The notes under the pieces: model-generated
Told to the model about the DNA's origin: nothing
Databases searched by the model: none
Seen by the model: the letters and a program-made list of their open reading frames with translations, nothing else
Part shown: positions 1 to 64,000 of the stretch, in pieces
How positions within the stretch are numbered: the first letter of the stretch is position 1
Layout of the letters: every line of letters begins with the position of its first letter
Made by a program: the position numbers and the translations under genes
Assembly (NCBI RefSeq): GCF_030693625.1
Contig: NZ_JAUYAF010000027.1
Span: 41,153-105,152 of the forward strand
Length of the DNA stretch: 64,000 nucleotides
Direction of reading: 5' to 3'
From: Phenylobacterium sp.
Lineage (GTDB): Bacteria; Pseudomonadota; Alphaproteobacteria; Caulobacterales; Caulobacteraceae

Positions 1-251
1 CGCGCCACGCCGAGGTTCTTCAGCGACTGGCCCAGCAGCGTCTCCGACTGGCCGTAGGCATAGACGTCGGCGGTGTCGATGAAGTTGACCCCGGCGGCGA
101 GCGCCTTGCCGACGATCCCGTCCACCTCGCCCTGGTCCAGGGCGCCGATCATTTTCCAAATGCCGGCGTCGTTGTCGCCGCCGAAGGTCATGGTCCCCAG
201 GCAGATTTCCGAGACGAACAGGCCGGTCCGGCCAAGCTGGTTGTATTTCAT
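1..251 (-). CDS. Aldo/keto reductase, N-terminal part (runs off the left edge)
   Basis: The visible 83 residues are the N-terminal part of an NADPH-dependent aldo/keto reductase, a TIM-barrel oxidoreductase of the cytoplasm. The start MKYNQLGRTGLFVSEICLGT is the usual first strand and loop of the family. The segment NFIDTADVYAYGQSE supplies the conserved Asp and Tyr of the catalytic tetrad. The rest of the gene, including the catalytic Lys and His, lies outside the window. The next gene on the same strand (zinc alcohol dehydrogenase) ends 60 bases upstream of this start, so the two may be co-transcribed. The substrate cannot be told. A separate decayed aldo/keto reductase fragment is present near position 3,900. 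Confidence 0.9.
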   Translation of the reverse strand, partial: MKYNQLGRTGLFVSEICLGTMTFGGDNDAGIWKMIGALDQGEVDGIVGKALAAGVNFIDTADVYAYGQSETLLGQSLKNLGVA

Positions 252-311
252 GGGGTCGCGCTCCTCAGGCTCAGCAACAGCTAGGCGCGCGCCATGACGG
301 CCGCAACCACG

Positions 312-1346
312 TCAGGGCGTCAGCACCATCTTCAGGGCGCCGGCCTCGCGGGCGTCGAACAGGCGGTAGGCCTCGGCGCCTTCCGACAACGGCATCTGGT
401 GGGTGATGTAGCGCTCGGGACGCAGGCGGCCGCCCTGGATCAGCGGGATCAGTTCGGGCCACCATTTGGGCACCGAGCAGGTGCCGATGCGGAAGGTCAG
501 GTTCTTCATGAACGAGACCCCCATGGGGAAGTCGAAGCCCCGGCTCTGGTTGACCCCGATCACCGAGACCACCCCCATCCGGCCGACGGCCTTCATGGCC
601 AGCGCAATGGTCTCGTCGGCCCCCACCGCCTCCACCGCGCAGTCGGCCATGCGGCCCGAGGTGGCCGCCGCGATCTGGGCGATGGCGTCGTCGCCAAAGG
701 CCTGGGCCCCCAGACTTTCGGCTATGGCCCGGCGCTCGGGCACCCGGTCGATGGCGAACACCCTGCTGGCGCCCAGGACAAAGGCCCCCTCCACCGCCAT
801 CAGGCCGATGGGGCCCAGACCCACCACCACCACGGTCTTGCCGGGACCGACCTCGGCGTAGCGCAGGCCATGCCAGGCGGTGGGCAGGTTGTCGGTGAGC
901 ATCAGGGCCTGGTCGGCGGTGAGGCCCTCGGGGATCGGCGTGCAGTTGAAGTCGGCGGCGGGCACCCGGATGGCCTCGGCCTGGCAGCCCTCCAGCCGAT
1001 GGCTGAGGCCGTAGCACTGCATGGCGTTGTCGGCGCAGAGGTTGATCTCCCCGGCCAGGCAGGGCCCGCAGGCGCCGCAACCCACGGCCGCCGAGATCAT
1101 CACCTTGTCGCCGGACTTCAGGCGCTGGACGCCCCGGCCCACCTCGACAACCTCCCCCACCGCCTCGTGGCCGACGCAGAAGCCGAGATCAGGCGAAAAG
1201 CCGTGGCCTTGGTAGATGTGCAGGTCGCTGCCGCAGATCCCGCAGCGCTCCATCTTCACGATCACGTCGCGGTGGTCGGCCAGGGTCGGGTCCGGGAACC
1301 CCTCATAGCGGATGTCACGAGCCCCCTGGTACAGCAGCGCCTTCAT
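312..1346 (-). CDS. Zinc-dependent alcohol dehydrogenase (MDR family)
   Basis: A 344-residue medium-chain dehydrogenase/reductase that probably oxidises an alcohol or polyol with NAD(P). Catalytic zinc ligands are suggested by CGICGSD (Cys35, Cys38) and GHEAVGEV (His60, Glu61). The structural zinc site is the four-cysteine lobe Cys90, Cys93, Cys96 and Cys104. The nucleotide-binding loop is VVVVGLGPIGL. I chose the ATG at 1346 because AAGGAGG precedes it by a normal spacing; an upstream in-frame extension of 18 residues is unlikely. It lies directly upstream of the aldo/keto reductase on the same strand. The exact substrate is unknown. Confidence 0.88.
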   Translation of the reverse strand: MKALLYQGARDIRYEGFPDPTLADHRDVIVKMERCGICGSDLHIYQGHGFSPDLGFCVGHEAVGEVVEVGRGVQRLKSGDKVMISAAVGCGACGPCLAGEINLCADNAMQCYGLSHRLEGCQAEAIRVPAADFNCTPIPEGLTADQALMLTDNLPTAWHGLRYAEVGPGKTVVVVGLGPIGLMAVEGAFVLGASRVFAIDRVPERRAIAESLGAQAFGDDAIAQIAAATSGRMADCAVEAVGADETIALAMKAVGRMGVVSVIGVNQSRGFDFPMGVSFMKNLTFRIGTCSVPKWWPELIPLIQGGRLRPERYITHQMPLSEGAEAYRLFDAREAGALKMVLTP

Positions 1347-1464
1347 GGATCGAGCCTCCTTTTTCTTTAAGGGAACGCCGCCTGACCCAGGGGCGGTCAA
1401 GGGGCGGGCTTGACGGCCAGGCTTGCGACCCCCAGCCTACCTTGAGTTGTTGGGGGGACGTCAG

Positions 1465-1638
1465 ATGATCACCAGGCGAACGGCCGTCGCGGCCGGCATG
1501 CTGCCGTTTGTCCTGCCCCACCTGGGCTCAGCCGCGGTGGAGGCCCGCACCGAGATGGGCGAGAAGGTGATCATCAACATCAAGACCTGGATGGACGGGC
1601 ACAAGCCCCCAGACCGGGTCCTGACGTCGATGCTGTAG
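1465..1638 (+). CDS. Short ORF with signal-like N-terminus, possibly truncated
   Basis: A 57-residue reading frame starting MITRRTAVAAGMLPFVLP. It has a twin-Arg-like start and a hydrophobic stretch ending near AVEA, as in an exported protein, followed by only about 30 residues ending in HKPPDRVLTSML. A G-rich stretch (GGGGGG, 1452-1457) lies about seven bases upstream of the ATG. The 3' end coincides with the first copy of an imperfect duplication (see 1586-1720), and the second copy is out of frame. I do not recognise a family. It may be the 5' remnant of a larger exported protein or a spurious ORF. Confidence 0.35.
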   Translation: MITRRTAVAAGMLPFVLPHLGSAAVEARTEMGEKVIINIKTWMDGHKPPDRVLTSML

Positions 1639-1720
1639 GGCAAAGGCTCGACCAAAGGTCGCACCCCCAAGCCTGGATGGATGGCCACAAGCCGCGCGAC
1701 CGGGCCCTGACCTCGACGCC
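1586..1720 (+). repeat. Imperfect direct repeat, two copies of about 49 bp
   Basis: Copy one is at about 1586-1634 and copy two at about 1672-1720, offset by 86 bases, with roughly 40 of 49 positions equal. Both encode the same peptide: copy one WMDGHKPPDRVLTS and copy two WMDGHKPRDRALTS. The 86-base offset is not a multiple of three, so only one copy can be in frame with the ORF starting at 1465. It looks like a duplicated coding module that decayed. Confidence 0.75.
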
Positions 1721-1728
1721 CTCCGGCC

Positions 1729-3654
1729 TCAGAACGCCTCCCAGAGCTCAGGCTTCGGCTTGCGCTGCGCCGACCCGTCCCGGGCCGCTGGGGGGAAGGC
1801 GTGGCGCAAGGCCTGCTGCTGGCCCCGGGCGCCCCGGACGGTCGCGGATGAGGCGGCCAGCGCCACCACAGCGCCGGTCTCGAACTGTCCCACCAGACGG
1901 GTCAAATCGGTCGTCTCGTTGGCCAGGGCCAGACTGGCCGCCGTCGACTGCTCGACCATGGCGGCGTTCTGCTGGGTCATCTGGTCCATCTGGTTCACGG
2001 CGATGTTCACCTGGGCCAGGCCCGTGGCCTGCTCCTGGGCCGACGCCGAGATCGCGCTGACGATCTCTGTGATTTCCGCGACCTGGGTGACGATGCGCTC
2101 CAGGGCCTTGCCGGTCTGACCGACCAGATCGACGCCCAGGCCGACCTGGGCCGAGGACGCAGCGATCAGGGTCTTGATCTCCTTCGAGGCCGTGGCGGAG
2201 CGCTGGGCCAGGGCCCGCACCTCGGAGGCCACCACGGCGAAGCCGCGCCCGGCCTCTCCGGCGCGGGCGGCTTCGACGCCCGCATTGAGGGCCAGCAGGT
2301 TGGTCTGGAAGGCGATCTCGTCGATCACCCCGATGATCTGACCGATCTCCCGGGCCGAGGCCTCGATGCCGCCCATGGCCGCGACGGCGCGACCGACCAC
2401 TTCACCGCTGGTCTCGGCGTCGCCGCGGGCGGTCGCGACCACCGTGCGGGCGTGGCTCGCGCCCTCGGCGGTGTGCTTCACCGTGGCGGTGATCTGATCG
2501 AGGGCTGCGGCGGTTTCCTCAAGGCTGGCCGCCTGCTGCTCGGTGCGGCGCGACAGGTTATCAGCCGCCTGGCTGATCTCGCCGGCGCCCGAGCCGATGG
2601 CGGCGGTGGCGGTGGCCACCTCCTGCATGGTGCGCTGCAGGTTGGACATGGTGTCGTTGAAGGTGGTCCTGAGACCCTCATAGTCGGACGCAAAGGCGTC
2701 CTGGAGCCGGAAGGTCAGGTCGCCGCCGGAGAGCTTGTCCAGACCGGCGGCGATGGCGGTGACCACCGTGGCCTGCTCGGCGGCGGACCTCGCGCGGGCC
2801 GCCTCGTTCTGGCCCCGGTCGGCCTGGGCCTCCGCCCGCTGTGCGATCGCTTCGGCTTCCAGCCGCTTCATCGCCAGGCCGTTGTCCTTGAAGACCTGGA
2901 CCGACTTCGCCATGACCCCGATCTCGTCGCCGCGCGACCGCCCCTCCACCTCGACGGTGAGGTCTCCGGCCGAGAGCTCAGCCATGCGGTGGGAGAGGTC
3001 GGTCAGGGGGCGGGAAATCTTGCTGACCGCGACCCAGGCTCCAACGGCCAGAGAGGACAGCAGCCCGGCCAGGCCGACGATCCACACCAAGCGGATCGAA
3101 CTGACCACCGAGGCCGAGTTGGCCGCTGAGGCGTCCTGGCCGAGTTTGGTTTGCGAATCGCTGAAGGCCACAAACTTGTCGATCAGACTCTTGATGTCCT
3201 GGTCGGCGCGCTTGAGCGTGGCCGTCGCCTCGACGGCTTCGTTGCGCAGGGCCTGGGCGGTCGCGGCCTCAAGAACCCGGTCGACGACTGCGAGCTGGCT
3301 CTTGAAATCGTCATAGGCGGCGGCGTTCTCAGGGGCGAGCAGCCGCGCCTCATCCAGCAGCTTCACCGCGGCGGCGTTGCTCTTGGCCACCTGTTCTGCC
3401 GCCTCGACGGCCTCCTTCGATTGGGGATCGTGGGCGACGACGCGATAGGCGTTGTACCCCATGTCCGTCATCAGCCGGCCCGCACGGATCGTCCGGATCA
3501 TGGCCGCCGCTCGGTGGTCGAGGTCAGCCGAATAGCTGGCGTCGATCGCCGTCAGCTTCGAGGTCGAGAACAACAGCAGGCCCAGGCTGGCGATCCCCAG
3601 GAGTCCCATAACCAGCAGGATTTTCGTGGCGATCTTCAAGTCGTCGAGTTTCAT
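1729..3654 (-). CDS. Methyl-accepting chemotaxis protein
   Basis: A 641-residue chemoreceptor that sits in the inner membrane and controls CheA through CheW. Transmembrane segments are at about residues 10-31 and 189-210, framing a helical periplasmic domain of about 155 residues. A HAMP domain (about 211-263) follows, then a second HAMP-like stretch ([10 protein letters not shown]), then the methylated coiled coil with the signalling hairpin around [16 protein letters not shown]. The protein ends in LWEAF, which matches the xWxxF pentapeptide that docks the CheR methyltransferase and CheB in other receptors. The start is [11 protein letters not shown]; the upstream in-frame extension is decayed aldo/keto reductase sequence. 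No che genes adjoin it, so its ligand is unknown. Confidence 0.93.
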
Positions 3655-3779
3655 TGGGAGGCCCCGGCCGCACGCGCGCCAGACTTGGCCGCGTCGGGAG
3701 GGACGCGCCCTGGAGGCTTCCCACTCCTTAAGATCACCAGCGCCGCGTCGAAGGAGCGCGGGCGCCCGGGTCCCGCTAG

Positions 3780-3952
3780 ACGGCCTGGGCCGGCGGGCGC
3801 GGCCCTGGCGTTCCAGCATTCGGCCGGGATATTCGGACTGCATGGCGCTGATTTCGTCGAGCGTGGCCCATCCCAGCCGGCGTCAGCACTCGGTCCACGG
3901 CGGCCAGGTTGTCGTCCAGCTGTTGGAGGGTCTTGGCCCCGATGATGGGGCT
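3780..3952 (-). pseudogene. Aldo/keto reductase C-terminal remnant, frameshifted
   Basis: The minus strand reads SPIIGAKTLQQLDDNLAAV then DRVLTPAGM, a typical aldo/keto reductase C-terminal segment. The matching continuation [19 protein letters not shown] is in another frame, consistent with a single extra G near the ATGGGCC around 3870. The N-terminal 200 or so residues are missing. The second frame runs on openly into the chemoreceptor start, so automated callers may extend that gene wrongly. It is broken by truncation and frameshift and cannot make a functional enzyme. Confidence 0.8.
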
Positions 3953-3960
3953 GAGAGCCC

Positions 3961-4020
3961 GAGATGGAGCTCGACGTGCTGAAGCGCTGCGTGGACTTCC
4001 TGGGCAAGGCCTTCGCCTAG
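3961..4020 (+). pseudogene. C-terminal remnant of an unidentified gene
   Basis: The plus strand reads EMELDVLKRCVDFLGKAFA followed by TAG, which looks like the last helix of a real protein, possibly an alpha/beta hydrolase. Nothing upstream continues it: it abuts the truncated 5' edge of the aldo/keto reductase remnant within about ten bases. Its stop overlaps the moeB stop tail to tail. I infer it is the surviving 3' end of a gene whose 5' part was deleted. Confidence 0.5.
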
Positions 4021-4763
4021 GATCCCCGCCCTCCGCAGACCTCGCACTCCGGGTCGGGGCCGATCTTCACCGTTCGGGTTTCGCCGGACAGGCCGTCATA
4101 GATCAACAGGCGGCCGTTTAGCGGGTCGCCCGCGCCGGTGAGCAGCTTGATGGCCTCAAGGGCCATCATCGACCCGACCACCCCGGCCAGCGCCCCCACC
4201 ACGCCCACGGCCGAGCAGGTCTCGGCGTCCGGCGGAACCTCGGGCACCAGGCAGCGGTAGCAGGGGGCGCGGCGGAAGACCCCGACCTGGCCGGTCCAGC
4301 GGCCGATGGCGCCCGACACCAGGGTCACGTGCTCGGCCACGCAGGCGGCGTTGACCGTGAAGCGGGTGGTGAAGTCGTCGGTGCCGTCCAGCACCAGGTC
4401 GCAGCCCCGCACCAGGCCCCGCGCATTAGCCTCTTCCAGATGGACCGGAACGCGCTCGATGTTGACGTGGGGGTTGAGCGCCTTCAGCCGGTCGGCGGCG
4501 GCCTCCACCTTGCAGCGGCCCACGTCGCCCTCGGTGTAGATCACCTGGCGCTGCAGGTTGGAGACGTCGACCGTGTCGGCATCGACCAGCACCAGGGTCC
4601 CGACCCCGGCGGCGGCGAGATAGAGGGCGGCGGGCGCGCCCAGGCCTCCGGCCCCCACGATCAGCACCCGGGCGGCCTTCAGCCGCTGCTGCCCCGGGCC
4701 GCCGACCTCGCGCAGCACCAGGTGGCGGGCATAGCGTTCGACCTCATCGTCGGAAAAACTCAT
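4017..4763 (-). CDS. moeB: Molybdopterin-synthase adenylyltransferase (MoeB/ThiF family)
   Basis: A 248-residue E1-like enzyme of the HesA/MoeB/ThiF family. It adenylates the C-terminal Gly-Gly of a ubiquitin-like sulfur carrier (MoaD for molybdopterin, or ThiS for thiamin). The ATP site shows VGAGGLGAP (37-44), the DADTVDVSNLQRQ segment (61-73) and Lys85. Two CxxC pairs, CYRC and CEVC, form the expected zinc site. The length is normal for MoeB and no rhodanese domain is fused. It stands alone here, with no moa or thi genes beside it, so the partner carrier (MoaD or ThiS) is inferred from the family only. Confidence 0.85.
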   Translation of the reverse strand: MSFSDDEVERYARHLVLREVGGPGQQRLKAARVLIVGAGGLGAPAALYLAAAGVGTLVLVDADTVDVSNLQRQVIYTEGDVGRCKVEAAADRLKALNPHVNIERVPVHLEEANARGLVRGCDLVLDGTDDFTTRFTVNAACVAEHVTLVSGAIGRWTGQVGVFRRAPCYRCLVPEVPPDAETCSAVGVVGALAGVVGSMMALEAIKLLTGAGDPLNGRLLIYDGLSGETRTVKIGPDPECEVCGGRGS

Positions 4764-4768
4764 CGTCC

Positions 4769-4796
4769 TTGACCTAGACCCCTCGCCTGCTCACAT
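4769..4796 (+). promoter_or_regulatory. Possible housekeeping promoter of hslV
   Basis: TTGACC at 4769-4774 is followed after 14 bases by GCTCACAT at 4789-4796. This resembles the Caulobacter housekeeping pattern TTGAC-N(10-14)-GCTANAWC with mismatches in the second element. Transcription would start very near the hslV ATG at 4805, giving a short or absent leader. No convincing heat-shock sigma-32 element was seen in this 41-base gap. This is pattern matching only. Confidence 0.28.
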
Positions 4797-4804
4797 CGGC
4801 TCAC

Positions 4805-5353
4805 ATGAGCAATCCTAGCAACTTTCCCGACTGGCACGGCACCACCATCCTAGCCGTGCGCAAGGACGGCCATACCGTCATCGCCGGCGACGGCCAGGTG
4901 TCGATGGGCCAGACCATCGTCAAGGGCAACGCCCGCAAGGTCCGCGCCCTGGCCGGCGGCAAGGTGATCGCCGGGTTCGCGGGCGCCACCGCCGACGCCC
5001 TGACCCTGATCGAGCGCCTTGAAGCCAAGCTCGAGCAGTATCCCGACCAGCTGGCCCGGGCCTGCGTGGACCTGGCCAAGGACTGGCGCACCGACCGCTA
5101 CCTGCGCAAGCTGGAGGCCATGCTGCTGGTGGCCGACAGGGAGAAAATCTTCACCGTCACCGGGGTGGGCGACGTGCTGGAGCCGGAAACCGGCGTCGCG
5201 GCCATCGGCTCGGGGGGCAACTATGCGCTCGCCGCCGCCCTGGCCTTCATGGAGACCGACAAGGACGCCGAGGCGGTCGCCCGGGACGCCATGGCCATCG
5301 CCGCCAAGATCTGCGTCTACACCAACGGCAATTTGACGGTGGAAATCCTCTAG
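4805..5353 (+). CDS. hslV: ATP-dependent protease peptidase subunit HslV
   Basis: The 182-residue proteolytic subunit of the HslVU (ClpQY) protease, a proteasome-like dodecamer working with the HslU ATPase on misfolded and regulatory proteins. The segment [13 protein letters not shown] gives the N-terminal nucleophile Thr13 after removal of a 12-residue propeptide, and GDGQVSMG follows as in the family. It ends [10 protein letters not shown]-like (NGNLTVEIL), the usual C-terminus. hslU lies 1.4 kb downstream on the same strand, but two unrelated genes lie between them. It is divergent from moeB with a 41-base gap. Confidence 0.97.
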
Positions 5354-5431
5354 CGACCTGTCCAATCCTTCACTTGAGGCGGGCTCGCGGTGGGGCCTAG
5401 CTAGGGGGCGATAAGCTGGGGAGCTGTCGTC

Positions 5432-6277
5432 ATGTCCAAAGTCGCCCTCTTCACCCTCCTGGCCTTCGCCGCCGCCCCGGCCTTCGCGGCGCCTGTCGAC
5501 CCCGCCCCTGTGGTGGCCGCCGAGCGGGCCTTCGCCGCCGATGGCCTGGCGCTGGGCGTGCGCGACGCCTTCCTCAAGCACTCGGCGCCGGACGCCATCG
5601 TCTTCCAGCCCGATGTGCAGAAGGTGCACGAGACCTTCCCGAAGCAGGATCCCGACAAGGGTGGCCCGCCCCTGGTCTGGTGGCCGCTGTGGGCCGGGAT
5701 CGCGCGGTCCGGCGACCTGGGCTTCACCACCGGCCCCTACAGCTATGACGGCCAACTGCGCGGCTATTATTTCACCGTCTGGAAGAAGCAGGCCGATGGC
5801 GGGTGGAAATGGGTCTATGACGGCGGGCCGCCCTCCGACGCCTCGAGCGCCGCGCCCCAGGGCTCGCAGCCGGCCTATCTTCCGGTCTCGACCACCAAGG
5901 GCAAGCACCCGGAATCGGCCCTCGCCGACGTCCGCAAGGCTGAGGCCGCCCTGGCCGCCGCCGCCAGGGTCGAGGTCGCCGCCGCCTATAAAGCCGTCTT
6001 GATTTCCGGCGCCCGGGTCGCCGGCTCCCGCGCAGCGCCTGGCGAAACGCCCGACGCCCAAGCCACGGAACTGGCCACTCGGACCAGAACCATCGACTTC
6101 GCCGCCCTGGGCGGGGAGGTCTCCCTGGCTGGCGACTTGGCGTGGACCTATGGCGACGCCGCCTGGGTGCGGGACAGCCAGGCCCGACAGGGTCACTATG
6201 TCCGCATCTGGCAGCTTGGCCCCAAGGGCTGGGGCCTGGTCTACGACATGATCCTGGCCTCGCCGCCGAAGGCCTAG
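5432..6277 (+). CDS. Exported protein with two NTF2/DUF4440-like domains
   Basis: A 281-residue protein with a clear signal peptide (MSKVALFTLLAFAAAPAFAA), so probably periplasmic. Two related halves are visible. Residues 25-135 have VVAAERAFAADGLALGVRDAF, an aromatic core and FTVWKKQADGGWKWVYDGG. Residues 165-281 have AAYKAVLISGARV and VRIWQLGPKGWGLVYDMI. The alternating pattern ending in W-x-x-VYD is typical of SnoaL/DUF4440 NTF2-like folds, which bind small hydrophobic ligands or act as enzymes; no active site can be named. GGGGAG lies eight bases before the ATG. It is placed between hslV and hslU. Its stop overlaps the opposing DUF1801 gene by four bases. Confidence 0.75.
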   Translation: MSKVALFTLLAFAAAPAFAAPVDPAPVVAAERAFAADGLALGVRDAFLKHSAPDAIVFQPDVQKVHETFPKQDPDKGGPPLVWWPLWAGIARSGDLGFTTGPYSYDGQLRGYYFTVWKKQADGGWKWVYDGGPPSDASSAAPQGSQPAYLPVSTTKGKHPESALADVRKAEAALAAAARVEVAAAYKAVLISGARVAGSRAAPGETPDAQATELATRTRTIDFAALGGEVSLAGDLAWTYGDAAWVRDSQARQGHYVRIWQLGPKGWGLVYDMILASPPKA

Positions 6278-6651
6278 CGCTTCTTCTTCGCCGCCCGCGC
6301 CGCGGCGGCGGCCTGGTCCTGTTCAATCCGGCGGGCCACGATGTCGGCGATCAGCTGGGGCGGCAGAGGTTTCTCCGGCTGGAAGCGGATAGCGCCCTTG
6401 CTGGTCTGGTAGCCGGTCAGCCGATCGGCGAATTCCGCCACCAGGCCACCGGGATAGAGGGCGCAATGGGCCTTGCCGGCGGCGAACCAGACCAGCACCC
6501 CCTGACGGCGCACCGCCGGCATGCCGTAGCTGATGCATTCAACAGCCGCCGGCGCGGCGGCCAGGATCTGGCGGCGCAGCACCTCCAGGGCCTCGCGCTG
6601 CGCCGCCGGCAGGGTGGCGAGATAGGCGTCGGTATTGGCGGGCGCCGGCAT
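6274..6651 (-). CDS. DUF1801 (YdhG-like) domain protein
   Basis: A 125-residue cytoplasmic protein of the DUF1801/YdhG type. The motif [22 protein letters not shown], the ALYPGG segment and the [13 protein letters not shown] segment are the family hallmarks. It ends in an Ala/Lys-rich tail ([10 protein letters not shown]). The family is small and poorly characterised; a frataxin-like fold and an iron-related role were proposed for a Bacillus member, and nothing here tests that. GGAGAGA precedes the chosen ATG at 6651. It lies antisense between the exported NTF2-like gene and hslU. Confidence 0.8.
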
Positions 6652-6763
6652 CGGCTCTCTCCAGCTCTGGATCCTGGCCCAAGGACGCATCGGGCCGGCG
6701 GAATCCGACTCAGGCCCGCCGCTTCGTCTTGAACCGCCCAGATCGTACCTATCTAACGGCGCT

Positions 6764-8071
6764 ATGACCGAATTCTCACCGCGCGAAATCGTCTCCGAAC
6801 TCGACCGCTTCATCGTCGGCCATGCCGAGGCCAAGAAGGCTGTCGCCGTCGCCCTGCGCAACCGCTGGCGCCGCCGCCGAGTGCCTGAGGCCCTGCGCGA
6901 CGAGGTGACGCCCAAGAACATCCTGCTGATCGGCCCCACCGGGGTCGGCAAGACCGAGATCGCACGGCGCCTGGCGCGCCTGGCCCAGGCCCCGTTCCTG
7001 AAGGTGGAGGCCACCAAGTTCACCGAGGTCGGCTATGTCGGCCGCGACGTGGACCAGATCGTGCGCGACCTGGTGGAGATCTCGCTGTCCATGGTGCGCG
7101 AAAAGCGCCGGGCCGCCGTCCGCGCCAAGGCCGAGGCCGCCGCCGAGGAGCGCATCCTCGACGCCCTGACCGGCCCCGGCTCCACCGCCGCCCGCGAGAG
7201 CTTCCGCAAGAAGCTTAGGACCGGCGAGCTGGACGACAAGGAGGTGGAGCTGACCCTGGCCGACACCGGTGGCGGCATGCCGATGTTCGACATTCCGGGC
7301 CAGCCGGGCTCGCAGATGGGCATGCTCAATCTCGGCGAGATGATGGGCAAGGCCTTCGGCGGCCGCACCAAGACGCACAAGACCACGGTCGCCGCGGCCC
7401 ACGCTCCGCTCATCGCCGAGGAAAGCGACAAGCTGCTGGACCAGGAGGCCCTGACCCAGGAGGCCATAGAGCTGGCCGAGAACCAGGGCATCGTCTTCCT
7501 CGACGAGATCGACAAGGTGGCCACCAGCCGCGAACGCTCAGGCGGCGCCGATGTCTCCCGCGAGGGGGTCCAGCGCGACCTGCTGCCCCTGATTGAGGGC
7601 ACCACCGTCTCCACCAAGCACGGGCCGGTGAAGACCGACCACGTGCTGTTCATCGCCTCGGGCGCCTTCCACGTGGCCAAGCCCTCGGACCTGTTGCCGG
7701 AACTGCAAGGCCGCCTGCCGATCCGGGTGGAGCTGAAGCCGCTCAGCCGCGACGACATGCGCCGCATTCTCACCGAGCCCGAGGCCAACCTCATCCGCCA
7801 GCACCAGGCCCTGCTGGCCACCGAGGGCGTGACCCTGACCTTCACCGGCGAAGCCGTCGACGCCTTGGCCGACGCTGCCGTGGCGGTGAACAGTTCGGTG
7901 GAGAACATCGGCGCGCGCCGGCTGCAGACCATCCTGGAAAAGGTGCTGGAGGAGATCAGCTTCACCGCCTCGGACCGTTCGGGCGAGACCATCAGCATCG
8001 ACGCTGACTATGTGCAGGCCCATGTCGGCGACCTGGCCAAGGACGCCGACCTCTCGCGGTTCATCCTGTAG
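6764..8071 (+). CDS. hslU: ATP-dependent protease ATPase subunit HslU
   Basis: The 435-residue AAA+ unfoldase that feeds substrates into HslV. The Walker A box GPTGVGKT is at residues 57-64, the pore loop GYVGRD lies near residue 91, and Walker B is IVFLDEIDK. The variable I-domain spans roughly residues 110-240. Sensor-2 is [15 protein letters not shown], and the C-terminus DLSRFIL docks into HslV. The start [14 protein letters not shown] fits the family; a longer upstream frame is not conserved. It is separated from hslV by 1.4 kb. Confidence 0.97.
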
Positions 8072-8075
8072 GGCG

Positions 8076-8549
8076 CTAGAACCGCGCCCGCCGGGCCGAG
8101 TAGATCGCGCCCTCGAGGGCCTTGGCGAATTCGGCCCGCTCGGCGGGGCTGAGCGCCCGGGCCACCGGGGCCTCCTTGCCCGACAGGGCCAGGCGCAGGT
8201 CGATCGCGTGGTCGTCCTCGGTCAGCAGGGTGACGCGGGTGAAGGCCGTGGGGCTTTCCCACATCAGCTTCTTCCAGGTCGGGGTCTCCTGAAACACCTG
8301 CACCTGGCGGTCGGTGACCCGGACCCGCTCGATCTGCTTGGCCGCGGCGAAGCTGACCAGGAAGGCCACCACGACCGCCACCAGATCCAGCCCCAGGAAC
8401 ATCGGCACGAAGACCGCGCCCATGGAGAGGAAGACCGCGGCCGAGGCGCAGTTGAGCACCGTCAGCACCGTGATCAGCACCACGAACCCACGCCGCGACA
8501 GGCTGCGGTTGGGCCGGATCTCGGCGTCCATGAAGACCAGATCATCCAT
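8076..8549 (-). CDS. DUF2244 inner-membrane protein
   Basis: A 157-residue protein with the DUF2244 layout. A short N-terminal segment (DAEIRPNRSLSRRGF) comes first, then two adjacent transmembrane helices (about residues 23-45 and 48-70), then a cytoplasmic domain with VRVTDRQVQVFQETPTWKKLMWESPTAFTRV. The C-terminal part follows the family, including the final SARRARF. Its function is unknown; in alphaproteobacteria it often lies beside nth or cytochrome oxidase genes, and here nth is divergent 94 bases away. It faces hslU tail to tail. Confidence 0.85.
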   Translation of the reverse strand: MDDLVFMDAEIRPNRSLSRRGFVVLITVLTVLNCASAAVFLSMGAVFVPMFLGLDLVAVVVAFLVSFAAAKQIERVRVTDRQVQVFQETPTWKKLMWESPTAFTRVTLLTEDDHAIDLRLALSGKEAPVARALSPAERAEFAKALEGAIYSARRARF

Positions 8550-8642
8550 GACCGCGCCAGGTTAGGCGATTTGCGGACGTCCAAACAGGCGCCACGTGCG
8601 CTGGGCCTTGGCGAAGCAGCCCGCGGCGTACCATGGTCGGCC

Positions 8643-9332
8643 ATGGCCAAAGCCCCCCGACCCCCGGCGAGGAAGAAGACGCGCGTCAGTCCCGCAGAAC
8701 AGGCGCGGGTGGAGGAAATCTTTCACCGCTTCCTGTCGCTCAGCGACGATCCGCGCACCGAGCTGAACTATGCCAGCCCCTATGAGCTGGTGACCGCCGT
8801 GGCCCTGTCGGCCCAGGCCACCGACGTCTCGGTGAACAAGGCCACCACCGCCCTGTTCGCCGTGGCCGACACCCCGGCCAAGATGCTGCACCTCGGCGAA
8901 GAGGGCCTCATCCCGTTCATCGCCTCCATCGGTCTCTACCGCACCAAGGCCAAGAATGTCATCGCCACCGCCCGCATCCTGATGGAGCAGCATGGCGGCG
9001 AGGTGCCCCTGGAGCGCGAGGCCCTGATGGCCCTGCCCGGCGTGGGGCGGAAGACCGCCAGCGTGGTGCTGAACGAGCTGCGCATCGAGCCGGCCATCGC
9101 CGTGGACACCCACGTCTTCCGGGTCTCCCACCGCCTGAAGCTGTCGGCGGGCAAGACCCCGGACCAGGTGGAGGCCGACCTGATGGCGCTGGTGCCCGAG
9201 CCCTACCTCACCCGCGCCCATCACTGGCTGATCCTGCACGGGCGCTACACCTGCGTGGCGCGCAGGCCGCGCTGCGAGGACTGCCCCATCGCCGATCTGT
9301 GCCCGTCGAAGGTCCTGTTCGCGGGGTCGTGA
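8643..9332 (+). CDS. nth: Endonuclease III (DNA glycosylase/AP lyase)
   Basis: A 229-residue base-excision repair enzyme that removes oxidised pyrimidines and cleaves the abasic site. The helix-hairpin-helix motif LPGVGRKTAS carries catalytic Lys137, and VDTHVFR carries catalytic Asp155. The four cluster cysteines at 204, 211, 214 and 220 show the C-X6-C-X2-C-X5-C spacing of the [4Fe-4S] loop. The basic N-terminal tail (PRPPARKKTR) is a common extension. The ATG at 8643 is the first Met giving the family length. It is divergent from the DUF2244 gene and convergent with the cyclophilin gene, which ends eight bases away. Confidence 0.96.
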   Translation: MAKAPRPPARKKTRVSPAEQARVEEIFHRFLSLSDDPRTELNYASPYELVTAVALSAQATDVSVNKATTALFAVADTPAKMLHLGEEGLIPFIASIGLYRTKAKNVIATARILMEQHGGEVPLEREALMALPGVGRKTASVVLNELRIEPAIAVDTHVFRVSHRLKLSAGKTPDQVEADLMALVPEPYLTRAHHWLILHGRYTCVARRPRCEDCPIADLCPSKVLFAGS

Positions 9333-9339
9333 GCCTCGC

Positions 9340-10149
9340 CTAGGGGTCGACGCGGACCGGAACCTCCAGGTCGCAGATGGAGAAGTCCGCCCCCTTGGCG
9401 ATCCGCGTCCGGCGGACCAGGGCGCGGAACTCGGGACTGTCGTCCCGCAGGATCGAGAGCCGTGGCCGATCGGCGGCCGGCATGTCGGCCGCCACCCGCA
9501 CCTTCAGCATCCGGTCGGGGGCGGCCGGGGGTTCGCCCACCGATAGCAGGCTGTTGATGTCGCTCCCCACCACGATCCTGCCCCAGACCGTGTAGTCGCG
9601 GTCCAGGCGCCGGCTGGAGCCGCGCATGAAGAAGATCTCGCTGTTGCCGGTGTTGCGCGCCTCTTGCCGCCCCATGCCGGCGACGCCCTGGCAATAGGCG
9701 CCCCAGGCGCGGATCGCGCCGTCGGTGGACCGCAGCGCCTCCTGGCCCGACACCGTGGCGATGGGGACCGATCCCAGGAAGCCCACCGTCCCGTCGCTCG
9801 GCGCGGCCACCGCCCGGTAGCCGGCGATCTTCAGCTTGAAGGTCGCCTCCAGCGGCAGGTCCGGGTGGCGGGAAACCCCGCCGTCCTTGTTGTCGGGATT
9901 GCCGGTCTGGTTGACGAAGCCCTCGATCACCCGGTGGAACTGCAGGCCGTCATAGACACCTTCCCGGGCCAGCAGCTTGACCCGGGCCACACTCAGCGGC
10001 GCCATGTCCGGGGCCATCTCAACGAGGATCCGCCCCTTGGTGGTGTCGATCACCAGCAGGTTTTCGGGGTCCAGGGGGCGCCATTCGGGGGCCGGTGCGG
10101 CGCCCAGCAGGCCAAACGCGAAAAGGGCGGCGGAGAGCTTGCGGATCAT
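9340..10149 (-). CDS. Cyclophilin-type peptidyl-prolyl isomerase, exported
   Basis: A 269-residue protein with a signal peptide (MIRKLSAALFAFGLLGAAPA), so periplasmic. The cyclophilin core shows TTKGRILVEMAPDMAPLSV, the active-site region YDGLQFHRVIEGFVNQTGN, the SEIFFMRGSSRRLD segment and YTVWGRIVVG. Compared with minimal bacterial cyclophilins it has an inserted loop (about residues 85-140) and a C-terminal extension of about 60 residues. The FHRVI arginine is kept, so isomerase activity is plausible. I chose the ATG at 10149 because it begins the signal peptide; an earlier in-frame ATG adds 12 charged residues. Confidence 0.88.
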   Translation of the reverse strand: MIRKLSAALFAFGLLGAAPAPEWRPLDPENLLVIDTTKGRILVEMAPDMAPLSVARVKLLAREGVYDGLQFHRVIEGFVNQTGNPDNKDGGVSRHPDLPLEATFKLKIAGYRAVAAPSDGTVGFLGSVPIATVSGQEALRSTDGAIRAWGAYCQGVAGMGRQEARNTGNSEIFFMRGSSRRLDRDYTVWGRIVVGSDINSLLSVGEPPAAPDRMLKVRVAADMPAADRPRLSILRDDSPEFRALVRRTRIAKGADFSICDLEVPVRVDP

Positions 10150-10226
10150 GCGATCCAGTGAAGCTTCTCCGCCGCCCCTCGCCAAGCTGATCTTTCGAGA
10201 AGATCGGCCTTAACTCGGAAACGCGA

Positions 10227-10469
10227 TCAGGTGATGCGCTTGACGCTCACCGGGTCGCTGCCCGGGAAGCTTTCTTCCAGACCCTCGTCCAGCAGGGCTT
10301 CCTGCCGGTCTTCGGCATCCTGCCCCTTGTCCGCCAACTGGTCGGGCAATTCGTCCGCCTCCAGCGGCTCGACCTTGCGGGCGTGCGGCACCTCCGCGTC
10401 CTTGATAGCCCGTTTTTCCTGGACCGAGAGCTTATCGTCCTTGGACTTGTCTTGATTGAGAATGCCCAT
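10227..10469 (-). CDS. Small acidic protein with ESFPGSDP-type C-terminus
   Basis: An 80-residue, highly charged protein with no membrane segment. The C-terminal pattern LDEGLEESFPGSDPVS recurs in small alphaproteobacterial proteins of unknown function; I know the pattern but not its role. The start is set at the ATG at 10469 because GGAGGAG lies seven bases upstream; five further in-frame residues upstream would overlap that ribosome site. The middle is rich in Asp, Glu and Lys and probably disordered. It stands alone between the cyclophilin gene and a DUF6886-like gene on the same strand. Confidence 0.7.
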   Translation of the reverse strand: MGILNQDKSKDDKLSVQEKRAIKDAEVPHARKVEPLEADELPDQLADKGQDAEDRQEALLDEGLEESFPGSDPVSVKRIT

Positions 10470-10514
10470 GTGCAGCTCCTCCAAACGCTTTGGCGGACGG
10501 TCCGCCTTGGCGAC

Positions 10515-11072
10515 CTAACGTGTGGAGGCGTCAGGAGTTGCCGCCCAACCTTGAGCATGTCGCAGCCGCACCCCGCTGGCGTGCAGGCTGGTGGACCAGA
10601 CGTCCCGAAGCGGAACCAGGCTGGCCATGAGCCGCAACTCCACCCCGTGCGCCGCCATCATGGCCGGCAGGTCATCGAGGGTCTCGACGGACAGGGGCCT
10701 GACGGCGTGGCGCGCCACCCACATGCCGGCGTCGGCCAGATCCTCGAAGCCCTCGACGGGAAGTTCGTAGCGGTAGAGGGGTTCGGAACGCAGGCGCTCG
10801 AACCAGGCCCACTCCACATGGGCGATCATCCGCGCGTCGCTGGACCCGAACCACCGCGCCCGGTCCTCTTCCGTGGTGGTCGGCCCTTCCCACAGCACAA
10901 TGCGGGGGCAGTCGCGGGGGAAGAAGTATAGCGGCTGCGTCACCTCATCGATGGCCCACACCAGCGGGCCGTTCAGCCAGTCGCGCCCCGGCGGCCGCGT
11001 CGAGGGGACCCGAACCGGCCTGGGGATAAAGCATCCGATGCCCGGATCGTCGCTGAAATGAAAAAGCCGCAT
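10515..11072 (-). CDS. DUF6886-like protein
   Basis: A 185-residue cytoplasmic protein starting MRLFHFSDDPGIGCFIPRP, which matches the start of the uncharacterised DUF6886 group as I remember it. Conserved-looking aromatic and charged positions include LVWAIDEVTQPLYFFPRDCPRI and HVEWAWFERLRSEPLYRYELP. The N-terminal FHxSxDP pattern suggests a nucleotide- or RES/ART-like fold, but this is speculation. It ends in a low-complexity tail. It precedes the small acidic gene on the same strand and is divergent from the adenosine kinase gene with an 87-base gap. Confidence 0.65.
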   Translation of the reverse strand: MRLFHFSDDPGIGCFIPRPVRVPSTRPPGRDWLNGPLVWAIDEVTQPLYFFPRDCPRIVLWEGPTTTEEDRARWFGSSDARMIAHVEWAWFERLRSEPLYRYELPVEGFEDLADAGMWVARHAVRPLSVETLDDLPAMMAAHGVELRLMASLVPLRDVWSTSLHASGVRLRHAQGWAATPDASTR

Positions 11073-11159
11073 GCCCTATCCTGTGCAAAGCCCCGCTCAC
11101 GTTGATCAAGCTGGTCTTTCCCTGTAGTCAGCCCGCCTACGTTTCCCCGGAAAGCCCTT

Positions 11160-12149
11160 ATGACCGAACTGTACGACGTCGCCGCCATCGGCAACGCCAT
11201 CGTCGATGTGATCGCCCCGGCCACCGATGACTTCCTGTCGGCCAATGGGCTGGACAAGGGCGCCATGATGCTGATCGACGAAGCGCGCGGCGTGGAGCTC
11301 TACGGCAAGATGGCCTCAGGCATCGAGGCCTCGGGCGGCTCGGCCGGCAACACCATCGCCGGGGTCGCCAGCTTCGGCGGCCGCGCGGCCTATATGGGCA
11401 AGGTGGCCAAGGACCAGCTGGGGGACGTCTTCGCCCACGACATGCGGGCCATCGGCGCCCATTTCGACACCCCGCCCCTGACCGACGGCCCCGCCACGGC
11501 GCGGTCGCTGATCAACGTCACCCCGGATGGCGAGCGCACCATGTGCACCTATCTGGGCGCCTCGACCGAGTTCGCGGCCGATGATGTGGACGCCGCAATC
11601 ATCGAGGGCGCCAAGATCGTCTATCTCGAGGGCTACCTGTTCGACGCCGAGGCCGCGCGCCGCGCCTTCGCCAAGGCCGCGGGCCTGGCCCGGGGCGCCG
11701 GCCGGATGATGGCCATCACCCTGTCGGACGGCTTTGTGGTGGAACGCCACCGCGAGGCCCTGCTGGGCTTCATCGAGAGCCAGGTCGACCTGGTCTTCGC
11801 CAACGACACCGAACTGATGGCGATGTTCCAGACCACCGACTTCAATGACGCCATGGCCCAGATGCGCGGCAAGGTGAAGATCGCCGCCGTCACCCGCGGC
11901 GCGGCCGGCTCCACCATCTGCGCGGCCGGGCAGACCTTGGACGTTTCGGCCTATCCTGTGGAAAAAGTCGTGGACACGACCGGCGCGGGCGACCAATACG
12001 CAGCCGGTTTCATGTTCGGTCTCGCCAAGGGCCGGCCGCTGAACGTCTGCGGCCAGCTCGGATCGCTGGCGGCGTCGGAAGTGATCTCGCACTACGGCCC
12101 GCGCCCCCTGGTCAATCTGAAAGACCTGGCGGCGTCGAAAGGACTCTAA
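11160..12149 (+). CDS. PfkB-family adenosine kinase
   Basis: A 329-residue ribokinase-fold sugar kinase. The N-terminal segment [14 protein letters not shown] and the di-Gly region [19 protein letters not shown] are PfkB signature 1-like. The C-terminal signature [17 protein letters not shown] contains the catalytic Asp. This type in alphaproteobacteria is usually annotated adenosine kinase (AMP from adenosine and ATP); the substrate is inferred from family. It opens the cluster with hisB starting four bases after its stop, so it is very likely the first gene of the his operon, linking purine salvage to histidine synthesis. Confidence 0.88.
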
Positions 12150-12153
12150 GCCC

Positions 12154-12744
12154 ATGGCCCGCACGGCCGAAGTCGTCCGCAACACCAAGGAAACCCAGAT
12201 CACGGTCCGCGTGGATCTGGACGGCTCCGGCGTGTCCGATGTCGAGACCGGCATCGGCTTCTTTGACCACATGCTGGACGGTCTGGCGCGATTCAGCGGG
12301 ATCGACCTCTACGTCCGCACCAAGGGCGACCTGCACATCGACTTTCACCACACGGTGGAAGACACCGGGATCGTCATCGGTCAGGCCATCCGGCAGGCGC
12401 TGGACGGCTTCAAGGGCATCTACCGCTTCGGCCACGCCTATGTGCCGATGGACGAAACCCTGACTCGCTGCGCCCTCGACCTCTGCAATCGCCCGTACCT
12501 GATCTGGAAGGTCGCGTTCAAGACCCCGAAGATCGGCGAGTTCGACACCGAGCTGTTCAAGGAATTCCACCACGCCTTCGCCATGAACCTGGGCGCCTGC
12601 GTGCATCTGGAAACCCTCTACGGCGACAACAGCCACCACATCGCCGAGAGCGGCTTCAAGGCCCTGGCCCGCGCCCTGCGCACCGCCGTCGAACTCGACC
12701 CCAAGACCCATGGTCACGCTCCGTCGACCAAGGGCGTCCTGTAG
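12154..12744 (+). CDS. hisB: Imidazoleglycerol-phosphate dehydratase
   Basis: A 196-residue monofunctional HisB that dehydrates imidazole glycerol phosphate to imidazole acetol phosphate. Metal-binding His/Glu motifs are seen as [30 protein letters not shown] and the later [18 protein letters not shown]. There is no fused histidinol-phosphatase domain. It begins four bases after the adenosine kinase stop and ends ten bases before hisH, so it belongs to the same transcript. Confidence 0.97.
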
Positions 12745-12754
12745 GATCTGATCC

Positions 12755-13387
12755 ATGCAGAATGTCGCCCTGATCGACTACGGGTCGGGCAACCTTCGCT
12801 CGGCCGAAAAGGCCCTGGTGAAGGCCGCCGACGGCGCGAGCCAGATCGTGGTCACCTGTGACCCCGAGACGGTGGCCAACGCCGACCGCATCGTCCTGCC
12901 CGGCGTGGGGGCCTTCTCGGCCTGCATGACCGCGCTTTCCGAGCGTCCTGGCCTGATCGAGGCGATGACCCAGGCCGTCCGCACCAAGGGACAACCCTTC
13001 CTGGGCATCTGCGTCGGCATGCAGCTGCTGGCGTCACGCGGCCTGGAGTTCGGCGAGACCCGCGGGCTGGACTGGATCGCCGGCGATGTGCGGCGGGTCG
13101 AACCCTCCGACGCCACCGCCAAGATCCCGCACATGGGCTGGAACACCCTGGTTTCGCCCCACGGCCCCGACCTGATCGCCGGGATCGGTGACGCGCCGAT
13201 GTATTTCACCCACTCCTTCGCCTTCTACCCGGACGACGAGACAGACGTCGCCGCCTGGGTCGACCACGGCGGCCGTTTCCCAGCGGCTGTCGCCAAGGGC
13301 AATGTCGCGGGCGTACAGTTTCACCCTGAAAAGTCGCAGAGCGCCGGGCTTGCCCTCCTGGCGCGATTCCTGGAGTGGCGTCCGTGA
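12755..13387 (+). CDS. hisH: Imidazole glycerol phosphate synthase, glutamine amidotransferase subunit
   Basis: The 210-residue class I amidotransferase that releases ammonia from glutamine for HisF. The catalytic Cys is in LGICVGMQLL; the His/Glu pair is in VQFHPEKSQ. The start LIDYGSGNLRSAEKAL and the LPGVGAFSACM oxyanion region are typical. Its last codons overlap the hisA start (GTGA), which implies translational coupling. Subunit partner HisF is encoded two genes downstream. Confidence 0.97.
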   Translation: MQNVALIDYGSGNLRSAEKALVKAADGASQIVVTCDPETVANADRIVLPGVGAFSACMTALSERPGLIEAMTQAVRTKGQPFLGICVGMQLLASRGLEFGETRGLDWIAGDVRRVEPSDATAKIPHMGWNTLVSPHGPDLIAGIGDAPMYFTHSFAFYPDDETDVAAWVDHGGRFPAAVAKGNVAGVQFHPEKSQSAGLALLARFLEWRP

Positions 13388-14106
13388 TCCTCTATCCCGC
13401 GATCGATCTGAAGGACGGCCAGTGCGTGCGCGTGCTGCACGGCGACCTGACCACCGCCACCGTCTTCAACGCCTCCCCCGCCGACCAGGCCCGGCAGTTC
13501 GTGGAGAGCGGATTCCACTGGGTCCACGTCGTCGACCTGAACGGCGCCGTCCAGGGCCGGGCGATCAATGAGAAGGCCGTCGAGGCGATCCTCGAAAGCG
13601 TCTCCATCCCCGTACAGCTGGGGGGCGGCATCCGCTCCATGAAGGACGTCGAACGCTGGATCGAGGCCGGCGTCTCCCGGGTGATCCTGGGCACCATCGC
13701 CGTCACCGAGCCCGAGATCGTCAAGGCCTGCGCCCGCGAATGGCCCGAGCAGATCGCCGTCAGCGTCGACGTGCGGGCCGGCAAGGTGGCGACGCAGGGC
13801 TGGACCGAGAGCTCCGACCTCGACGCCGTCACCGTCTCCAAGCGCTTCGAGGACGCCGGCGTGGGCGCCCTGATCATCACCGACATCGACCGCGACGGCA
13901 CGGTGATGGGCTTCAATGTCGAAGCCTTCGGGGCCATCGCCGACGCGGTGAACATCCCGGTGATCGCCGCCGGCGGCCTGGCCAGCGTCGACGACATCGT
14001 GCGTCTGCGGGCGCGCAAGGGCGTGCCGATCGCGGGCGCCGTCCTGGGCCGGGCGCTCTACAACGGCGCCATCAACCCGGCTGAGGCCCTCAAGGTCGCC
14101 GCCTGA
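13384..14106 (+). CDS. hisA: Phosphoribosylformimino-AICAR-P isomerase
   Basis: A 240-residue TIM-barrel isomerase of histidine synthesis that opens the ribose of ProFAR to PRFAR. Half-barrel phosphate loops appear twice: VQLGGGIRS and AAGGLAS. The catalytic Asp residues lie in YPAIDLKDG near the N-terminus and in [12 protein letters not shown] place the start at the GTG at 13384, which gives the family N-terminus M(V)[11 protein letters not shown] and a four-base GTGA overlap with hisH; another GTG nine bases upstream is possible. Confidence 0.96.
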
Positions 14107-14903
14107 TGCTGAAGGTTCGCGTCATCCCCTGCCTGGACGTCAAGGACGGCCGCGTGGTGAAGGGCGTGAACTTCGTGGCCCTGCGCGACGCCGGCGATCC
14201 CGTCGAGCAGGCGCGGGCCTATGACGCCGCCGGCGCCGACGAGCTGATGTTCCTGGACATCACCGCCAGTCACGAGCGACGCGGCGCCATCCTCGACGTC
14301 ATCGCCCGCACCGCCGATGTCTGCTTCATGCCGCTGTCGGTGGGGGGCGGCATCCGCCAGGTGGAGGACGCCCGGCGTCTGCTGCTGGCCGGGGCCGACA
14401 AGATCAGCGTCAACACCGCCGCCGTGGAGAACCGCGACCTGATCAGCGCCTGCGCTGACGCCTTCGGCTCCCAGGCCGTGGTGGTGGCCATCGACGCCAA
14501 GCACGGCACGGCGCGCAACGGCTCCGGCGGACGCAACGACGGCTGGGAGGTCTATACCTATGGCGGCCGCACCGCGACGGGGTTGGACGTTGTGGACTAC
14601 GCCGTCGACGCGGTGAAGCGCGGCGCGGGCGAGATCCTGCTGACCTCCATGGACCGCGACGGCGCCAAGACCGGCTATGACATCGAGCTGCTGGCCGCCA
14701 TGACCGCGGCGGTGAACGTGCCGGTGATCGCCTCGGGCGGCGCCGGCAGCGCGGCCCACATGGTCGAGGCCGTGACCAAGGGCGGCGCCGACGCCGTCCT
14801 GGCCGCCTCGATCTTCCATTTCGGTGAAGTCTCCATCGGCGAGGTCAAGCGCGCCATGGCCGCCGCCCACATTCCTGTCCGCCTGACGGAGGCCTTCGCA
14901 TGA
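14106..14903 (+). CDS. hisF: Imidazole glycerol phosphate synthase, cyclase subunit
   Basis: The 265-residue cyclase that uses ammonia from HisH to make imidazole glycerol phosphate and AICAR. It starts [20 protein letters not shown] with the catalytic Asp, and the second catalytic Asp lies in [12 protein letters not shown]. The phosphate loops are SVGGGIRQ and SGGAGS. The ATG shares one base with the hisA stop (TGATG), and the 3' end overlaps hisE by four bases. Confidence 0.97.
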
Positions 14904-15235
14904 GCCGCTTTTCCGAGACCCTCGACCGCCTCGCCGCCACCATCGAGACGCGCAAGGGCGCCAGCCCCGAGAGCTCCTATACCGCCAAGCTGCTGTCGGA
15001 AGGCGTGGAGCGCGCCGCCAAGAAGCTGGGGGAGGAGGCTGTCGAGGTGGTGATCGCCGCGGTCCAGAAGGACAGGGACGGCCTGGCCGCCGAGAGCGCC
15101 GACCTGATGTACCATTTCCTGGTGGTCCTGGCCGCCGCCGGCGTCAGCCTGGACGACGTCGCCGCCTGGCTGGAAAGCCGCGAAGGCCGCTCGGGCCTGG
15201 AAGAAAAGGCCTGGCGACGCAAGTCGGAGACCTAG
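14900..15235 (+). CDS. hisE: Phosphoribosyl-ATP pyrophosphatase
   Basis: A 111-residue all-alpha MazG-like pyrophosphatase catalysing the second step of histidine synthesis. The motif [25 protein letters not shown] holds the metal-binding Glu residues and [12 protein letters not shown] the partner Asp. It is a free-standing enzyme, not fused to HisI. Its ATGA overlap with hisF makes it the last clear gene of the adenosine kinase-hisBHAFE operon; an inverted repeat follows 11 bases after the stop. Confidence 0.96.
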
Positions 15236-15246
15236 GCCCTTCTCCT

Positions 15247-15262
15247 CTCCCGCTTGCGGGAG
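15247..15262. repeat. Short perfect inverted repeat after hisE
   Basis: CTCCCGC-TT-GCGGGAG, seven paired bases with a two-base loop, lies just past the hisE stop. The same core recurs at 37046-37061, so it appears to be a dispersed intergenic element of this genome. There is no T-run, so it is not a classical intrinsic terminator, though it could protect the 3' end of the his transcript. Confidence 0.6.
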
Positions 15263-15271
15263 GAAGAGCGG

Positions 15272-15910
15272 TCAGAACGGCCACCAGCTCCAGAACCAGG
15301 CGGTGATCCGCGCCCAGAGACCGTCGAAGGACTGGCCCATCACCTTCTCCACCACGCTCTGCGGCGGGGTCGGGACGAACCAGCTGGGGGCGGCGGGCGG
15401 AGCGCAGTTCATGCGCATGCCCACGCCCTTCAGATAGCCCCGGCGCACCTCGCCGGCGCGGATCGCGGCCTGGACCTTCTTGTCGTGGCGGGCGGCGCCG
15501 GTGAGCTTGCGGACCCAACCCCGGAACGGCAGCAGGCTGCGGCTCTCGCTGCGCAGTTCGGAGATGCCGGCGTCCTTGATCGCCCCGCCCACCTTCTCGG
15601 CGCGGGTCCGGGTGTCGGGCGGGGGCGCCTCGTCGAGATCGGGGCCCAGGGCCGCATCCAGCCGGCCGATCTCGCCGGCGATGGGTTCGCAGCGGGAAAG
15701 GCCCTCCATGTCATAGGGATCGGCGCGGGCCCGCAGCAGGACATCGGGAATGCCCTTCTGCTTGAGATTCAGGTCCTCCAGCGGGGCCATGGCCGCGTCG
15801 CGGAAGGTGTCCTTGTCCTGCATGACGCCGCGGTCGGCGGCCTGGGCGGCGCCCAGCGACAGGGAGGCGAACAAAAGAGTGACGGTGACGGCGAAAGCAG
15901 CGACGCGCAT
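15272..15910 (-). CDS. Exported protein of unknown function
   Basis: A 212-residue protein with a signal peptide (MRVAAFAVTVTLLFASLSLG ending AQAA), so periplasmic or outer-membrane associated. The middle is helical and charged (DAAMAPLEDLNLKQKGIPDVL). The C-terminus is Trp/Phe-rich (LWARITAWFWSWWPF), which suggests membrane contact. I do not recognise a family with certainty. It faces the his operon tail to tail and is divergent from the CPBP protease gene, 47 bases apart. Confidence 0.7.
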   Translation of the reverse strand: MRVAAFAVTVTLLFASLSLGAAQAADRGVMQDKDTFRDAAMAPLEDLNLKQKGIPDVLLRARADPYDMEGLSRCEPIAGEIGRLDAALGPDLDEAPPPDTRTRAEKVGGAIKDAGISELRSESRSLLPFRGWVRKLTGAARHDKKVQAAIRAGEVRRGYLKGVGMRMNCAPPAAPSWFVPTPPQSVVEKVMGQSFDGLWARITAWFWSWWPF

Positions 15911-15957
15911 GGCGCCACCATAGTCGAGGTGCGCGGGCCGCGCTAACCTGGCCCTTG

Positions 15958-16881
15958 ATGATCCCCGCCCTCGACGTGCTCGCCGGCCGCGCGACGCCGC
16001 CCTTCCTCGCGCAGACGACGCCCCGCGACCGAGACGGGCGCCGGGTGGCCCTGATGGCGCTGGCCGGCCCGGTGGCCGCCATCGCTGCGAGCTTCGCGGT
16101 GATCCTGGCGGTGTTCGGCGCGGGTCGGGCCCTTGGCGTGCCGCTCAATGTCGTCGGCGGGGAGCTGGGCGACCTGCCACGCCTGCTGAAGTCCAGCGTC
16201 TATATCGTCGAGGTGGGGATCGGTCTGGCCGCCGCGGCGGCGGGCCTGCTGCTGGCGGCGCGGCTGATCTTCCGCCGGCCCTTCCGCAGCTGGATCACCG
16301 TGGCGCCCCGCTTCCGCTGGCAGGTCCTGGCCTGGGGCGCGGCGGCGGGCGTGGTGGCCATCCTGGCGTTGAGCCTGATCTCGGTGCTCATGCCGCAGAG
16401 CGGCGAGGCGCCGATCCTCGACGCGGGCGAGCCCCTGAAACAGCGCCTGATCTACATGGCCGCCGTCAGCCTGGGTTTCCTGATCGCCTCGTGGGCCGAG
16501 GAGGTGGTGTTCCGGGGCTATCTGCTGCAGCAGGTGGGCGTCTTCACCCGCCGGGTCTGGCTGGTGCTGCTGATCAACGGCGTGATCTTCGCCCTCTTCC
16601 ACCTGGAGTTCGATCCCGGCGCCCTGGCGGCGCGGGCCCTGCTGGGCATGGTGTTCGCCTGGGCGACCCTGCGCCTCGGCGGCCTGGAGTTCGGGATCGG
16701 GGCCCACGCCACCCAGAACCTGGGGGTAGCGATGTTTGGAGAGGTGCTGTTGCCCACCTCCGCGCCGACCGCCATCAAGCTCAGCGAGCTGGGCTTCGAA
16801 CTGGTCCTGGCGGTGGTCATCCTGGCCTGCGTCGAGTGGCTCTACCGACGGCGGACCCTGGCGGCCCTGGCCGAGGCCTAA
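15958..16881 (+). CDS. CPBP-family intramembrane glutamic endopeptidase
   Basis: A 307-residue polytopic inner-membrane protein with about seven to eight predicted helices. The CPBP (CAAX protease and bacteriocin-processing) motifs are present in order: WAEEVVFRGYL with the paired Glu and Arg, FALFHLEF with the conserved His, and GIGAHATQN with the last His/Asn. It probably cleaves membrane proteins, but no substrate can be named. The ATG at 15958 is preferred over the adjacent TTG. The PHA-granule gene converges on it nine bases away. Confidence 0.88.
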   Translation: MIPALDVLAGRATPPFLAQTTPRDRDGRRVALMALAGPVAAIAASFAVILAVFGAGRALGVPLNVVGGELGDLPRLLKSSVYIVEVGIGLAAAAAGLLLAARLIFRRPFRSWITVAPRFRWQVLAWGAAAGVVAILALSLISVLMPQSGEAPILDAGEPLKQRLIYMAAVSLGFLIASWAEEVVFRGYLLQQVGVFTRRVWLVLLINGVIFALFHLEFDPGALAARALLGMVFAWATLRLGGLEFGIGAHATQNLGVAMFGEVLLPTSAPTAIKLSELGFELVLAVVILACVEWLYRRRTLAALAEA

Positions 16882-16890
16882 GGCCGCCCG

Positions 16891-17199
16891 CTACTTCAGC
16901 AGCAGCTGGCCTTCCTTCTGGACCCGGCCCTTGATCTTGCCGGCCAGCAGGGCGAGCACATTGGGCAGGTTGATGGTCATCAGCACCGCGGCCTCCTGAA
17001 CGTCCAGGTGGCCGGTGATGTGCTGGCCCATGGCGGCCACCGAGAAGTCCATGCGGTCGCCGGTCCAGGTCTTGGTCAGGGCCTTGGAGGCGGCCTCGCC
17101 GAACTGCTGGCTGATCTTGCCGAAGCCCTCCTCGATCCGCTGCCGCGCGACGGCGGCGCCCAGGTCGTGGGGGATGGTGATGGTGATCGGCTTGCTCAT
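16891..17199 (-). CDS. Polyhydroxyalkanoic acid system family protein
   Basis: A 102-residue cytoplasmic protein matching the PHA_gran_rgn family often found near polyhydroxyalkanoate genes. Characteristic segments are ITIPHDLGAAVARQRIEEGF, WTGDRMDFSVAAMGQHITG and LLAGKIKGRVQKEGQLLL. The exact role, perhaps at the storage-granule surface, is not established. AAGAGGACC precedes the ATG. No phaC or phaR gene adjoins it in this window. Confidence 0.82.
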   Translation of the reverse strand: MSKPITITIPHDLGAAVARQRIEEGFGKISQQFGEAASKALTKTWTGDRMDFSVAAMGQHITGHLDVQEAAVLMTINLPNVLALLAGKIKGRVQKEGQLLLK

Positions 17200-17279
17200 G
17201 TGGTCCTCTTGTCGCCCCAGTAACGCCTGCAACGCATTTGGGGTCCAGCCCGGAACAAAGCGACTCCCTGTGGATTGTT

Positions 17280-17294
17280 TTAACAGAATCCTAA
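17280..17294 (+). promoter_or_regulatory. Candidate CtrA box with embedded GANTC site
   Basis: TTAA-CAGAATC-CTAA at 17280-17294 matches the CtrA box TTAA-N7-TTAA at seven of eight positions, and its spacer holds GAATC, a CcrM methylation site (17286-17290). It lies 16 bases before the GTG of the exported gene at 17311, close enough to act on its promoter. It also lies 80 bases upstream of the divergent PHA-system gene. Chance matches are possible, though AT-rich words are rare in this genome. Confidence 0.4.
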
Positions 17295-17310
17295 TCCGGG
17301 CGGGGCCGTC

Positions 17311-17724
17311 GTGGCGTCTACACCTCAGAAACTCAGCGGACTCATCGGAGCGATAGCCCTGCTCAGCTTCGCAGGCGCCGCCCACGCCGAGACGGTCTGC
17401 CAGGGTTCCGCCCCCGACGTCGGCGCGGAAATCCACGGCCCTGTCCTGCAGGTGCTGGACTCCGAACGCCTGTGTGTGGCGCTCGGCGCCACCCCTGACC
17501 AGTGGGTCGAGGTCGCGCTCGCGCCGGAGCCCCTGCAGAAGACCGCCGCCCATCCGGCCAGCCGCGGCTCGCTGATGGCCGTGGCCTTCGCCCAGAACAT
17601 CACCTGCAGGATCGTCGATGTGGCCGGCGGCCTGCCCGTCGCCGCCTGCCGTCTCGACGACCAGTCGGTCCGGGCCCTGACCCGCGAGCCCGCCGCCTAC
17701 GTCGCCGGCCAGGCCTGGCGGTGA
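17311..17724 (+). CDS. Small exported protein, possibly nuclease-like beta-barrel
   Basis: A 137-residue protein with a signal peptide (LIGAIALLSFAGAAHA). The mature part has three Cys residues and beta-rich segments: GPVLQVLDSERLCVALG, WVEVALA, NITCRIVDVAGGLPVAACRL. The order 'V-x-V-x-D' strand then 'R-I-V-D-V-x-G' is reminiscent of thermonuclease (SNase-like) domains, but the catalytic Arg/Glu set is not evident, so the resemblance is tentative. The start is a GTG at 17311, chosen because it precedes the signal peptide. Confidence 0.6.
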   Translation: MASTPQKLSGLIGAIALLSFAGAAHAETVCQGSAPDVGAEIHGPVLQVLDSERLCVALGATPDQWVEVALAPEPLQKTAAHPASRGSLMAVAFAQNITCRIVDVAGGLPVAACRLDDQSVRALTREPAAYVAGQAWR

Positions 17725-17830
17725 GCCTTTTCGGCTCCAATCCAAAGCGGTAGAGCCGTTCGTCCCGGCAGGTCCGCCGCTCGTCCCAACCCACCTTTAC
17801 CGCAGCGGTTTCTGACGCTCCTCTGGGCGC

Positions 17831-19747
17831 ATGACCCGACACGCCCTGCACCTGCTCGCCGCCGCCAGCCTCGCCGCCTGTTCCGCGCCCCAGGTCGCCC
17901 CTGCGCCCGACGCCGGGTGGGCCCACTATGGCGGCGACGCCGGGGGCCAACGCTATTCCACCGCCGCCCAGATCACGCCGCAGAACGTCAAGCGGCTGAA
18001 ACCGGCCTGGAGCTTCTCCACCGGTGACATGGAGACCAAGGGCGGCGCCATGGAGCGCGCCTCCTTCCAGGTCACCCCGATCCTGGCGGCGGGCCGGCTC
18101 TATCTGTGCTCGCCCTTCAACGCGGCCAGCGCCATCGAGCCGGCCACCGGCGCGCCGCTGTGGCGCTTTGACCCGAAGATCGCCACCGGTGTCGACTACC
18201 CCAACGACTACACCTGCCGGGGCCTGGCCTATTGGAGGAACCCCGCCGCGCCGCAGGGCGCGCCCTGCGCCGAGCGGATCTTCATGAACACCAACGACCG
18301 GCGGCTGTTCGCCCTGGACGCCGCCACCGGCCGGGCCTGTCGCGGTTTCGGGACGGGGGGCTGGGTCCCCGCCATTCCCGGCGTGAAGCTGACCCGCCCC
18401 GGCGGCGCCCAGATCACCTCGCCGCCGGTGGTGACGCGAGGGCTGGTGATCACCGGCTCCTCCATCGACGACAATCAGAAGGTCGACGAGACCTCCGGCG
18501 CGGTCCACGCCTTCGACGCGGTGACCGGCCAGCTGACGTGGCGGTTTGATCCGCTCGACAGCGTCCGGCCGCAGGTCCGCGCCGGCGCCGCCAATGTCTG
18601 GGCGCCGATGTCGGTGGACGAGGCCCGGGGCCTGGTCTTTCTGCCCACCTCCAGCGCCAGCCCGGACTTCTACGGCGCCGCCCGGCCCGGGGACGGCGGG
18701 CACGCCAATTCCGTGGTGGCGCTGAAGGCCGCCACCGGCGAGCTGGCCTGGGGCTTCCAGACCACCCATCACGACGTCTGGGACTATGACGTCCCGGCCC
18801 AGCCGACCCTGGCCACCGTCACCTATCGCGGCGTCACCTCGCCCGCCGTGATCCAGACCACCAAGCAGGGCCTGCTCTTCACGCTGAACCGCGACACCGG
18901 CGCCCCCGTCATCCCGGTGGTGGAGCGCCCGGTTCCCCAGGGCGGCGCGCTGGGGGAAACCCTGTCCCCGACCCAGCCCTTTCCGATCGCGCCCAAGTCC
19001 CTGGCGCCAGACAAGATCGGCCCGCAGGACGCCTTCGGGCTCACCCCCTGGGACCGCGCGGCCTGCCGTCGCTTGCTCGAGGGCGCCCGCAACGAGGGGC
19101 TCTACACCCCGCCCACCACCCGGGGGACCATCATCTATCCCTTCACCGGCGGCGGCTCCAACTGGGGCGGCGTCGCCTTCGATCCCGCTCGCCAGATCGT
19201 CTACGCCAACACCTCCAGCGCCCTGCACAAGGTGACCCTGATCCCGGCGCAGACCGTGAAGGCCGCCCGCGAGGCCCAGCCCGATCTGGAGATCAGCCCC
19301 AACGCCGGGGCCCGCTACGGCATGAAGCGCGAACTGCTCCGCTCGCCGCTCGGCCTGCCCTGCAACCCCCCGCCCTGGGGCGAGCTCTCGGCCATCGACA
19401 TGCACGACGGCCGGGTGCTCTGGCGCGTGCCCCTGGGGACCACGCGGGACCTGGCGCCCGGCTCTCAGGTCCTGATGCGGGGGACCGGCACCCCCAATTT
19501 CGGCGGCCCCATCGTCACCGGGGGCGGCCTGGTCTTCATCGGCGCGGCCATGGACAACTACCTGCGCGCCTTCGACGCCGGCACAGGCAAGGAGCTGTGG
19601 AAGGGCCGCCTGCCGGCCGGGGGCCAGGCCACCCCCATGACCTATGTCTGGAAGGGCCGCCAGTATGTGGTGATCGCCGCCGGCGGCCATTCCAAGTCCG
19701 ACACCAGGCGCGGCGACCAGATCGTCGCCTTCGCCCTGCCCGACTAG
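17831..19747 (+). CDS. PQQ-dependent dehydrogenase, lipoprotein type
   Basis: A 638-residue beta-propeller quinoprotein of the membrane-bound glucose dehydrogenase/PQQ alcohol dehydrogenase family, oxidising a sugar or alcohol in the periplasm. It opens with a lipobox (LLAAASLAACS), so it is probably lipid-anchored and lacks the usual five-helix membrane domain. The W-motif repeats are seen as WAHYGGDAGGQRYSTAAQIT, WSFSTGD, LWRFDPK, TWRFDPLDS, LWRVPLG and LWKGRLPAGGQATPMTY. The segment TTHHDVWDYDVPAQPTL carries the conserved active-site His/Asp region. Neither pqq synthesis genes nor a cytochrome subunit lie nearby, so the electron acceptor is unknown. Confidence 0.87.
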   Translation: MTRHALHLLAAASLAACSAPQVAPAPDAGWAHYGGDAGGQRYSTAAQITPQNVKRLKPAWSFSTGDMETKGGAMERASFQVTPILAAGRLYLCSPFNAASAIEPATGAPLWRFDPKIATGVDYPNDYTCRGLAYWRNPAAPQGAPCAERIFMNTNDRRLFALDAATGRACRGFGTGGWVPAIPGVKLTRPGGAQITSPPVVTRGLVITGSSIDDNQKVDETSGAVHAFDAVTGQLTWRFDPLDSVRPQVRAGAANVWAPMSVDEARGLVFLPTSSASPDFYGAARPGDGGHANSVVALKAATGELAWGFQTTHHDVWDYDVPAQPTLATVTYRGVTSPAVIQTTKQGLLFTLNRDTGAPVIPVVERPVPQGGALGETLSPTQPFPIAPKSLAPDKIGPQDAFGLTPWDRAACRRLLEGARNEGLYTPPTTRGTIIYPFTGGGSNWGGVAFDPARQIVYANTSSALHKVTLIPAQTVKAAREAQPDLEISPNAGARYGMKRELLRSPLGLPCNPPPWGELSAIDMHDGRVLWRVPLGTTRDLAPGSQVLMRGTGTPNFGGPIVTGGGLVFIGAAMDNYLRAFDAGTGKELWKGRLPAGGQATPMTYVWKGRQYVVIAAGGHSKSDTRRGDQIVAFALPD

Positions 19748-19812
19748 GGAACCGGCGGGCCCACGGCGGTTTTTTTGCTGGCGCGGACGCGCTGGCCCGG
19801 TGAACCTGCCCC

Positions 19813-21081
19813 ATGACCCTGACGACCCGCGTACTCCTCGGCCTCGTGGCCGGCCTCGGCGCCGGCGCCGCCGTGGCGGCCTACCTCCCCGACTACGCGC
19901 CTCAGATCATCGCGGTGGCCGAGCCGGCCGGCGGGGTCTGGCTCGACGCCTTGCGGATGACCATCATCCCCCTGGTCTTCGCCCTGCTGGTGACGGGGGT
20001 CGCCCAGGCCGCCGACACCGCCCGGGCCGGCGGCGACGCGGCCAAGACCCTGGGCCTCTTCGCGGTGCTGCTGGTGCTGTCGGCCAGCTTCGCAGCCATC
20101 GCCACCCCGGCCCTGCTGGCGCTCTGGCCCGCGCCCGTGGAGGCCGCCCAGGCCCTGCGCGCCTCGGCCGACACCGCCAACGGCGAGATTCCCCCGACCC
20201 CCACCATCCAGGAAATGGTCAAGAGCTTCATCCCCACCAATCCGGTGAAGGTGGCCGCCGACGGGGCCATGGCCCCCCTGGTGGTCTTCGCCCTGGTGTT
20301 CGGCATGGCCGCCACCCGGATCGCGGCGGCCAAGCGCGCCTCGCTGTTCGGGTTCTTCGACGCGGTGCGGGACACCATGATGACCCTGGTGCACTGGGTG
20401 CTGTGGGCCGCGCCCTTCGGAGTCTTCGCCCTGGCCCTGGTCACCGGCGCCCGCACGGGCCTGGGAGCCGTCGGCGTGCTCAGCCACTACGTGGTCATCG
20501 TCTCGATCATGTGCCTCAGCATGGCGGTCTTCGCCGTCATCCTGGCGGTGGTGTTCGGCAAGGTGCCCCTGATGGCCTTTGTCCGCGCCATGATCCCGGT
20601 GGAGGCGGTCGCCATTTCCACCCAGTCGTCCCTGGCCTCCCTGCCGGCCATGCTGGAGACCGCCCAGAAGCTGGGGGTCCCCGACAAGGTGCGCGGCGTG
20701 GTCCTGCCCATGGCCGTGGCCCTGTTCCGCATGACCAGCCCAGCGGGCAACATGGCCGTGGTGATCTATGTGGCCCACATCTACGGCGTGCCCCTGAGCC
20801 CCCTGGTGATGCTGGTGGGCGTGCTGGTGGCCGCCACGGTCAGCCTGGCCGCCGTCGGCATCGCCAGCGCCGTGACCTTCTTCACCACGCTTGGTCCCAT
20901 CTCCATGGCCATGGGGGTGCCGATGGAGCTCCTGCCCCTGCTGCTGGCGGTGGAGACCCTGCCCGACATCTCCCGCACCATCGGCAACGTCACCGCCGAC
21001 GTGGCCGTCACCACGGTGGCGGCGGAGTGGAGTCTGGAGGAGGACGCCGAGGAGGAACTGCCCCTGTCGGCCGGGGTTTAG
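19813..21081 (+). CDS. Dicarboxylate/amino acid:cation symporter (DAACS family)
   Basis: A 422-residue inner-membrane carrier of the GltP/DctA type, importing C4-dicarboxylates, glutamate or similar with H+ or Na+. Eight hydrophobic spans are visible. Substrate-site hallmarks are the serine-rich hairpin AISTQSSLASLPAML and the region PMAVALFRMTSPAGNMAV. The usual NMDGT stretch is replaced by FRMTSPAGN, so specificity may differ from DctA. It follows the PQQ dehydrogenase by 65 bases on the same strand. Its stop overlaps the opposing smr gene by four bases. Confidence 0.88.
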   Translation: MTLTTRVLLGLVAGLGAGAAVAAYLPDYAPQIIAVAEPAGGVWLDALRMTIIPLVFALLVTGVAQAADTARAGGDAAKTLGLFAVLLVLSASFAAIATPALLALWPAPVEAAQALRASADTANGEIPPTPTIQEMVKSFIPTNPVKVAADGAMAPLVVFALVFGMAATRIAAAKRASLFGFFDAVRDTMMTLVHWVLWAAPFGVFALALVTGARTGLGAVGVLSHYVVIVSIMCLSMAVFAVILAVVFGKVPLMAFVRAMIPVEAVAISTQSSLASLPAMLETAQKLGVPDKVRGVVLPMAVALFRMTSPAGNMAVVIYVAHIYGVPLSPLVMLVGVLVAATVSLAAVGIASAVTFFTTLGPISMAMGVPMELLPLLLAVETLPDISRTIGNVTADVAVTTVAAEWSLEEDAEEELPLSAGV

Positions 21082-21605
21082 CCTCGGCTCTTGCGTTTCA
21101 GGGCCACATAGAGCGCGCCCTCGCCGCCGTGATTGCGGTGGGCCTCGGAGATGCCGGCGACAACCTCGCGCAGGGCCGGGCTCGACAGCCATTCCGGGGT
21201 CATGCGGCGCAACACCCCGTCCCCGCGCGCGCCCTTGCCGGTGATCACCAGGACGGCGCGGTCGCCGCGGTTCCAGGCGCTGAGCACGAAGCCCTCGAGC
21301 GCGGATTTCGCCTGCATCTGGTCCATGCCGTGCAGGTCGATGCGGCCGCCGATCTCCTCGCGTTCCCGGGCGATGCGATGCCTGCGGCGCGGCTCGATGT
21401 CTTCAGGTCCCAGCCACGGATGTGGCGGCCGCTTGGGCGCGGGCTTTTCGGGGATGGGGATGCGCGCGGCCGGCGCATTGCGGTCGATCTGGGCGGCCAG
21501 GGCGTCGCGCTCGGCCTTGGAGACCGTGCGGCCCGGCATGGGGTGGACCGTGGCCGCCACCATGGACCACAGCCTTTGCTCGTCGGGCCGGATCGGCCGT
21601 TTCAC
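21078..21605 (-). CDS. Smr/MutS2-C domain protein
   Basis: A 175-residue protein with a C-terminal Smr domain (about 85-172) showing the LHGMDQMQAKSALEGFV start (LDLHG-type) and the VLVITGKGARGDGVLRRMTPEWL core (TGxG). Such domains are nicking endonucleases or RNA-binding modules. The N-terminal 80 residues are basic and proline-rich. The start is a GTG overlapping the mltA stop by four bases (GTGA), so the two are translationally coupled; the longer frame upstream only reads mltA out of frame. Confidence 0.88.
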   Translation of the reverse strand: MKRPIRPDEQRLWSMVAATVHPMPGRTVSKAERDALAAQIDRNAPAARIPIPEKPAPKRPPHPWLGPEDIEPRRRHRIAREREEIGGRIDLHGMDQMQAKSALEGFVLSAWNRGDRAVLVITGKGARGDGVLRRMTPEWLSSPALREVVAGISEAHRNHGGEGALYVALKRKSRG

Positions 21606-22723
21606 CGGCCCGGACCGACCCTGGGGACCAGGCGGTGCATTCGTAGGGTATGGCGCACGCGGCCGGCCTCGGTCCCGGCGCGCTGGCCCTGGCCCAGATA
21701 CAGGTCGGCGCGCACGAGACCCTTGATCGCCCCGCCGACGTCCAGCGCCGTCACCAGCCGCCGGTAGGTGGGGAAGGCGCCGTTGAGGATCGGGGCGACT
21801 CCGTCGATCCAGAACAGCTCGCCGCTGGCGTGCCGGCTCGGGTCCACCGCGATGGCGCGGCCGGTGGGAAGGGGGATCCCGGCCGAGCCCACCGGCGGGC
21901 GTCCGTCGTCCGGAGCGGTGGTGAAGAAGACGTAGCGCGGGTTCAGCCGCATGATCGCGTCGGCCTCGGGCCCACGATGATCGGCCAGCCACTGGCGGAT
22001 CGCCTCGCCTGAGGTGTTGTTGGCCGCCAGCAGCCCGCGGTCGCGCATGGGATTGGCGATGCCGGTGAAGGTCCGGCCATTGGTGGCCGCAAACAGCACC
22101 TTGACCCGCCGGCCGTCCGGATAGGTGACCACGCCCGAGCCCTGGACCTGCAGGAAGAACAGCTCCTCGGGCCGCATCCAGGCCAGCACCTGGGTCGGGG
22201 GCGAGGTTTCGATGGCCGTGCGGTCGGGATAGGGGCCGAGCTTGCCGTCCGGCCCCCGCTGCTGGGCGTCGCGGCCGCCCTGGCCGCTGGACACCAGGTC
22301 GACGGGCTTGGGCCGTACGGGCGCGGAGAATTCGGCGTCGGGGCGCGCGCGCGCCTCATACTCCGGCGCGTAATAGGCGGTCAGGACGCCTTCGCCCGGC
22401 ACCGCCTCGGGGCGGAAATTGTCTTCGAAAAAGGCCCGCGCCTCAGGCCCGGAGAGCAGGGGCCGCGCCCGCGCCCGGCGACAGATCTCCCCCATGGCCG
22501 CGTCCCGCGCCGCGCCGCAGGTGGATCGGTAGGCCTCGAAGGCGGCGGCGTGATCGTCGGCCGCCCAGCCCGGCAGGTCGCTGAACTGCTCCAGGACGGG
22601 GGCGGGAGCCGGCGCGGGGGTCGGGCGGGGTCCCGGACGCGGCGCGGGACCCGGCTTGGCGGTGGCGCAGGCGGCCAGGGTCAGGGCGCAGAGGCTGGCC
22701 AGGAGAATTTTTAGTGGGGCCAC
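21602..22723 (-). CDS. mltA: Membrane-bound lytic murein transglycosylase A
   Basis: A 373-residue lipoprotein (lipobox LTLAACA) that cleaves peptidoglycan glycan strands to 1,6-anhydro ends. The MltA domain shows EGVLTAYYAPEYEARA near residue 110 and FFLQVQGSGVV in the middle. The C-terminal 3D domain, with ALDVGGAIKGLVRADLYLGQG, carries the catalytic Asp residues. A proline/alanine linker (PRPGPRPTPAPAPAP) follows the lipidated Cys. Together with the Tim44-like gene upstream and smr downstream it forms a minus-strand cluster. Confidence 0.94.
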   Translation of the reverse strand: MAPLKILLASLCALTLAACATAKPGPAPRPGPRPTPAPAPAPVLEQFSDLPGWAADDHAAAFEAYRSTCGAARDAAMGEICRRARARPLLSGPEARAFFEDNFRPEAVPGEGVLTAYYAPEYEARARPDAEFSAPVRPKPVDLVSSGQGGRDAQQRGPDGKLGPYPDRTAIETSPPTQVLAWMRPEELFFLQVQGSGVVTYPDGRRVKVLFAATNGRTFTGIANPMRDRGLLAANNTSGEAIRQWLADHRGPEADAIMRLNPRYVFFTTAPDDGRPPVGSAGIPLPTGRAIAVDPSRHASGELFWIDGVAPILNGAFPTYRRLVTALDVGGAIKGLVRADLYLGQGQRAGTEAGRVRHTLRMHRLVPRVGPGR

Positions 22724-22765
22724 GACGGACTCCGGGCTGGAACGGCCGGGGGCCGGGATAAGGTC

Positions 22766-23392
22766 CTACGCCTCGGCGGCGTCGACGCGGACGAGGGTCC
22801 AGTTGGGGTCGCGGCTCTTAAGATTGCGTTCGAAGGTCCAGAGTTCGGCCGTGCGGCGATCATCGACGCCCTCGCCCTCGGGGCCCTTGGTGCGGCTGCG
22901 GAACTCGGCCAGGAAGCGGACAGTGACCTGGGCGGTGTCCCCGTTCACGTCGGCCTTTTCCAGGTCGGCGCGGGGCGGATGGGAAAACTCCACCAGCTCG
23001 GTGCGGCCCTCGGCCTCGCGCCGGGCGATTTCGGCGTCGAAGCTGGCCAGGATGCCGGGCGCCAGCAGGTTGCGCAGGGTGTCGCGGTCGCCAGCGGCGA
23101 AGGCGGTGACGATCATCTCATAGGCGCCCTTGGCCCCGCCGAGGAAGCGGCCAAGGTCGAAGTTCGCGTCGCGGGCGCGCACGGCGGCCAGGCCTGACAG
23201 GGCCACGCCCTCGGCGGCCTCGGCGGCCTGGGGCTCGTCGCCCTCCAGCCGCGCGGGCTTGACGGTGGCCAGGGCTGGATCGCCCGCGTTGTCCTCCGGC
23301 TGCCGGCCAACCCTGCGGCCCAGCACCGAATAGAGCTGGAACAGCACGACGACCGCGAGGCCTGCAAAGATGATCAGCTCTAAGATCGGCAA
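22766..23392 (-). CDS. Tim44/TimA-family protein
   Basis: A 208-residue protein with one N-terminal transmembrane helix (LELIIFAGLAVVVLFQLYSVLG), a charged linker, then a Tim44-like domain from about residue 75 (DLGRFLGGAKGAYEMIVTAFAAGD to TFERNLKSRDPNWTLVRVDA). This is the bacterial relative of mitochondrial Tim44; an inner-membrane adaptor role is assumed for the family. No ATG fits; the likely start is the TTG at 23392 (LPILELII), and no strong ribosome site is visible. It is divergent from secB. Confidence 0.87.
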   Translation of the reverse strand: MPILELIIFAGLAVVVLFQLYSVLGRRVGRQPEDNAGDPALATVKPARLEGDEPQAAEAAEGVALSGLAAVRARDANFDLGRFLGGAKGAYEMIVTAFAAGDRDTLRNLLAPGILASFDAEIARREAEGRTELVEFSHPPRADLEKADVNGDTAQVTVRFLAEFRSRTKGPEGEGVDDRRTAELWTFERNLKSRDPNWTLVRVDAAEA

Positions 23393-23552
23393 AACACTAT
23401 CGCTTCGTTGGAGACGGGGGGTGGAGCCTAATATAGGACGTTGCAACGCCCCCGTCAGGGGCGACGTTGCATCGGCGAAAGTCGCATGATAGCAGCGCCG
23501 GTCCCAAACAGGGCGTGAATGGACGTCCTTAGAGCACGGAATCTTCGCCACC

Positions 23553-24050
23553 ATGAGCGACACTGACGCGGCCGGCCAGGAAAACGGCGCCGAAATCGGC
23601 CTGCCCGAGCCCGGAATCCGGATTCTCGCCCAATTTATCCGCGATCTCAGCTTTGAGAACCCGCGCGCCCCCGACAGCCTGCGGGCCGGCGCCAGCCAGC
23701 CCTCCATCGACATGGGCGTGGAAATGAACGCCCGGGGTCGCGACGACGGCTTCTTCGAGGTGGATCTTAAGCTCTCGGCCCGCGCCTCCCGCGACGACGG
23801 CCCGGTCTTCCACGTCGAGCTGCTCTATGGCGGCGTCTTTGAGATCGCCGGCGTGCCGCAGGAGGAGCTGGAACCGGTGCTGCTGGTGGAATGCCCGCGC
23901 TTCCTGTTCCCCTTCGCCCGCCGGGTGATCGCCGACGTCACCTCGGACGGCGGCTTCCCGCCCTTCCTGCTGGACCCGATCGACTTCGCCGGCGTCTACG
24001 CCGCCCGCCGAGCCCAGGCCGAGGGCGCCCCGCAGATCGGCAACGCGTAA
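23553..24050 (+). CDS. secB: Protein-export chaperone SecB
   Basis: A 165-residue cytosolic chaperone that keeps precursors unfolded and hands them to SecA. Conserved segments are [15 protein letters not shown] near residue 25, [25 protein letters not shown] and [27 protein letters not shown]. The length and acidic C-terminal tail fit the family. It is divergent from the Tim44-like gene (160-base gap) and followed by a strong inverted repeat. Confidence 0.96.
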
Positions 24051-24060
24051 GAGAATCCGC

Positions 24061-24159
24061 TCATCCCGGCGAAGGCCGGGACCCAGATTCATCCGCCGCT
24101 TTCAGAATTTGATCCCAGGTCGTGACCTACGACCTGGGCCCCGGCCTTCGCCGGGCTGA
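24061..24159. repeat. Nested inverted repeat between secB and dnaQ
   Basis: The outer arms (24061-24086 and 24134-24159) pair at 24 of 26 positions around the core CCCGGCGAAGGCCGGGACCC. Inside lies a perfect ten-base pair CCCAGGTCGT/ACGACCTGGG (24114-24123 and 24129-24138) with a five-base loop. It sits between two converging genes, so it may end both transcripts. It resembles the dispersed 'TCATCCCGGC' palindromes common in alphaproteobacterial intergenic DNA; a second example is at 30893-30989. Confidence 0.85.
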
Positions 24160-24169
24160 GCGGCTGTGT

Positions 24170-24877
24170 TTACAGCCCGAACCGCACCCAGAGCTCGTCG
24201 TTCTTCAGCACCTCGCGGATGAAAGCTGCGTGGACCTCCCGCTCGGCGTCGGTGGAGCGCGACGCCAGCGGCCGGGGCCGGGCGCCGTAGACCGAGGGAT
24301 TGGCCACCGCATAGGCGGCGGTGTCCATGGCCTGGGTCATCAGCTCCAGGCTCCGCTCGCGGCCACCCTTCAGCTCCAGATAGACCGCGGCCAGCAGGCG
24401 GGCGTCGATCAGGGCGCCGTGCTTTTCCCGCTCCGTGAGCGAAATCTTGAAGCGCTTGCAGAGCGCGTCCAGCGAGTTGGCCATGCCAGGGAAGCGCTTG
24501 CGCGCCAGGGCCAGGGTGTCGATCCAGCGGTGGTCTTCGACGATGTTGAGGCCGCAGACCCCCAGCTCGTGATTGATGAAGGCCCGGTCAAAGGTGGCGT
24601 TATGGGCGATCAGCGGGGCGTCGCCGACGAACTCCAGGAAGGCGTGGCTGACCTCGGGGTGGGCGAACTTCGGCTTGCCGCGCAGGAAGGTGGCCGACAG
24701 GCCGTGCACCCGCTCGGCGTCCGGCGGCATGTCGCGCTCGGGATCGATATAGACGTGGAAGTGCCGGCCGGTGGGCAGGAAGTCCTCGATCTCCAGGCAG
24801 GCGATTTCCACCAGCCGGTGGCCGAGGTGCGGCTCGAAGCCGGTCGTCTCGGTGTCCATGACGATTTCGCGGGCCAT
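24170..24877 (-). CDS. dnaQ: DNA polymerase III epsilon subunit (proofreading exonuclease)
   Basis: A 235-residue DnaQ-type 3'-5' exonuclease of the replicase core. The ExoI motif MDTETTGF (Asp7, Glu9), the ExoII segment IAHNATFDRAFINHEL and the ExoIII region EKHGALIDARLLAAVYLEL are all intact. A C-terminal stretch for binding the alpha subunit follows. It begins close to the coaE stop on the same strand. The start MAREIVMDTETTG is the only fitting Met. Confidence 0.95.
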   Translation of the reverse strand: MAREIVMDTETTGFEPHLGHRLVEIACLEIEDFLPTGRHFHVYIDPERDMPPDAERVHGLSATFLRGKPKFAHPEVSHAFLEFVGDAPLIAHNATFDRAFINHELGVCGLNIVEDHRWIDTLALARKRFPGMANSLDALCKRFKISLTEREKHGALIDARLLAAVYLELKGGRERSLELMTQAMDTAAYAVANPSVYGARPRPLASRSTDAEREVHAAFIREVLKNDELWVRFGL

Positions 24878-24918
24878 GACCCTAGATGCCGCGCTTCGAA
24901 CCGGGTTTCAACCTGGCC

Positions 24919-25542
24919 TCAGGTCGCAGGGCCGATTGCCTGGGGACGACGCGCCGGGTCCCTCAGTGTGGCGATGATCTCGTGCACCTGGGCCCGTGCG
25001 TGATCCAGACCCTGGCCGGTCTCGACGATGAAATGGGCCAGCTTGCGCTTCTCGCTGTCATGCAGCTGGCGCTTGAGGATGTCGTCGAGACGCTCTGCGG
25101 TCCAGCCGGGCCGGGCCAGGACCCGGGCGCGCTGCTGGTCTTCCGGCGCCGAGGCCACCACCACGGCGTCCATGTTGAGGTGGCCCTTGGTCTCGAACAG
25201 CAGGGGGATGTCCATCACCACCATGTCGGCCTTGGCCGCCTGGGCGCGGGCGAAGAAGGCTGCGCGGTCAGCCCCCATCAGCGGGTGGACCACCGAGTTC
25301 AGCTTGGCCATGGCCGCGTCGTCTCCCAGCACCCGCTGGCGAAGCGCCTCGCGATCGACGGCGCCGTCCTTGGTCACGCCTGGAAAGGCCGCCTCCAGGG
25401 GTTCGACGGCGGCGCCGCCCTTCAGATAGAGGTCGGCCACCACGGCGTCGGCGTCGTAGACGGGCACGCCCGCGTCGCGGAACATGGCCGCGGTGGTGGA
25501 TTTCCCCATCCCGATGGAGCCGGTCAGCCCGATCATCAGCAT
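24919..25542 (-). CDS. coaE: Dephospho-CoA kinase
   Basis: A 207-residue P-loop kinase for the last step of coenzyme A synthesis. The P-loop is GLTGSIGMGKST; the substrate-binding YDADAVVADLY and the lid region RQRVLGDDAAMAKLNSVVHPL follow in the usual order. I use the ATG at 25542 four bases after the aroE stop; a second ATG two codons later is possible. It is part of a tight minus-strand run ppsR-maf-aroE-coaE-dnaQ leading away from the origin. Confidence 0.95.
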   Translation of the reverse strand: MLMIGLTGSIGMGKSTTAAMFRDAGVPVYDADAVVADLYLKGGAAVEPLEAAFPGVTKDGAVDREALRQRVLGDDAAMAKLNSVVHPLMGADRAAFFARAQAAKADMVVMDIPLLFETKGHLNMDAVVVASAPEDQQRARVLARPGWTAERLDDILKRQLHDSEKRKLAHFIVETGQGLDHARAQVHEIIATLRDPARRPQAIGPAT

Positions 25543-25546
25543 TGTT

Positions 25547-26398
25547 TCAAAGTCCCAGGGCTTGCTTGGCGAGGGTTCGGACATCGACGCCTTCGGGGGG
25601 CGGCTGGCCGAAGAAGGCGTGGAAGGCCGGTATGGCCTGGCCGATCAGCATTTCCAGTCCGTCCACGGTGGGGCGACCCAGGGCTTGGGCCTGCGCCAGG
25701 AACGGGGTGAGCAGCGGCTTGTAGACCATGTCCATAACCACGGCGCTTCGCGGCGTCGCTGCGATCGGCACGTCCAGCACCCCCGCCCCCGACAGCCCGG
25801 CCGAGGTGGCGTTGATCAGGGCGCCGACACCGTCAAAACCAGGCCCGGCCTGGTCCAGCCCATAGGCGCGGACGCAACCGCCCAGATCGGCGGCGATCTC
25901 TTCGGCGCGGGCCACGGTGCGGTTGATGATGCGGATGTCGCGGGCGCCGGCGCTGAGGAAGGCCGCCGCCGCGCCTCGCGCCGCGCCGCCCGCTCCCAGT
26001 ATGGCCACCGGCGCTGCGGCGGGATCAAAGCCTGGCGCCTGGACCTCGAAGGCGGTCAGCAGGCCCAGCCCGTCGGTATTGTCGGCCAGGATCCCGCCGT
26101 CTGGCCCGAACACTAGGACATTGGCGGCCTGAGCCAGGCGCGCCCGCTCGCTGACCTGGTCGGCCAGGGCCAGGGCCTGGGTCTTGAAGGGCACGGTGAC
26201 GTTGAGGCCGGCGAGCGAGCCGCCCCGCAGGCCCTTGATGAAGCTCGGGAAATTCTCCGGAGAGACGTCGAAGGGCACATAGACGCCGTCGATCCCCGCC
26301 GCCGCCAGCCATGCGTTGTGCAGGATCGGGCTCATCGAGTGGGCGATCGGGTGGCCCACCACACCCGCCACCACGGTGGCGCCGGTGATCCTGGTCAT
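25547..26398 (-). CDS. aroE: Shikimate dehydrogenase
   Basis: A 283-residue NADPH enzyme that reduces 3-dehydroshikimate in aromatic amino acid synthesis. The substrate site shows [12 protein letters not shown] near residue 20 and the catalytic Lys in [12 protein letters not shown]. Asn and Asp of NTDGLGLL are kept, and the cofactor loop is [10 protein letters not shown]. Its start overlaps the maf stop by four bases (ATGA), so the genes are translationally coupled. Confidence 0.96.
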
Positions 26399-26994
26399 GC
26401 CGACAGCGCCCCGTGCTTGCGCAGCAGGTCCAGCAGGCCCAGCAGGGGCAGGCCGAGGATGGCGAAATAGTCGCCCTCGATCTTGGAGAACAGCTGCGAG
26501 CCATGGCTCTCCAGCCGGTAGCAGCCCACCGAGCCCAGGGCCTCATCGCCTTCGGCGATCAGATAGGCCTCCAGAAAATCGTCGCTGAACTCGCGCATGG
26601 TGAGGGTGCAGGTGGCCACCTCGCGCCAGATCGGTTGGCCATCCCGGGCCACCACCACCGCCGAATGCAGCCTGTGCGGCTTGCCGCGCAGCAGCTTCAG
26701 CCGCTCGCGCGCCGCCTCCACCGTCTCGGCCTTGTCGTAAAGCCCGCCCTCGAACTCCAGGGTCTGGTCGGCCCCGATCACGAAGCCTGGCCGGCCCCGC
26801 GAGATCTTAACGGCCTTCAGCTCGGCGAGGGCGTCTGCCACGTCGCGGGGCGTGCCGCCCTGGCCCAGCATCGCGGTCTTGACCGCCTCCTCGTCGACGC
26901 CAGAGACGGCGGTCTCGAAGGGGACGCCCGCGCCCTTGAGCACGGCGGTGCGGGCTGCGCTCTTGGAGGCCAGGATGATCTGATGACCGCTCAT
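26395..26994 (-). CDS. maf: Maf-family nucleoside triphosphate pyrophosphatase
   Basis: A 199-residue house-cleaning pyrophosphatase that hydrolyses non-canonical or modified NTPs. The N-terminal [20 protein letters not shown] carries the Maf loop S-x-S/A-x-R; the catalytic Asp lies in [12 protein letters not shown] and the [28 protein letters not shown] segment follows. The motif variant fits the Maf subfamily common in alphaproteobacteria. The ATG at 26994 overlaps the ppsR stop. Confidence 0.93.
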
Positions 26995-27839
26995 CCCAGC
27001 ACCTCGATCTGGCCGTGCCCGCCGTTCAGCAGGTTGAGCACGGCGGCGGCCGTCTCCTCGACGCTGCGGCGGGTGACGTCGATCACCGGCCATTCCATCC
27101 GCTCATAGAGCCGGCGCGCCAGGACGGTCTCCTGCCGGACCGCCTCGATGTCGATATAGCTGGAGTCGCGATCTTCCTTCAGGCTGAGCAGCCGGTTGCG
27201 GCGGATCTGGATCAGCCGGTCGGGCGAGATGGTCAGGCCGACGATCAGGGCGTTCTTCAGGGTCAGCAGCTTCTCCGACGGCGCCCGGCCCGGAACCAGG
27301 GGCACATTGGCGGCCCGCACCCCGCGGTGGGCCAGATAGATGCAGGTGGGAGTCTTCGACGTGCGCGACACGCCCACCAAGACCACGTCGGCCTGGTCCA
27401 GGTCCTGGCCGCCCTGGCCGTCGTCGTGGCCAATGGCGTAGTTGAGCGCGTCCATGCGGTTGAAATAGTCGTTGTCCAGGGCGTGCTGCACGCCCACCCG
27501 CCGTGTCAGCGCCGCCCCCAGATAACGCGACAGGGCCGAGACCAGAGGGTCGAGGGCCGGGATGCAGGCCATGTCCAGTTTTCGGCAGCCCTCCTCCAGG
27601 GCCGCCCGCAGCTCATCGTCGACGATGGTGTGGATCACCACGCCGGGCGCGGCCTCGATATCGGTGAGCGCCCGCTCCAGCTGCCGGGGCGAGCGGACCA
27701 GGGCGTAGATGTGCTCGATGGGCAGAACGTTCTCGAACCTGGCGCAGACCGCGCGCGCCATGGCGTTCAGGGTCTCGCCGGTGGAGTCGGAGACCAGGTG
27801 CACATGAAAATAGGTGGCGAAGCGCGAGGCTGTGGTCAT
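26991..27839 (-). CDS. ppsR: Pyruvate,phosphate dikinase / PEP synthase regulatory protein (DUF299)
   Basis: A 282-residue bifunctional kinase/pyrophosphorylase of the DUF299 family, which switches PEP synthase or PPDK on and off. The N-terminal VHLVSDSTGETLNAMARAV and the P-loop-like VLVGVSRTSKTPTCIYLAHRG are diagnostic. It is the first gene of the leftward run maf-aroE-coaE-dnaQ and directly flanks the predicted chromosome origin, as the equivalent gene does in Caulobacter. Which target enzyme it controls here cannot be told. Confidence 0.92.
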   Translation of the reverse strand: MTTASRFATYFHVHLVSDSTGETLNAMARAVCARFENVLPIEHIYALVRSPRQLERALTDIEAAPGVVIHTIVDDELRAALEEGCRKLDMACIPALDPLVSALSRYLGAALTRRVGVQHALDNDYFNRMDALNYAIGHDDGQGGQDLDQADVVLVGVSRTSKTPTCIYLAHRGVRAANVPLVPGRAPSEKLLTLKNALIVGLTISPDRLIQIRRNRLLSLKEDRDSSYIDIEAVRQETVLARRLYERMEWPVIDVTRRSVEETAAAVLNLLNGGHGQIEVLG

Positions 27840-27963
27840 CGGATCCGGGTCGCCGTTGGCGGGTGCGTCGAAATATCTGGGGATAGAGGAGTCGATACCT
27901 TCTTAGCGAAGCCGGGCCCGCTTGGGGATAGCCGCGGCCAATTCGCGCGTCGATCACCGGGCC

Positions 27964-27972
27964 TGCGGATAA
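27964..27972 (-). promoter_or_regulatory. DnaA-box-like site
   Basis: TGCGGATAA, eight of nine positions of TGTGGATAA, the complement of the classical DnaA box TTATCCACA. It lies in the ppsR half of the origin region. Confidence 0.55.
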
Positions 27973-28003
27973 CGGGCGCCGTTCGCGGGGTTTGCCCGGG
28001 GGT

Positions 28004-28012
28004 CGTGGATCA
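28004..28012 (-). promoter_or_regulatory. DnaA-box-like site (G-box type)
   Basis: CGTGGATCA reads TGATCCACG on the minus strand, eight of nine positions of TGATCCACA, the moderate-affinity G-box form reported for the Caulobacter origin. Confidence 0.6.
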
Positions 28013-28100
28013 GCTGTCCCTGCGGCGCGCGTTGTCCGACGACGGCGCCAGGCGCGCGGCGAATGACTCCTGTTCGTTCACCCGAACCGGAGCCTTGGGG

Positions 28101-28115
28101 TTAATGAATCGTTAA
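28101..28115 (+). promoter_or_regulatory. CtrA box 1 in the origin (perfect)
   Basis: TTAA-TGAATCG-TTAA, a perfect TTAA-N7-TTAA site. The spacer holds GAATC, a CcrM methylation site. In Caulobacter, phosphorylated CtrA bound at such sites blocks initiation in swarmer cells. Confidence 0.85.
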
Positions 28116-28119
28116 GGCC

Positions 28120-28132
28120 GATCAGCACGTTA
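28120..28132 (+). promoter_or_regulatory. IHF-like site overlapping CtrA box 2
   Basis: GATCAGCACGTTA fits the IHF consensus WATCARNNNNTTR at all defined positions but the first. Its end overlaps the left TTAA of the second CtrA box, so IHF and CtrA would compete, as described for the Caulobacter origin. Confidence 0.5.
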
Positions 28133-28144
28133 AGACTTCATTAA
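28130..28144 (+). promoter_or_regulatory. CtrA box 2 in the origin (perfect)
   Basis: TTAA-GACTTCA-TTAA, a second perfect TTAA-N7-TTAA site, 29 bases after the first (close to three helical turns). Confidence 0.85.
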
Positions 28145-28146
28145 CA

Positions 28147-28155
28147 CAATCCACA
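28147..28155 (+). promoter_or_regulatory. DnaA-box-like site next to CtrA box 2
   Basis: CAATCCACA matches TTATCCACA or TGATCCACA at seven of nine positions and starts three bases after CtrA box 2, so bound DnaA and CtrA would be neighbours. Confidence 0.45.
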
Positions 28156-28265
28156 GCGGCGCCTTGGCCCTGCGGAGAAAGCTGCCGTTGGCTGGGGAAA
28201 GGGGGTCGAAAAGCGGGTGCGACACTGGGCTTTGTCCCCGGCTTGCCCAGGCCCTACCGCTACCT

Positions 28266-28300
28266 CTTCATCCAAGATTCTATTTCTTAGAAAGGTAGAA
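28266..28300. other. AT-rich stretch, candidate unwinding element or hemE promoter
   Basis: This is the most AT-rich run of the region: TTCATCCAAGATTCTATTTC followed by TTAGAAAGGTAGAAG. It includes the small inverted repeat TTCTA-TTTCT-TAGAA (28278-28292) and the GATTC methylation site. It lies 60-95 bases before the hemE ATG and could be the DNA unwinding element, the hemE promoter, or both. Confidence 0.45.
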
Positions 28301-28361
28301 GGCAGGCGAGGAAGAACAGGCGGGCTTGAGCCCGAGCCTCGAAGCCGGTTTAACGCCCTCC

Positions 28362-29393
28362 ATGTCCAACAGTTCAGAACCCCGCCTGCTCCGGGCGCTC
28401 GCCGGAGAAACCCTGGACCGCCCGCCGGTCTGGTTCATGCGTCAGGCAGGGCGGTCCCTGCCCGAGTACCGGGAGCTGCGGACCCGGGCGAAGGACTTCA
28501 TCGCCTTCTGCCATAATCCGGAGATGGCGGCCGAGGCCACTCTGCAGCCGATGCGCCGCTTCCCCCTGGACGCCGCCATCGTCTTCGCCGACATCCTGCT
28601 GATCCCCCAGGCGCTCGGCCAGGAGGTCTGGTTCGAGGCGGGCGAAGGTCCCCGTCTGGGCGAACTTCCGTCCATCGAAAGCATGGCTGACCAGATCGAG
28701 GCCTCCACCGGTCGGCTGTCGGCCATCGGCGAGACGCTGTCGCGCGTGCGCGCCGAGCTGGAGCCGGACCGCGCCCTGATCGGGTTCGCCGGCGCCCCCT
28801 GGACCGTAGCCACCTACATGATCGAGGGCCGCGGCTCCGACCGCTCCGGCGCCCGGACCTACGCCTACCAGCACCCGGAGAAGCTCGACCGCCTGCTGGA
28901 CGTCCTGGTGGAGAGCACCGCCCGTTACCTGGTGATGCAGGCCAGGTCCGGCGCCCAGGTTCTGAAGCTTTTCGAGAGCTGGGCCGAGGGCCTGGCCGAG
29001 GACGTCTTCGAACGCATCGTCATCAAGCCGCACACCGCCATCATCGAGAAGGTCCGCGCCGCTGGGGTCGACGTGCCGTTCATCGGCTTCCCGCGTAGCG
29101 CCGGCGCCCTGGTGGAGAACTACGCCGCCCGGGTCCCGGTCAACTGCGTCGCCCTCGACACCCAGGCCAGCGCGGTGCTCGGCCAGAAGATCCAGGACAG
29201 CGGCAAGACCATCCAGGGAGCGCTGGACAACCTGCTGCTGCGCGCCGGTGGCCCGGCCCTGGACGCCCGGGTCGACGCCCTGATCGAGCAGTGGAACTCC
29301 GGCCCCTATATCTTCAACCTCGGCCACGGGGTCCTGCCCGACACCCCGATCGAGCACATCGAGCGCACCATCCGCCGGGTGACCGGCAAGTGA
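28362..29393 (+). CDS. hemE: Uroporphyrinogen decarboxylase
   Basis: A 343-residue TIM-barrel enzyme converting uroporphyrinogen III to coproporphyrinogen III in haem synthesis. The N-terminal signature RPPVWFMRQAGRSLPEYREL contains the conserved Arg residues, ADILLIPQALG the catalytic Asp, and GFAGAPWTVATYMIEG the second signature. The C-terminal NLGHGVLPDTP is intact. The ATG at 28362 gives the family length. It borders the origin as in Caulobacter, and its stop overlaps the hemH GTG by three bases. Confidence 0.97.
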   Translation: MSNSSEPRLLRALAGETLDRPPVWFMRQAGRSLPEYRELRTRAKDFIAFCHNPEMAAEATLQPMRRFPLDAAIVFADILLIPQALGQEVWFEAGEGPRLGELPSIESMADQIEASTGRLSAIGETLSRVRAELEPDRALIGFAGAPWTVATYMIEGRGSDRSGARTYAYQHPEKLDRLLDVLVESTARYLVMQARSGAQVLKLFESWAEGLAEDVFERIVIKPHTAIIEKVRAAGVDVPFIGFPRSAGALVENYAARVPVNCVALDTQASAVLGQKIQDSGKTIQGALDNLLLRAGGPALDARVDALIEQWNSGPYIFNLGHGVLPDTPIEHIERTIRRVTGK

Positions 29394-30424
29394 GCCGCGT
29401 CGCGGTCGTCCTCTTCAACCTCGGGGGCCCGGACGGGCCGCAGGCCGTGCGGCCGTTCCTGTACAACCTGTTCAAGGACCCGGCGATCATCAGCGTCCCG
29501 GCCCTGCTGCGCTATCCCATCGCCGCCCTGATCTCCTCGCGCCGCGAGGCCTCGGCCCAGGCCAACTACAACATCATGGGCGGCGGCTCGCCCCTGCTGC
29601 CGGAGACACAGAAGCAGGCCGCCGCCCTCGACGCGGCCCTCGCCAGCGCCCGTCCCGACCTGACGGTGAAGGCCTTTATCGCCATGCGCTACTGGAAGCC
29701 CTTCGCAGACCAGACGGCGAAGGAGGTGGCGGCCTTCGCCCCCGACGAGATCGTCCTGCTGCCGCTCTATCCGCAGTTCTCCACCACCACGACGGCCTCG
29801 TCCCTGCAGGACTGGGCGAAGAATTACAAAGGTCCCGGCCGCACCCGCACCGTCTGTTGCTATCCGACCGCGCAAGGGGTGATCGCCGCCCACGCCGAGA
29901 CGATCCGCAAGACCTGGATCGACGCCGGCCGGCCCGCCAAGGTCCGCCTGCTGTTCTCCGCCCACGGCCTGCCGGAAAAGGTGATCAAGGGCGGAGATCC
30001 CTACCAGGCCCAGGTCGAGGCTACGGCGGCGGCCGTCGCGGCCCTGCTGCCCGAGCTGCCCGACTGGCGCGTCTGCTACCAGAGCCGGGTCGGCCCCATG
30101 AAGTGGATCGGCCCCTCGACCGTGGAGGAGATCCACATCGCCGGCGAGCAAGGGGTCGGCCTGCTGCTGTCGCCCATCGCCTTCGTCTCCGAGCACATCG
30201 AGACCCTGGTGGAGCTGGACCACGAATATGCCGAGTTGGCCGAGAACCAGGGGGTCGCCCCCTATCTGCGGGCCCCGGCGCTCGGCGTTGACCAGGCCTT
30301 CATCGCCGCCCTGGCCCAGACCGTGACCCATGCCCTGGCGCGCGGTGGCGGCGCCGCACCGGAGGGGGCATGGCTTTGCCCCGCCGGCTATGGCAAATGC
30401 GGGCGATCAACCCAGGGAGCTTAG
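29390..30424 (+). CDS. hemH: Ferrochelatase
   Basis: A 344-residue enzyme inserting Fe2+ into protoporphyrin IX. LFNLGGPDGPQAVRPFLYNLF opens the chelatase domain; the metal/porphyrin site shows LLFSAHGLPEKVI (catalytic His) and CYQSRVGPMKWIGPSTVEEI, with LSPIAFVSEHIETLVELDHEY (Glu/His) later. Five Cys residues (in TVCCYPT, RVCYQ and the tail WLCPAGYGKC) could hold the [2Fe-2S] cluster known from Caulobacter ferrochelatase. The start is the GTG at 29390, in a GTGA overlap with hemE. Confidence 0.94.
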   Translation: MSRVAVVLFNLGGPDGPQAVRPFLYNLFKDPAIISVPALLRYPIAALISSRREASAQANYNIMGGGSPLLPETQKQAAALDAALASARPDLTVKAFIAMRYWKPFADQTAKEVAAFAPDEIVLLPLYPQFSTTTTASSLQDWAKNYKGPGRTRTVCCYPTAQGVIAAHAETIRKTWIDAGRPAKVRLLFSAHGLPEKVIKGGDPYQAQVEATAAAVAALLPELPDWRVCYQSRVGPMKWIGPSTVEEIHIAGEQGVGLLLSPIAFVSEHIETLVELDHEYAELAENQGVAPYLRAPALGVDQAFIAALAQTVTHALARGGGAAPEGAWLCPAGYGKCGRSTQGA

Positions 30425-30426
30425 GC

Positions 30427-30879
30427 GTGGACTACAATCTGCTGCGCGGCCTGCACATCATCGCGGTGATCGCCTGGATGGCCGGGATCATGTACCTGCC
30501 CCGGCTGCTGGCCTACCACGCCGACGCCGTGCCCGGCGGCGAGATGGACAAGCTCTTCCAGACCATGGAGCTGAAGCTCTACCGGATCATCATGGGCCCG
30601 GCCATGGTGGCGACCTGGGTGTTCGGCCTGGCCCTGATCTATGTGAATGCCACCGAGGTCCGCGGCGGCTGGGAGTACCTGCAGCAGCCCTGGATGATCG
30701 CCAAGCTGTCGGGGATCGTCTTCATGACCGGCTGGCACGGGTTCCTGGGCGCGGCGCGCAAGAAATACGTGGCCGGGACCAACACCCGCACCGCCCGCTT
30801 CTGGAAGATGACCAACGAACTGCCCTTCATCGCTGCGATCATCATGGTCCTGGCGGTGACGATGGAGTTCGGGAGCTAG
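30427..30879 (+). CDS. hemJ: Protoporphyrinogen IX oxidase HemJ
   Basis: A 150-residue, four-helix inner-membrane protein that oxidises protoporphyrinogen IX to protoporphyrin IX, the step before HemH. LHIIAVIAWMAGIMYLPRLLAYH carries the conserved N-terminal His residues and the second signature is IAKLSGIVFMTGWHGFLG. The start is the GTG at 30427 (VDYNLLRGLH), three bases after the hemH stop and six bases after AGGGAGC; the earlier in-frame Met would run through hemH. It completes a hemE-hemH-hemJ operon. Confidence 0.92.
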   Translation: MDYNLLRGLHIIAVIAWMAGIMYLPRLLAYHADAVPGGEMDKLFQTMELKLYRIIMGPAMVATWVFGLALIYVNATEVRGGWEYLQQPWMIAKLSGIVFMTGWHGFLGAARKKYVAGTNTRTARFWKMTNELPFIAAIIMVLAVTMEFGS

Positions 30880-30892
30880 TCCCAACCCCTCA

Positions 30893-30989
30893 CGTCATCC
30901 CGGCCGTAGCGCAGCGGAGCGCCGGGACCCAGGGGCCGCGCTCTCCGCCCCTGGGTCCCGGATCGGCCTGTCGGCCGTCCGGGATGACG
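30893..30989. repeat. Nested inverted repeat downstream of hemJ
   Basis: Outer arms CGTCATCCCGG (30893-30903) and CCGGGATGACG (30979-30989) are perfect complements, and the inner arms CGGGACCCAGGGGC (30923-30936) and GCCCCTGGGTCCCG (30947-30960) pair over 14 bases. It shares the TCATCCCGGC end with the element at 24061. It fills the first part of the 372-base gap before rho; the remaining 260 bases (30990-31251) look like a long rho leader in which I see no gene and only a weak TTGACC (31021-31026). Confidence 0.85.
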
Positions 30990-31251
30990 GTGTTGGTGTT
31001 GGGGTCAAAGCCCACAATCCTTGACCCGAACCGCGCGATGTGGTTCCGCTGGCCCCACATGGCGTCGCGCAAACGCGAAGTCATGCCCCGCCCTATCTCC
31101 GGCGACGCGCGCTTCCCAAGATTTAGAGCTGCTGCGTCCCGGCCCCTGAACACCCCGGCGAGCCCCAGGCCCGCCCCAGACGTTTCAAGTTGCTCGACGC
31201 CCGAGGACTGTCTCAAGTCCGGGCGCGTCGAGCTGTATCAAGGCGCGACCC

Positions 31252-32652
31252 ATGTCCCAAGACAACACCCTCGACACCGAAGACTCCGCCCTCGACCAGG
31301 CCATGGACGCCCAGGTCGAAGCCCCGCAGGAGAGCGTGGACGACGATGAAGACAACGAACTCTCCGCGGCCATCGCCGCGCTGGGCATCACCCGGATGTC
31401 CCTCCAGGAGCTGAAGGACAAGTCGCCGGTCGACCTGCTGGCCTTCGCCGAGAAGCTGGAGATCGAGAACGCCAACTCCATGCGCAAGCAGGACATGATG
31501 TTCGCGATCCTCAAGACGCTTGCCGAGGAAGGCATCGAGATCTCCGGCTCCGGCACCCTGGAAGTGGTGTCCGACGGCTTCGGCTTCCTGCGCAGTCCCG
31601 AGGCCAACTACCTGCCCGGCCCCGACGACATCTATGTCAGCCCCTCGCAGATCCGGAAGTTCGGCCTGCGCACCGGCGACACCGTCGACGGCGCCATCCG
31701 CGCGCCCCGCGAGGGCGAGCGCTACTTCGCCCTCATCAAGGTGGATCTCACCAATTTCGAGAACCCCGAGAACGTCCGCCACAAGGTGCTGTTCGACAAC
31801 CTGACCCCGCTCTATCCCGACGAGCGGCTGAAGATGGAGATCGAGGATCCCACCCTGAAGGACCGCTCGGGCCGGCTGATCGACATCGTCGCCCCGCTGG
31901 GCAAGGGCCAGCGCTGCCTGATCGTGGCCCCGCCTCGGGTGGGTAAGACGGTGATGCTGCAGAACATCGCCAAGTCCATCGCGGTGAACCACCCCGAGTG
32001 CTACCTGATCGTGCTGCTGATCGACGAGCGGCCCGAGGAAGTCACCGACATGCAGCGCACCGTGCGCGGCGAGGTGATCAGCTCCACCTTCGACGAACCC
32101 GCCACCCGCCACGTCCAGGTCGCCGAGATGGTGATCGAGAAGGCCAAGCGCCTGGTGGAGCACAAGCGCGACGTCATCATCCTGCTCGACAGCGTCACCC
32201 GTCTGGGCCGCGCCTACAACACCGTGGTCCCGTCCTCGGGCAAGGTGCTGACCGGCGGTGTGGACGCCAACGCCCTGCAGCGCCCCAAGCGCTTCTTCGG
32301 CGCGGCGCGGAACATCGAGGAAGGCGGCTCGCTCACCATCATCTCCACGGCCCTGATCGATACGGGCAGCCGGATGGACGAGGTGATCTTCGAAGAGTTC
32401 AAGGGCACCGGTAACTCGGAAATCATCCTGGACCGCAAGGTCGCCGACAAGCGCATCTTCCCGGCCATCGACGTGCTGAAGTCCGGCACCCGCAAGGAAG
32501 AGCTGATCACCCCGAAGGACCAGCTGCAGAAGACCTATGTCCTGCGCCGCATCCTCAACCCCATGGGGGCCCAGGACGCCATCGAGTTCCTGCTCGACAA
32601 GCTGCGCCAGAACAAGAACAACGACGAATTCTTCCAGTCGATGAACACCTAG
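31252..32652 (+). CDS. rho: Transcription termination factor Rho
   Basis: A 466-residue hexameric RNA helicase. An acidic N-terminal extension (about residues 1-38) precedes the Rho-N domain and the cold-shock-like RNA-binding domain ([31 protein letters not shown]). The ATPase core has Walker [13 protein letters not shown], Walker [17 protein letters not shown] and the Q/R-loops ([19 protein letters not shown]). All key residues are present. The long leader before it is compatible with autoregulation of rho, but I see no defined element there. Confidence 0.97.
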
Positions 32653-32700
32653 CGGTCGCCGGTTTCCGACTTCCGCCTGGCTTGAGGGGAAGTCGGTCCG

Positions 32701-33486
32701 ATGAGCGAGAGCTATATCATCGCCGGCGGCATGGCCGGGGCCGCGCGGCTTTCGGTCCTGTCCCAGGCCATGGCCGAGTCGACTGGGTCCCTCCTCGACC
32801 GGGTCGGCATCCCGGCCGGCGCCCGCATCCTGGATGTGGGTTGCGGCGGGGGCGAGGTGACCCGCGACCTGGCGCGCCGCACCTCAGGCCCGGTGACCGG
32901 CCTCGACCTCGACGAGATCAAGATCTCCATGGCCGGCCAGGACGCGCCGTCCAACGCCGCGTTCCACGTGGGCGGCTATGAGCGCGCCGAGGCGCTTGGC
33001 CCCTTCGACGTCATCTACGCCCGCTTCCTGCTCTCCCACCTCACCGACCCGACCGACGCCGTGGCGTGCTTCGAACGCGCCCTGGTTCCTGACGCCCTGC
33101 TGGTGGTGGAGGATGTGGAGTTCTCCGCCCATCTCTGCGAGCCGACCCGTCTCAGCTTCCGCCACTTCGTGCAGTGGTATGTCGCCTGCGCTCACAAGCG
33201 CGGGGCGGACCCTGAGATCGGTCCCAAGCTGCCGGCGATGCTCGGCCGCGCGGGCTTCATCGGCATCGAGGCCCGGGTGGTCCAGCCGGCGGGCCTCACC
33301 GGCCCCGCCAAGGCCATGGCCGCCCTGACCCTGGCCGGAATCGCAGAAGCTGTTGAATCCATGGGTGTTTCACGTGAAACCCTGGTGGATTACATCTCCG
33401 ACCTGGTGAAGGCCCGCGATGACCCCTCGGTGTTCATGAGCCTGCCAAGGGTGACCCAGGCCTGGGGCTGGAAGCGGGAGGTCTGA
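32701..33486 (+). CDS. Class I SAM-dependent methyltransferase
   Basis: A 261-residue methyltransferase with the glycine-rich SAM loop ILDVGCGGGEVTRDLA, motif II acidic VTGLDLDEIKI and the post-motif DVIYARFLLSHLTDP. The fold resembles UbiE/MenG-like small-molecule methyltransferases; the substrate is not known. The gene carries a parS site (33366-33381) read as GVSRETL, so its 3' part is constrained by segregation as well as by protein function. It follows rho by 48 bases. Confidence 0.85.
   Translation: MSESYIIAGGMAGAARLSVLSQAMAESTGSLLDRVGIPAGARILDVGCGGGEVTRDLARRTSGPVTGLDLDEIKISMAGQDAPSNAAFHVGGYERAEALGPFDVIYARFLLSHLTDPTDAVACFERALVPDALLVVEDVEFSAHLCEPTRLSFRHFVQWYVACAHKRGADPEIGPKLPAMLGRAGFIGIEARVVQPAGLTGPAKAMAALTLAGIAEAVESMGVSRETLVDYISDLVKARDDPSVFMSLPRVTQAWGWKREV
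33366..33381. promoter_or_regulatory. parS site 1 (inside the methyltransferase gene)
   Basis: TGTTTCACGTGAAACC, 15 of 16 positions of the ParB-binding palindrome TGTTTCACGTGAAACA. It is the site closest to the predicted origin (5.2 kb away) and lies in coding sequence (GVSRET). Confidence 0.92.
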
Positions 33487-33641
33487 GAGGTCCGCCAGCT
33501 ATTTCCTGTCCCGTTTACGGGGAAGGGGGACCGCGCCGCAGGCGTGGTGGAAGGGGCGGCCTCAAGCTCCGCGCCCGGTCTTGCCCCCTCCACCATGCTG
33601 CGCATGGTCCCCTCCCCCGCTGCGCAGGGGAGGAAAGGTCC
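33487..33641. repeat. GC-rich intergenic element with several short palindromes
   Basis: Between two converging genes lies a 155-base stretch with CCCGTTTACGGGG (33510-33522), CCATGCTGCGCATGG (33593-33607) and CCCCGCTGCGCAGGGG (33615-33630), plus an imperfect pairing of GTGGTGGAAGGGG with CCCCCTCCACCA. No ORF is credible. It has the look of a dispersed intergenic repeat of this genus. Confidence 0.6.
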
Positions 33642-34613
33642 TTACGGGATCAGCAAGCTCGCCCCGACCGTATCGCGGCCCTCCATCGCCTCATGCGCCT
33701 TGCGCGCCTCAGCGAGCGGGAAGGTCTGGCCGATATCGATCTTCACCTGGCCCGAGGCGATCACCGCAAACAGCGCCGCGGCCGAGGCGTCCAGCTCATC
33801 GGTGGTCAGCAGATAGTCCCCCATGGTCGGCCGGGTCAGGAACACCGAGCCCGCCTGCATCAGTCGCGCGGGCGCGATGGCCGGGGGCGGCCCGGAGGCG
33901 TTGCCGAAGCTGACGAACAGGCCGCGCTTGGCCAGGCTTCCCAAGGTGCCCTCAAAGGTCGCGGCCCCCACGGAATCATAGGCCACCGCGACGCCCACGC
34001 CATTGGTGATCCTGCGCACCTCGGCGGCGACATCGGCGTCGCGGTAGAGGATCACATGGTCGGCCCCCAGCGCCTTGGCCCGGTCGACCTTGTCCTGCGA
34101 CCCGGCGGTGGCGATCACCGCGGCGCCCAGAGCCTTGCCCCACTGCACCAGGATCGAGCCCACCCCGCCGGCCGCGGCGTGGACCAGGATGTGGTCGCCG
34201 GGCTTCACCTCGTAACAGCGCCGCAGCAAAAACTCCGCCGTCATGCCCTTCAGCAGGGCGCCCGCCGCAACGCTCGCGTCGATCCCCGCCGGCGGCTTGA
34301 CCGCCCGCTCGGCATTGACCGCGTGAAGCTCGGCATAGGCGCCGATCGGACCCGAGGCATAGGCCGCGAGATCGCCCACCGAAAAGCGGGTCACCCCCTC
34401 CCCCACGGCCTCGACGACGCCGGCCCCCTCCATTCCGAGGCCTGAGGGCAGCTTCAGGGGGTAGAGGCCCGAGCGGTGATAGGTGTCGATGAAGTTCAGC
34501 CCGATGGCCTGGTTGCGCACCAGGATCTGGCCGGGTCTCGGCTCGGGCGCGGGGATGTCCACCAGCTTGAGGACTTCGGGACCGCCGGTGGCGTCGATCT
34601 GGATGGCGCGCAT
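33642..34613 (-). CDS. NADPH:quinone oxidoreductase (zeta-crystallin-like MDR)
   Basis: A 323-residue zinc-free medium-chain reductase. No zinc-binding cysteines are present; NQAIGLNFIDTYHRSGLYPLK and the cofactor loop ILVHAAAGGVGSILVQWGKAL place it in the Qor group. It likely reduces quinones one electron at a time with NADPH. The length is normal. It is followed by the dienelactone hydrolase, which ends nine bases upstream on the same strand, so the two are probably one unit. Confidence 0.9.
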   Translation of the reverse strand: MRAIQIDATGGPEVLKLVDIPAPEPRPGQILVRNQAIGLNFIDTYHRSGLYPLKLPSGLGMEGAGVVEAVGEGVTRFSVGDLAAYASGPIGAYAELHAVNAERAVKPPAGIDASVAAGALLKGMTAEFLLRRCYEVKPGDHILVHAAAGGVGSILVQWGKALGAAVIATAGSQDKVDRAKALGADHVILYRDADVAAEVRRITNGVGVAVAYDSVGAATFEGTLGSLAKRGLFVSFGNASGPPPAIAPARLMQAGSVFLTRPTMGDYLLTTDELDASAAALFAVIASGQVKIDIGQTFPLAEARKAHEAMEGRDTVGASLLIP

Positions 34614-34622
34614 GGTCTGGGC

Positions 34623-35321
34623 CTAGAGCAGGTGTTGCTGGAAGAAGGCGAGGCTGCGGCCATTGGCGTGGCGGGCGGCGTCGGCGTCATAGTGCTCGCC
34701 GCCATGGCGGGCGAAGGCGTGGTCACGGCCGGGATAGGTATGGACGGTGACCTGCGGGTGGTTCTTCAGGGCCTGGAGGATGATGGCCTGGGCTTCCTTG
34801 GGGACGAACTGGTCCTCCTCGGCGATATGCAGCATCAGGGGCCGTTCCAGCTTCTCGGCCTCTCCCAAGCGATTCTCGATGCCGACGCCGTAATAGCCGA
34901 CGCTGGCGTCGGCGTCTGTGTTGGTGGCGGTGAGGTAGGCCAGCAGGCCGCCCAGGCAGTAGCCCACGGCGCCCACCTTGCCCGAGCAGCCGCGATCGGC
35001 GCGGATATGGTCGATCACCGCGGCGATGTCCTTGACTCCGAGATCGGCGTCGAAGGCGTTGAACAGTTCAAAGGCCTTCTTCCACTCGGCTTCCGACTGG
35101 TCGGTGATGTCGATCCCGGGCTCGATGCGCCAGAACAGGTCAGGGCAGATGGCGAGATAGCCCTGGTCGGCCAGGCCGTCGGCGATCTCGCGCATGACCG
35201 CATTGACCCCGAAGATCTCCTGGATGACCACGATGGCCGGGGCCTTGGCCTTGGACGGCCGCGCCACATAGGCGTTGAAGTCGCCGTCGTCGGTCTTGAG
35301 AGTGATGGTTTCGCCGGCCAT
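34623..35321 (-). CDS. Dienelactone hydrolase family protein
   Basis: A 232-residue alpha/beta hydrolase. The nucleophile is Cys in VGAVGYCLGGLLAY, the catalytic His is in PGRDHAFARHG, and VIQEIFGVNAVMREIADGLADQGY is the N-terminal family signature with its conserved Glu. The natural substrate is uncertain; many members act on dienelactones or other strained lactones. The ATG at 35321 is preferred over an upstream in-frame Met because it gives the family N-terminus (MAGETITLKTDDG). It is divergent from the DUF6489 gene. Confidence 0.9.
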   Translation of the reverse strand: MAGETITLKTDDGDFNAYVARPSKAKAPAIVVIQEIFGVNAVMREIADGLADQGYLAICPDLFWRIEPGIDITDQSEAEWKKAFELFNAFDADLGVKDIAAVIDHIRADRGCSGKVGAVGYCLGGLLAYLTATNTDADASVGYYGVGIENRLGEAEKLERPLMLHIAEEDQFVPKEAQAIILQALKNHPQVTVHTYPGRDHAFARHGGEHYDADAARHANGRSLAFFQQHLL

Positions 35322-35411
35322 GCGGAGCTCCGTTTGTCTTGGTCTGCTTTGGCTACTAGCGCGCAGTGGCCGCAACCGGCCATAACTATTGCTTGAAGGA
35401 AGGGCCCCGCC

Positions 35412-35669
35412 ATGAAGATGACCATCGAGATCGACTGCACCCCCATCGAGGCCCGCACCTTCATGGGCCTGCCCGACGTCACCGCCTTGAACGACAAGCT
35501 GGTGGAAGAGATGCAGAACCGGATGTCGGCCAATATCAACATGCTCTCCCCCGATGAGCTGATGAAGAACTGGACCGCCTTCGGGGTCGGGGCCCAGGAA
35601 CAGTTCCGCAAGCTGATGTCCACCGCCGTGGACATGGGCATGGGCGGCGGCGCCAACCGCCCGAAATGA
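35412..35669 (+). CDS. DUF6489 family small protein
   Basis: An 85-residue protein starting [21 protein letters not shown] helical middle ([20 protein letters not shown]) is followed by [20 protein letters not shown], the pattern of the uncharacterised DUF6489 group. GGAAGGG precedes the ATG. Its stop overlaps the mnmE ATG by four bases (ATGA), suggesting a joint transcript, although the family has no known role. Confidence 0.8.
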
Positions 35670-37000
35670 CCGACACCATCTATGCCACCGCCACCGCCGC
35701 CGGCCGCGCCGCCGTGGCGGTCGTCCGTGTGTCTGGCCCTGCGGCGCGGGCGGCCGTGAAGGCGCTGGCCGGCGAGACGCCCCGCCCGCGCCTGGCGGCG
35801 GTGCGAACCCTTGGCTCCGACAGCGGCCCCATCGACCAGGCGCTGGTGCTCTGGTTCCCTGGCCCGGCGAGCTATACCGGCGAGGACAGCGCCGAGTTTC
35901 ACGTGCACGGCGGCCCCGCCGTGGTCTCCCGCCTTCTTGAAGCCTTGAGCGGTCTCGGTCTCCGTCTGGCTGAGCCCGGCGAATTCACCCGCCGGGCCTT
36001 CGAAAACGGCAAGCTGGACCTGGCCCAGGCTGAAGGGGTCGCTGATCTCATCGAGGCCGAGACCGAGGCGCAGCGCCGCCAGGCCCTGGCCCAGGTGGAA
36101 GGCGCCCTCGGCCGCGCCCACCAGCGCTGGCGGGGCGATCTGATCGAGGCCCTGGCCAATTTCGAGGCCGCCGTGGACTTTCCCGATGAGGAGGTCCCCG
36201 TCGAGGTGGCCGACCGCGCCCGGCCCCATTTGCAGCGCCTGATCGCCGAGCTTCACCTGGCCCTTGCCGACGTGGATCGCGGCGAGCGCATCCGCGAGGG
36301 CTTCCGCATCGCCCTGGTGGGCGCGCCCAACGCCGGCAAGTCCACCCTGCTCAACGCCCTGGTCGGTCGTGAGGCCGCGATCGTCACGGCCACCCCCGGC
36401 ACGACGCGGGACGTCATCGAGGTTCCGCTGCGGCTCGCCGGCTACAAGGTGCTGCTGGCCGACACCGCGGGCCTGCGCGACACCCACGACGAGATCGAGG
36501 CCGAGGGCGTCCGCCGCGCCAGGGCCTGGGCCGCCGCCGCCGATCTGAGGATCTGGGTGGTGGACGGCGCATCCTCCGCCATCGACCCCCCGCCGGAGGA
36601 GCTGAGCGCCGGCGACCTCTGCGTGATCAACAAGTCTGATCTCAATCCGGGCGACGATACCGGCCGGGCGGTGGTGGAGGCCCGGGCCCTGGAGCTTGAA
36701 CTGCACCGCATCAGCGCCCGCGACACCACCCATGTCGGCGTGATCCTGGCCGCCCTCACCGACCAGGTGCTCCAGCGCCTCTCGGGCGACGAGCTCCCCA
36801 CCGCCACCCGCCTGCGTCACAAGGACCTGCTGACCGAGGCCCTGGCCCGGCTGGAGCATGCCCTGGCTGTGGACGGCTCCCCTGAACTGGCCGCCGAAGA
36901 CGTCCGCCTCGCCGGCCGCGCCCTGGACCGCATCACCGGGGCGATCGACCCTGAGGACGTCCTCGACCGGGTCTTTGCGACCTTCTGCATTGGAAAATAA
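35666..37000 (+). CDS. mnmE: tRNA modification GTPase MnmE (TrmE)
   Basis: A 444-residue GTPase that, with MnmG, makes the 5-carboxymethylaminomethyl group on U34 of tRNAs. The N-terminal folate-binding domain shows [16 protein letters not shown] and [18 protein letters not shown]; the G domain has G1 [11 protein letters not shown]3 DTAGLRDT and G4 NKSD. The C-terminal [14 protein letters not shown] ends with the catalytic Cys motif (FC-IGK). parS site 2 begins two bases after its stop. Confidence 0.97.
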
Positions 37001-37002
37001 GG

Positions 37003-37018
37003 TGTTTCACGTGGAACA
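37003..37018. promoter_or_regulatory. parS site 2 (mnmE-mnmG gap)
   Basis: TGTTTCACGTGGAACA, 15 of 16 positions of the parS palindrome (A to G in the right half). It starts two bases after the mnmE stop. Confidence 0.92.
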
Positions 37019-37040
37019 CCGCTGAGGGCCGGGCTAGCAC

Positions 37041-37173
37041 CTCCTCTCCCGCTTGCGGGAGAGGGTAGGGTGAGGGCTCTTTCTGAATCGCGGCTACACT
37101 TCACCTCGGCAACGCGCAGCCCTGCTGCGCGCCCCTCACCCTACCCTCTCCCCATGGATGGGGAGAGGAGGCA
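37041..37173. repeat. Composite inverted repeat between mnmE and mnmG
   Basis: The CTCCCGC-TT-GCGGGAG palindrome (37046-37061, also seen after hisE) is followed by GAGGGTAGGGTGAGGG, which is inverted as CCCCTCACCCTACCCTCTCC around 37132-37151. CGCGCAG/CTGCGCG (37113-37131) lies between. The composite can fold into a long hairpin with side stems. No ORF is credible here. Confidence 0.65.
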
Positions 37174-37197
37174 TGTCCCCGGGCCATCCGGTAAGAC

Positions 37198-37213
37198 TCT
37201 TTCACGTGAAACC
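37198..37213. promoter_or_regulatory. parS site 3 (upstream of mnmG)
   Basis: TCTTTCACGTGAAACC, 14 of 16 positions of the parS palindrome, with the central TTTCACGTGAAA intact. It lies 58 bases before the mnmG start. Confidence 0.82.
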
Positions 37214-37270
37214 CGCCGCCCCTTCCGCTATAGGAACCACCCGCCATATGGCGCGGATGCGGAGTTTGGC

Positions 37271-39121
37271 GTGACCTCCTGGGACGTGATCATCATCGGC
37301 GGCGGCCATGCGGGCTGTGAGGCTGCGGCGGCTTCAGCGCGGTTCGGCGCCCGGACCCTGCTGCTGACCCACAAGCTCGAGACCATCGGCGAAATGTCCT
37401 GCAACCCGGCCATCGGTGGCCTGGGCAAGGGCCACCTGGTGCGCGAGATCGACGCCCTGGACGGCGTCATGGGCCGGCTGGCCGATGTGGCCGGCATCCA
37501 GTTCCGCCTGCTCAACCGCTCCAAGGGCGCCGCGGTGCGCGGCCCCCGCGCCCAGATCGACCGCAGGCTCTATCGCGAGGCCATGCAGGCTGAGCTGGCC
37601 GCGACCCCCAACCTCACCGTCAAGGCCGAGGCCGTCGAGGACCTGCTGGTGGTGGACGGCCAGGTCACCGGTGTCGTGGGCGCAAGCGGTGAAATCTATT
37701 CCGCCGGCCGCGTGGTCCTGACCACCGGCACCTTCCTGAAGGGCGTGATCCACCAGGGCGAACAGCGCATCCCCGCAGGTCGGGTTGGCGAGGCCCCGGC
37801 CATCGGGCTGGCGGACCGCCTCTACGCCCTGGGCCTGGACATGGGCCGGCTGAAGACCGGCACGCCGGCCCGCCTGGTGGCCTCGACCATCGCCTGGGAC
37901 AGGCTGGAGATGCAAGCGGCGGACGATGTCCCCTCCCCCTTCTCCTTCCTGACCGACAAGATCACCACGCCGCAGATCGCTTGCGGCGTCACCTATACCA
38001 ATGCGCAGACCCACAGGATCATCGCCGAGCGCCTGAGCGAGTCGGCGGTCTATGGCGGGCGGATCAACGGGCGCGGGCCCCGCTACTGCCCCTCCATCGA
38101 GGACAAGGTGGTGCGCTTCGCCGACAAGACGGCCCACCAGATCTTTCTGGAGCCCGAAGGCCTCGACGACGATACCGTCTATCCCAATGGCGTCTCCACC
38201 TCGGTGTCGGCGGAGACCCAGGACCTGTTCCTGCGCACCATCGTGGGGCTGGAGAACGTCCAGGTCCGCCGCCACGGCTATGCGATCGAGTACGACTATG
38301 TCGATCCGCGCGAACTGTCGGCCACCCTGGAGGTCAAGCGCCTGCCGGGCCTCTATCTCGCCGGCCAGATCAACGGCACCACGGGCTATGAAGAAGCCGC
38401 GGCCCAAGGCCTGGTGGCCGGGCTGAACGCCGCCCGCGCCGCCTCCGGAGCCGAGCCCGCCATCTTCGGCCGCGACGAGGCCTATATCGGGGTGATGATC
38501 GACGACCTGGTGACCCGGGGGGTCACCGAGCCCTATCGGATGTTCACAAGCCGCGCGGAGTTCCGCCTGACCCTTCGCTCCGACAACGCCGACCAGCGCC
38601 TGACCCCCAAGGGCATGGTCCTGGGTTGCGTCGGTGTTTCACGTGAAACCGCCTTCAATTCAAAGGCCAAGGCTCTCGCCGAGGCCCGAGGCCTCGCCGC
38701 CGAACTGACCCTGACCCCGGACAAAGCCGCCAAGGCCGGCCTGCCGGTCAAGGCCGACGGCCAGCGCCGCGACCTGACCCAGTTGCTGGCCTACCCCACC
38801 ATCTCCTTCGAGGACCTGACAGCCATCTGGCCCGAGATCGCCGAATGGGACCCCCAGGTCCGCGAGCAGGTGGAGATCGACGCCGCCTATTCCGGCTATC
38901 TGGGGCGACAAGAGGCCGATGTCGCCGCCTTCCGCCGCGATGAGAACCTGCGCCTGCCGGCCGAGCTGGACTATTCGGTGGTCGGCGGGCTCTCCAACGA
39001 GGTGCGCGGCAAGCTGACCGCCATCCGTCCCCTCACCCTCGGCCAGGCCGCGCGGATCGAAGGGGTGACGCCCGGCGCGCTCACCGCCCTCCTGGCCCAT
39101 GTCCGCCGGCGGGCCGCCTGA
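37271..39121 (+). CDS. mnmG: tRNA uridine-5-carboxymethylaminomethyl modification enzyme MnmG (GidA)
   Basis: A 616-residue FAD enzyme that works with MnmE on tRNA U34. The FAD loop [16 protein letters not shown], the signature [45 protein letters not shown] and the [21 protein letters not shown] segment are all present. The start is the GTG at 37271 ([12 protein letters not shown]); the longer upstream frame runs through a repeat and a parS. An internal parS (38635-38650) is read as GVSRET. It overlaps rsmG by one base. Confidence 0.97.
38635..38650. promoter_or_regulatory. parS site 4 (inside mnmG)
   Basis: TGTTTCACGTGAAACC, identical to site 1, encoding GVSRET within mnmG. It lies 1.1 kb upstream of parA. 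Confidence 0.92.
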
Positions 39122-39768
39122 TGGACAGGACCGACACCCTCCCCATCGAGGTGGAGACCGCCGCAGACTTCGCCATGGCCACCGGCGCCGACGAAAGTAT
39201 GATCCGCGATCTCCAGCAATACCGGTCATACCTGGAGGACTGGAACCAGAAGATGAACCTGGTGGGCCCCTCCACCCTCGAGGTCTTCTGGTCGCGACAC
39301 GCCTGGGATAGCGCCCAGATCCTGCCCCTGGAGCCCGACGCCCTGACCTGGGCCGACCTCGGCGCGGGCGCAGGTTTGCCGGGTATCGTGCTTGCGATCC
39401 TTCAGAAAAACCGCCCCGGCTTCCACATGCATCTCGTGGAAAGTATGGCCAAGCGCTGCCGCTTCCTAACCGAGGTGGTGAACGGCCTGGGGCTGCCGGC
39501 GACGATTCACAATTCACGTGCGGAGGACTTGTCCCTGACTGTGGATATCGTCACCGCCCGGGCTTGCGCGCCGATGACCCGGTTGCTTGGGTATGCCCAG
39601 CCCTACCTGAAGCGCGGCGCGACCGCCCTGTTCCTCAAGGGACAGGATGTTGCGGTCGAGATGGAAGAGGCGACCAAGTCTTGGAGTTTTGAGGCGGACA
39701 TCCTGCCCAGCTTCAGTGATGCGCGCGGGCGCATCGTACGCGTAAGGAAGTTGGGCCGTGGCCGCTGA
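39121..39768 (+). CDS. rsmG: 16S rRNA (guanine-N7) methyltransferase RsmG (GidB)
   Basis: A 215-residue SAM enzyme that methylates G527 of 16S rRNA. The N-terminal helix pair ends YLEDWNQKMNLVGPSTLEVFWSRHAWDSAQ. The SAM loop is WADLGAGAGLPGIVLAI and VESMAKRCRFLTEV follows as motif II. VTARACAPMTRLLGYAQPYLKRG contains the conserved Arg. It starts in a TGATG overlap with mnmG and its end overlaps the parA start by 11 bases. Confidence 0.96.
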   Translation: MDRTDTLPIEVETAADFAMATGADESMIRDLQQYRSYLEDWNQKMNLVGPSTLEVFWSRHAWDSAQILPLEPDALTWADLGAGAGLPGIVLAILQKNRPGFHMHLVESMAKRCRFLTEVVNGLGLPATIHNSRAEDLSLTVDIVTARACAPMTRLLGYAQPYLKRGATALFLKGQDVAVEMEEATKSWSFEADILPSFSDARGRIVRVRKLGRGR

Positions 39769-40576
39769 TCAGAAACCGCATCGGGCGCTCCGCGTCCTGG
39801 TGGTCGCCAACCAGAAGGGCGGCGTGGGCAAGACCACGACGGCCATCAACCTGGGCACGGCGCTCGCCGCCGTCGGCGAACGCGTCCTGCTGATCGACTC
39901 CGATCCCCAGGGCAACGCCTCGACTGGCCTGGGCGTCCCCCATTCCAAGCGCAAGATCACCCTCTATGACGTGCTGATGGGCGACGCGGCCCTCACCGAC
40001 GCGATCGTCCACACCGACCTTCCGGGCATGGACATCGTCCCGGCCCACGCCGACCTCTCCGGGGTCGAGCTGGAGCTGGGCCAGCAGGCGCGGCGCTCCT
40101 TCAAGCTGCGCGACGCCATCGACCCGATCCGCCAGTCGGGCTCTTACACATACGTGCTTATCGACTGCCCGCCGTCCCTGAACCTGCTGACGGTCAACGC
40201 CATGGCGGCCGCCGACGCCGTGCTGGTCCCCCTGCAGTGCGAGTTCTTCGCCCTCGAGGGCCTCAGCCAGCTGGTGCGCACCATTGAGTTGGTGCGGGGC
40301 AGCCTGAACCCCAACCTGGAGATCCAGGGGGTGGTGCTGACCATGTACGACCGCCGCAACAGCCTTTCGGAACAGGTGGCCAAGGACGTCCGCGCCCACT
40401 TCGGTGGCACGGTCTACGCCACGGTGATCCCGCGCAATGTGCGGGTGTCCGAGGCGCCCAGCTTCGGCAAGCCGGTGCTGGTCTATGATCTGAAGTGCGC
40501 GGGCAGCCAGGCCTATCTGAAGCTGGCGCGCGAAGTGGTGGTGCGCGAACGCGATCGCCGCGCCAAGGCCGCCTGA
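39758..40576 (+). CDS. parA: Chromosome partitioning ATPase ParA
   Basis: A 272-residue deviant Walker ATPase that binds DNA non-specifically in the ATP form and draws the ParB-parS complex toward the new pole. The Walker A loop is ANQKGGVGKTTTAIN with the signature Lys, Walker A' LLIDSDPQGNAS and Walker B YVLIDCPPSL. The start is a GTG at 39758 preceded by AAGGAAG. It is chromosomal, not plasmid type (no N-terminal HTH). Confidence 0.97.
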   Translation: MAADQKPHRALRVLVVANQKGGVGKTTTAINLGTALAAVGERVLLIDSDPQGNASTGLGVPHSKRKITLYDVLMGDAALTDAIVHTDLPGMDIVPAHADLSGVELELGQQARRSFKLRDAIDPIRQSGSYTYVLIDCPPSLNLLTVNAMAAADAVLVPLQCEFFALEGLSQLVRTIELVRGSLNPNLEIQGVVLTMYDRRNSLSEQVAKDVRAHFGGTVYATVIPRNVRVSEAPSFGKPVLVYDLKCAGSQAYLKLAREVVVRERDRRAKAA

Positions 40577-40583
40577 GGAAAAC

Positions 40584-41459
40584 ATGATGGTCGAGAAACG
40601 CGGACTGGGCCGGGGGCTGTCGGCCCTGCTGGGCGAGGTCGAGGAAACCCCGGTGGATGCGGGCGCCGCCGGCGGCCTGCGCGACATCCCCATCGAGCTG
40701 ATCCATCGCAATGAGAAGCAGCCCCGCTGGGTCTTCCCGGAGGACGAGATCGAGGAGCTGGCCGCCTCGATCCGCGAGAAGGGCGTGCTGCAGCCGATCC
40801 TGGTGCGGCCCGCACCCGAGATGGACGGCCACTTCGAGATCGTCGCCGGCGAACGCCGCTGGCGCGCCAGCCAGAAGGCGGGCCTGCACGTCCTGCCGGC
40901 CCTGGTCCGTGAGCTGGGGGACGCCCAGGTCCTGGAGATTGGGGTCATCGAGAACGTCCAGCGTTCGGCCCTGAACCCCATCGAAGAGGCCAGCGCCTAC
41001 CAGCAGCTGGTGGAGGTGCACGGCCGCAGCGCCGCCGAGGTGGCCGACGCCGTCGGCAAGAGCCGCAGCCACGTCGCCAACCTGGTCCGCCTGCTGGCCC
41101 TACCCGATCCGGTCCGGCAATACCTGATGGCAGGCCAGATCACCGCAGGCCATGCGCGCGCCCTGCTGGGCGCCGACGATCCCCTGGCGCTCGCCGACCT
41201 GGTCATCGCCAAGGGCCTGTCGGTGCGTGACACCGAATCTCTGGTCCGCAAGGCGGCGACTGGCGGGGTGGTGACATCCAGGCCTGCGGCGCCCAGGCCG
41301 CGCAAGGATACCGACACCCAGGCCCTTGAGGTCGACCTGTCGGAGGCGCTTGGTCTGACCGTCGAGGTTATCGACAGGGGCGGGATCGGCGAGCTTCGGG
41401 TGAAGTACGCCAGCCTCGAACAGCTCGACGAAGTCTGCCGTCGACTGACCCGGGCCTAG
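40584..41459 (+). CDS. parB: Chromosome partitioning protein ParB
   Basis: A 291-residue CTP-dependent DNA clamp that loads at parS. The N-terminal KRGLGRGLSALLGEVEE is the ParA-stimulating motif. The CTP-binding domain has QPRWVFPEDEIEELAASI and the GERRWRASQ box. The HTH (SRSHVANLVRLLALPDPVRQYL) and a C-terminal dimer domain follow. It starts eight bases after the parA stop; an alternative Met is one codon later. Four parS sites within 8 kb upstream are its targets. Confidence 0.97.
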   Translation: MMVEKRGLGRGLSALLGEVEETPVDAGAAGGLRDIPIELIHRNEKQPRWVFPEDEIEELAASIREKGVLQPILVRPAPEMDGHFEIVAGERRWRASQKAGLHVLPALVRELGDAQVLEIGVIENVQRSALNPIEEASAYQQLVEVHGRSAAEVADAVGKSRSHVANLVRLLALPDPVRQYLMAGQITAGHARALLGADDPLALADLVIAKGLSVRDTESLVRKAATGGVVTSRPAAPRPRKDTDTQALEVDLSEALGLTVEVIDRGGIGELRVKYASLEQLDEVCRRLTRA

Positions 41460-41545
41460 GTCCGAAAACCGCCAGACGAAAATTGGTCCTGTGGCGCACA
41501 GCGGCGGGGCGGTACGTATCCCAGGACGTCGCCTGCGCCAAAGCC

Positions 41546-41554
41546 TGTGGATGA
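41546..41554 (-). promoter_or_regulatory. Isolated DnaA-box-like sequence after parB
   Basis: TGTGGATGA is eight of nine positions of the DnaA box complement TGTGGATAA. It lies in the 140-base gap between the convergent parB and hydrolase genes, where no gene or terminator is evident, and is 13 kb from the predicted origin. Confidence 0.35.
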
Positions 41555-41599
41555 CTCGCGCCGAATCCAGGCTAAACTGTTGAGTTATTACGTGAAAAC

Positions 41600-42637
41600 C
41601 TAATTTCCGGGCGCGGCCGCAACGACCGGTTTTTCCTCGATTTTCGGGGAGGCCTTCCCTCGCGCCTTCACGATGACCTCGCTGATGGCGCCGATGACCA
41701 CATCTGGCTTCTCGTTGTGGATATTGTGGCCGCTGCCAGCCACCAGGCGATTGGCGCCCCGGGTCGAGAGGGCGGCGGCCTCGTCGTGCATCGCCGACCA
41801 TAGCTGCGCGACGGCGGCCTGGTCGGCGGCTGGGATCGACGGATCCTTCGAGGCGCCTTCCGCGGTCAGGACAATGAGCGGCATGTCGCCCAGGCTGATC
41901 TTGGCGGTTTCGACCTGGGTGGAGTTCGGCTCGGCGACGCTCTCGATCTCCGACAGCCGCTGGCGGGCGGCGGCGGGATCGGTGCGCAGGGTGACGGCGT
42001 AGTCGCGCAGGGGGCGCGGCCATTCGGCGGGGGGATCGCCGACGCAGGCGGTCCACCCCTCTCCGCCTGGGCGCAGGGCGCTGGCCCGGGCCAGGTCGGC
42101 GCAACGGCGGGTCGTGGTGATCTCGCCCTGGGTCACGGCGACGACGGTGGGAGACACCGCGGCGAAGCGCTTGTCCTGGTGAGGATTGGCCGGGTCCACC
42201 AGCACCATGCCCACCACCTGGTCGGGATAGCGCGACGCATAGAGCCGCATGTTCATTCCGCCCAGGGAGTGGCCCACCAGGATGTAGGGGCCGGGGAAGT
42301 CCGGGGTCTGCAGGGCCGCATGCAGGTCGTCGACGATGGAGGCGGTGTCGCGCGGGAGGGGGCCGGGGCTGCTGAAGCCCGTTCCGGCCCGGTCCATCGC
42401 GCAGACCCGGGTCAGGGTGGCGACCTGCGGCTGCACGTTGCGCCAGGCGAAACTGGAGGCCCCCCAGCCGCTGTCGAGGATCACCAGGGGGCCGCCGAGG
42501 CCGGAGCAATGGAAGTGCAGCTTGCGACCGTCCGGCAGGGTGACCAGGGTCTGGGGGTTGGCATAGGCGGCCATCAGGTCGGTCTGGGCCGCGGCCGGGG
42601 TGGCCAGCAGCACGGCGGCGAGGAAGACGGCCCGCAT
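41600..42637 (-). CDS. Exported alpha/beta hydrolase
   Basis: A 345-residue hydrolase with a signal peptide (MRAVFLAAVLLATPAAAQ). The nucleophile elbow is VGHSLGGMNMRLYASRYP, the oxyanion region follows VILDSGWGASSFAW, and a late HNIHNEKP supplies a candidate catalytic His. CAMDRAGTGFSSPGP is typical of the alpha/beta-hydrolase-1 family. It ends with an A/P/K-rich tail (KIEEKPVVAAAPGN). The start overlaps the holA stop by one base, so the two are linked. The substrate is unknown. Confidence 0.83.
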   Translation of the reverse strand: MRAVFLAAVLLATPAAAQTDLMAAYANPQTLVTLPDGRKLHFHCSGLGGPLVILDSGWGASSFAWRNVQPQVATLTRVCAMDRAGTGFSSPGPLPRDTASIVDDLHAALQTPDFPGPYILVGHSLGGMNMRLYASRYPDQVVGMVLVDPANPHQDKRFAAVSPTVVAVTQGEITTTRRCADLARASALRPGGEGWTACVGDPPAEWPRPLRDYAVTLRTDPAAARQRLSEIESVAEPNSTQVETAKISLGDMPLIVLTAEGASKDPSIPAADQAAVAQLWSAMHDEAAALSTRGANRLVAGSGHNIHNEKPDVVIGAISEVIVKARGKASPKIEEKPVVAAAPGN

Positions 42638-43689
42638 CAGAGGCCCAGCCGCTTGGCGCGGCCGGCGATCTGCAGGGCCAGCCGTTCGGCGATCAGGGCG
42701 TCGGGGGAGCCGGCGGTCTTGCAGGCCTTGTCGGCGGCCAGCACCTCGGGCTGGATGCGGTCCAGCTCGGGCAGGGTCCAGGTGCGGGCCTGGCGTAGGA
42801 ATTCCCGTTCACTCTTCCAGAACACGCCCGAGGCCTTCGCGGCCTCCTGCAGGCCGGCGCCCGACTTGGCCAGGGTCAGGGTGCGGCGCATGCGGCCGAG
42901 ATACATCCCGAGCGCCCGAACAGCGGCGGGACCGCCCTCCCCCTCGGCCGCGGCGCGGCGCAGGCCCGCCTGGGCCTCGGCCAGGCGTCCGCCGAAGGCG
43001 TCGGCCGCGGCGTCGGAGAGCGACGCCTCGGGCTCGACGCCGAGGAAGTCTTCCAGGTCCTTGGGGGTGGCCGTCATGCCGCTGCCGGGGCCGAGGAACA
43101 GGGCCAGTCGCTCGATCTCCTGGCGGGCGACGCCCCGCTCCTTGGGCATGCGGCCGACGAAGACCTGCAGGGCCTCGCTGGTGAGGCCGACGCTGTCCTT
43201 GGCCAGGGCTTCGCGCACCAGGCGGGCGATGTCGCCGGGCTCGTCCTCGTAGCAGGGGATGGTCGCCGCGCCGGGCGCCTTCTCGGCGGCCTTGCGCAGG
43301 GCGGAGTTGCGGTCGAGATTGCCGGCCTCGATCAGCAGGAAGGCGTCGGGATTGAGCTCACCGGCCGCATGGCGGGTGAGGGCCTCGGCGGTCATCTTGT
43401 CCAGCGCCGCCTTCTCGGTGGCGAATTTCAGCCGCACCAGGCGCCGCCCGCCCATCAGGGACTGGGCCGCCAGCTCTCCCTCCAGCCGCGCCCCGTCACT
43501 GTCCAGGTCGCCATCGGTGAGCAGGGCCACGTCAAAGGGATCGTCGGGGCGGTCGCAGACCTTCTTGGACAACTGGTTGGCGCGCTCGCGCACCACCCCC
43601 ATGTCGCGGCCATAGATCAGGGCGGCCCGGATGGCCTTGTCCGGCGACCCCAGGAAGCGTTCGATGTCCGGCCGCTTGGCGAGGATCAC
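42637..43689 (-). CDS. holA: DNA polymerase III delta subunit
   Basis: A 350-residue clamp-loader subunit that opens the beta clamp. The N-terminal RFLGSPDKAIRAALIYGRDMGVVRERANQL and the F/LLIEAGNLDRNSALRKAAE segment match the delta domain I fold; the C-terminal collar domain ends ALQIAGRAKRLGL. Like other delta subunits it has no working P-loop. It follows lptE on the same strand with a ten-base gap, giving lptE-holA-hydrolase as a unit downstream of leuS. Confidence 0.92.
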   Translation of the reverse strand: MILAKRPDIERFLGSPDKAIRAALIYGRDMGVVRERANQLSKKVCDRPDDPFDVALLTDGDLDSDGARLEGELAAQSLMGGRRLVRLKFATEKAALDKMTAEALTRHAAGELNPDAFLLIEAGNLDRNSALRKAAEKAPGAATIPCYEDEPGDIARLVREALAKDSVGLTSEALQVFVGRMPKERGVARQEIERLALFLGPGSGMTATPKDLEDFLGVEPEASLSDAAADAFGGRLAEAQAGLRRAAAEGEGGPAAVRALGMYLGRMRRTLTLAKSGAGLQEAAKASGVFWKSEREFLRQARTWTLPELDRIQPEVLAADKACKTAGSPDALIAERLALQIAGRAKRLGL

Positions 43690-43699
43690 CGGGCGATCC

Positions 43700-44191
43700 C
43701 TAGGACTTGCCGGCCAGCCAGGTGGCGAGCTCGAGCTCGATCTTGCGGGCCGCCTCGCCGGCGGCGCGGTCCTGGGCGTCCTGCTGGGCGGCGACGGAGG
43801 CGTAGGGCTGGTCAGCCGAATCGTAGGTCACCTCCACCCGGACGCGCCCCACCTTGGCCGTGGTGTTGCTGACGGTGGAGACCAGGGTATAGGCGGCGGT
43901 CAGGACGTATTCGTAGCGGGTGGCGACATTGTCGACCCGAATCCCGCGAGGATAGCGCTGCTCGGAGATCTGCAGGTCCATCCGGTATTGCGGCTTGAGG
44001 TTGGAGTCGCGGGAGAGCGCGTCGTCCAGGTGCTCACGCATCAGCTGGCCGGCCCGGCCCGTGGGGGCCGAGACCTGCACCGAGGAAAGGGCCGCGCCGA
44101 CTCCGGGGCGGCCATAGAGCGGCGTGAAGCCGCAACCGGCCAGGGTGACGGCGGCGAGCGCCAGGGCGCCGATGCTTGCGATGCGAGCCAT
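43700..44191 (-). CDS. lptE: LPS-assembly lipoprotein LptE
   Basis: A 163-residue outer-membrane lipoprotein (lipobox TLAGCGF) that plugs the LptD barrel for lipopolysaccharide export. CGFTPLYGRPGV is the typical mature start; beta strands alternate with helices as in the family (TRYEYVLTAAYTLVS). It lies between leuS (six bases upstream of its start) and holA, the standard leuS-lptE-holA order in proteobacteria, which supports the call despite low sequence conservation. Confidence 0.9.
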   Translation of the reverse strand: MARIASIGALALAAVTLAGCGFTPLYGRPGVGAALSSVQVSAPTGRAGQLMREHLDDALSRDSNLKPQYRMDLQISEQRYPRGIRVDNVATRYEYVLTAAYTLVSTVSNTTAKVGRVRVEVTYDSADQPYASVAAQQDAQDRAAGEAARKIELELATWLAGKS

Positions 44192-44196
44192 GTGCC

Positions 44197-46782
44197 TCAG
44201 CTTGCCACGATGTTGACGATGCGATCCTTCACCACGATCACTTTGCGGATCGTGAGGCCCTCAAGGCGCCGTGCGATCTCGGGATCGTCAAGCACCATCT
44301 TCTCCACATCGGCCGGTTCGGCCCCGGCCGGCGCGGAAATCTCGCCCCGGCGCTTGCCGTTGACCTGAACCGGCAGGACGCGGACAGCGTCCTCGGTCAG
44401 GGCCGGATCGAACTGCGGCCACGGGGCGGACACCACCATCCCCTCCCCGCCGATGCGGGCCCAGGCCTCCTCGGCCAGGTGGGGCGTGAAGGGCGAGACC
44501 AGGCGCGCGAAGGCCGACAGGGCCTCGGCGCGGGCCGCCAGCAGGGCGTCGCTGGCGCCTTCCGCCGGAGCCGCCTTCAGGGCGTTCAGGAACTCGTACA
44601 GACGGGCGATGCCGGAGTTGAACCGGAAGCCCTCCACGGCCTCGGTGACCGCCTTGACGGTGCGATGGGTGGCGACCCGCAGGGCCATGGCCTTGGGGTC
44701 GGCCGCGATGTCGGCCGCAGAAGCCTTCTCCGGCTGGGCGTCGAACTCGGCCCAGACCCGGTTGACGAAGCGCCAGGCCCCTTCGACCCCGGAGGTGGAC
44801 CAGATGGAGTCCCGCTCGGGCGGCGAATCCGACAGCACGAACAGCCGCGCGGCGTCGACGCCGTAGACCTCGAAGATGTCCCCAGGGGCCACGGTGTTGC
44901 GCTTGGACTTCGACATCTTCTCGATGTCGCCGATGATCACCGGCTGGCCGTCGGAGACGCGGACGGCGCGGCGGGTATTCCCCTCCGCCGTGATCTCCAG
45001 TTCCTTCGGCTCGACCCAGTCGCCGTTCTGCAGGCGGTAGGTCTCGTGGGTGACCATCCCCTGGGTGAACAGCCCCGCAAAGGGCTCCTTGGCCTCCAGC
45101 ATGCCGGCGTCCGACAGGGCGCGGTTCAGGAAGCGCGCATAGAGCAGGTGCAGGACCGCGTGCTCGATGCCGCCCACATACTGGTCCACCGGCATCCAGT
45201 AGTCGGCGGCGGCCTTGTCGATCGGGTCGGCAGCGGTGGGGTCGGTGAAGCGGGCGAAATACCAGGACGAGTCCACGAAGGTGTCGAGGGTGTCGGTCTC
45301 CCGGGTCGCGGGACCGCCGCAGCCGGGGCAGCTGGTCTCTTTCCAGGTGGGGTGACGGGCGAGCGCATTGCCGGGCTTGGAGAAGTCCAGATCCTCCGGC
45401 AGGGCGACCGGCAGCTGGTCCTTGCGCACGGCGACGACGCCACACTTGTCGCAATGGACCACCGGCACCGGGCAGCCCCAACCGCGCTGGCGGGCCACGC
45501 CCCAGTCGCGCAGGCGGAACACCGTGGCGCCCTGGCCGGCGCCTTGCGCCTCGATCCTGGCGATGGCCGCGGCCTTGGCGGCCTCGATCTCCAGGCCGTC
45601 GAGGTCGGCGGACCGGAAGATGGTGCCCGGGCCGGTATAGGCCTCGGCGCCCACATCATAGGTGGCGGGATCCTCGCCCGGCGGCAGGACCACCGGCTTG
45701 ACCGGCAGGTCGTACTTACGGGCGAAGTCCAGGTCCCGCTGGTCGTGGGCCGGACAGGCGAAGATGGCGCCCGTGCCGTAGTCCATCAGGATGAAGTTGG
45801 CGATCCAGACCGGCAGCCGCCAGGCGGGATCGAAGGGGTGGGCGACGGTCAGGCCGGTGTCGAAGCCGATCTTCTCGGCGGTCTCGATCTCGGCCTCCGA
45901 GGCGCCGCCCTTGCGGCAGGCCTCGATGAAGGCCGCGGCCTTGGGGTCGGCGGCCGCGATCTGCTGGGCCAGGGGGTGGTCGGGCGCCACGCCGACGAAG
46001 CTGGCTCCGTACAGGGTGTCGGGGCGGGTGGTGTAGACCTCCAGGCCGCTCTCGAAGCCGGCGGGGGCGACGTCGGCCCATTGGAAGGCGAACTTCAGGC
46101 CCTTGGAGCGCCCGATCCAGTTCTCCTGCATCAGCCGGACCTTGTCGGGCCAGCGGTCCAGACCCTTCAGGCCCTCCAGCAGGGCGTCGGCATAGTCGGT
46201 GATGCGCAGGAACCACTGGTTCAGCTTGCGCTTCTCCACCACCGCGCCCGAACGCCAGCCGCGGCCGTCCACGACCTGCTCGTTGGCCAGGACGGTCTGG
46301 TCCACCGGGTCCCAGTTCACCACGCCCTCGCGGCGATAGACCAGGCCGCGGGCCATCAGGTCGATGAACCAGGCCTGCTGCTGGCCATAATAGGCCGGGT
46401 CGCAGGTGGCGAACTCGCGCGACCAGTCGATGGACAGGCCCAGCTGCTGCAGCTCGGCGCGCATCTTGTCGATATTGGCGTAGGTCCAGGCGCGGGGATC
46501 GACGCCGCGCTCCATGGCCGCGTTCTCCGCGGGCAGGCCAAACCCGTCCCAGCCCATGGGGTGCAGGACGTTGAACCCCCGGGCGCGCTTGAACCGGGCG
46601 TTGGCGTCCCCGAGCGTGTAGTTGCGCACATGGCCCATGTGCAGGCTCCCCGACGGATAGGGGAACATCTCCAGGGCGTAGTATTTCGGGCGCGCGTGAT
46701 CGATCTCCGCGCGGAACACGTCAGCGTCGGCCCAGGCCTTACGCCACTTGGGTTCGACTTCTTTGGGATTGTACCGGGCCAT
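44197..46782 (-). CDS. leuS: Leucyl-tRNA synthetase
   Basis: An 861-residue class Ia synthetase. The HIGH motif appears as [17 protein letters not shown] and the KMSKS loop as [16 protein letters not shown]. The editing (CP1) domain spans roughly residues 220-415 with [21 protein letters not shown], and zinc-like CxxC pairs lie in CDKCG and CPGCGG. The C-terminal anticodon-binding domain ends DRIVNIVAS. It heads a leuS-lptE-holA-hydrolase run. Confidence 0.97.
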
Positions 46783-46836
46783 GGCGGGGGCTTAGCGCGC
46801 TTTCACTGAGGATGGGAAGCGGCCGGACACGCGCAA

Positions 46837-46866
46837 GGCGCGCCGACCTGATGAGTTCGGCGCGCC
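46837..46866 (-). other. Perfect ten-base hairpin between DUF3576 and leuS genes
   Basis: GGCGCGCCGA (46837-46846) and TCGGCGCGCC (46857-46866) pair over ten bases around a ten-base loop. It lies 35 bases after the DUF3576 stop and 55 bases before the leuS start, on the minus-strand transcript. There is no T-run downstream, so it is not a standard intrinsic terminator; it may separate the transcripts or shield the 3' end. Confidence 0.6.
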
Positions 46867-46901
46867 CGGTTATTTGTCAGATCCCGGAACGCGCCCGGGG
46901 A

Positions 46902-47372
46902 TTAGCCCCGGATGTTCGAGAGCTTAAGCTGACGAGCCTTGGTCAGGATGGCGTTTTCGATGTCGGTCTCGGTCTGGCCGGCCGACGGAGCGTCCACCCA
47001 GGTCCCCGAGGCGTCGCGGGTCTGCTTGAAGACCGCCACGTTCAGGCCGTCGGCGCGCAGGCGCGCGTCCAGGATGTAGACCGTGCACTTGAAGCGCTCG
47101 TCGGCCTTCTCCGGATTGACGTACCAGTCGGTGATCACCACGCCGCCATAGGGATCGGCCGAGGCCAGGGGCATGAAGGCCAGGGTGTCGAGGGTCGCCC
47201 GCCACAGGTAGCCGTTGACGCCGATGGTCGGCTGCTCGGCGGCCGGAGTCGATTTGCCGCGTCCGAGGCCAAACAGGCCGCCGCCGTCGCTCTGGGTCTT
47301 CGGGCCACTACTCGAGCAGGCCGCGAGCGCCGAAAGGCTGAGGGCCAAGACCCCCGTCGCCACGCCACGCAT
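46902..47372 (-). CDS. DUF3576 lipoprotein
   Basis: A 156-residue lipoprotein (MRGVATGVLALSLSALAACS) of the DUF3576 family. The mature part begins with a Ser/Gly-rich linker, then GVNGYLWRATLDTLAFMPLASADPYGGVVITDWYVNPE, which is characteristic, and ends in a helical QTETDIENAILTKARQL. The role is unknown; the family is widespread in alphaproteobacteria next to leuS. I use the ATG at 47372 (GTGGAG upstream) over an earlier in-frame Met. Confidence 0.9.
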   Translation of the reverse strand: MRGVATGVLALSLSALAACSSSGPKTQSDGGGLFGLGRGKSTPAAEQPTIGVNGYLWRATLDTLAFMPLASADPYGGVVITDWYVNPEKADERFKCTVYILDARLRADGLNVAVFKQTRDASGTWVDAPSAGQTETDIENAILTKARQLKLSNIRG

Positions 47373-47652
47373 CCAAACTCCACGCACAAACGGCATATAT
47401 CCGCTCCCAGTCGCTGTTTCGCGTCGGTATCTCGCCGCGTCGCCGCACCCGCGCCGGATGCCTCTATACCAACGCCCAAAGCGGCGCCAAACAGGAATCG
47501 CGTGGCTCTGCCGCCACAGGCGCCAACCAACTGTGCAGACAGGCAGCCTGCGGCGTGTTGGCGTGTTGACCTTGATGATGGCGCGACTTTAATCGCATCA
47601 ACGGCCTCGCCTCTCATGGCGTGGCCGGGGCTTAGGGGCCATATAGGTGGTT

Positions 47653-48036
47653 ATGTTCAATCGGACGGTCATGGCGCTGGTCGGCGCGGCGCTCATTGCG
47701 AGCGCCGGATCGATGGCTCATGCCCAGACGACGAAGAAGACCACCGACTTTTCCGTGCGCAGTGAAACCTCGGCTCTGGCGTCGCCTCAGGCGGCCAAGG
47801 CGCTGAAGTTTGACGCGCGCAAGGGGCGCTGGGGGGTCACGCTCAATCTGCAGCAGCCGGACGGTCGAGACACCCAGTGGAACGACGTCCAGGCCGGCGC
47901 CTATTTCCGCGTGACGCCGTCGCTCCGGGTCGGGGGCGCCGTCGCCCTCGGGGAGAAAGAAACCCCCATGTACAAGAAGACCGAACCGCAGGCCGGCGCG
48001 CCGCGGGTCCGTCTCGAGACCGCTTTCAAGTTCTAA
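47653..48036 (+). CDS. ntrZ: NtrZ-like periplasmic regulatory protein
   Basis: A 127-residue exported protein (signal peptide MFNRTVMALVGAALIASAGS, ending AHA). The mature part is a short porin-like sheet segment: GRWGVTLNLQQPDGR, QAGAYFRVTPSLRVGGAVAL and VRLETAFKF at the very C-terminus. This fits the NtrZ family, which in Caulobacter acts in the periplasm on the NtrY/NtrX signalling pair and lies near the origin. ntrX and ntrY are not in this window. AGGTGG lies just before the ATG at 47653. A strong terminator follows. Confidence 0.75.
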   Translation: MFNRTVMALVGAALIASAGSMAHAQTTKKTTDFSVRSETSALASPQAAKALKFDARKGRWGVTLNLQQPDGRDTQWNDVQAGAYFRVTPSLRVGGAVALGEKETPMYKKTEPQAGAPRVRLETAFKF

Positions 48037-48055
48037 GGGTTTCGACCTCGATCAA

Positions 48056-48080
48056 AGAGCCGCCTTCGGGCGGCTTTTTT
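48056..48080 (+). terminator. Rho-independent terminator of the NtrZ-like gene
   Basis: AGCCGCC-TTCG-GGCGGCT followed by TTTTT: seven paired bases closed by a stable UUCG loop, then a run of Ts. It starts 19 bases after the stop codon at 48036. Confidence 0.96.
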
Positions 48081-48102
48081 GATTCTGCCCCTCTCCTCCT
48101 CT

Positions 48103-48122
48103 CCCCCCGTCTCTCTGGGGGG
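48103..48122. repeat. Short C6/G6 inverted repeat
   Basis: CCCCCC (48103-48108) and GGGGGG (48117-48122) flank an eight-base loop within a C/T-rich stretch, just past the end of the ThiE-like gene. It resembles the other GC-rich intergenic elements in the window. Confidence 0.35.
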
Positions 48123-48130
48123 CGAGGGGA

Positions 48131-48712
48131 TCAAATTCCAAACACCTCCACCCCGGCGATGCCCACGACCCCGGTGGCTAACAGCCGCGCGGCGGTGGTC
48201 TGGTTCACTCCGCCCAAGGCGTAGACGGGACTCCGCGCCGCGCTGACGATCCGCGCCAGACGCAGCGGCCCCAGGGGCCCGCCCGCCGAAGGACTGTTCG
48301 ACGGGAAGATCGCCGAGACGACGACCGCGTCGACCTGGGCGCGGGCCGCGCGCGGGCCGTGGGCGGCGGCCGTGATCAGCCAGTTCGGATGCTTCGCCCG
48401 AATGCGCACGGCTCGAGAGGCCAGGCGCTCAGGCAGGTGGACGCCATCGGCGCCGACCCTGGCGGCCAGGGCTTCGTCCGCGCCGATCAGCAGCTTGAGG
48501 CCACGCCGGCGGGCGATCGCCTTCAGGCGCAGGGCCACGGCTTGGGCGTCCGCCGCCCCAAAGGCCCGGTAGACGATGGCCGAGCCCCTGATCAGGCGCG
48601 CCGCTGCGGCCTCCGGATCGGGGGTCCGCACGGGGTCGGTGAAATAGAGCAGGGCGGGCAGGGGCTTTCGCCGGCCCGCGCGTCGCCCTAAGCAGGCCGC
48701 TGTCCGCGCCAC
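48131..48712 (-). CDS. Thiamine-phosphate synthase-like protein
   Basis: A TIM-barrel protein of the ThiE/TenI family, about 193 residues. Typical elements are LYFTDPVRTPDPEAAAARL, LLIGADEALAARVGADGVHLPE and the C-terminal phosphate loop YALGGVNQTTAARLLATGVVGIAGV. The usual Lys and Asp of ThiE (QLREK region) are degenerate (IVYRAFGAAD), so it may be a TenI-like paralogue rather than a true ThiE. The start is unsure; the GTG at 48712 is used because an earlier Met would overlap the divergent YggS-type gene. Confidence 0.75.
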   Translation of the reverse strand: MARTAACLGRRAGRRKPLPALLYFTDPVRTPDPEAAAARLIRGSAIVYRAFGAADAQAVALRLKAIARRRGLKLLIGADEALAARVGADGVHLPERLASRAVRIRAKHPNWLITAAAHGPRAARAQVDAVVVSAIFPSNSPSAGGPLGPLRLARIVSAARSPVYALGGVNQTTAARLLATGVVGIAGVEVFGI

Positions 48713-48728
48713 TGTCCAGAACCCAGCT

Positions 48729-49394
48729 ATGACCCGCTCCTTCGATCCCGCCGCCGCCCACGCAGACATCCTGACGCGTATCGCCGCCGCGGCGAAGGCC
48801 GGCGGGCGGCAAGCCGGTGATGTGACCCTGGTGGCGGTCTCCAAGCAACAGCCCTGGGAGCGGGTGGCGGCGATCCTGGAGACCGGACAGGCGGTGTTCG
48901 GCGAGAACCGCGTGCAGGACGCCATGGCCGCCTGGGACACTCACCGCGAGGGGGTCGAGCTGCGGCTGATCGGGCCGCTGCAAACCAACAAGGTCAAGGA
49001 GGCGGTGGCCTTCTTCGACGTCATAGAGACCCTCGACCGCGAGAAGCTGGCCGCCGCCCTGGCTGATGAGATGAAGAAGCAGGGCAGGGCGCCCCGCCTC
49101 TATGTTCAGGTCAACACCGGCGAGGAAGAGCAGAAGGCCGGCGTGCTCCCGGCCGAGGCCGACGCCTTCATCGCCAGCTGCCGCGACACCCACGGCCTGA
49201 GCATCGAAGGCCTGATGTGCATCCCGCCGGCCGACGAGCCGCCGGGACCGCACTTCGCCCTGCTGGCCAAGATCGCCGCGCGAAACGGGATCTCGAAGCT
49301 CTCCATGGGGATGAGCGACGATTTCGAAACCGCCGTTCGGTTCGGCGCCACCAGCGTCCGGGTGGGCTCGGCCCTATTTGGTCCGCGGGGATAG
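48729..49394 (+). CDS. PLP-binding homeostasis protein (YggS/PROSC family)
   Basis: A 221-residue single-domain TIM-barrel protein that carries pyridoxal phosphate and controls its free pool. The PLP Lys lies in VTLVAVSKQQPWERVAA; GENRVQDAMAAWD, LIGPLQTNKVKEAV and the phosphate region LSMGMSDDFETAVRFGATSVRVGSALFG follow in order. It has no known enzyme activity. Its 3' end overlaps the opposing L,D-transpeptidase gene by 21 bases. Confidence 0.94.
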   Translation: MTRSFDPAAAHADILTRIAAAAKAGGRQAGDVTLVAVSKQQPWERVAAILETGQAVFGENRVQDAMAAWDTHREGVELRLIGPLQTNKVKEAVAFFDVIETLDREKLAAALADEMKKQGRAPRLYVQVNTGEEEQKAGVLPAEADAFIASCRDTHGLSIEGLMCIPPADEPPGPHFALLAKIAARNGISKLSMGMSDDFETAVRFGATSVRVGSALFGPRG

Positions 49395-49973
49395 GACGTT
49401 CAGGGTCGGTCGGGGCGGCTTTCGCGCCTCGTCCATGTGCTCCATGGCGTCCAGGAACGGGTGCGGATTGACGTCGACGATAGAGACCGCCGACCCTGGC
49501 TCGGCCTTGCCGATCAGCTCCAGGACGTCCCAGGCCTGCAGGGCCACACAGCCCTCGGTGGGCTCCCAGTTCGGCCGCGCCACGTGCAGGAAGATCGCCG
49601 AGCCCATCAAGGGGACCACGGGATCGTCGTTGTGGGCCAGCACCAGGACGAAGTCGTAGACCTTGTCCTCGCGCCACATCTGCTCGGCGCTGGCCGGGTA
49701 GGGGAGGCTGACGGGGCGGTTGTAGTTCGGGTCGCCCGGCGCGTCGCACCAGCCGTCATTGGGCGCGATGGCCTTCACCGGCAGGCGGCTCTGGGGCGCG
49801 GGCGTGCGGTCAGGCCGGTACAGGACGCGGCGGATCGGCCAGACCCCCAGGGGTGAACAGCCGTCGCCCTCGCGCTTGTCGGCGGCGGCGATCACCCCGC
49901 CCTTGCCCAGCGCGCAACGGGTTTCACGGCCCGCGAGATCAAACCGGCCGTCTGACATCGCCGTGAACAGCAC
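49374..49973 (-). CDS. L,D-transpeptidase (YkuD) family protein
   Basis: A 199-residue protein built of a single YkuD domain. The catalytic motif is IFLHVARPNWEPTEGCVAL (His, then Thr-Glu-Gly-Cys), and DGCSPLGVWPIRRVLYRPDR forms the N-terminal part. There is no clear signal peptide, which is unusual for an enzyme that cross-links peptidoglycan or anchors lipoproteins; export may use another route or it may be a variant. The start is the GTG at 49973 because AGGAG lies eight bases upstream; a Met five codons later is the alternative. Confidence 0.83.
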   Translation of the reverse strand: MLFTAMSDGRFDLAGRETRCALGKGGVIAAADKREGDGCSPLGVWPIRRVLYRPDRTPAPQSRLPVKAIAPNDGWCDAPGDPNYNRPVSLPYPASAEQMWREDKVYDFVLVLAHNDDPVVPLMGSAIFLHVARPNWEPTEGCVALQAWDVLELIGKAEPGSAVSIVDVNPHPFLDAMEHMDEARKPPRPTLNVLSPRTK

Positions 49974-50029
49974 GCTTCATTCTCCTGGGTGGTTGGCGCT
50001 TGAGGCCAACACGGTGCATGTTCGCGACC

Positions 50030-50716
50030 ATGGCCCAACGCAAGACCCTACTCGTCGTCGACGACAATGATGATCTGCGCGGCGAACTCGCCGAGCAACT
50101 GGAACTGCACGAAGAGTTCTCCGCCATCCAGGCGGCCACCGCCGGCGACGGGGTGCGGCAGGCGGTGGAGGCCCGCCCCGACCTGATCCTGCTGGACGTC
50201 GACCTCCCCGACATGGACGGGCGCGAGGCCTGCAAGCTGATGCGCTCCAAGGGGGTGACCTCGCCGGTGATCATGCTGACCGCCGCCGACACCGACGACG
50301 ACGCCATCCGCGGCCTGGATTCCGGGGCCAACGACTACGTCACCAAGCCCTTCAAGTTCGCCGTCCTGCTGGCCCGCATCCGCGCCCAGCTGCGCAGCCA
50401 CGAGCAGTCGGAGGGGGCGGTCTTCCACCTGGGCGCCTATGAGTTCCGGCCGTCGGCCAAGATGCTGGTGGACGCCAACCAGAAGAAGATCCGGCTGACG
50501 GAAAAAGAGACCAACATCCTGAAGTACCTCTACCGGGCCGGCGAGAAGCCGGTGAGCCGCGAGGAGTTGCTGGCCGAGGTCTGGGGCTATAACGCCGGGG
50601 TCACCACCCACACCCTGGAAACCCACGTCTACCGCCTGCGCCAGAAGATCGAGCCCGATCCCGGCAATGCACGCCTGCTGCTGACCGAGGCCGGCGGCTA
50701 CCGGCTGGCGCCTTAG
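50030..50716 (+). CDS. cenR: OmpR-family response regulator, CenR-like
   Basis: A 228-residue two-component regulator. The receiver has the acidic pocket DDNDD and the phosphorylated Asp in LILLDVDLPDMDG, with Thr (LTAAD) and Lys (VTKPF). The winged-helix domain shows RLTEKETNILKYLYRAGEKPVSREELLAEVWGYN and THTLETHVYRLRQKIE. Sequence and location near the origin suggest CenR, the essential Caulobacter envelope regulator whose kinase CenK is encoded elsewhere; identity is inferred. It stands apart from any kinase gene. Confidence 0.78.
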   Translation: MAQRKTLLVVDDNDDLRGELAEQLELHEEFSAIQAATAGDGVRQAVEARPDLILLDVDLPDMDGREACKLMRSKGVTSPVIMLTAADTDDDAIRGLDSGANDYVTKPFKFAVLLARIRAQLRSHEQSEGAVFHLGAYEFRPSAKMLVDANQKKIRLTEKETNILKYLYRAGEKPVSREELLAEVWGYNAGVTTHTLETHVYRLRQKIEPDPGNARLLLTEAGGYRLAP

Positions 50717-50728
50717 ACCCGTCGTCGC

Positions 50729-51535
50729 CTAGAGCCCGAAGTCAGCGCTGACCGGCGCGTGGTCGCTGGGGCGTTCCCATTCGCGAACGTCGTCGTGGAC
50801 GCGGGCCGCGGCCGCCCCTGGCCGGAAGGCGGCTTCCCGCAGGCCAGGGGAGATCAGCACATGGTCCAGGCGCAGACCCCGGTTTGACGCGCGGAAATCG
50901 GCGGCCCGGTAGCTCCACCAGGAAAACAGCTTCTGCGGATCGGGAATGGCTTCGCGCACCAGGTCGGTGAACTGACCCGCGGCCATGAGCTTGGCGAAGG
51001 CCTCCAGCTCGACCGGGGTATGGCTGACGATCCGCGACATCTGCTTGTGGCTCCAGACATCGAACTCGCCCGGGGCCACGTTCAGGTCGCCGACGATGGC
51101 CAGGGGCGCCTTGGGATCTCTCCGGCCCATCTCGGCGGTGAGCTTCTCGTAGAAGTCCAGCTTGTGGTCGAACTTGGTGTTGATCGTCCGGTCGGGGATG
51201 TCGCCGCCCGCGGGGATGTAGAAGTTCTGGATCTCAACGCCCGCCACCTTGGCCGAGACGCAGCGGGCGTGGCCCTCGCGGCAGACATCCAGGGGCGCCA
51301 CCTCCTCGAAGGGCAGGCGCGAGGCGATGGCGACGCCATGCCAACCCTTCTGGCCGGCGATCTTGATGTGGGGCAGGCCCATGTCGATGAAAGCCTGACG
51401 GGGAAACTCCCCCTCCTGGCACTTGATCTCCTGCAGGCAGAGGACATCAGGCGCCTGCTCGTCAACGAAGCGGGCGACCTGCTCGGCGCGCAGGCGGACG
51501 GAGTTCACATTCCAGGTGCAGAGACGGAGACGCAT
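50729..51535 (-). CDS. xthA: Exodeoxyribonuclease III
   Basis: A 268-residue Mg2+-dependent AP endonuclease and 3'-5' exonuclease for DNA repair. It starts MRLRLCTWNVNSVRLR; the active-site Glu lies in LCLQEIKCQ, FYIPAGGDIPD follows, GDLNVAPGEFDVW carries Asp/Asn, and the C-terminal GLRLDHVLIS and PSDHAPVSADF hold the catalytic Asp-His. The CenR-like gene converges on it 12 bases away. Confidence 0.96.
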   Translation of the reverse strand: MRLRLCTWNVNSVRLRAEQVARFVDEQAPDVLCLQEIKCQEGEFPRQAFIDMGLPHIKIAGQKGWHGVAIASRLPFEEVAPLDVCREGHARCVSAKVAGVEIQNFYIPAGGDIPDRTINTKFDHKLDFYEKLTAEMGRRDPKAPLAIVGDLNVAPGEFDVWSHKQMSRIVSHTPVELEAFAKLMAAGQFTDLVREAIPDPQKLFSWWSYRAADFRASNRGLRLDHVLISPGLREAAFRPGAAAARVHDDVREWERPSDHAPVSADFGL

Positions 51536-51560
51536 GCGCGGGGTTTAGGGGGCTGGCTAA

Positions 51561-51598
51561 GAAAAGAAAACGCCCGGGCACTGGAGAAAGCCCGGGCG
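51561..51598 (-). terminator. Rho-independent terminator (minus strand)
   Basis: On the minus strand CGCCCGGGC-loop-GCCCGGGCG pairs perfectly over nine bases (51571-51579 with 51590-51598), followed by TTTTCTTTTC (51570-51561). It ends leftward transcription, either of lolA read-through or of the small RNA proposed at 51561-51676. Confidence 0.92.
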
Positions 51599-51676
51599 TA
51601 AGTGATGTCTCTCATGCCGCCGCCGGGAGGGGATAGGTTCCGGCACGGAACACGCCCGCTCGCACAGGCGCTATGC
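51561..51676 (-). ncRNA. Candidate small RNA (about 115 nt)
   Basis: A minus-strand unit without a credible protein: a promoter with a perfect TTGACA (51706-51711), a transcript start expected near 51676, then a hairpin GTTCCG-TGC-CGGAAC (51637-51651). A single-stranded stretch with CCCCTCCC (51625-51632), complementary to Shine-Dalgarno sequences, follows, then the intrinsic terminator. The layout hairpin, anti-Shine-Dalgarno loop, terminator is typical of regulatory small RNAs. Its place about 23 kb from the origin recalls Caulobacter CcnA, but I cannot verify identity. Confidence 0.62.
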
Positions 51677-51681
51677 GTGGC

Positions 51682-51711
51682 ATTAATGCAACGACGAAAT
51701 GGAAATGTCAA
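51682..51711 (-). promoter_or_regulatory. Promoter of the candidate small RNA
   Basis: A perfect -35 TTGACA (51711 to 51706 on the minus strand) is followed after 18 bases by ATTAAT (51687 to 51682). It lies 37 bases beyond the lolA stop, so it would drive an independent transcript. Confidence 0.5.
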
Positions 51712-51747
51712 CCAGAATCACGAGGCGGGTTGCCTGTTGTCTGATTG

Positions 51748-52392
51748 TCACATTTTCCCGCGACCAACTGATTTGGGCCGGGGGTCGTTCAGCACGAAAA
51801 GGGTCGGCGCCAGGCCTGACGTCCGCTGCAGGCCGGTCAGGCGGATCCGGGTCGCCTGACCCTGGGCGTCGCTCACCGTCCAGCCGATCAGGGCCATCGG
51901 GCTGTTGGAGAAGGTCAGGGTGATCTGCCCCTCGGCCTGCTTCTTCCCATCGCGGGCGGTGATGGTGAAACCGTCGGCCAGCCGGGTGACGTCGCTGATC
52001 ACCACGCCCCGGTCCAGCTTGATCTGGCGCGCCAGGAAGATCGACAGCGGCGTCGCCATCAGCGGATAGCGGTCGAAGGTCTTCAGCCGCGAGTCGGCCA
52101 CCGACACATTGGCCCCATCGGCCACCACCAGCAGGCCGGAGGGGGCCTCATAGGCGAAGCGGGCCTTGCCGGGACGCTTGAGGAAGACGGTCCCCTGGGT
52201 GCTGGTTCCCCGGGCGTCGGTCTGCACGAAGCGCCCCTTGGCCTCGGTCAGGCCCTGCAGATAGGTCGCGGCCTTGTCCACCAGCAGGCGGTCGTCGGCG
52301 CTGAGCGGGGCTATGGCGGGACGGGCGGCGAGGGCCGGCAGCGGCAAGGCGGCCAGGCCCAGCGCCAGGGCGCGGCGGGTCAGTCGGGTCAT
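51748..52392 (-). CDS. lolA: Outer-membrane lipoprotein carrier protein LolA
   Basis: A 214-residue periplasmic carrier that takes lipoproteins from LolCDE to the outer membrane. It has an N-terminal signal (MTRLTRRALALGLAALPLPA). The mature part starts DDRLLVDKAATYLQGLTEAKGRFVQTD and the GTVFLKRPGKARFAYEAPSGLLVVADG segment is the LolA hallmark. It is a half-barrel with an open hydrophobic cavity. The ATG at 52392 is chosen over the preceding TTG. The terminator at 51561-51598 follows. Confidence 0.93.
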   Translation of the reverse strand: MTRLTRRALALGLAALPLPALAARPAIAPLSADDRLLVDKAATYLQGLTEAKGRFVQTDARGTSTQGTVFLKRPGKARFAYEAPSGLLVVADGANVSVADSRLKTFDRYPLMATPLSIFLARQIKLDRGVVISDVTRLADGFTITARDGKKQAEGQITLTFSNSPMALIGWTVSDAQGQATRIRLTGLQRTSGLAPTLFVLNDPRPKSVGRGKM

Positions 52393-52484
52393 CAACCAGG
52401 CTCCATTTCGCGCAGAAACCTACAGGCGCGGCGCGGCGTCAATAGGGCGGGAGAACGGCGCAGGCGGCGTGGCGTTCCGTTTGG

Positions 52485-54599
52485 TCAGGCCGCCGCGTGC
52501 GCCCGGCTCGGCCACTCGGAGAGCACGGCCAGCAGGCGGGCGGTCTCGATAGGCTTGCCGAGGTGGTCGTCCATGCCGGCGTCGAGGCACTTCTGGACCT
52601 GGTCGGGCAGCACATTGGCGGTCATGGCGATGATCGGCAGGCCCCTCAGGCGCGGCAGGTCCAGGGCGCGGATGGCGCGGGTGGCGGTCAGGCCGTCCAT
52701 CACCGGCATCTGCACATCCATCAGCACCAGGTCGAAGACCTGATCGCGCACCTTGGCGATCGCCTGCTCGCCGTTCTCGGCGGTCTCGATGAGCACGTCG
52801 AAGGGGTGCAGCAGGGCGGCGATCAGCTCGCGGTTCACCGCCACGTCCTCCACCACCAGCAGTCGTAGGGGCGCCTCCAGGTCGAGGGTTTCAGGCTCGG
52901 CCTCGACCTCCTCCTCCAGGGCGTCGGTGCGCGGGAGAACCAGCTCGAACCAGAAGGTCGACCCCTCACCGGGAACCGAGCTCGCCCCGAGGGTCCCGCC
53001 CATCAGCTCCACGATGCGCTTGCAGATGGCCAGGCCAAGGCCGGTGCCGCCGTACTGGCGCGACACCGAGGCGTCGGCCTGGGTGAAGCGCTCGAAGAGC
53101 TGCTCAATCTGCTGCTGCGTCACCCCGATGCCGGTGTCGGCGACCTCAACGCGCATCCGGCCGCAGTCGTTGTCGGCAGGCTCCTGGATCAGGGTCACGG
53201 AGACGCCGCCCTGGCGCGTGAACTTGATGGCGTTTGAGAGGAAGTTCAGCAGCACCTGACGGATCCGCGCGGCGTCCCCCAGCAGGGGCTCAATCCTGCC
53301 GCGGGTCTGAACGGTCAGGGTGAGGCCCCTGGCGTGAGCCTGCTCAGTCAGCAGCTCGGCGATGGCGCGGACCGGGGCCTCGGGGTCGAAGGGCCTGGCT
53401 TCCACCTCCACCGCCCCGGCTTCCAGGCGCGAGAAGTCCAGCACGCTGTTGACCAGCTCCAGCAGAGTGGTGCTGGCGTCGTGGATAAGGCCGGAGTGGT
53501 GGGCGTCCTGCGCCTTTAGGCGGGGCGAACGGCGCAGGATGCCGGAGAAGCCGACAATGGCGTTGAGCGGCGTGCGCAGCTCGTGGGTCATATTGGCCAG
53601 GAAGTCGGACTTGGCCGCGGCGGCGTCCTCCGCCCGTTTCCGGGCCTCCACCAGCTCGGTCTCAAGGGCCTTGCGGGCGTCGATCTGGCGCGAGACCGAG
53701 AGGATTTGCGTCGCGCCCTCGGCGGAGGTGATCAGACCGAAATTGGTCTCGACCCAGAGGGCCGAGCCGTTCTTGTGCAACACCCGGTACTGCAGGGTCT
53801 TCTCGCCGCTCTGTTCGGCCAGCTCCGCGAGCTCACGGCGCACCCAGGGGGAGTCCTCAGGGTGCAGGAAGGTGAAGTTGGACGTCTCGAACAGCTCCTC
53901 CACCGAATAGCCCATGGTGGCTTCGATGGAAGGCGACATGTAGCGCCGGCGGCCGTCCAGATCGTTCAGCGCGATGACGTCGGTGATGTTGTCCGCCAGC
54001 ACCTTGTACTGGATCTCGGAGGTGCGCAGGCGCGCCTGGGCCTCCTCGAACTTGCGGCGAATGGCGAGGGTCCGCATCACGCCGTCGATGGCGAAACCGA
54101 AGGCCAGGAGCAGCAGGCCCAGCACCGGCAGCAGGGGCAGGTCCAGGGGATTGGGGCCCAGCAACACCCAGGCCAGCATGCCCGCCCCAGGAAGGGCGCC
54201 ACCCACCACGAAGCCGAGCGGGGACTGGTAGGCGTTGGTCTGGGCGAAGTAGATCACCGACAGCCACAGCACCGTGGCGCAGACCGCGCCGGCCGGGGCG
54301 CCGCTCATCCACAGCAGGGCGCCCAGGGTCATCCAGGAGATGGAGCCCGCCAGCACGGTCGAAAGCTGGGCCAGGCGGAGGGCGGGGCTGGCCTTGAAGC
54401 CCAGATACTGCCGGCGGGAGGCCAGCGCGCAGAGACTCTCTGAGACCGTCTGGAACGCGAGGAAGGCCGCGCAGGCCTGCCAGGGCAACAGGGTTGTCAT
54501 CAGGGCGGCCACGGCGGCGGTGACCGCCATCCGCAGGGGGAAGCCTTCGTAGGTCTTCGCGGCCAGCTCATCGAGGCCGTCATCGAGCAGTGCGCGCAT
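52485..54599 (-). CDS. Hybrid sensor histidine kinase (membrane, PAS, HisKA, HATPase, REC)
   Basis: A membrane hybrid kinase of about 704 residues. The N-terminal third has about six hydrophobic helices without a large periplasmic loop. One PAS domain follows (ITDVIALNDLDGRRRYMSPS to ILSVSRQIDARKAL), then the HisKA box NMTHELRTPLNAIVGF (phosphorylated His) and the HATPase motifs NFLSNAIKF, DTGIGV and GGTGLGLAICKRI. The C-terminal receiver holds DLVLMDVQMPVMDG. No Hpt or partner regulator gene lies next to it, so its output is unknown. The start may be the Met at 54599 (GAGG before it), 54605, or a GTG at 54683. Confidence 0.9.
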   Translation of the reverse strand: MRALLDDGLDELAAKTYEGFPLRMAVTAAVAALMTTLLPWQACAAFLAFQTVSESLCALASRRQYLGFKASPALRLAQLSTVLAGSISWMTLGALLWMSGAPAGAVCATVLWLSVIYFAQTNAYQSPLGFVVGGALPGAGMLAWVLLGPNPLDLPLLPVLGLLLLAFGFAIDGVMRTLAIRRKFEEAQARLRTSEIQYKVLADNITDVIALNDLDGRRRYMSPSIEATMGYSVEELFETSNFTFLHPEDSPWVRRELAELAEQSGEKTLQYRVLHKNGSALWVETNFGLITSAEGATQILSVSRQIDARKALETELVEARKRAEDAAAAKSDFLANMTHELRTPLNAIVGFSGILRRSPRLKAQDAHHSGLIHDASTTLLELVNSVLDFSRLEAGAVEVEARPFDPEAPVRAIAELLTEQAHARGLTLTVQTRGRIEPLLGDAARIRQVLLNFLSNAIKFTRQGGVSVTLIQEPADNDCGRMRVEVADTGIGVTQQQIEQLFERFTQADASVSRQYGGTGLGLAICKRIVELMGGTLGASSVPGEGSTFWFELVLPRTDALEEEVEAEPETLDLEAPLRLLVVEDVAVNRELIAALLHPFDVLIETAENGEQAIAKVRDQVFDLVLMDVQMPVMDGLTATRAIRALDLPRLRGLPIIAMTANVLPDQVQKCLDAGMDDHLGKPIETARLLAVLSEWPSRAHAAA

Positions 54600-54728
54600 C
54601 GCCATCCTCGAAAATCGAGCCAAATCATAGATCTGGGCGTCTTTCGCGAGGGTTACCGTTCGCGGACCGATGCAATCGGACACCTAAGTTGAATTGTCGC
54701 AGGGCTCCCGCCATCCCAGGCTCCGGGC

Positions 54729-55520
54729 ATGAGCCTGATCCATCCCACGGCCGTCATCGCCTCCGGTGCCCGGGTCGCCGAAGGGGTCGAGATCGGCGCC
54801 TATGCCGTGATCGGGCCCCAGGTGGTGCTGGCGACGGGCAATGTCGTGGGCCCGCACGCGGTCATCGAAGGCGCGACGGTGGTGGGACCCGGCAACCGCT
54901 TCCTGCAGTTCTGCGCCATAGGGGCGGGGCCGCAGGTGGACGGCTGGGCGGGGGAGACCGGCGCCCTGGCCATTGGCGGCGGCAACGTCTTCCGGGAGTT
55001 CGTCACCGTCCACGCCTCGACCGGGGTGGAGCCGACGAAGATCGGGTCGCGAAACCTGATCATGACCGGCGCCCACGTGGCCCATGACTGCGTCCTCGGC
55101 GACGACATCCGCCTGGCCAATGCGGCGACACTGGGAGGGCATGTGCAGGTCGCCGACTTCGCCCAGGTCAGCGGCCTCGTGGCCATTCACCAGTACAGCC
55201 GCATCGGGACCCACGCCTTCGTCGCCGGGGGATCCATCGTCACCCAGGACGTGCCGCCCTTCAGCCTGGTGCAGGGAGACCGCGCGCGGCTGGCGGGCCT
55301 GAACGCCATCGGCCTGAAACGGACGGGGGTCACGCCGGCCGAGGTCGCCGAACTGCGCCGCGCCTACCGGACGCTGTTCCTGGGGACGGGGCCGATGGAG
55401 GATCGCCTGGCCGCGGCGCGCCTGAGCGCAGGCGCTCGCACCCTCGTGCTCCTCGACTTCCTGGAAAGCTCCGTCCGCGGCTGCATCTCCACGCCGCGAA
55501 GCCGGAAACTCGCCGCCTAG
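54729..55520 (+). CDS. LpxA-like acyl-ACP:UDP-sugar O-acyltransferase
   Basis: A 263-residue left-handed beta-helix acyltransferase with hexapeptide repeats from MSLIHPTAVIASGARVAEGVEIG onward. The catalytic-type His is in MTGAHVAHDC; the C-terminal helical domain has LRRAYRTLFLGTG. It matches LpxA, the first lipid A enzyme, but the usual VTIHRGT segment reads VTVHAST. It also stands alone rather than in an lpxD-fabZ-lpxA cluster, so it may be a paralogue with another sugar or acyl substrate. Its stop overlaps fabV tail to tail by four bases. Confidence 0.78.
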   Translation: MSLIHPTAVIASGARVAEGVEIGAYAVIGPQVVLATGNVVGPHAVIEGATVVGPGNRFLQFCAIGAGPQVDGWAGETGALAIGGGNVFREFVTVHASTGVEPTKIGSRNLIMTGAHVAHDCVLGDDIRLANAATLGGHVQVADFAQVSGLVAIHQYSRIGTHAFVAGGSIVTQDVPPFSLVQGDRARLAGLNAIGLKRTGVTPAEVAELRRAYRTLFLGTGPMEDRLAAARLSAGARTLVLLDFLESSVRGCISTPRSRKLAA

Positions 55521-56695
55521 CCGACCGCCGGAACCACCTGCGGATCCTGCTCGGCGGCATAGTCGACGCCGGCCAGGCCAAACCCGAAGATTTTCAGGAA
55601 GTCGCTCCGGAAGCCCGCCAGGTCGGCCAGCTCCGGCAGGGTCTGGGTGGAGATCTGCGCCCAGCGGCGCTTGACCTCGGCCTGGACCGGCTCGGACAGC
55701 TCCCAGTCGTCCAGCCGCAGGCGGCCGGCGTCGTCCAGGGCCTCAGGGCCGGGCAGGACCGTGCGGAACAGGCGGTCGATCTGCTCGATACAGCCCTCGT
55801 GCAGGCCCATCTCCTTCATCACCTTGAACAGCACCACGCCATAGAGCGGCACCACTGGGATCGCCGAGGAGGCCTGGGTCACCACCGCCTTCAGGGAGAC
55901 GACCCGGGCGGCGCCGGCGCCGTGCTCCGCGCGGATGGCGGCCGCGGCGCGGTCGAGGTCTTCCTTGGCCTTGCCCAGGGTGGCCTTCCAGTAGATCGGC
56001 CAGGTCAGTTCCGAGCCGATATAGGTGTAGCTCAGGGTCTTGAAGCCGGGGGCCAGGACGCCGCCGGCCGATAGGGCGGCGATCCACATCTCCCAGTCCT
56101 CGCCGCCCATGACCGCCACCGTGCCGGCAGTCTCCTCAGGCGTGGCGGGCTGCAGTTCGGTCTCGAAGACCTCACCCTTGTCGGTGTTCAGGGTCTTGAC
56201 CGTGACCGGCGCCCCCAGGGGCTTGATGGCCGAGCGGAAGGTCTCCCCGGTCTTGGGGTGGGTGCGGACAGGCGCGGCCATGGAATAGATCACCAGGTCC
56301 ACCTGGCCCAGGTGCTCGGCGATGGCGGCGACCGTCTGGGCCTTCACCTCGTCGGAGAAGGCGTCGCCGTCCAGGGTGACCGCCTTGCGGCCGGCCTTGG
56401 CGGCCTGCGCCTCGAAGGCGCGGTTGTTGTACCAGCCGGCCGAGGCGGTCTTGGTCTCAGAGGGGGACTTCTCGAAGGAGACGCCGACGGTGTCGGCCCC
56501 GCCGCCGAAGGTCGCCACGATCCTTGAGGCCAGGCCGTAGCCGGCCGAACAGCCGAGCACCAGCACCCGCTTGGCCATGCCCGGAACCTCGCCCTTGCCC
56601 GCCACATAGCCCACCTGCTGGCGGACGTTCATGGCGCAGCCCTCGGGATGGGCGGTGGTGCAGATGAAGCCGCGGATACGGGGCTCGATGATCAT
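55517..56695 (-). CDS. fabV: Trans-2-enoyl-ACP/CoA reductase FabV
   Basis: A 392-residue NADH-dependent enoyl reductase, an isozyme of FabI that is naturally insensitive to triclosan. The N-terminal PRIRGFICTTAHPEGC, the cofactor loop RVLVLGCSAGYGLASRIV and the FabV active-site pattern Tyr-X8-Lys (IYWKATLGKAK) are seen. It reduces the double bond in fatty acid elongation. The start is the ATG at 56695 (MIIEPRIRGF); the upstream in-frame Met is unlikely. Confidence 0.94.
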   Translation of the reverse strand: MIIEPRIRGFICTTAHPEGCAMNVRQQVGYVAGKGEVPGMAKRVLVLGCSAGYGLASRIVATFGGGADTVGVSFEKSPSETKTASAGWYNNRAFEAQAAKAGRKAVTLDGDAFSDEVKAQTVAAIAEHLGQVDLVIYSMAAPVRTHPKTGETFRSAIKPLGAPVTVKTLNTDKGEVFETELQPATPEETAGTVAVMGGEDWEMWIAALSAGGVLAPGFKTLSYTYIGSELTWPIYWKATLGKAKEDLDRAAAAIRAEHGAGAARVVSLKAVVTQASSAIPVVPLYGVVLFKVMKEMGLHEGCIEQIDRLFRTVLPGPEALDDAGRLRLDDWELSEPVQAEVKRRWAQISTQTLPELADLAGFRSDFLKIFGFGLAGVDYAAEQDPQVVPAVG

Positions 56696-56754
56696 GGGCG
56701 CCTCTTTTCGTGGAGGCGGAAGATACACCGGCGCGCGATCAGGGAAAGCTGGAG

Positions 56755-59145
56755 TTAAGGCGGCGGGCCCACCAGGACTTCGCGCTTGCCGGCGTGGTTG
56801 GCGGGGCTGACGACGCCTTCGTTCTCCATCCGCTCGATCAGCGAGGCGGCGCGGTTGTAGCCGATCTGCAGGCGGCGCTGGACGTAGGAGGTCGAGGCCT
56901 TCTTGTCCCGGGTCACGACGGCCACGGCGCGGTCGTAGAGATCGTCCCCCGATCCGCCCTCGTCGAAACCGCCCTCGCCTTCGCCGTCCTCGTCGTCGCC
57001 GCCGGCGGTGACCTCTTCCAGATACTGCGGCTGGCCCTGCTCGCGCAGGAACTTGGCCACGGCCTCCACCTCGCCGTCGGAGACGAAGGGCCCGTGCAGG
57101 CGGGTCACGCGGCCGCCGCCGGCCATGTAGAGCATGTCGCCCTGGCCCAGCAGCTGCTCGGCGCCCTGCTCGCCCAGGATGGTGCGGCTGTCGATCTTCG
57201 ACGTGACCTGGAAGGAAATCCGGGTCGGGAAGTTGGCCTTGATGGTGCCGGTGATGACATCCACCGACGGGCGCTGGGTGGCCATCACCAGGTGGATGCC
57301 GGCGGCCCGGGCCATCTGGGCCAGGCGTTGCACCGCGCCCTCGACGTCCTTGCCGGCCACCATCATCAGGTCGGCGACCTCGTCGATGATCACCACCAGA
57401 TAGGGCATGGCCTCGGGATTGATCTTCTCGCTCTCGTAGATCGGGCGGCCGGCGTCGTCGAAGCCGGTCTGCACGGTCCGCTCGAAGTGCTCGCCCTTGG
57501 CGGCGGCCTCGCGGGCCCGGTCGTTATAGGAGGCGACGTTGCGCACCCCGATCTTCGACATCCGCCGATAGCGGTCCTCCATCTCACGCACAGTCCACTT
57601 GAGCGCGACGATGGCCTTCTTGGGATCGGTGACCACGGGGGCCAGCAGGTGCGGGATGCCGTCGTAGACCGACAGCTCCAGCATCTTCGGGTCGATCATG
57701 ATGAACCGGCACTGCTCCGGCGGCAGGCGGTAGAGGATCGACAGGATCATGGCGTTGACCCCCACCGACTTGCCCGACCCGGTGGTCCCGGCGATCAGGA
57801 GGTGGGGCATCTTCGACAGGTCGGCGATGTAGGGCTCGCCGCCGATGGTCTCGCCCAGCGCCATGGGCAGGGCCGAATTCGACTTCTCGTATTCACTGCT
57901 GCCCAGCAGGTCGCGCAGATAGACGGTCTCGCGCCGCGCATTGGGCAGTTCGATGCCGATGGCGTTGCGGCCGGGCACCACGCTGACGCGGCAGGCGGCG
58001 ACGGACATGGAGCGCGCGATGTCGTCCGACAGCGCCACGACCCGTGCCGATTTCACCCCGGCGGCCGGGACCAGCTCATAGAGGGTGACCACCGGACCGG
58101 GGCGGATCTGGTCGATGGCGCCCTTGACCCCGAACTCGGCCAGCACGCTTTCCAGCAGCTGGGCGTTCTGGCGCAGGGCGCCTTCGTCGAACTGGCTGGC
58201 GCGGGGCTTGGGCTTGGCCAGCATGGCCAGTTCGGGCAGGGCGAAGCCGCCGGTCTTTACGAAATCGAAGGCGCCCTGGGCCTCGCGCAGCTCGCGGCCG
58301 GACTCCTTGGGCCCGGCCTTGGGGATCTTCACCGCCACCGGGGCGGCGAAGGGCTCCAGGGCGACAGGCGCCGGCGGGGGCTCGGGATCGGGCAGGGGGG
58401 CCGCCTTGGGCGCGCCTGGCAGGGAGGCGGCGGGGATCCGCTCCTCCGGCGTCGCCTTGGCGCTGGCGCGGCGGGCGACCGAGGGGCGGAGGGGCTTGGC
58501 CTCAGGCTGGGCCTTGGGCTGGAGGGCTGAGGCCAGCCAGGCGGCGCTAGCGCCCAGGTCCAGGCGGCGAAGGCCAAAGGCGTAGCCCAGGCCCGCGGCG
58601 GCGGCCGCCGCCAGCAGGAGAGCGGCGATCAGGGTGGCTCCGGGCAGTCGGGCGAAGGCCAGAACGCTAGCGAGCCCATGCAGCACGCCGTCCCCCCAGA
58701 ACCCGCCCAGGCCCTTGGCCAGCGGCCAGGCGGCGGGGGCCGGCGGCGCGGCCAGCAGGCCGGCCAGCGCCAGCAGGCCCAGGGTCCCGATGGCGGCGCG
58801 CAGCCGCACCTGGCCCCGGGTCTCGTCGGGACGCGCGGACACCGCGCGATAGAGCCCAAACAGCACCATCAGAAGGGCCGCGACGCCGGCCGCGAGGCCC
58901 AGGGACTGGATGCCGATATCGGCGGCGGTGGCGCCGGGCCCGCCCAGGGCGTTGGCGGCGGCGAACGGGGAAGCGGCGTTCAGGCTGGGGTCGGCGGCGT
59001 TGTAGGTGGCCAGGGCCACGGCGAAGGCCGCGCCGGAGGCCGCGATCACGCCGCCTCGAAGGCGCGCGGTGGTCGGATGAGTCCAGGCCAGGCCCGCAAT
59101 GTGCAGCCCCAACTCCAAACCCGTCTTTCGCGCCACCCGCGCCAT
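56755..59145 (-). CDS. ftsK: DNA translocase FtsK
   Basis: A 796-residue septal DNA pump that clears chromosome termini and activates XerCD. The N-terminal 200 residues hold about four transmembrane helices. A Pro/Ala-rich linker of about 100 residues follows. The motor domain has Walker A IAGTTGSGKSVGVNAM and Walker B YLVVIIDEVADLMM; the C-terminal gamma winged helix (YDRAVAVVTRDKKASTSYVQRRLQIGYNRAA split by usual spacing) reads KOPS-type polar sequences. The linker is short compared with enterobacterial FtsK. A candidate CtrA box lies 49 bases upstream. Confidence 0.95.
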   Translation of the reverse strand: MARVARKTGLELGLHIAGLAWTHPTTARLRGGVIAASGAAFAVALATYNAADPSLNAASPFAAANALGGPGATAADIGIQSLGLAAGVAALLMVLFGLYRAVSARPDETRGQVRLRAAIGTLGLLALAGLLAAPPAPAAWPLAKGLGGFWGDGVLHGLASVLAFARLPGATLIAALLLAAAAAAGLGYAFGLRRLDLGASAAWLASALQPKAQPEAKPLRPSVARRASAKATPEERIPAASLPGAPKAAPLPDPEPPPAPVALEPFAAPVAVKIPKAGPKESGRELREAQGAFDFVKTGGFALPELAMLAKPKPRASQFDEGALRQNAQLLESVLAEFGVKGAIDQIRPGPVVTLYELVPAAGVKSARVVALSDDIARSMSVAACRVSVVPGRNAIGIELPNARRETVYLRDLLGSSEYEKSNSALPMALGETIGGEPYIADLSKMPHLLIAGTTGSGKSVGVNAMILSILYRLPPEQCRFIMIDPKMLELSVYDGIPHLLAPVVTDPKKAIVALKWTVREMEDRYRRMSKIGVRNVASYNDRAREAAAKGEHFERTVQTGFDDAGRPIYESEKINPEAMPYLVVIIDEVADLMMVAGKDVEGAVQRLAQMARAAGIHLVMATQRPSVDVITGTIKANFPTRISFQVTSKIDSRTILGEQGAEQLLGQGDMLYMAGGGRVTRLHGPFVSDGEVEAVAKFLREQGQPQYLEEVTAGGDDEDGEGEGGFDEGGSGDDLYDRAVAVVTRDKKASTSYVQRRLQIGYNRAASLIERMENEGVVSPANHAGKREVLVGPPP

Positions 59146-59193
59146 ACACCTACGCTCCCATTCTGGAAGTCTCAGTCTATGGGCGTCAGGTGG

Positions 59194-59208
59194 TTAAGAG
59201 GCGTTTAC
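59194..59208 (+). promoter_or_regulatory. Candidate CtrA box between ftsK and the 59297 gene
   Basis: TTAA-GAGGCGT-TTAC, seven of eight fixed positions of TTAA-N7-TTAA. It lies in the 151-base divergent gap, 49 bases from the ftsK start and 89 bases from the other gene. Cell-cycle control of ftsK would make sense, but one mismatch and the lack of a mapped promoter keep this tentative. Confidence 0.42.
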
Positions 59209-59296
59209 CTCGGCTGCGACCGATCGCGCTTTCTGTGGACGCCCGGCCCGCAATCGCAATTCCACTTTCCGGCGATCCGCATTAGGACTTTGCGTC

Positions 59297-59719
59297 ATGT
59301 GGAGCATGCCGCGCAGCGTCTTGAGAGTTGTGGCCGTGATCATCGGCCTCTGCGCCGTTAGCGGCTTTGTCCTCGGCGTGCGCGGGGCGCCGGAGAAGGC
59401 GCGGTTGCCGGGGGAGGGCGCGCCGGGCGCCGCCGCCGGGGTCCAGCTTCAGGCCACGGACGCCAAGCCCCTCGACGACACCGCCCTGGCCCCACCGCCC
59501 CCCGTGGTGGAGAAGGTCGAGGAAGAAAAGAAGCCGGAAGAGAAAAAGCCGGCGGCCGATCCCCTCGACCTCGCCGCCGACCAGGTCCCGCCAGTGGCCG
59601 TGGCCACCGCGGCGCCGGCCAGGCCCGCGCCGCCGAAGCCGGTTACGCCGCCGGCCGCCGAAGACCGCGTCGGCGACCTGCTGGACGGCATCACGCCGGC
59701 CGAAGAGCCGCCGCACTGA
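59297..59719 (+). CDS. Proline-rich single-span membrane protein, unknown
   Basis: A 140-residue protein with one hydrophobic N-terminal helix (SVLRVVAVIIGLCAVSGFVLG), then a proline, alanine and charged region with runs such as VEKVEEEKKPEEKKPAADPLD and PARPAPPKPVTPPAA. It looks like a membrane-anchored linker protein, in style like TonB-type periplasmic arms, but no C-terminal TonB domain exists. I do not recognise a family. It is divergent from ftsK and shares its upstream region. Confidence 0.6.
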   Translation: MWSMPRSVLRVVAVIIGLCAVSGFVLGVRGAPEKARLPGEGAPGAAAGVQLQATDAKPLDDTALAPPPPVVEKVEEEKKPEEKKPAADPLDLAADQVPPVAVATAAPARPAPPKPVTPPAAEDRVGDLLDGITPAEEPPH

Positions 59720-59722
59720 ACA

Positions 59723-60631
59723 TCAGGCCGTCGGCTTGAACGCCTTCGGCTTCACCCCGTGCGCGGCGAAGTGGGCCAGCATGCGCCACCAGGCGTCGGC
59801 GGCGGCCTTGGGATCGTAGGAGGCGCGGTAATCGGCATGGAAGCCGTGCTGGCTGTCGGGATAGACAATGATTTCGCTGCCCTTCTTCCTGGCCGCCAGC
59901 AGCGCCGCGCGCATGGCCTCGACGTCGGCCAGGGGGATGCCCGCGTCCTTGCCCGCATAGAGGCCGATCACCGGGGCCTTCAGCTCGCCCGCCAGCTGGA
60001 TGGGCCATTGGCGGCCGGGTTCGCCCAGGAAGTCGCCGGGCTTGGGCGGCGCGAGCCGGCCGTACCAGGCCGCGCCGGCCTTGAAGTCCTTGCGTCGCTC
60101 GCAGGCCAGCCAGGTGACCGCCCCACCCCAGCAGAAGCCGGTGATCCCCATCTTGCCCTTGTCGGCGTACTTCTGGGTTTTGAGGAAGGCCACGGTGGCG
60201 TCGAGGTCGCCCATAACCTGGCCGTCGCTGGCGGCGGAGACGATACGGCGGATCTCGGCGAAGTCGTTGATCGTCGAGGGGTCTCCGGCGCGGACGAAGA
60301 AGTCGGGGGCGATGGCCACGTAGCCCAGCCGGGCCAGCCGGCGGCAGGTGTCACGGATGTATTCGTGCACCCCGAACACCTCGCAGACCACGACGACGAC
60401 GGGGAAGCGGCCCTTGGCGGCCGGCCGGGCGACGAAGGCCGGTATGGCGCGGTCGCTGGCCGCCACCTGCACCGTCTCGGTGATCAGGCCGTCGGCGGGC
60501 GTGGTGATGGGCTCGGCGCTGGCCGAAAGCGCATAGACCGCATAGCCGCCGAACACGGCGCCGGCCAATGCGCGGCGCGACAGGTTCAGGTCTTCGGGCT
60601 TGGTCCCCTCGGGACGGGTCAGGGTGATCAT
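59723..60631 (-). CDS. Dienelactone hydrolase family protein, exported
   Basis: A 302-residue hydrolase. The N-terminus holds a twin-Arg-type signal (NLSRRALAGAVFGGYAVYALSASA), so it is probably exported by Tat. The nucleophile Cys lies in GITGFCWGGAVTWLACER, the catalytic His in YPDSQHGFHADYR, and VVVVVCEVFGVHEYIRDTCRRLARLGY is the family signature. It is larger than the cytoplasmic type at 34623 and its substrate is unknown. It ends four bases from the opposing membrane-protein gene. Confidence 0.87.
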   Translation of the reverse strand: MITLTRPEGTKPEDLNLSRRALAGAVFGGYAVYALSASAEPITTPADGLITETVQVAASDRAIPAFVARPAAKGRFPVVVVVCEVFGVHEYIRDTCRRLARLGYVAIAPDFFVRAGDPSTINDFAEIRRIVSAASDGQVMGDLDATVAFLKTQKYADKGKMGITGFCWGGAVTWLACERRKDFKAGAAWYGRLAPPKPGDFLGEPGRQWPIQLAGELKAPVIGLYAGKDAGIPLADVEAMRAALLAARKKGSEIIVYPDSQHGFHADYRASYDPKAAADAWWRMLAHFAAHGVKPKAFKPTA

Positions 60632-60677
60632 GAGCGGGCCTCCCAGGCGTTGTTGATCCGATCCTGGGGCGCGGCCC

Positions 60678-61295
60678 CTAAGGAGTCAAAGGCCCCGCCC
60701 GTCTGAGGGTCAGGTTGATCCGCCCGCCGCCGGGGATCAGCCGCGACGAGCCCGCCAGGATGCGGTCGACTCCATGGTGGAACAGCCTCGCCTCACCGGC
60801 CAGGACGCAGACGTCACCCGAGGTGAGCCGCATGGAGGTCGTCGGATCGTTGCGCCTGAGGCCCCCCAGCCGGAAGACGGCGGTGTCGCCAAGCGAGACC
60901 GACAGCACTGGGAACGAGAAGTCCGCCTCGTCCCGGTCCTGGTGCAGGCCCATGCGGGCGTCGCCGCGGTAGAGGTTCACCAGGCAGGCGTCGGGGGGCG
61001 TTTGGGGATCAGCCAGTTCGGCCCATAGATCCAGGAGGACCCCAGGGATGGGCGGCCAGGGCCCGCCTGTCTCGGGATGCTCAGACTGGTAGCGATAGCC
61101 CCGGGCGTCGGTGAACCAGCCCAACGGCCCGAGGTTCGTGGTCTCCACGCTCATGGCTTTGCCGCCCGGGGTGATGGGCTTGTAGAAGGGCGCGGCCTGG
61201 CTAAGGGCCAGCACCTCGGCCGCCAGGGCCGCCTGGGCCTCAAGGCTGAGCTTGCCGGGCCAGAGCCGAAAGCCGGTGGTCGTCGAAACGGTCAT
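60678..61295 (-). CDS. alkB: AlkB-type DNA repair dioxygenase
   Basis: A 205-residue 2-oxoglutarate/Fe(II) dioxygenase that removes methyl groups from 1-methyladenine and 3-methylcytosine in DNA. The iron ligands are the His and Asp of MGLHQDRDEADFSFPVLSVSLGD and the His of RLFHHGVDRI. The 2-oxoglutarate Arg lies in GGGRINLTLRR, and GYRYQSEHPETGGPWPPIP is a lid segment. The ATG at 61295 gives the family length. It is divergent from the metallopeptidase-like gene 20 bases away. Confidence 0.93.
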   Translation of the reverse strand: MTVSTTTGFRLWPGKLSLEAQAALAAEVLALSQAAPFYKPITPGGKAMSVETTNLGPLGWFTDARGYRYQSEHPETGGPWPPIPGVLLDLWAELADPQTPPDACLVNLYRGDARMGLHQDRDEADFSFPVLSVSLGDTAVFRLGGLRRNDPTTSMRLTSGDVCVLAGEARLFHHGVDRILAGSSRLIPGGGRINLTLRRAGPLTP

Positions 61296-61314
61296 GACCC
61301 GCCATATAGGCCCT

Positions 61315-61815
61315 ATGCGTGATCCCGCAGCCATGGCGCCTGGCGCTTTCCGGACCTTGACCGGCTCAGAGCGAGGGCTCGCCCACGAGATGTTCGGCGC
61401 GGCGCTGGATTGCGAGCGCGTTCGGGTCTTCGCCATCCCGCTCTGGCCCCGCGCCTTCGTGCCCGGCGGTCGCTTGATCGTCTGGCCCGCGCGCCAGGCC
61501 TGGACCGACTTCAGCCGGGCGCCGCTGGCGCTGCAGAGCGTCTTCATCCACGAACTGACCCACGTCTGGCAGGCCCAGGCCGGGGTCAATCTGCTGGCGG
61601 CCAAGCTGAGGGCCGGGGATGGGCCCGGCGCCTACGCCTACGACCTTTCGAAAACCTGCGATTTCTCAAAGCTCAATATCGAACAGCAGGCCATGGTCGT
61701 GCAGCACGCATTCCTGGCCGCGCGCGGCGGCCCCGCGCCTTATGATGGTGAAGCTTATGCAAGGATTTTAGGGACTTGGTCCGCGGCATGCGCCACAAGA
61801 CCCCGCACACTTTAA
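61315..61815 (+). CDS. HExxH-motif protein (vgr-related/metallopeptidase-like)
   Basis: A protein of about 166 residues with a zinc-protease motif, VFIHELTHVWQAQAGV, preceded by VRVFAIPLWPRAFVPGGRLIVWP. Similar short proteins in Caulobacterales and sphingomonads are annotated 'vgr related' with no known function. No signal peptide is visible and the length is short for a full peptidase, so activity is unproven. The start is the ATG at 61315; another Met lies six codons on. AlkB is divergent. Confidence 0.65.
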   Translation: MRDPAAMAPGAFRTLTGSERGLAHEMFGAALDCERVRVFAIPLWPRAFVPGGRLIVWPARQAWTDFSRAPLALQSVFIHELTHVWQAQAGVNLLAAKLRAGDGPGAYAYDLSKTCDFSKLNIEQQAMVVQHAFLAARGGPAPYDGEAYARILGTWSAACATRPRTL

Positions 61816-61997
61816 GGGCATTCGCCCTTGCGGGCGGCCACGGCCATCCCATATCGCGACTCGACGGCGGTTTCCGCACAGGTTAACCGCCCGAGACCCT
61901 GATCGAACCGGGGACGGTGACAAAAGAAGTCGGGTGCTTGGAAACGAGGCCCCTTAGGCGCCGTCCGCCACTAGTGGAGCGAGCAAGAGACTCGAAC

Positions 61998-63914
<1,917 letters not shown>

Positions 63915-63931
63915 GATGACATGAGGTCCGA

Positions 63932-63961
63932 GGGGTGAGGCGCCGAAAAGTGCCTCACCCC
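63932..63961 (+). terminator. Hairpin after dnaK, terminator-like
   Basis: GGGGTGAGGC (63932-63941) and GCCTCACCCC (63952-63961) pair over ten bases with a ten-base loop, 17 bases after the dnaK stop. The tail TTCGCCGTTTC is only weakly T-rich, so it may attenuate rather than fully stop transcription into a following gene. Confidence 0.65.
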
Positions 63962-64000
63962 TTCGCCGTTTCTGGGAAGCGGCATCAAGGCCACGAATCG

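Follow-up and report, generated by a model that had tools for sequence, protein, structure and literature searches.

A predicted Cori-type chromosome origin with a distinct CtrA-box layout between ppsR and hemE of Phenylobacterium sp.

Does replication of the chromosome of this Phenylobacterium sp. start in the intergenic gap between ppsR and hemE, and is the gap arranged for control by CtrA as in Caulobacter crescentus? The origin of C. crescentus, Cori, is placed between hemE and COG1806 by PMC1914354, and a sequence-only reading of the present DNA had predicted an origin at the corresponding boundary. The window, meaning the whole 64,000-nucleotide stretch analysed here, belongs to a draft assembly of 97 contigs and 4.12 Mb and lies on a contig of 105 kb. 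Among the matches listed, the nearest named relatives of its PpsR are from Phenylobacterium MAGs (97% identity). On the hemE side follow hemH, a UPF0093 protein (HemJ), rho, mnmG/gidA, parA and parB; the ppsR side carries maf, aroE, coaE and dnaQ. The GC content of the gap is 0.625 against 0.690 for the window, so that AT is raised, and an Rfam search of the gap returned no matches. The genome encodes one DnaA, GcrA, and a CtrA orthologue showing 95% identity to the C. crescentus sequence. In one report (PMC2529317), the CtrA of P. zucineum rescued a C. crescentus strain mutated in ctrA. The features discussed below are collected in Table 1.

Table 1. Positions in the window of the predicted origin, its candidate elements and the neighbouring partition genes and sites
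Feature	Position	Strand	Remarks
ppsR (COG1806/DUF299 regulator), left flank	26991..27839	-	NCBIfam NF003742, E 2.6e-99
Gap between ppsR and hemE, predicted replication origin	27840..28361	none	522 bp
W-box 1 (TCCCCA)	27878..27883	-	
TCGA-N7-TTAG, interpreted as a decayed CtrA site	27892..27906	none	alignment
W-box 2 (TCCCCA)	27923..27928	-	
DnaA-like box TTATCCGCA	27964..27972	-	1 mismatch to TTATCCACA
Second Phenylobacterium CtrA place, absent in the window	27991..28005	none	alignment
G-box-like TGATCCACG	28004..28012	-	1 mismatch to TGATCCACA
CtrA box 1 (TTAATGAATCGTTAA)	28101..28115	none	conserved place about 260 bp before hemE
CtrA box 2 (TTAAGACTTCATTAA)	28130..28144	none	clade-specific, 2 bp before DnaA-like box
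DnaA-like box CAATCCACA	28147..28155	+	2 mismatches to TTATCCACA
W-box 3 (TCCCCA)	28193..28198	-	
Candidate DNA-unwinding element, AT-rich	28261..28300	none	GC 0.33
hemE, right flank	28362..29393	+	NCBIfam TIGR01464, E 5.2e-111
parS	33366..33381	+	1 mismatch
parS	37003..37018	+	
parS-like	37198..37213	+	2 mismatches to the parS palindrome
parS	38635..38650	+	1 mismatch
parA (39758-40576) and parB (40584-41459)	39758..41459	+	

The two perfect CtrA boxes that had been read in the gap are present, their starts being 29 bp apart. They are the only perfect TTAA-N7-TTAA sequences in the window, none occurred in any of 100 dinucleotide shuffles, and they make up two of the 11 perfect boxes in the whole 4.12-Mb draft, in which the pattern read backwards occurs five times. 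No other intergenic region of the 105-kb contig has a perfect box, and none has more than two TTAA sequences compared to five in the gap.

The gene order and the presence of CtrA boxes were widely kept among relatives. Of 80 named relatives, which are mostly Phenylobacterium because they were chosen as the best PpsR matches listed, 76 have the order hemE, gap, ppsR, with gaps of 448-831 bp and most near 510 bp; for the other four, hemE was not found in the fetched piece. Together with the window, these gave 77 gaps, and a perfect CtrA box lies in 65 of them (64 of the 76 from relatives), 12 being without one. In a family sample of 80 genomes including that of the window, PpsR was found in 77, and stretches were taken from 40, at least seven of which repeat genomes of the first set. 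hemE adjoins ppsR in 35 of the 40, and no hemE occurred within about 1.3 kb in the remaining five, from genus groups g11, g16, g20 (twice) and g21. At least one perfect box was present in 28 of the 35 family gaps and in 15 of 18 genus groups, and seven gaps had none.

The two boxes of the window differ in how far they are shared. At the aligned place of box 1, 43 of the 77 gaps have a perfect box and 59 have one with at most one mismatch, compared to an average of 1.6 of 77 at other places of the gap, and box 1 aligns with a CtrA box of the Caulobacter-like relatives L250 and L254. The sole other peak, at 27988-27994, reaches 32 of 77 at up to one mismatch and marks the second Phenylobacterium site, which the window does not have. 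Box 2 is perfect in only four of the 77, the window and relatives L002-L004, and has one mismatch in two more; the gaps of L002-L004 are 78, 68 and 80% identical to that of the window and retain all the TTAA letters of both boxes. The suggestion that control may be unlike that of Caulobacter was thus borne out at the level of layout, with two perfect boxes of which one is private to the clade of the window. TCGA-N7-TTAG aligns with a full hemE-distal box of the Caulobacter-like relatives. One half of this decayed site, CTTA[AG]CGAA (27902-27910), occurs in 48 of the 77 gaps and, given this occurrence, may have retained a role.

The DnaA-like sites claimed for the gap are present, but weak. Neither TTATNCACA nor the perfect G-box TGATCCACA occurs in it, and three near-consensus matches do (Table 1). 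The place of CAATCCACA is a conserved block across relatives, where most of 18 aligned relatives carry TCCC or a like sequence. TCCCCA is given as the consensus of the W-boxes of C. crescentus Cori in PMC4285127, and three predicted W-boxes, all of which show TGGGGA on the hemE-sense strand, are an element added here to those of the sequence-only reading. Over the 77 orthologous gaps, W-boxes number 2.82 per gap compared to 0.46 in shuffles, a sixfold excess; they are present in 75 gaps, and 179 of 217 lie on one strand. Within the contig alone, three W-boxes per 522 bp tie with the maximum and are reached by 0.6% of such intervals, and the four matches to either the W-box or TCCACA in the gap likewise tie with the maximum elsewhere in the 105 kb scanned.

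The AT-rich stretch that had been pointed out is among the most AT-rich places of the contig, less than 0.005% of whose 40-bp segments are as low in GC. GANTC sites, which had been named as well, number four in the gap (27889, 28065, 28106 and 28276), the one at 28106-28110 within CtrA box 1. GANTC averages 2.70 per gap over the 77 gaps, barely above the 2.08 of shuffles, and another place in the contig has five in 522 bp; GANTC is thus weak evidence and was rejected as specific to an origin. Across the window GANTC is depleted, with 72 sites compared to 266 expected by shuffling, and the genome encodes a CcrM-type RAMA domain. The IHF-like site that had been included among the elements was not recovered: WATCAANNNNTTR at up to one mismatch and WATCAN5WTR have no match in the gap, and the best match there to the C. 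crescentus IHF site has three mismatches. On these pattern searches an IHF site in the gap was rejected.

The surroundings of the gap also point to an origin. At up to one mismatch, the parS sequence TGTTYCACGTGRAACA has three sites in the draft genome, all of them in the window and 5-10 kb from the gap, and parAB is described as a good anchor for origin placement (PMC8116508). GC skew was clearest in the relative Root1290, for which 20 samples of 20 kb spanned -383 to +297 kb and resolved a split to about 12 kb. The best split separated the sample with its centre at -13 kb from the one at +11 kb, distances being counted from the CtrA box, with mean skews of -0.048 on the left and +0.012 on the right, and none of 5000 permutations was as good; the second-best split was at +22 kb, and splits beside dnaA were much worse. 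The cumulative minimum of Root1290, at +42 kb, comes after an abrupt step where 1 kb of sequence was not included; leaving this step aside, the curve hardly changes between about +6 and +42 kb, and the minimum therefore fixes no place. In P. kunshanense, all three samples on the ppsR side were negative and two of three on the hemE side positive, all values being small, which is weakly supportive of the gap as the origin.

The cumulative GC skew of the contig itself is lowest at about 41 kb, near parAB on the hemE side and at a distance of 12.7 kb from the CtrA box. Two DnaA-like boxes occur just past parB at 41546 and 41716 (41546-41724), so that an origin might be sought there instead. Among 11 relatives searched, parB was reachable in four, three of which lack such a box past parB, while in the fourth a single, different box stands at the end of parB itself, and no perfect CtrA box lies past parB in any of the five sequences including the window. 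Root1290, at its resolution of about 12 kb and with +22 kb as second best, has its best split at the gap. An origin past parB was rejected on the absence of those boxes from the same place in the four relatives, and we give it next to no probability.

dnaA is a second place to consider. In four relatives a distance of 78-140 kb separates it from the gap, and in the genome of the window it is on a different contig (C8). In Root1290 dnaA, 78 kb from the gap, sits in uniformly negative skew, which argues against an origin there, as do the regions of 690 bases round the start of the dnaA frame, which had neither a perfect CtrA box nor a W-box in any of five genomes and a one-mismatch DnaA box in only one. 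What favours dnaA comes from J426, in which a k-mer polarity trained on this genome, and assuming the origin to lie somewhere in 0.9-1.8 Mb, switched at 1.37-1.45 Mb, about 70-150 kb from the gap (1.30 Mb), dnaA being at 1.43 Mb. Against dnaA we also count a block from about -105 to -50 kb, common to J426 and J367, whose strand polarity is opposite to that of Root1290 and which resembles an inversion close to the origin. An inversion in Caulobacter with breakpoints near the origin is described as having shifted dnaA by 50 kb (PMC4221894). An origin at dnaA was rejected on the skew of Root1290 and the bare start regions, and an origin at or near dnaA appears very improbable.

The other polarity measures were mixed. 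The whole-genome GC skew of J426 (76 samples of 20 kb) had a range reached by 289 of 2000 permutations and a detrended minimum at 0.28 Mb, and the polarity of the KOPS-like GGGNAGGG in J426 gave r of 0.536 at the gap and 0.523 at dnaA, with its best value of 0.555 at 1.04 Mb. Across four genomes and the contig of the window, k-mer polarity was clean in Root1290 only; skew and polarity were mixed in J367 and P. deserti, no consistent switch at the gap was found in the 10-kb flanks of 20 named loci, and a dif-like pattern was found in none of four genomes. A GC-skew check of the predicted origin thus supports it in Root1290 and weakly in P. kunshanense, while J426, J367 and P. deserti were noisy or pointed elsewhere and the contig's own minimum was 12.7 kb off. 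Among the matches listed for J426 (G001:C1), six copies of GGGCAGGG at an exact spacing of 261 bp form a tandem repeat at 1260341-1261653.

The gap might also hold no more than the divergent promoters of hemE and ppsR, at which CtrA is an ordinary regulator or drives a CcnA-like RNA and the origin lies elsewhere. hemE transcription can be CtrA-regulated in C. crescentus, and the origin of that species holds a small RNA, CcnA, that is presumably CtrA-activated (PMC8959179); the failure of J426 and P. deserti skew to point to the gap would also agree with this explanation. Nevertheless, it leaves unexplained the orientation of the W-boxes present in 75 of 77 gaps, the parS cluster and the Root1290 switch, and a scan of the gap for promoters of the sigma-70 type, the one type it covered, gave none. 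We infer that ccnA of C. crescentus maps to the -480/-270 boxes of relatives; since the window is without the distal box, we would expect no CcnA-like transcript to come from this place in it. We consider the promoter-only explanation improbable, although less so than either displaced origin. In the hemE leader, a CTTGAG core (28325-28330) is at least 95% conserved per aligned column over the 77 gaps, while the longer GCTTGAGCC around it is exact in just 32, and a minus-strand terminator-like hairpin overlies the core, two hairpins having been found compared to 0.9 in shuffles.

Taken together, the elements in the gap and how well they are conserved, the parS sites nearby and the skew switch seen in one relative, all computed here, suggest that the gap is very probably a Cori-type chromosome origin with a distinct CtrA layout. 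The predicted origin role gains support in particular from the parS cluster, the kept gene order, the oriented W-boxes and the Root1290 switch. By analogy with C. crescentus, we propose that DnaA would assemble on weak sites across the gap, comprising the three W-boxes together with CAATCCACA and two imperfect DnaA boxes, and would open the AT-rich stretch beside hemE. Phosphorylated CtrA on boxes 1 and 2 may keep DnaA off, chiefly at CAATCCACA near box 2, and removal of CtrA would then allow initiation. With only 2 bp between the clade-private box 2 and CAATCCACA, the layout suggests exclusion of DnaA by CtrA at this point. In C. crescentus, CtrA is proposed to block DnaA sterically at overlapping or nearby sites (PMC4468827; PMC4285127), and the arrangement of box 2, 2 bp and CAATCCACA would thus directly fit a steric-exclusion model.

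A possible history, which we advance tentatively, is that CtrA control of the Caulobacteraceae origin goes back to a single old site some 260 bp ahead of hemE whose partners were gained and lost by lineage, repression being rewired repeatedly at the same DnaA site from different sides. If so, the hemE-distal site decayed in Phenylobacterium, a site near -365 is present in many Phenylobacterium and one that overlaps IHF in Caulobacter, and a new box stands against the DnaA-like block in the clade of the window. The gaps of the Caulobacteraceae form a natural series with zero to four perfect CtrA boxes, on which repression of replication by CtrA, and the DnaA site where it would act, can be tested. 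The gap is of moderate interest, since CtrA-site turnover at one DnaA site can be tested across species. The conserved W-boxes, the nearby parS cluster and the Root1290 skew switch at the gap are newly brought here; in the open-access literature, we found no treatment of CtrA sites in a Phenylobacterium origin, though such a description may exist.

In C. crescentus NA1000, dnaA is close to the origin, unlike the distance of 78-140 kb in the four relatives considered above. It is 50 kb closer to the origin in NA1000 than in K31 (PMC4221894). C. crescentus Cori and the gap have in common the hemE/COG1806 boundary, CtrA boxes, W-boxes and an AT-rich stretch, whereas Cori has five CtrA sites compared to two perfect boxes in the gap, which also lacks a detected IHF site and a perfect G-box. 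In L250 and L254 the IHF sequence published for C. crescentus occurs without any mismatch, no IHF site being found in the gap of the window, and both have a hemE-distal CtrA box at about -480, which is decayed in the window; box 2 of the window lies on the opposite side of the DnaA-like place from their second box. Of the features given for Cori-type origins in PMC1914354, the gap has the hemE/COG1806 boundary, a length within 200-1000 bp, CtrA sites and AT raised relative to the window, but not an IHF site. That list further names DnaA sites, a higher density of binding sites than other intergenic regions have and a shift in GC skew, on which the gap gave the mixed observations described above, and a conservation between close relatives exceeding that of the genome, for which conserved blocks inside the gap were observed. 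According to the same source, seven origin elements need not all occur in every genome, and the absent IHF site is thus a difference that does not exclude an origin. PMC1914354 also predicts hemE-linked origins in Rickettsia and Wolbachia, which resemble the gap in their hemE boundary, an intergenic size of 200-1000 bp, raised AT and few CtrA sites.
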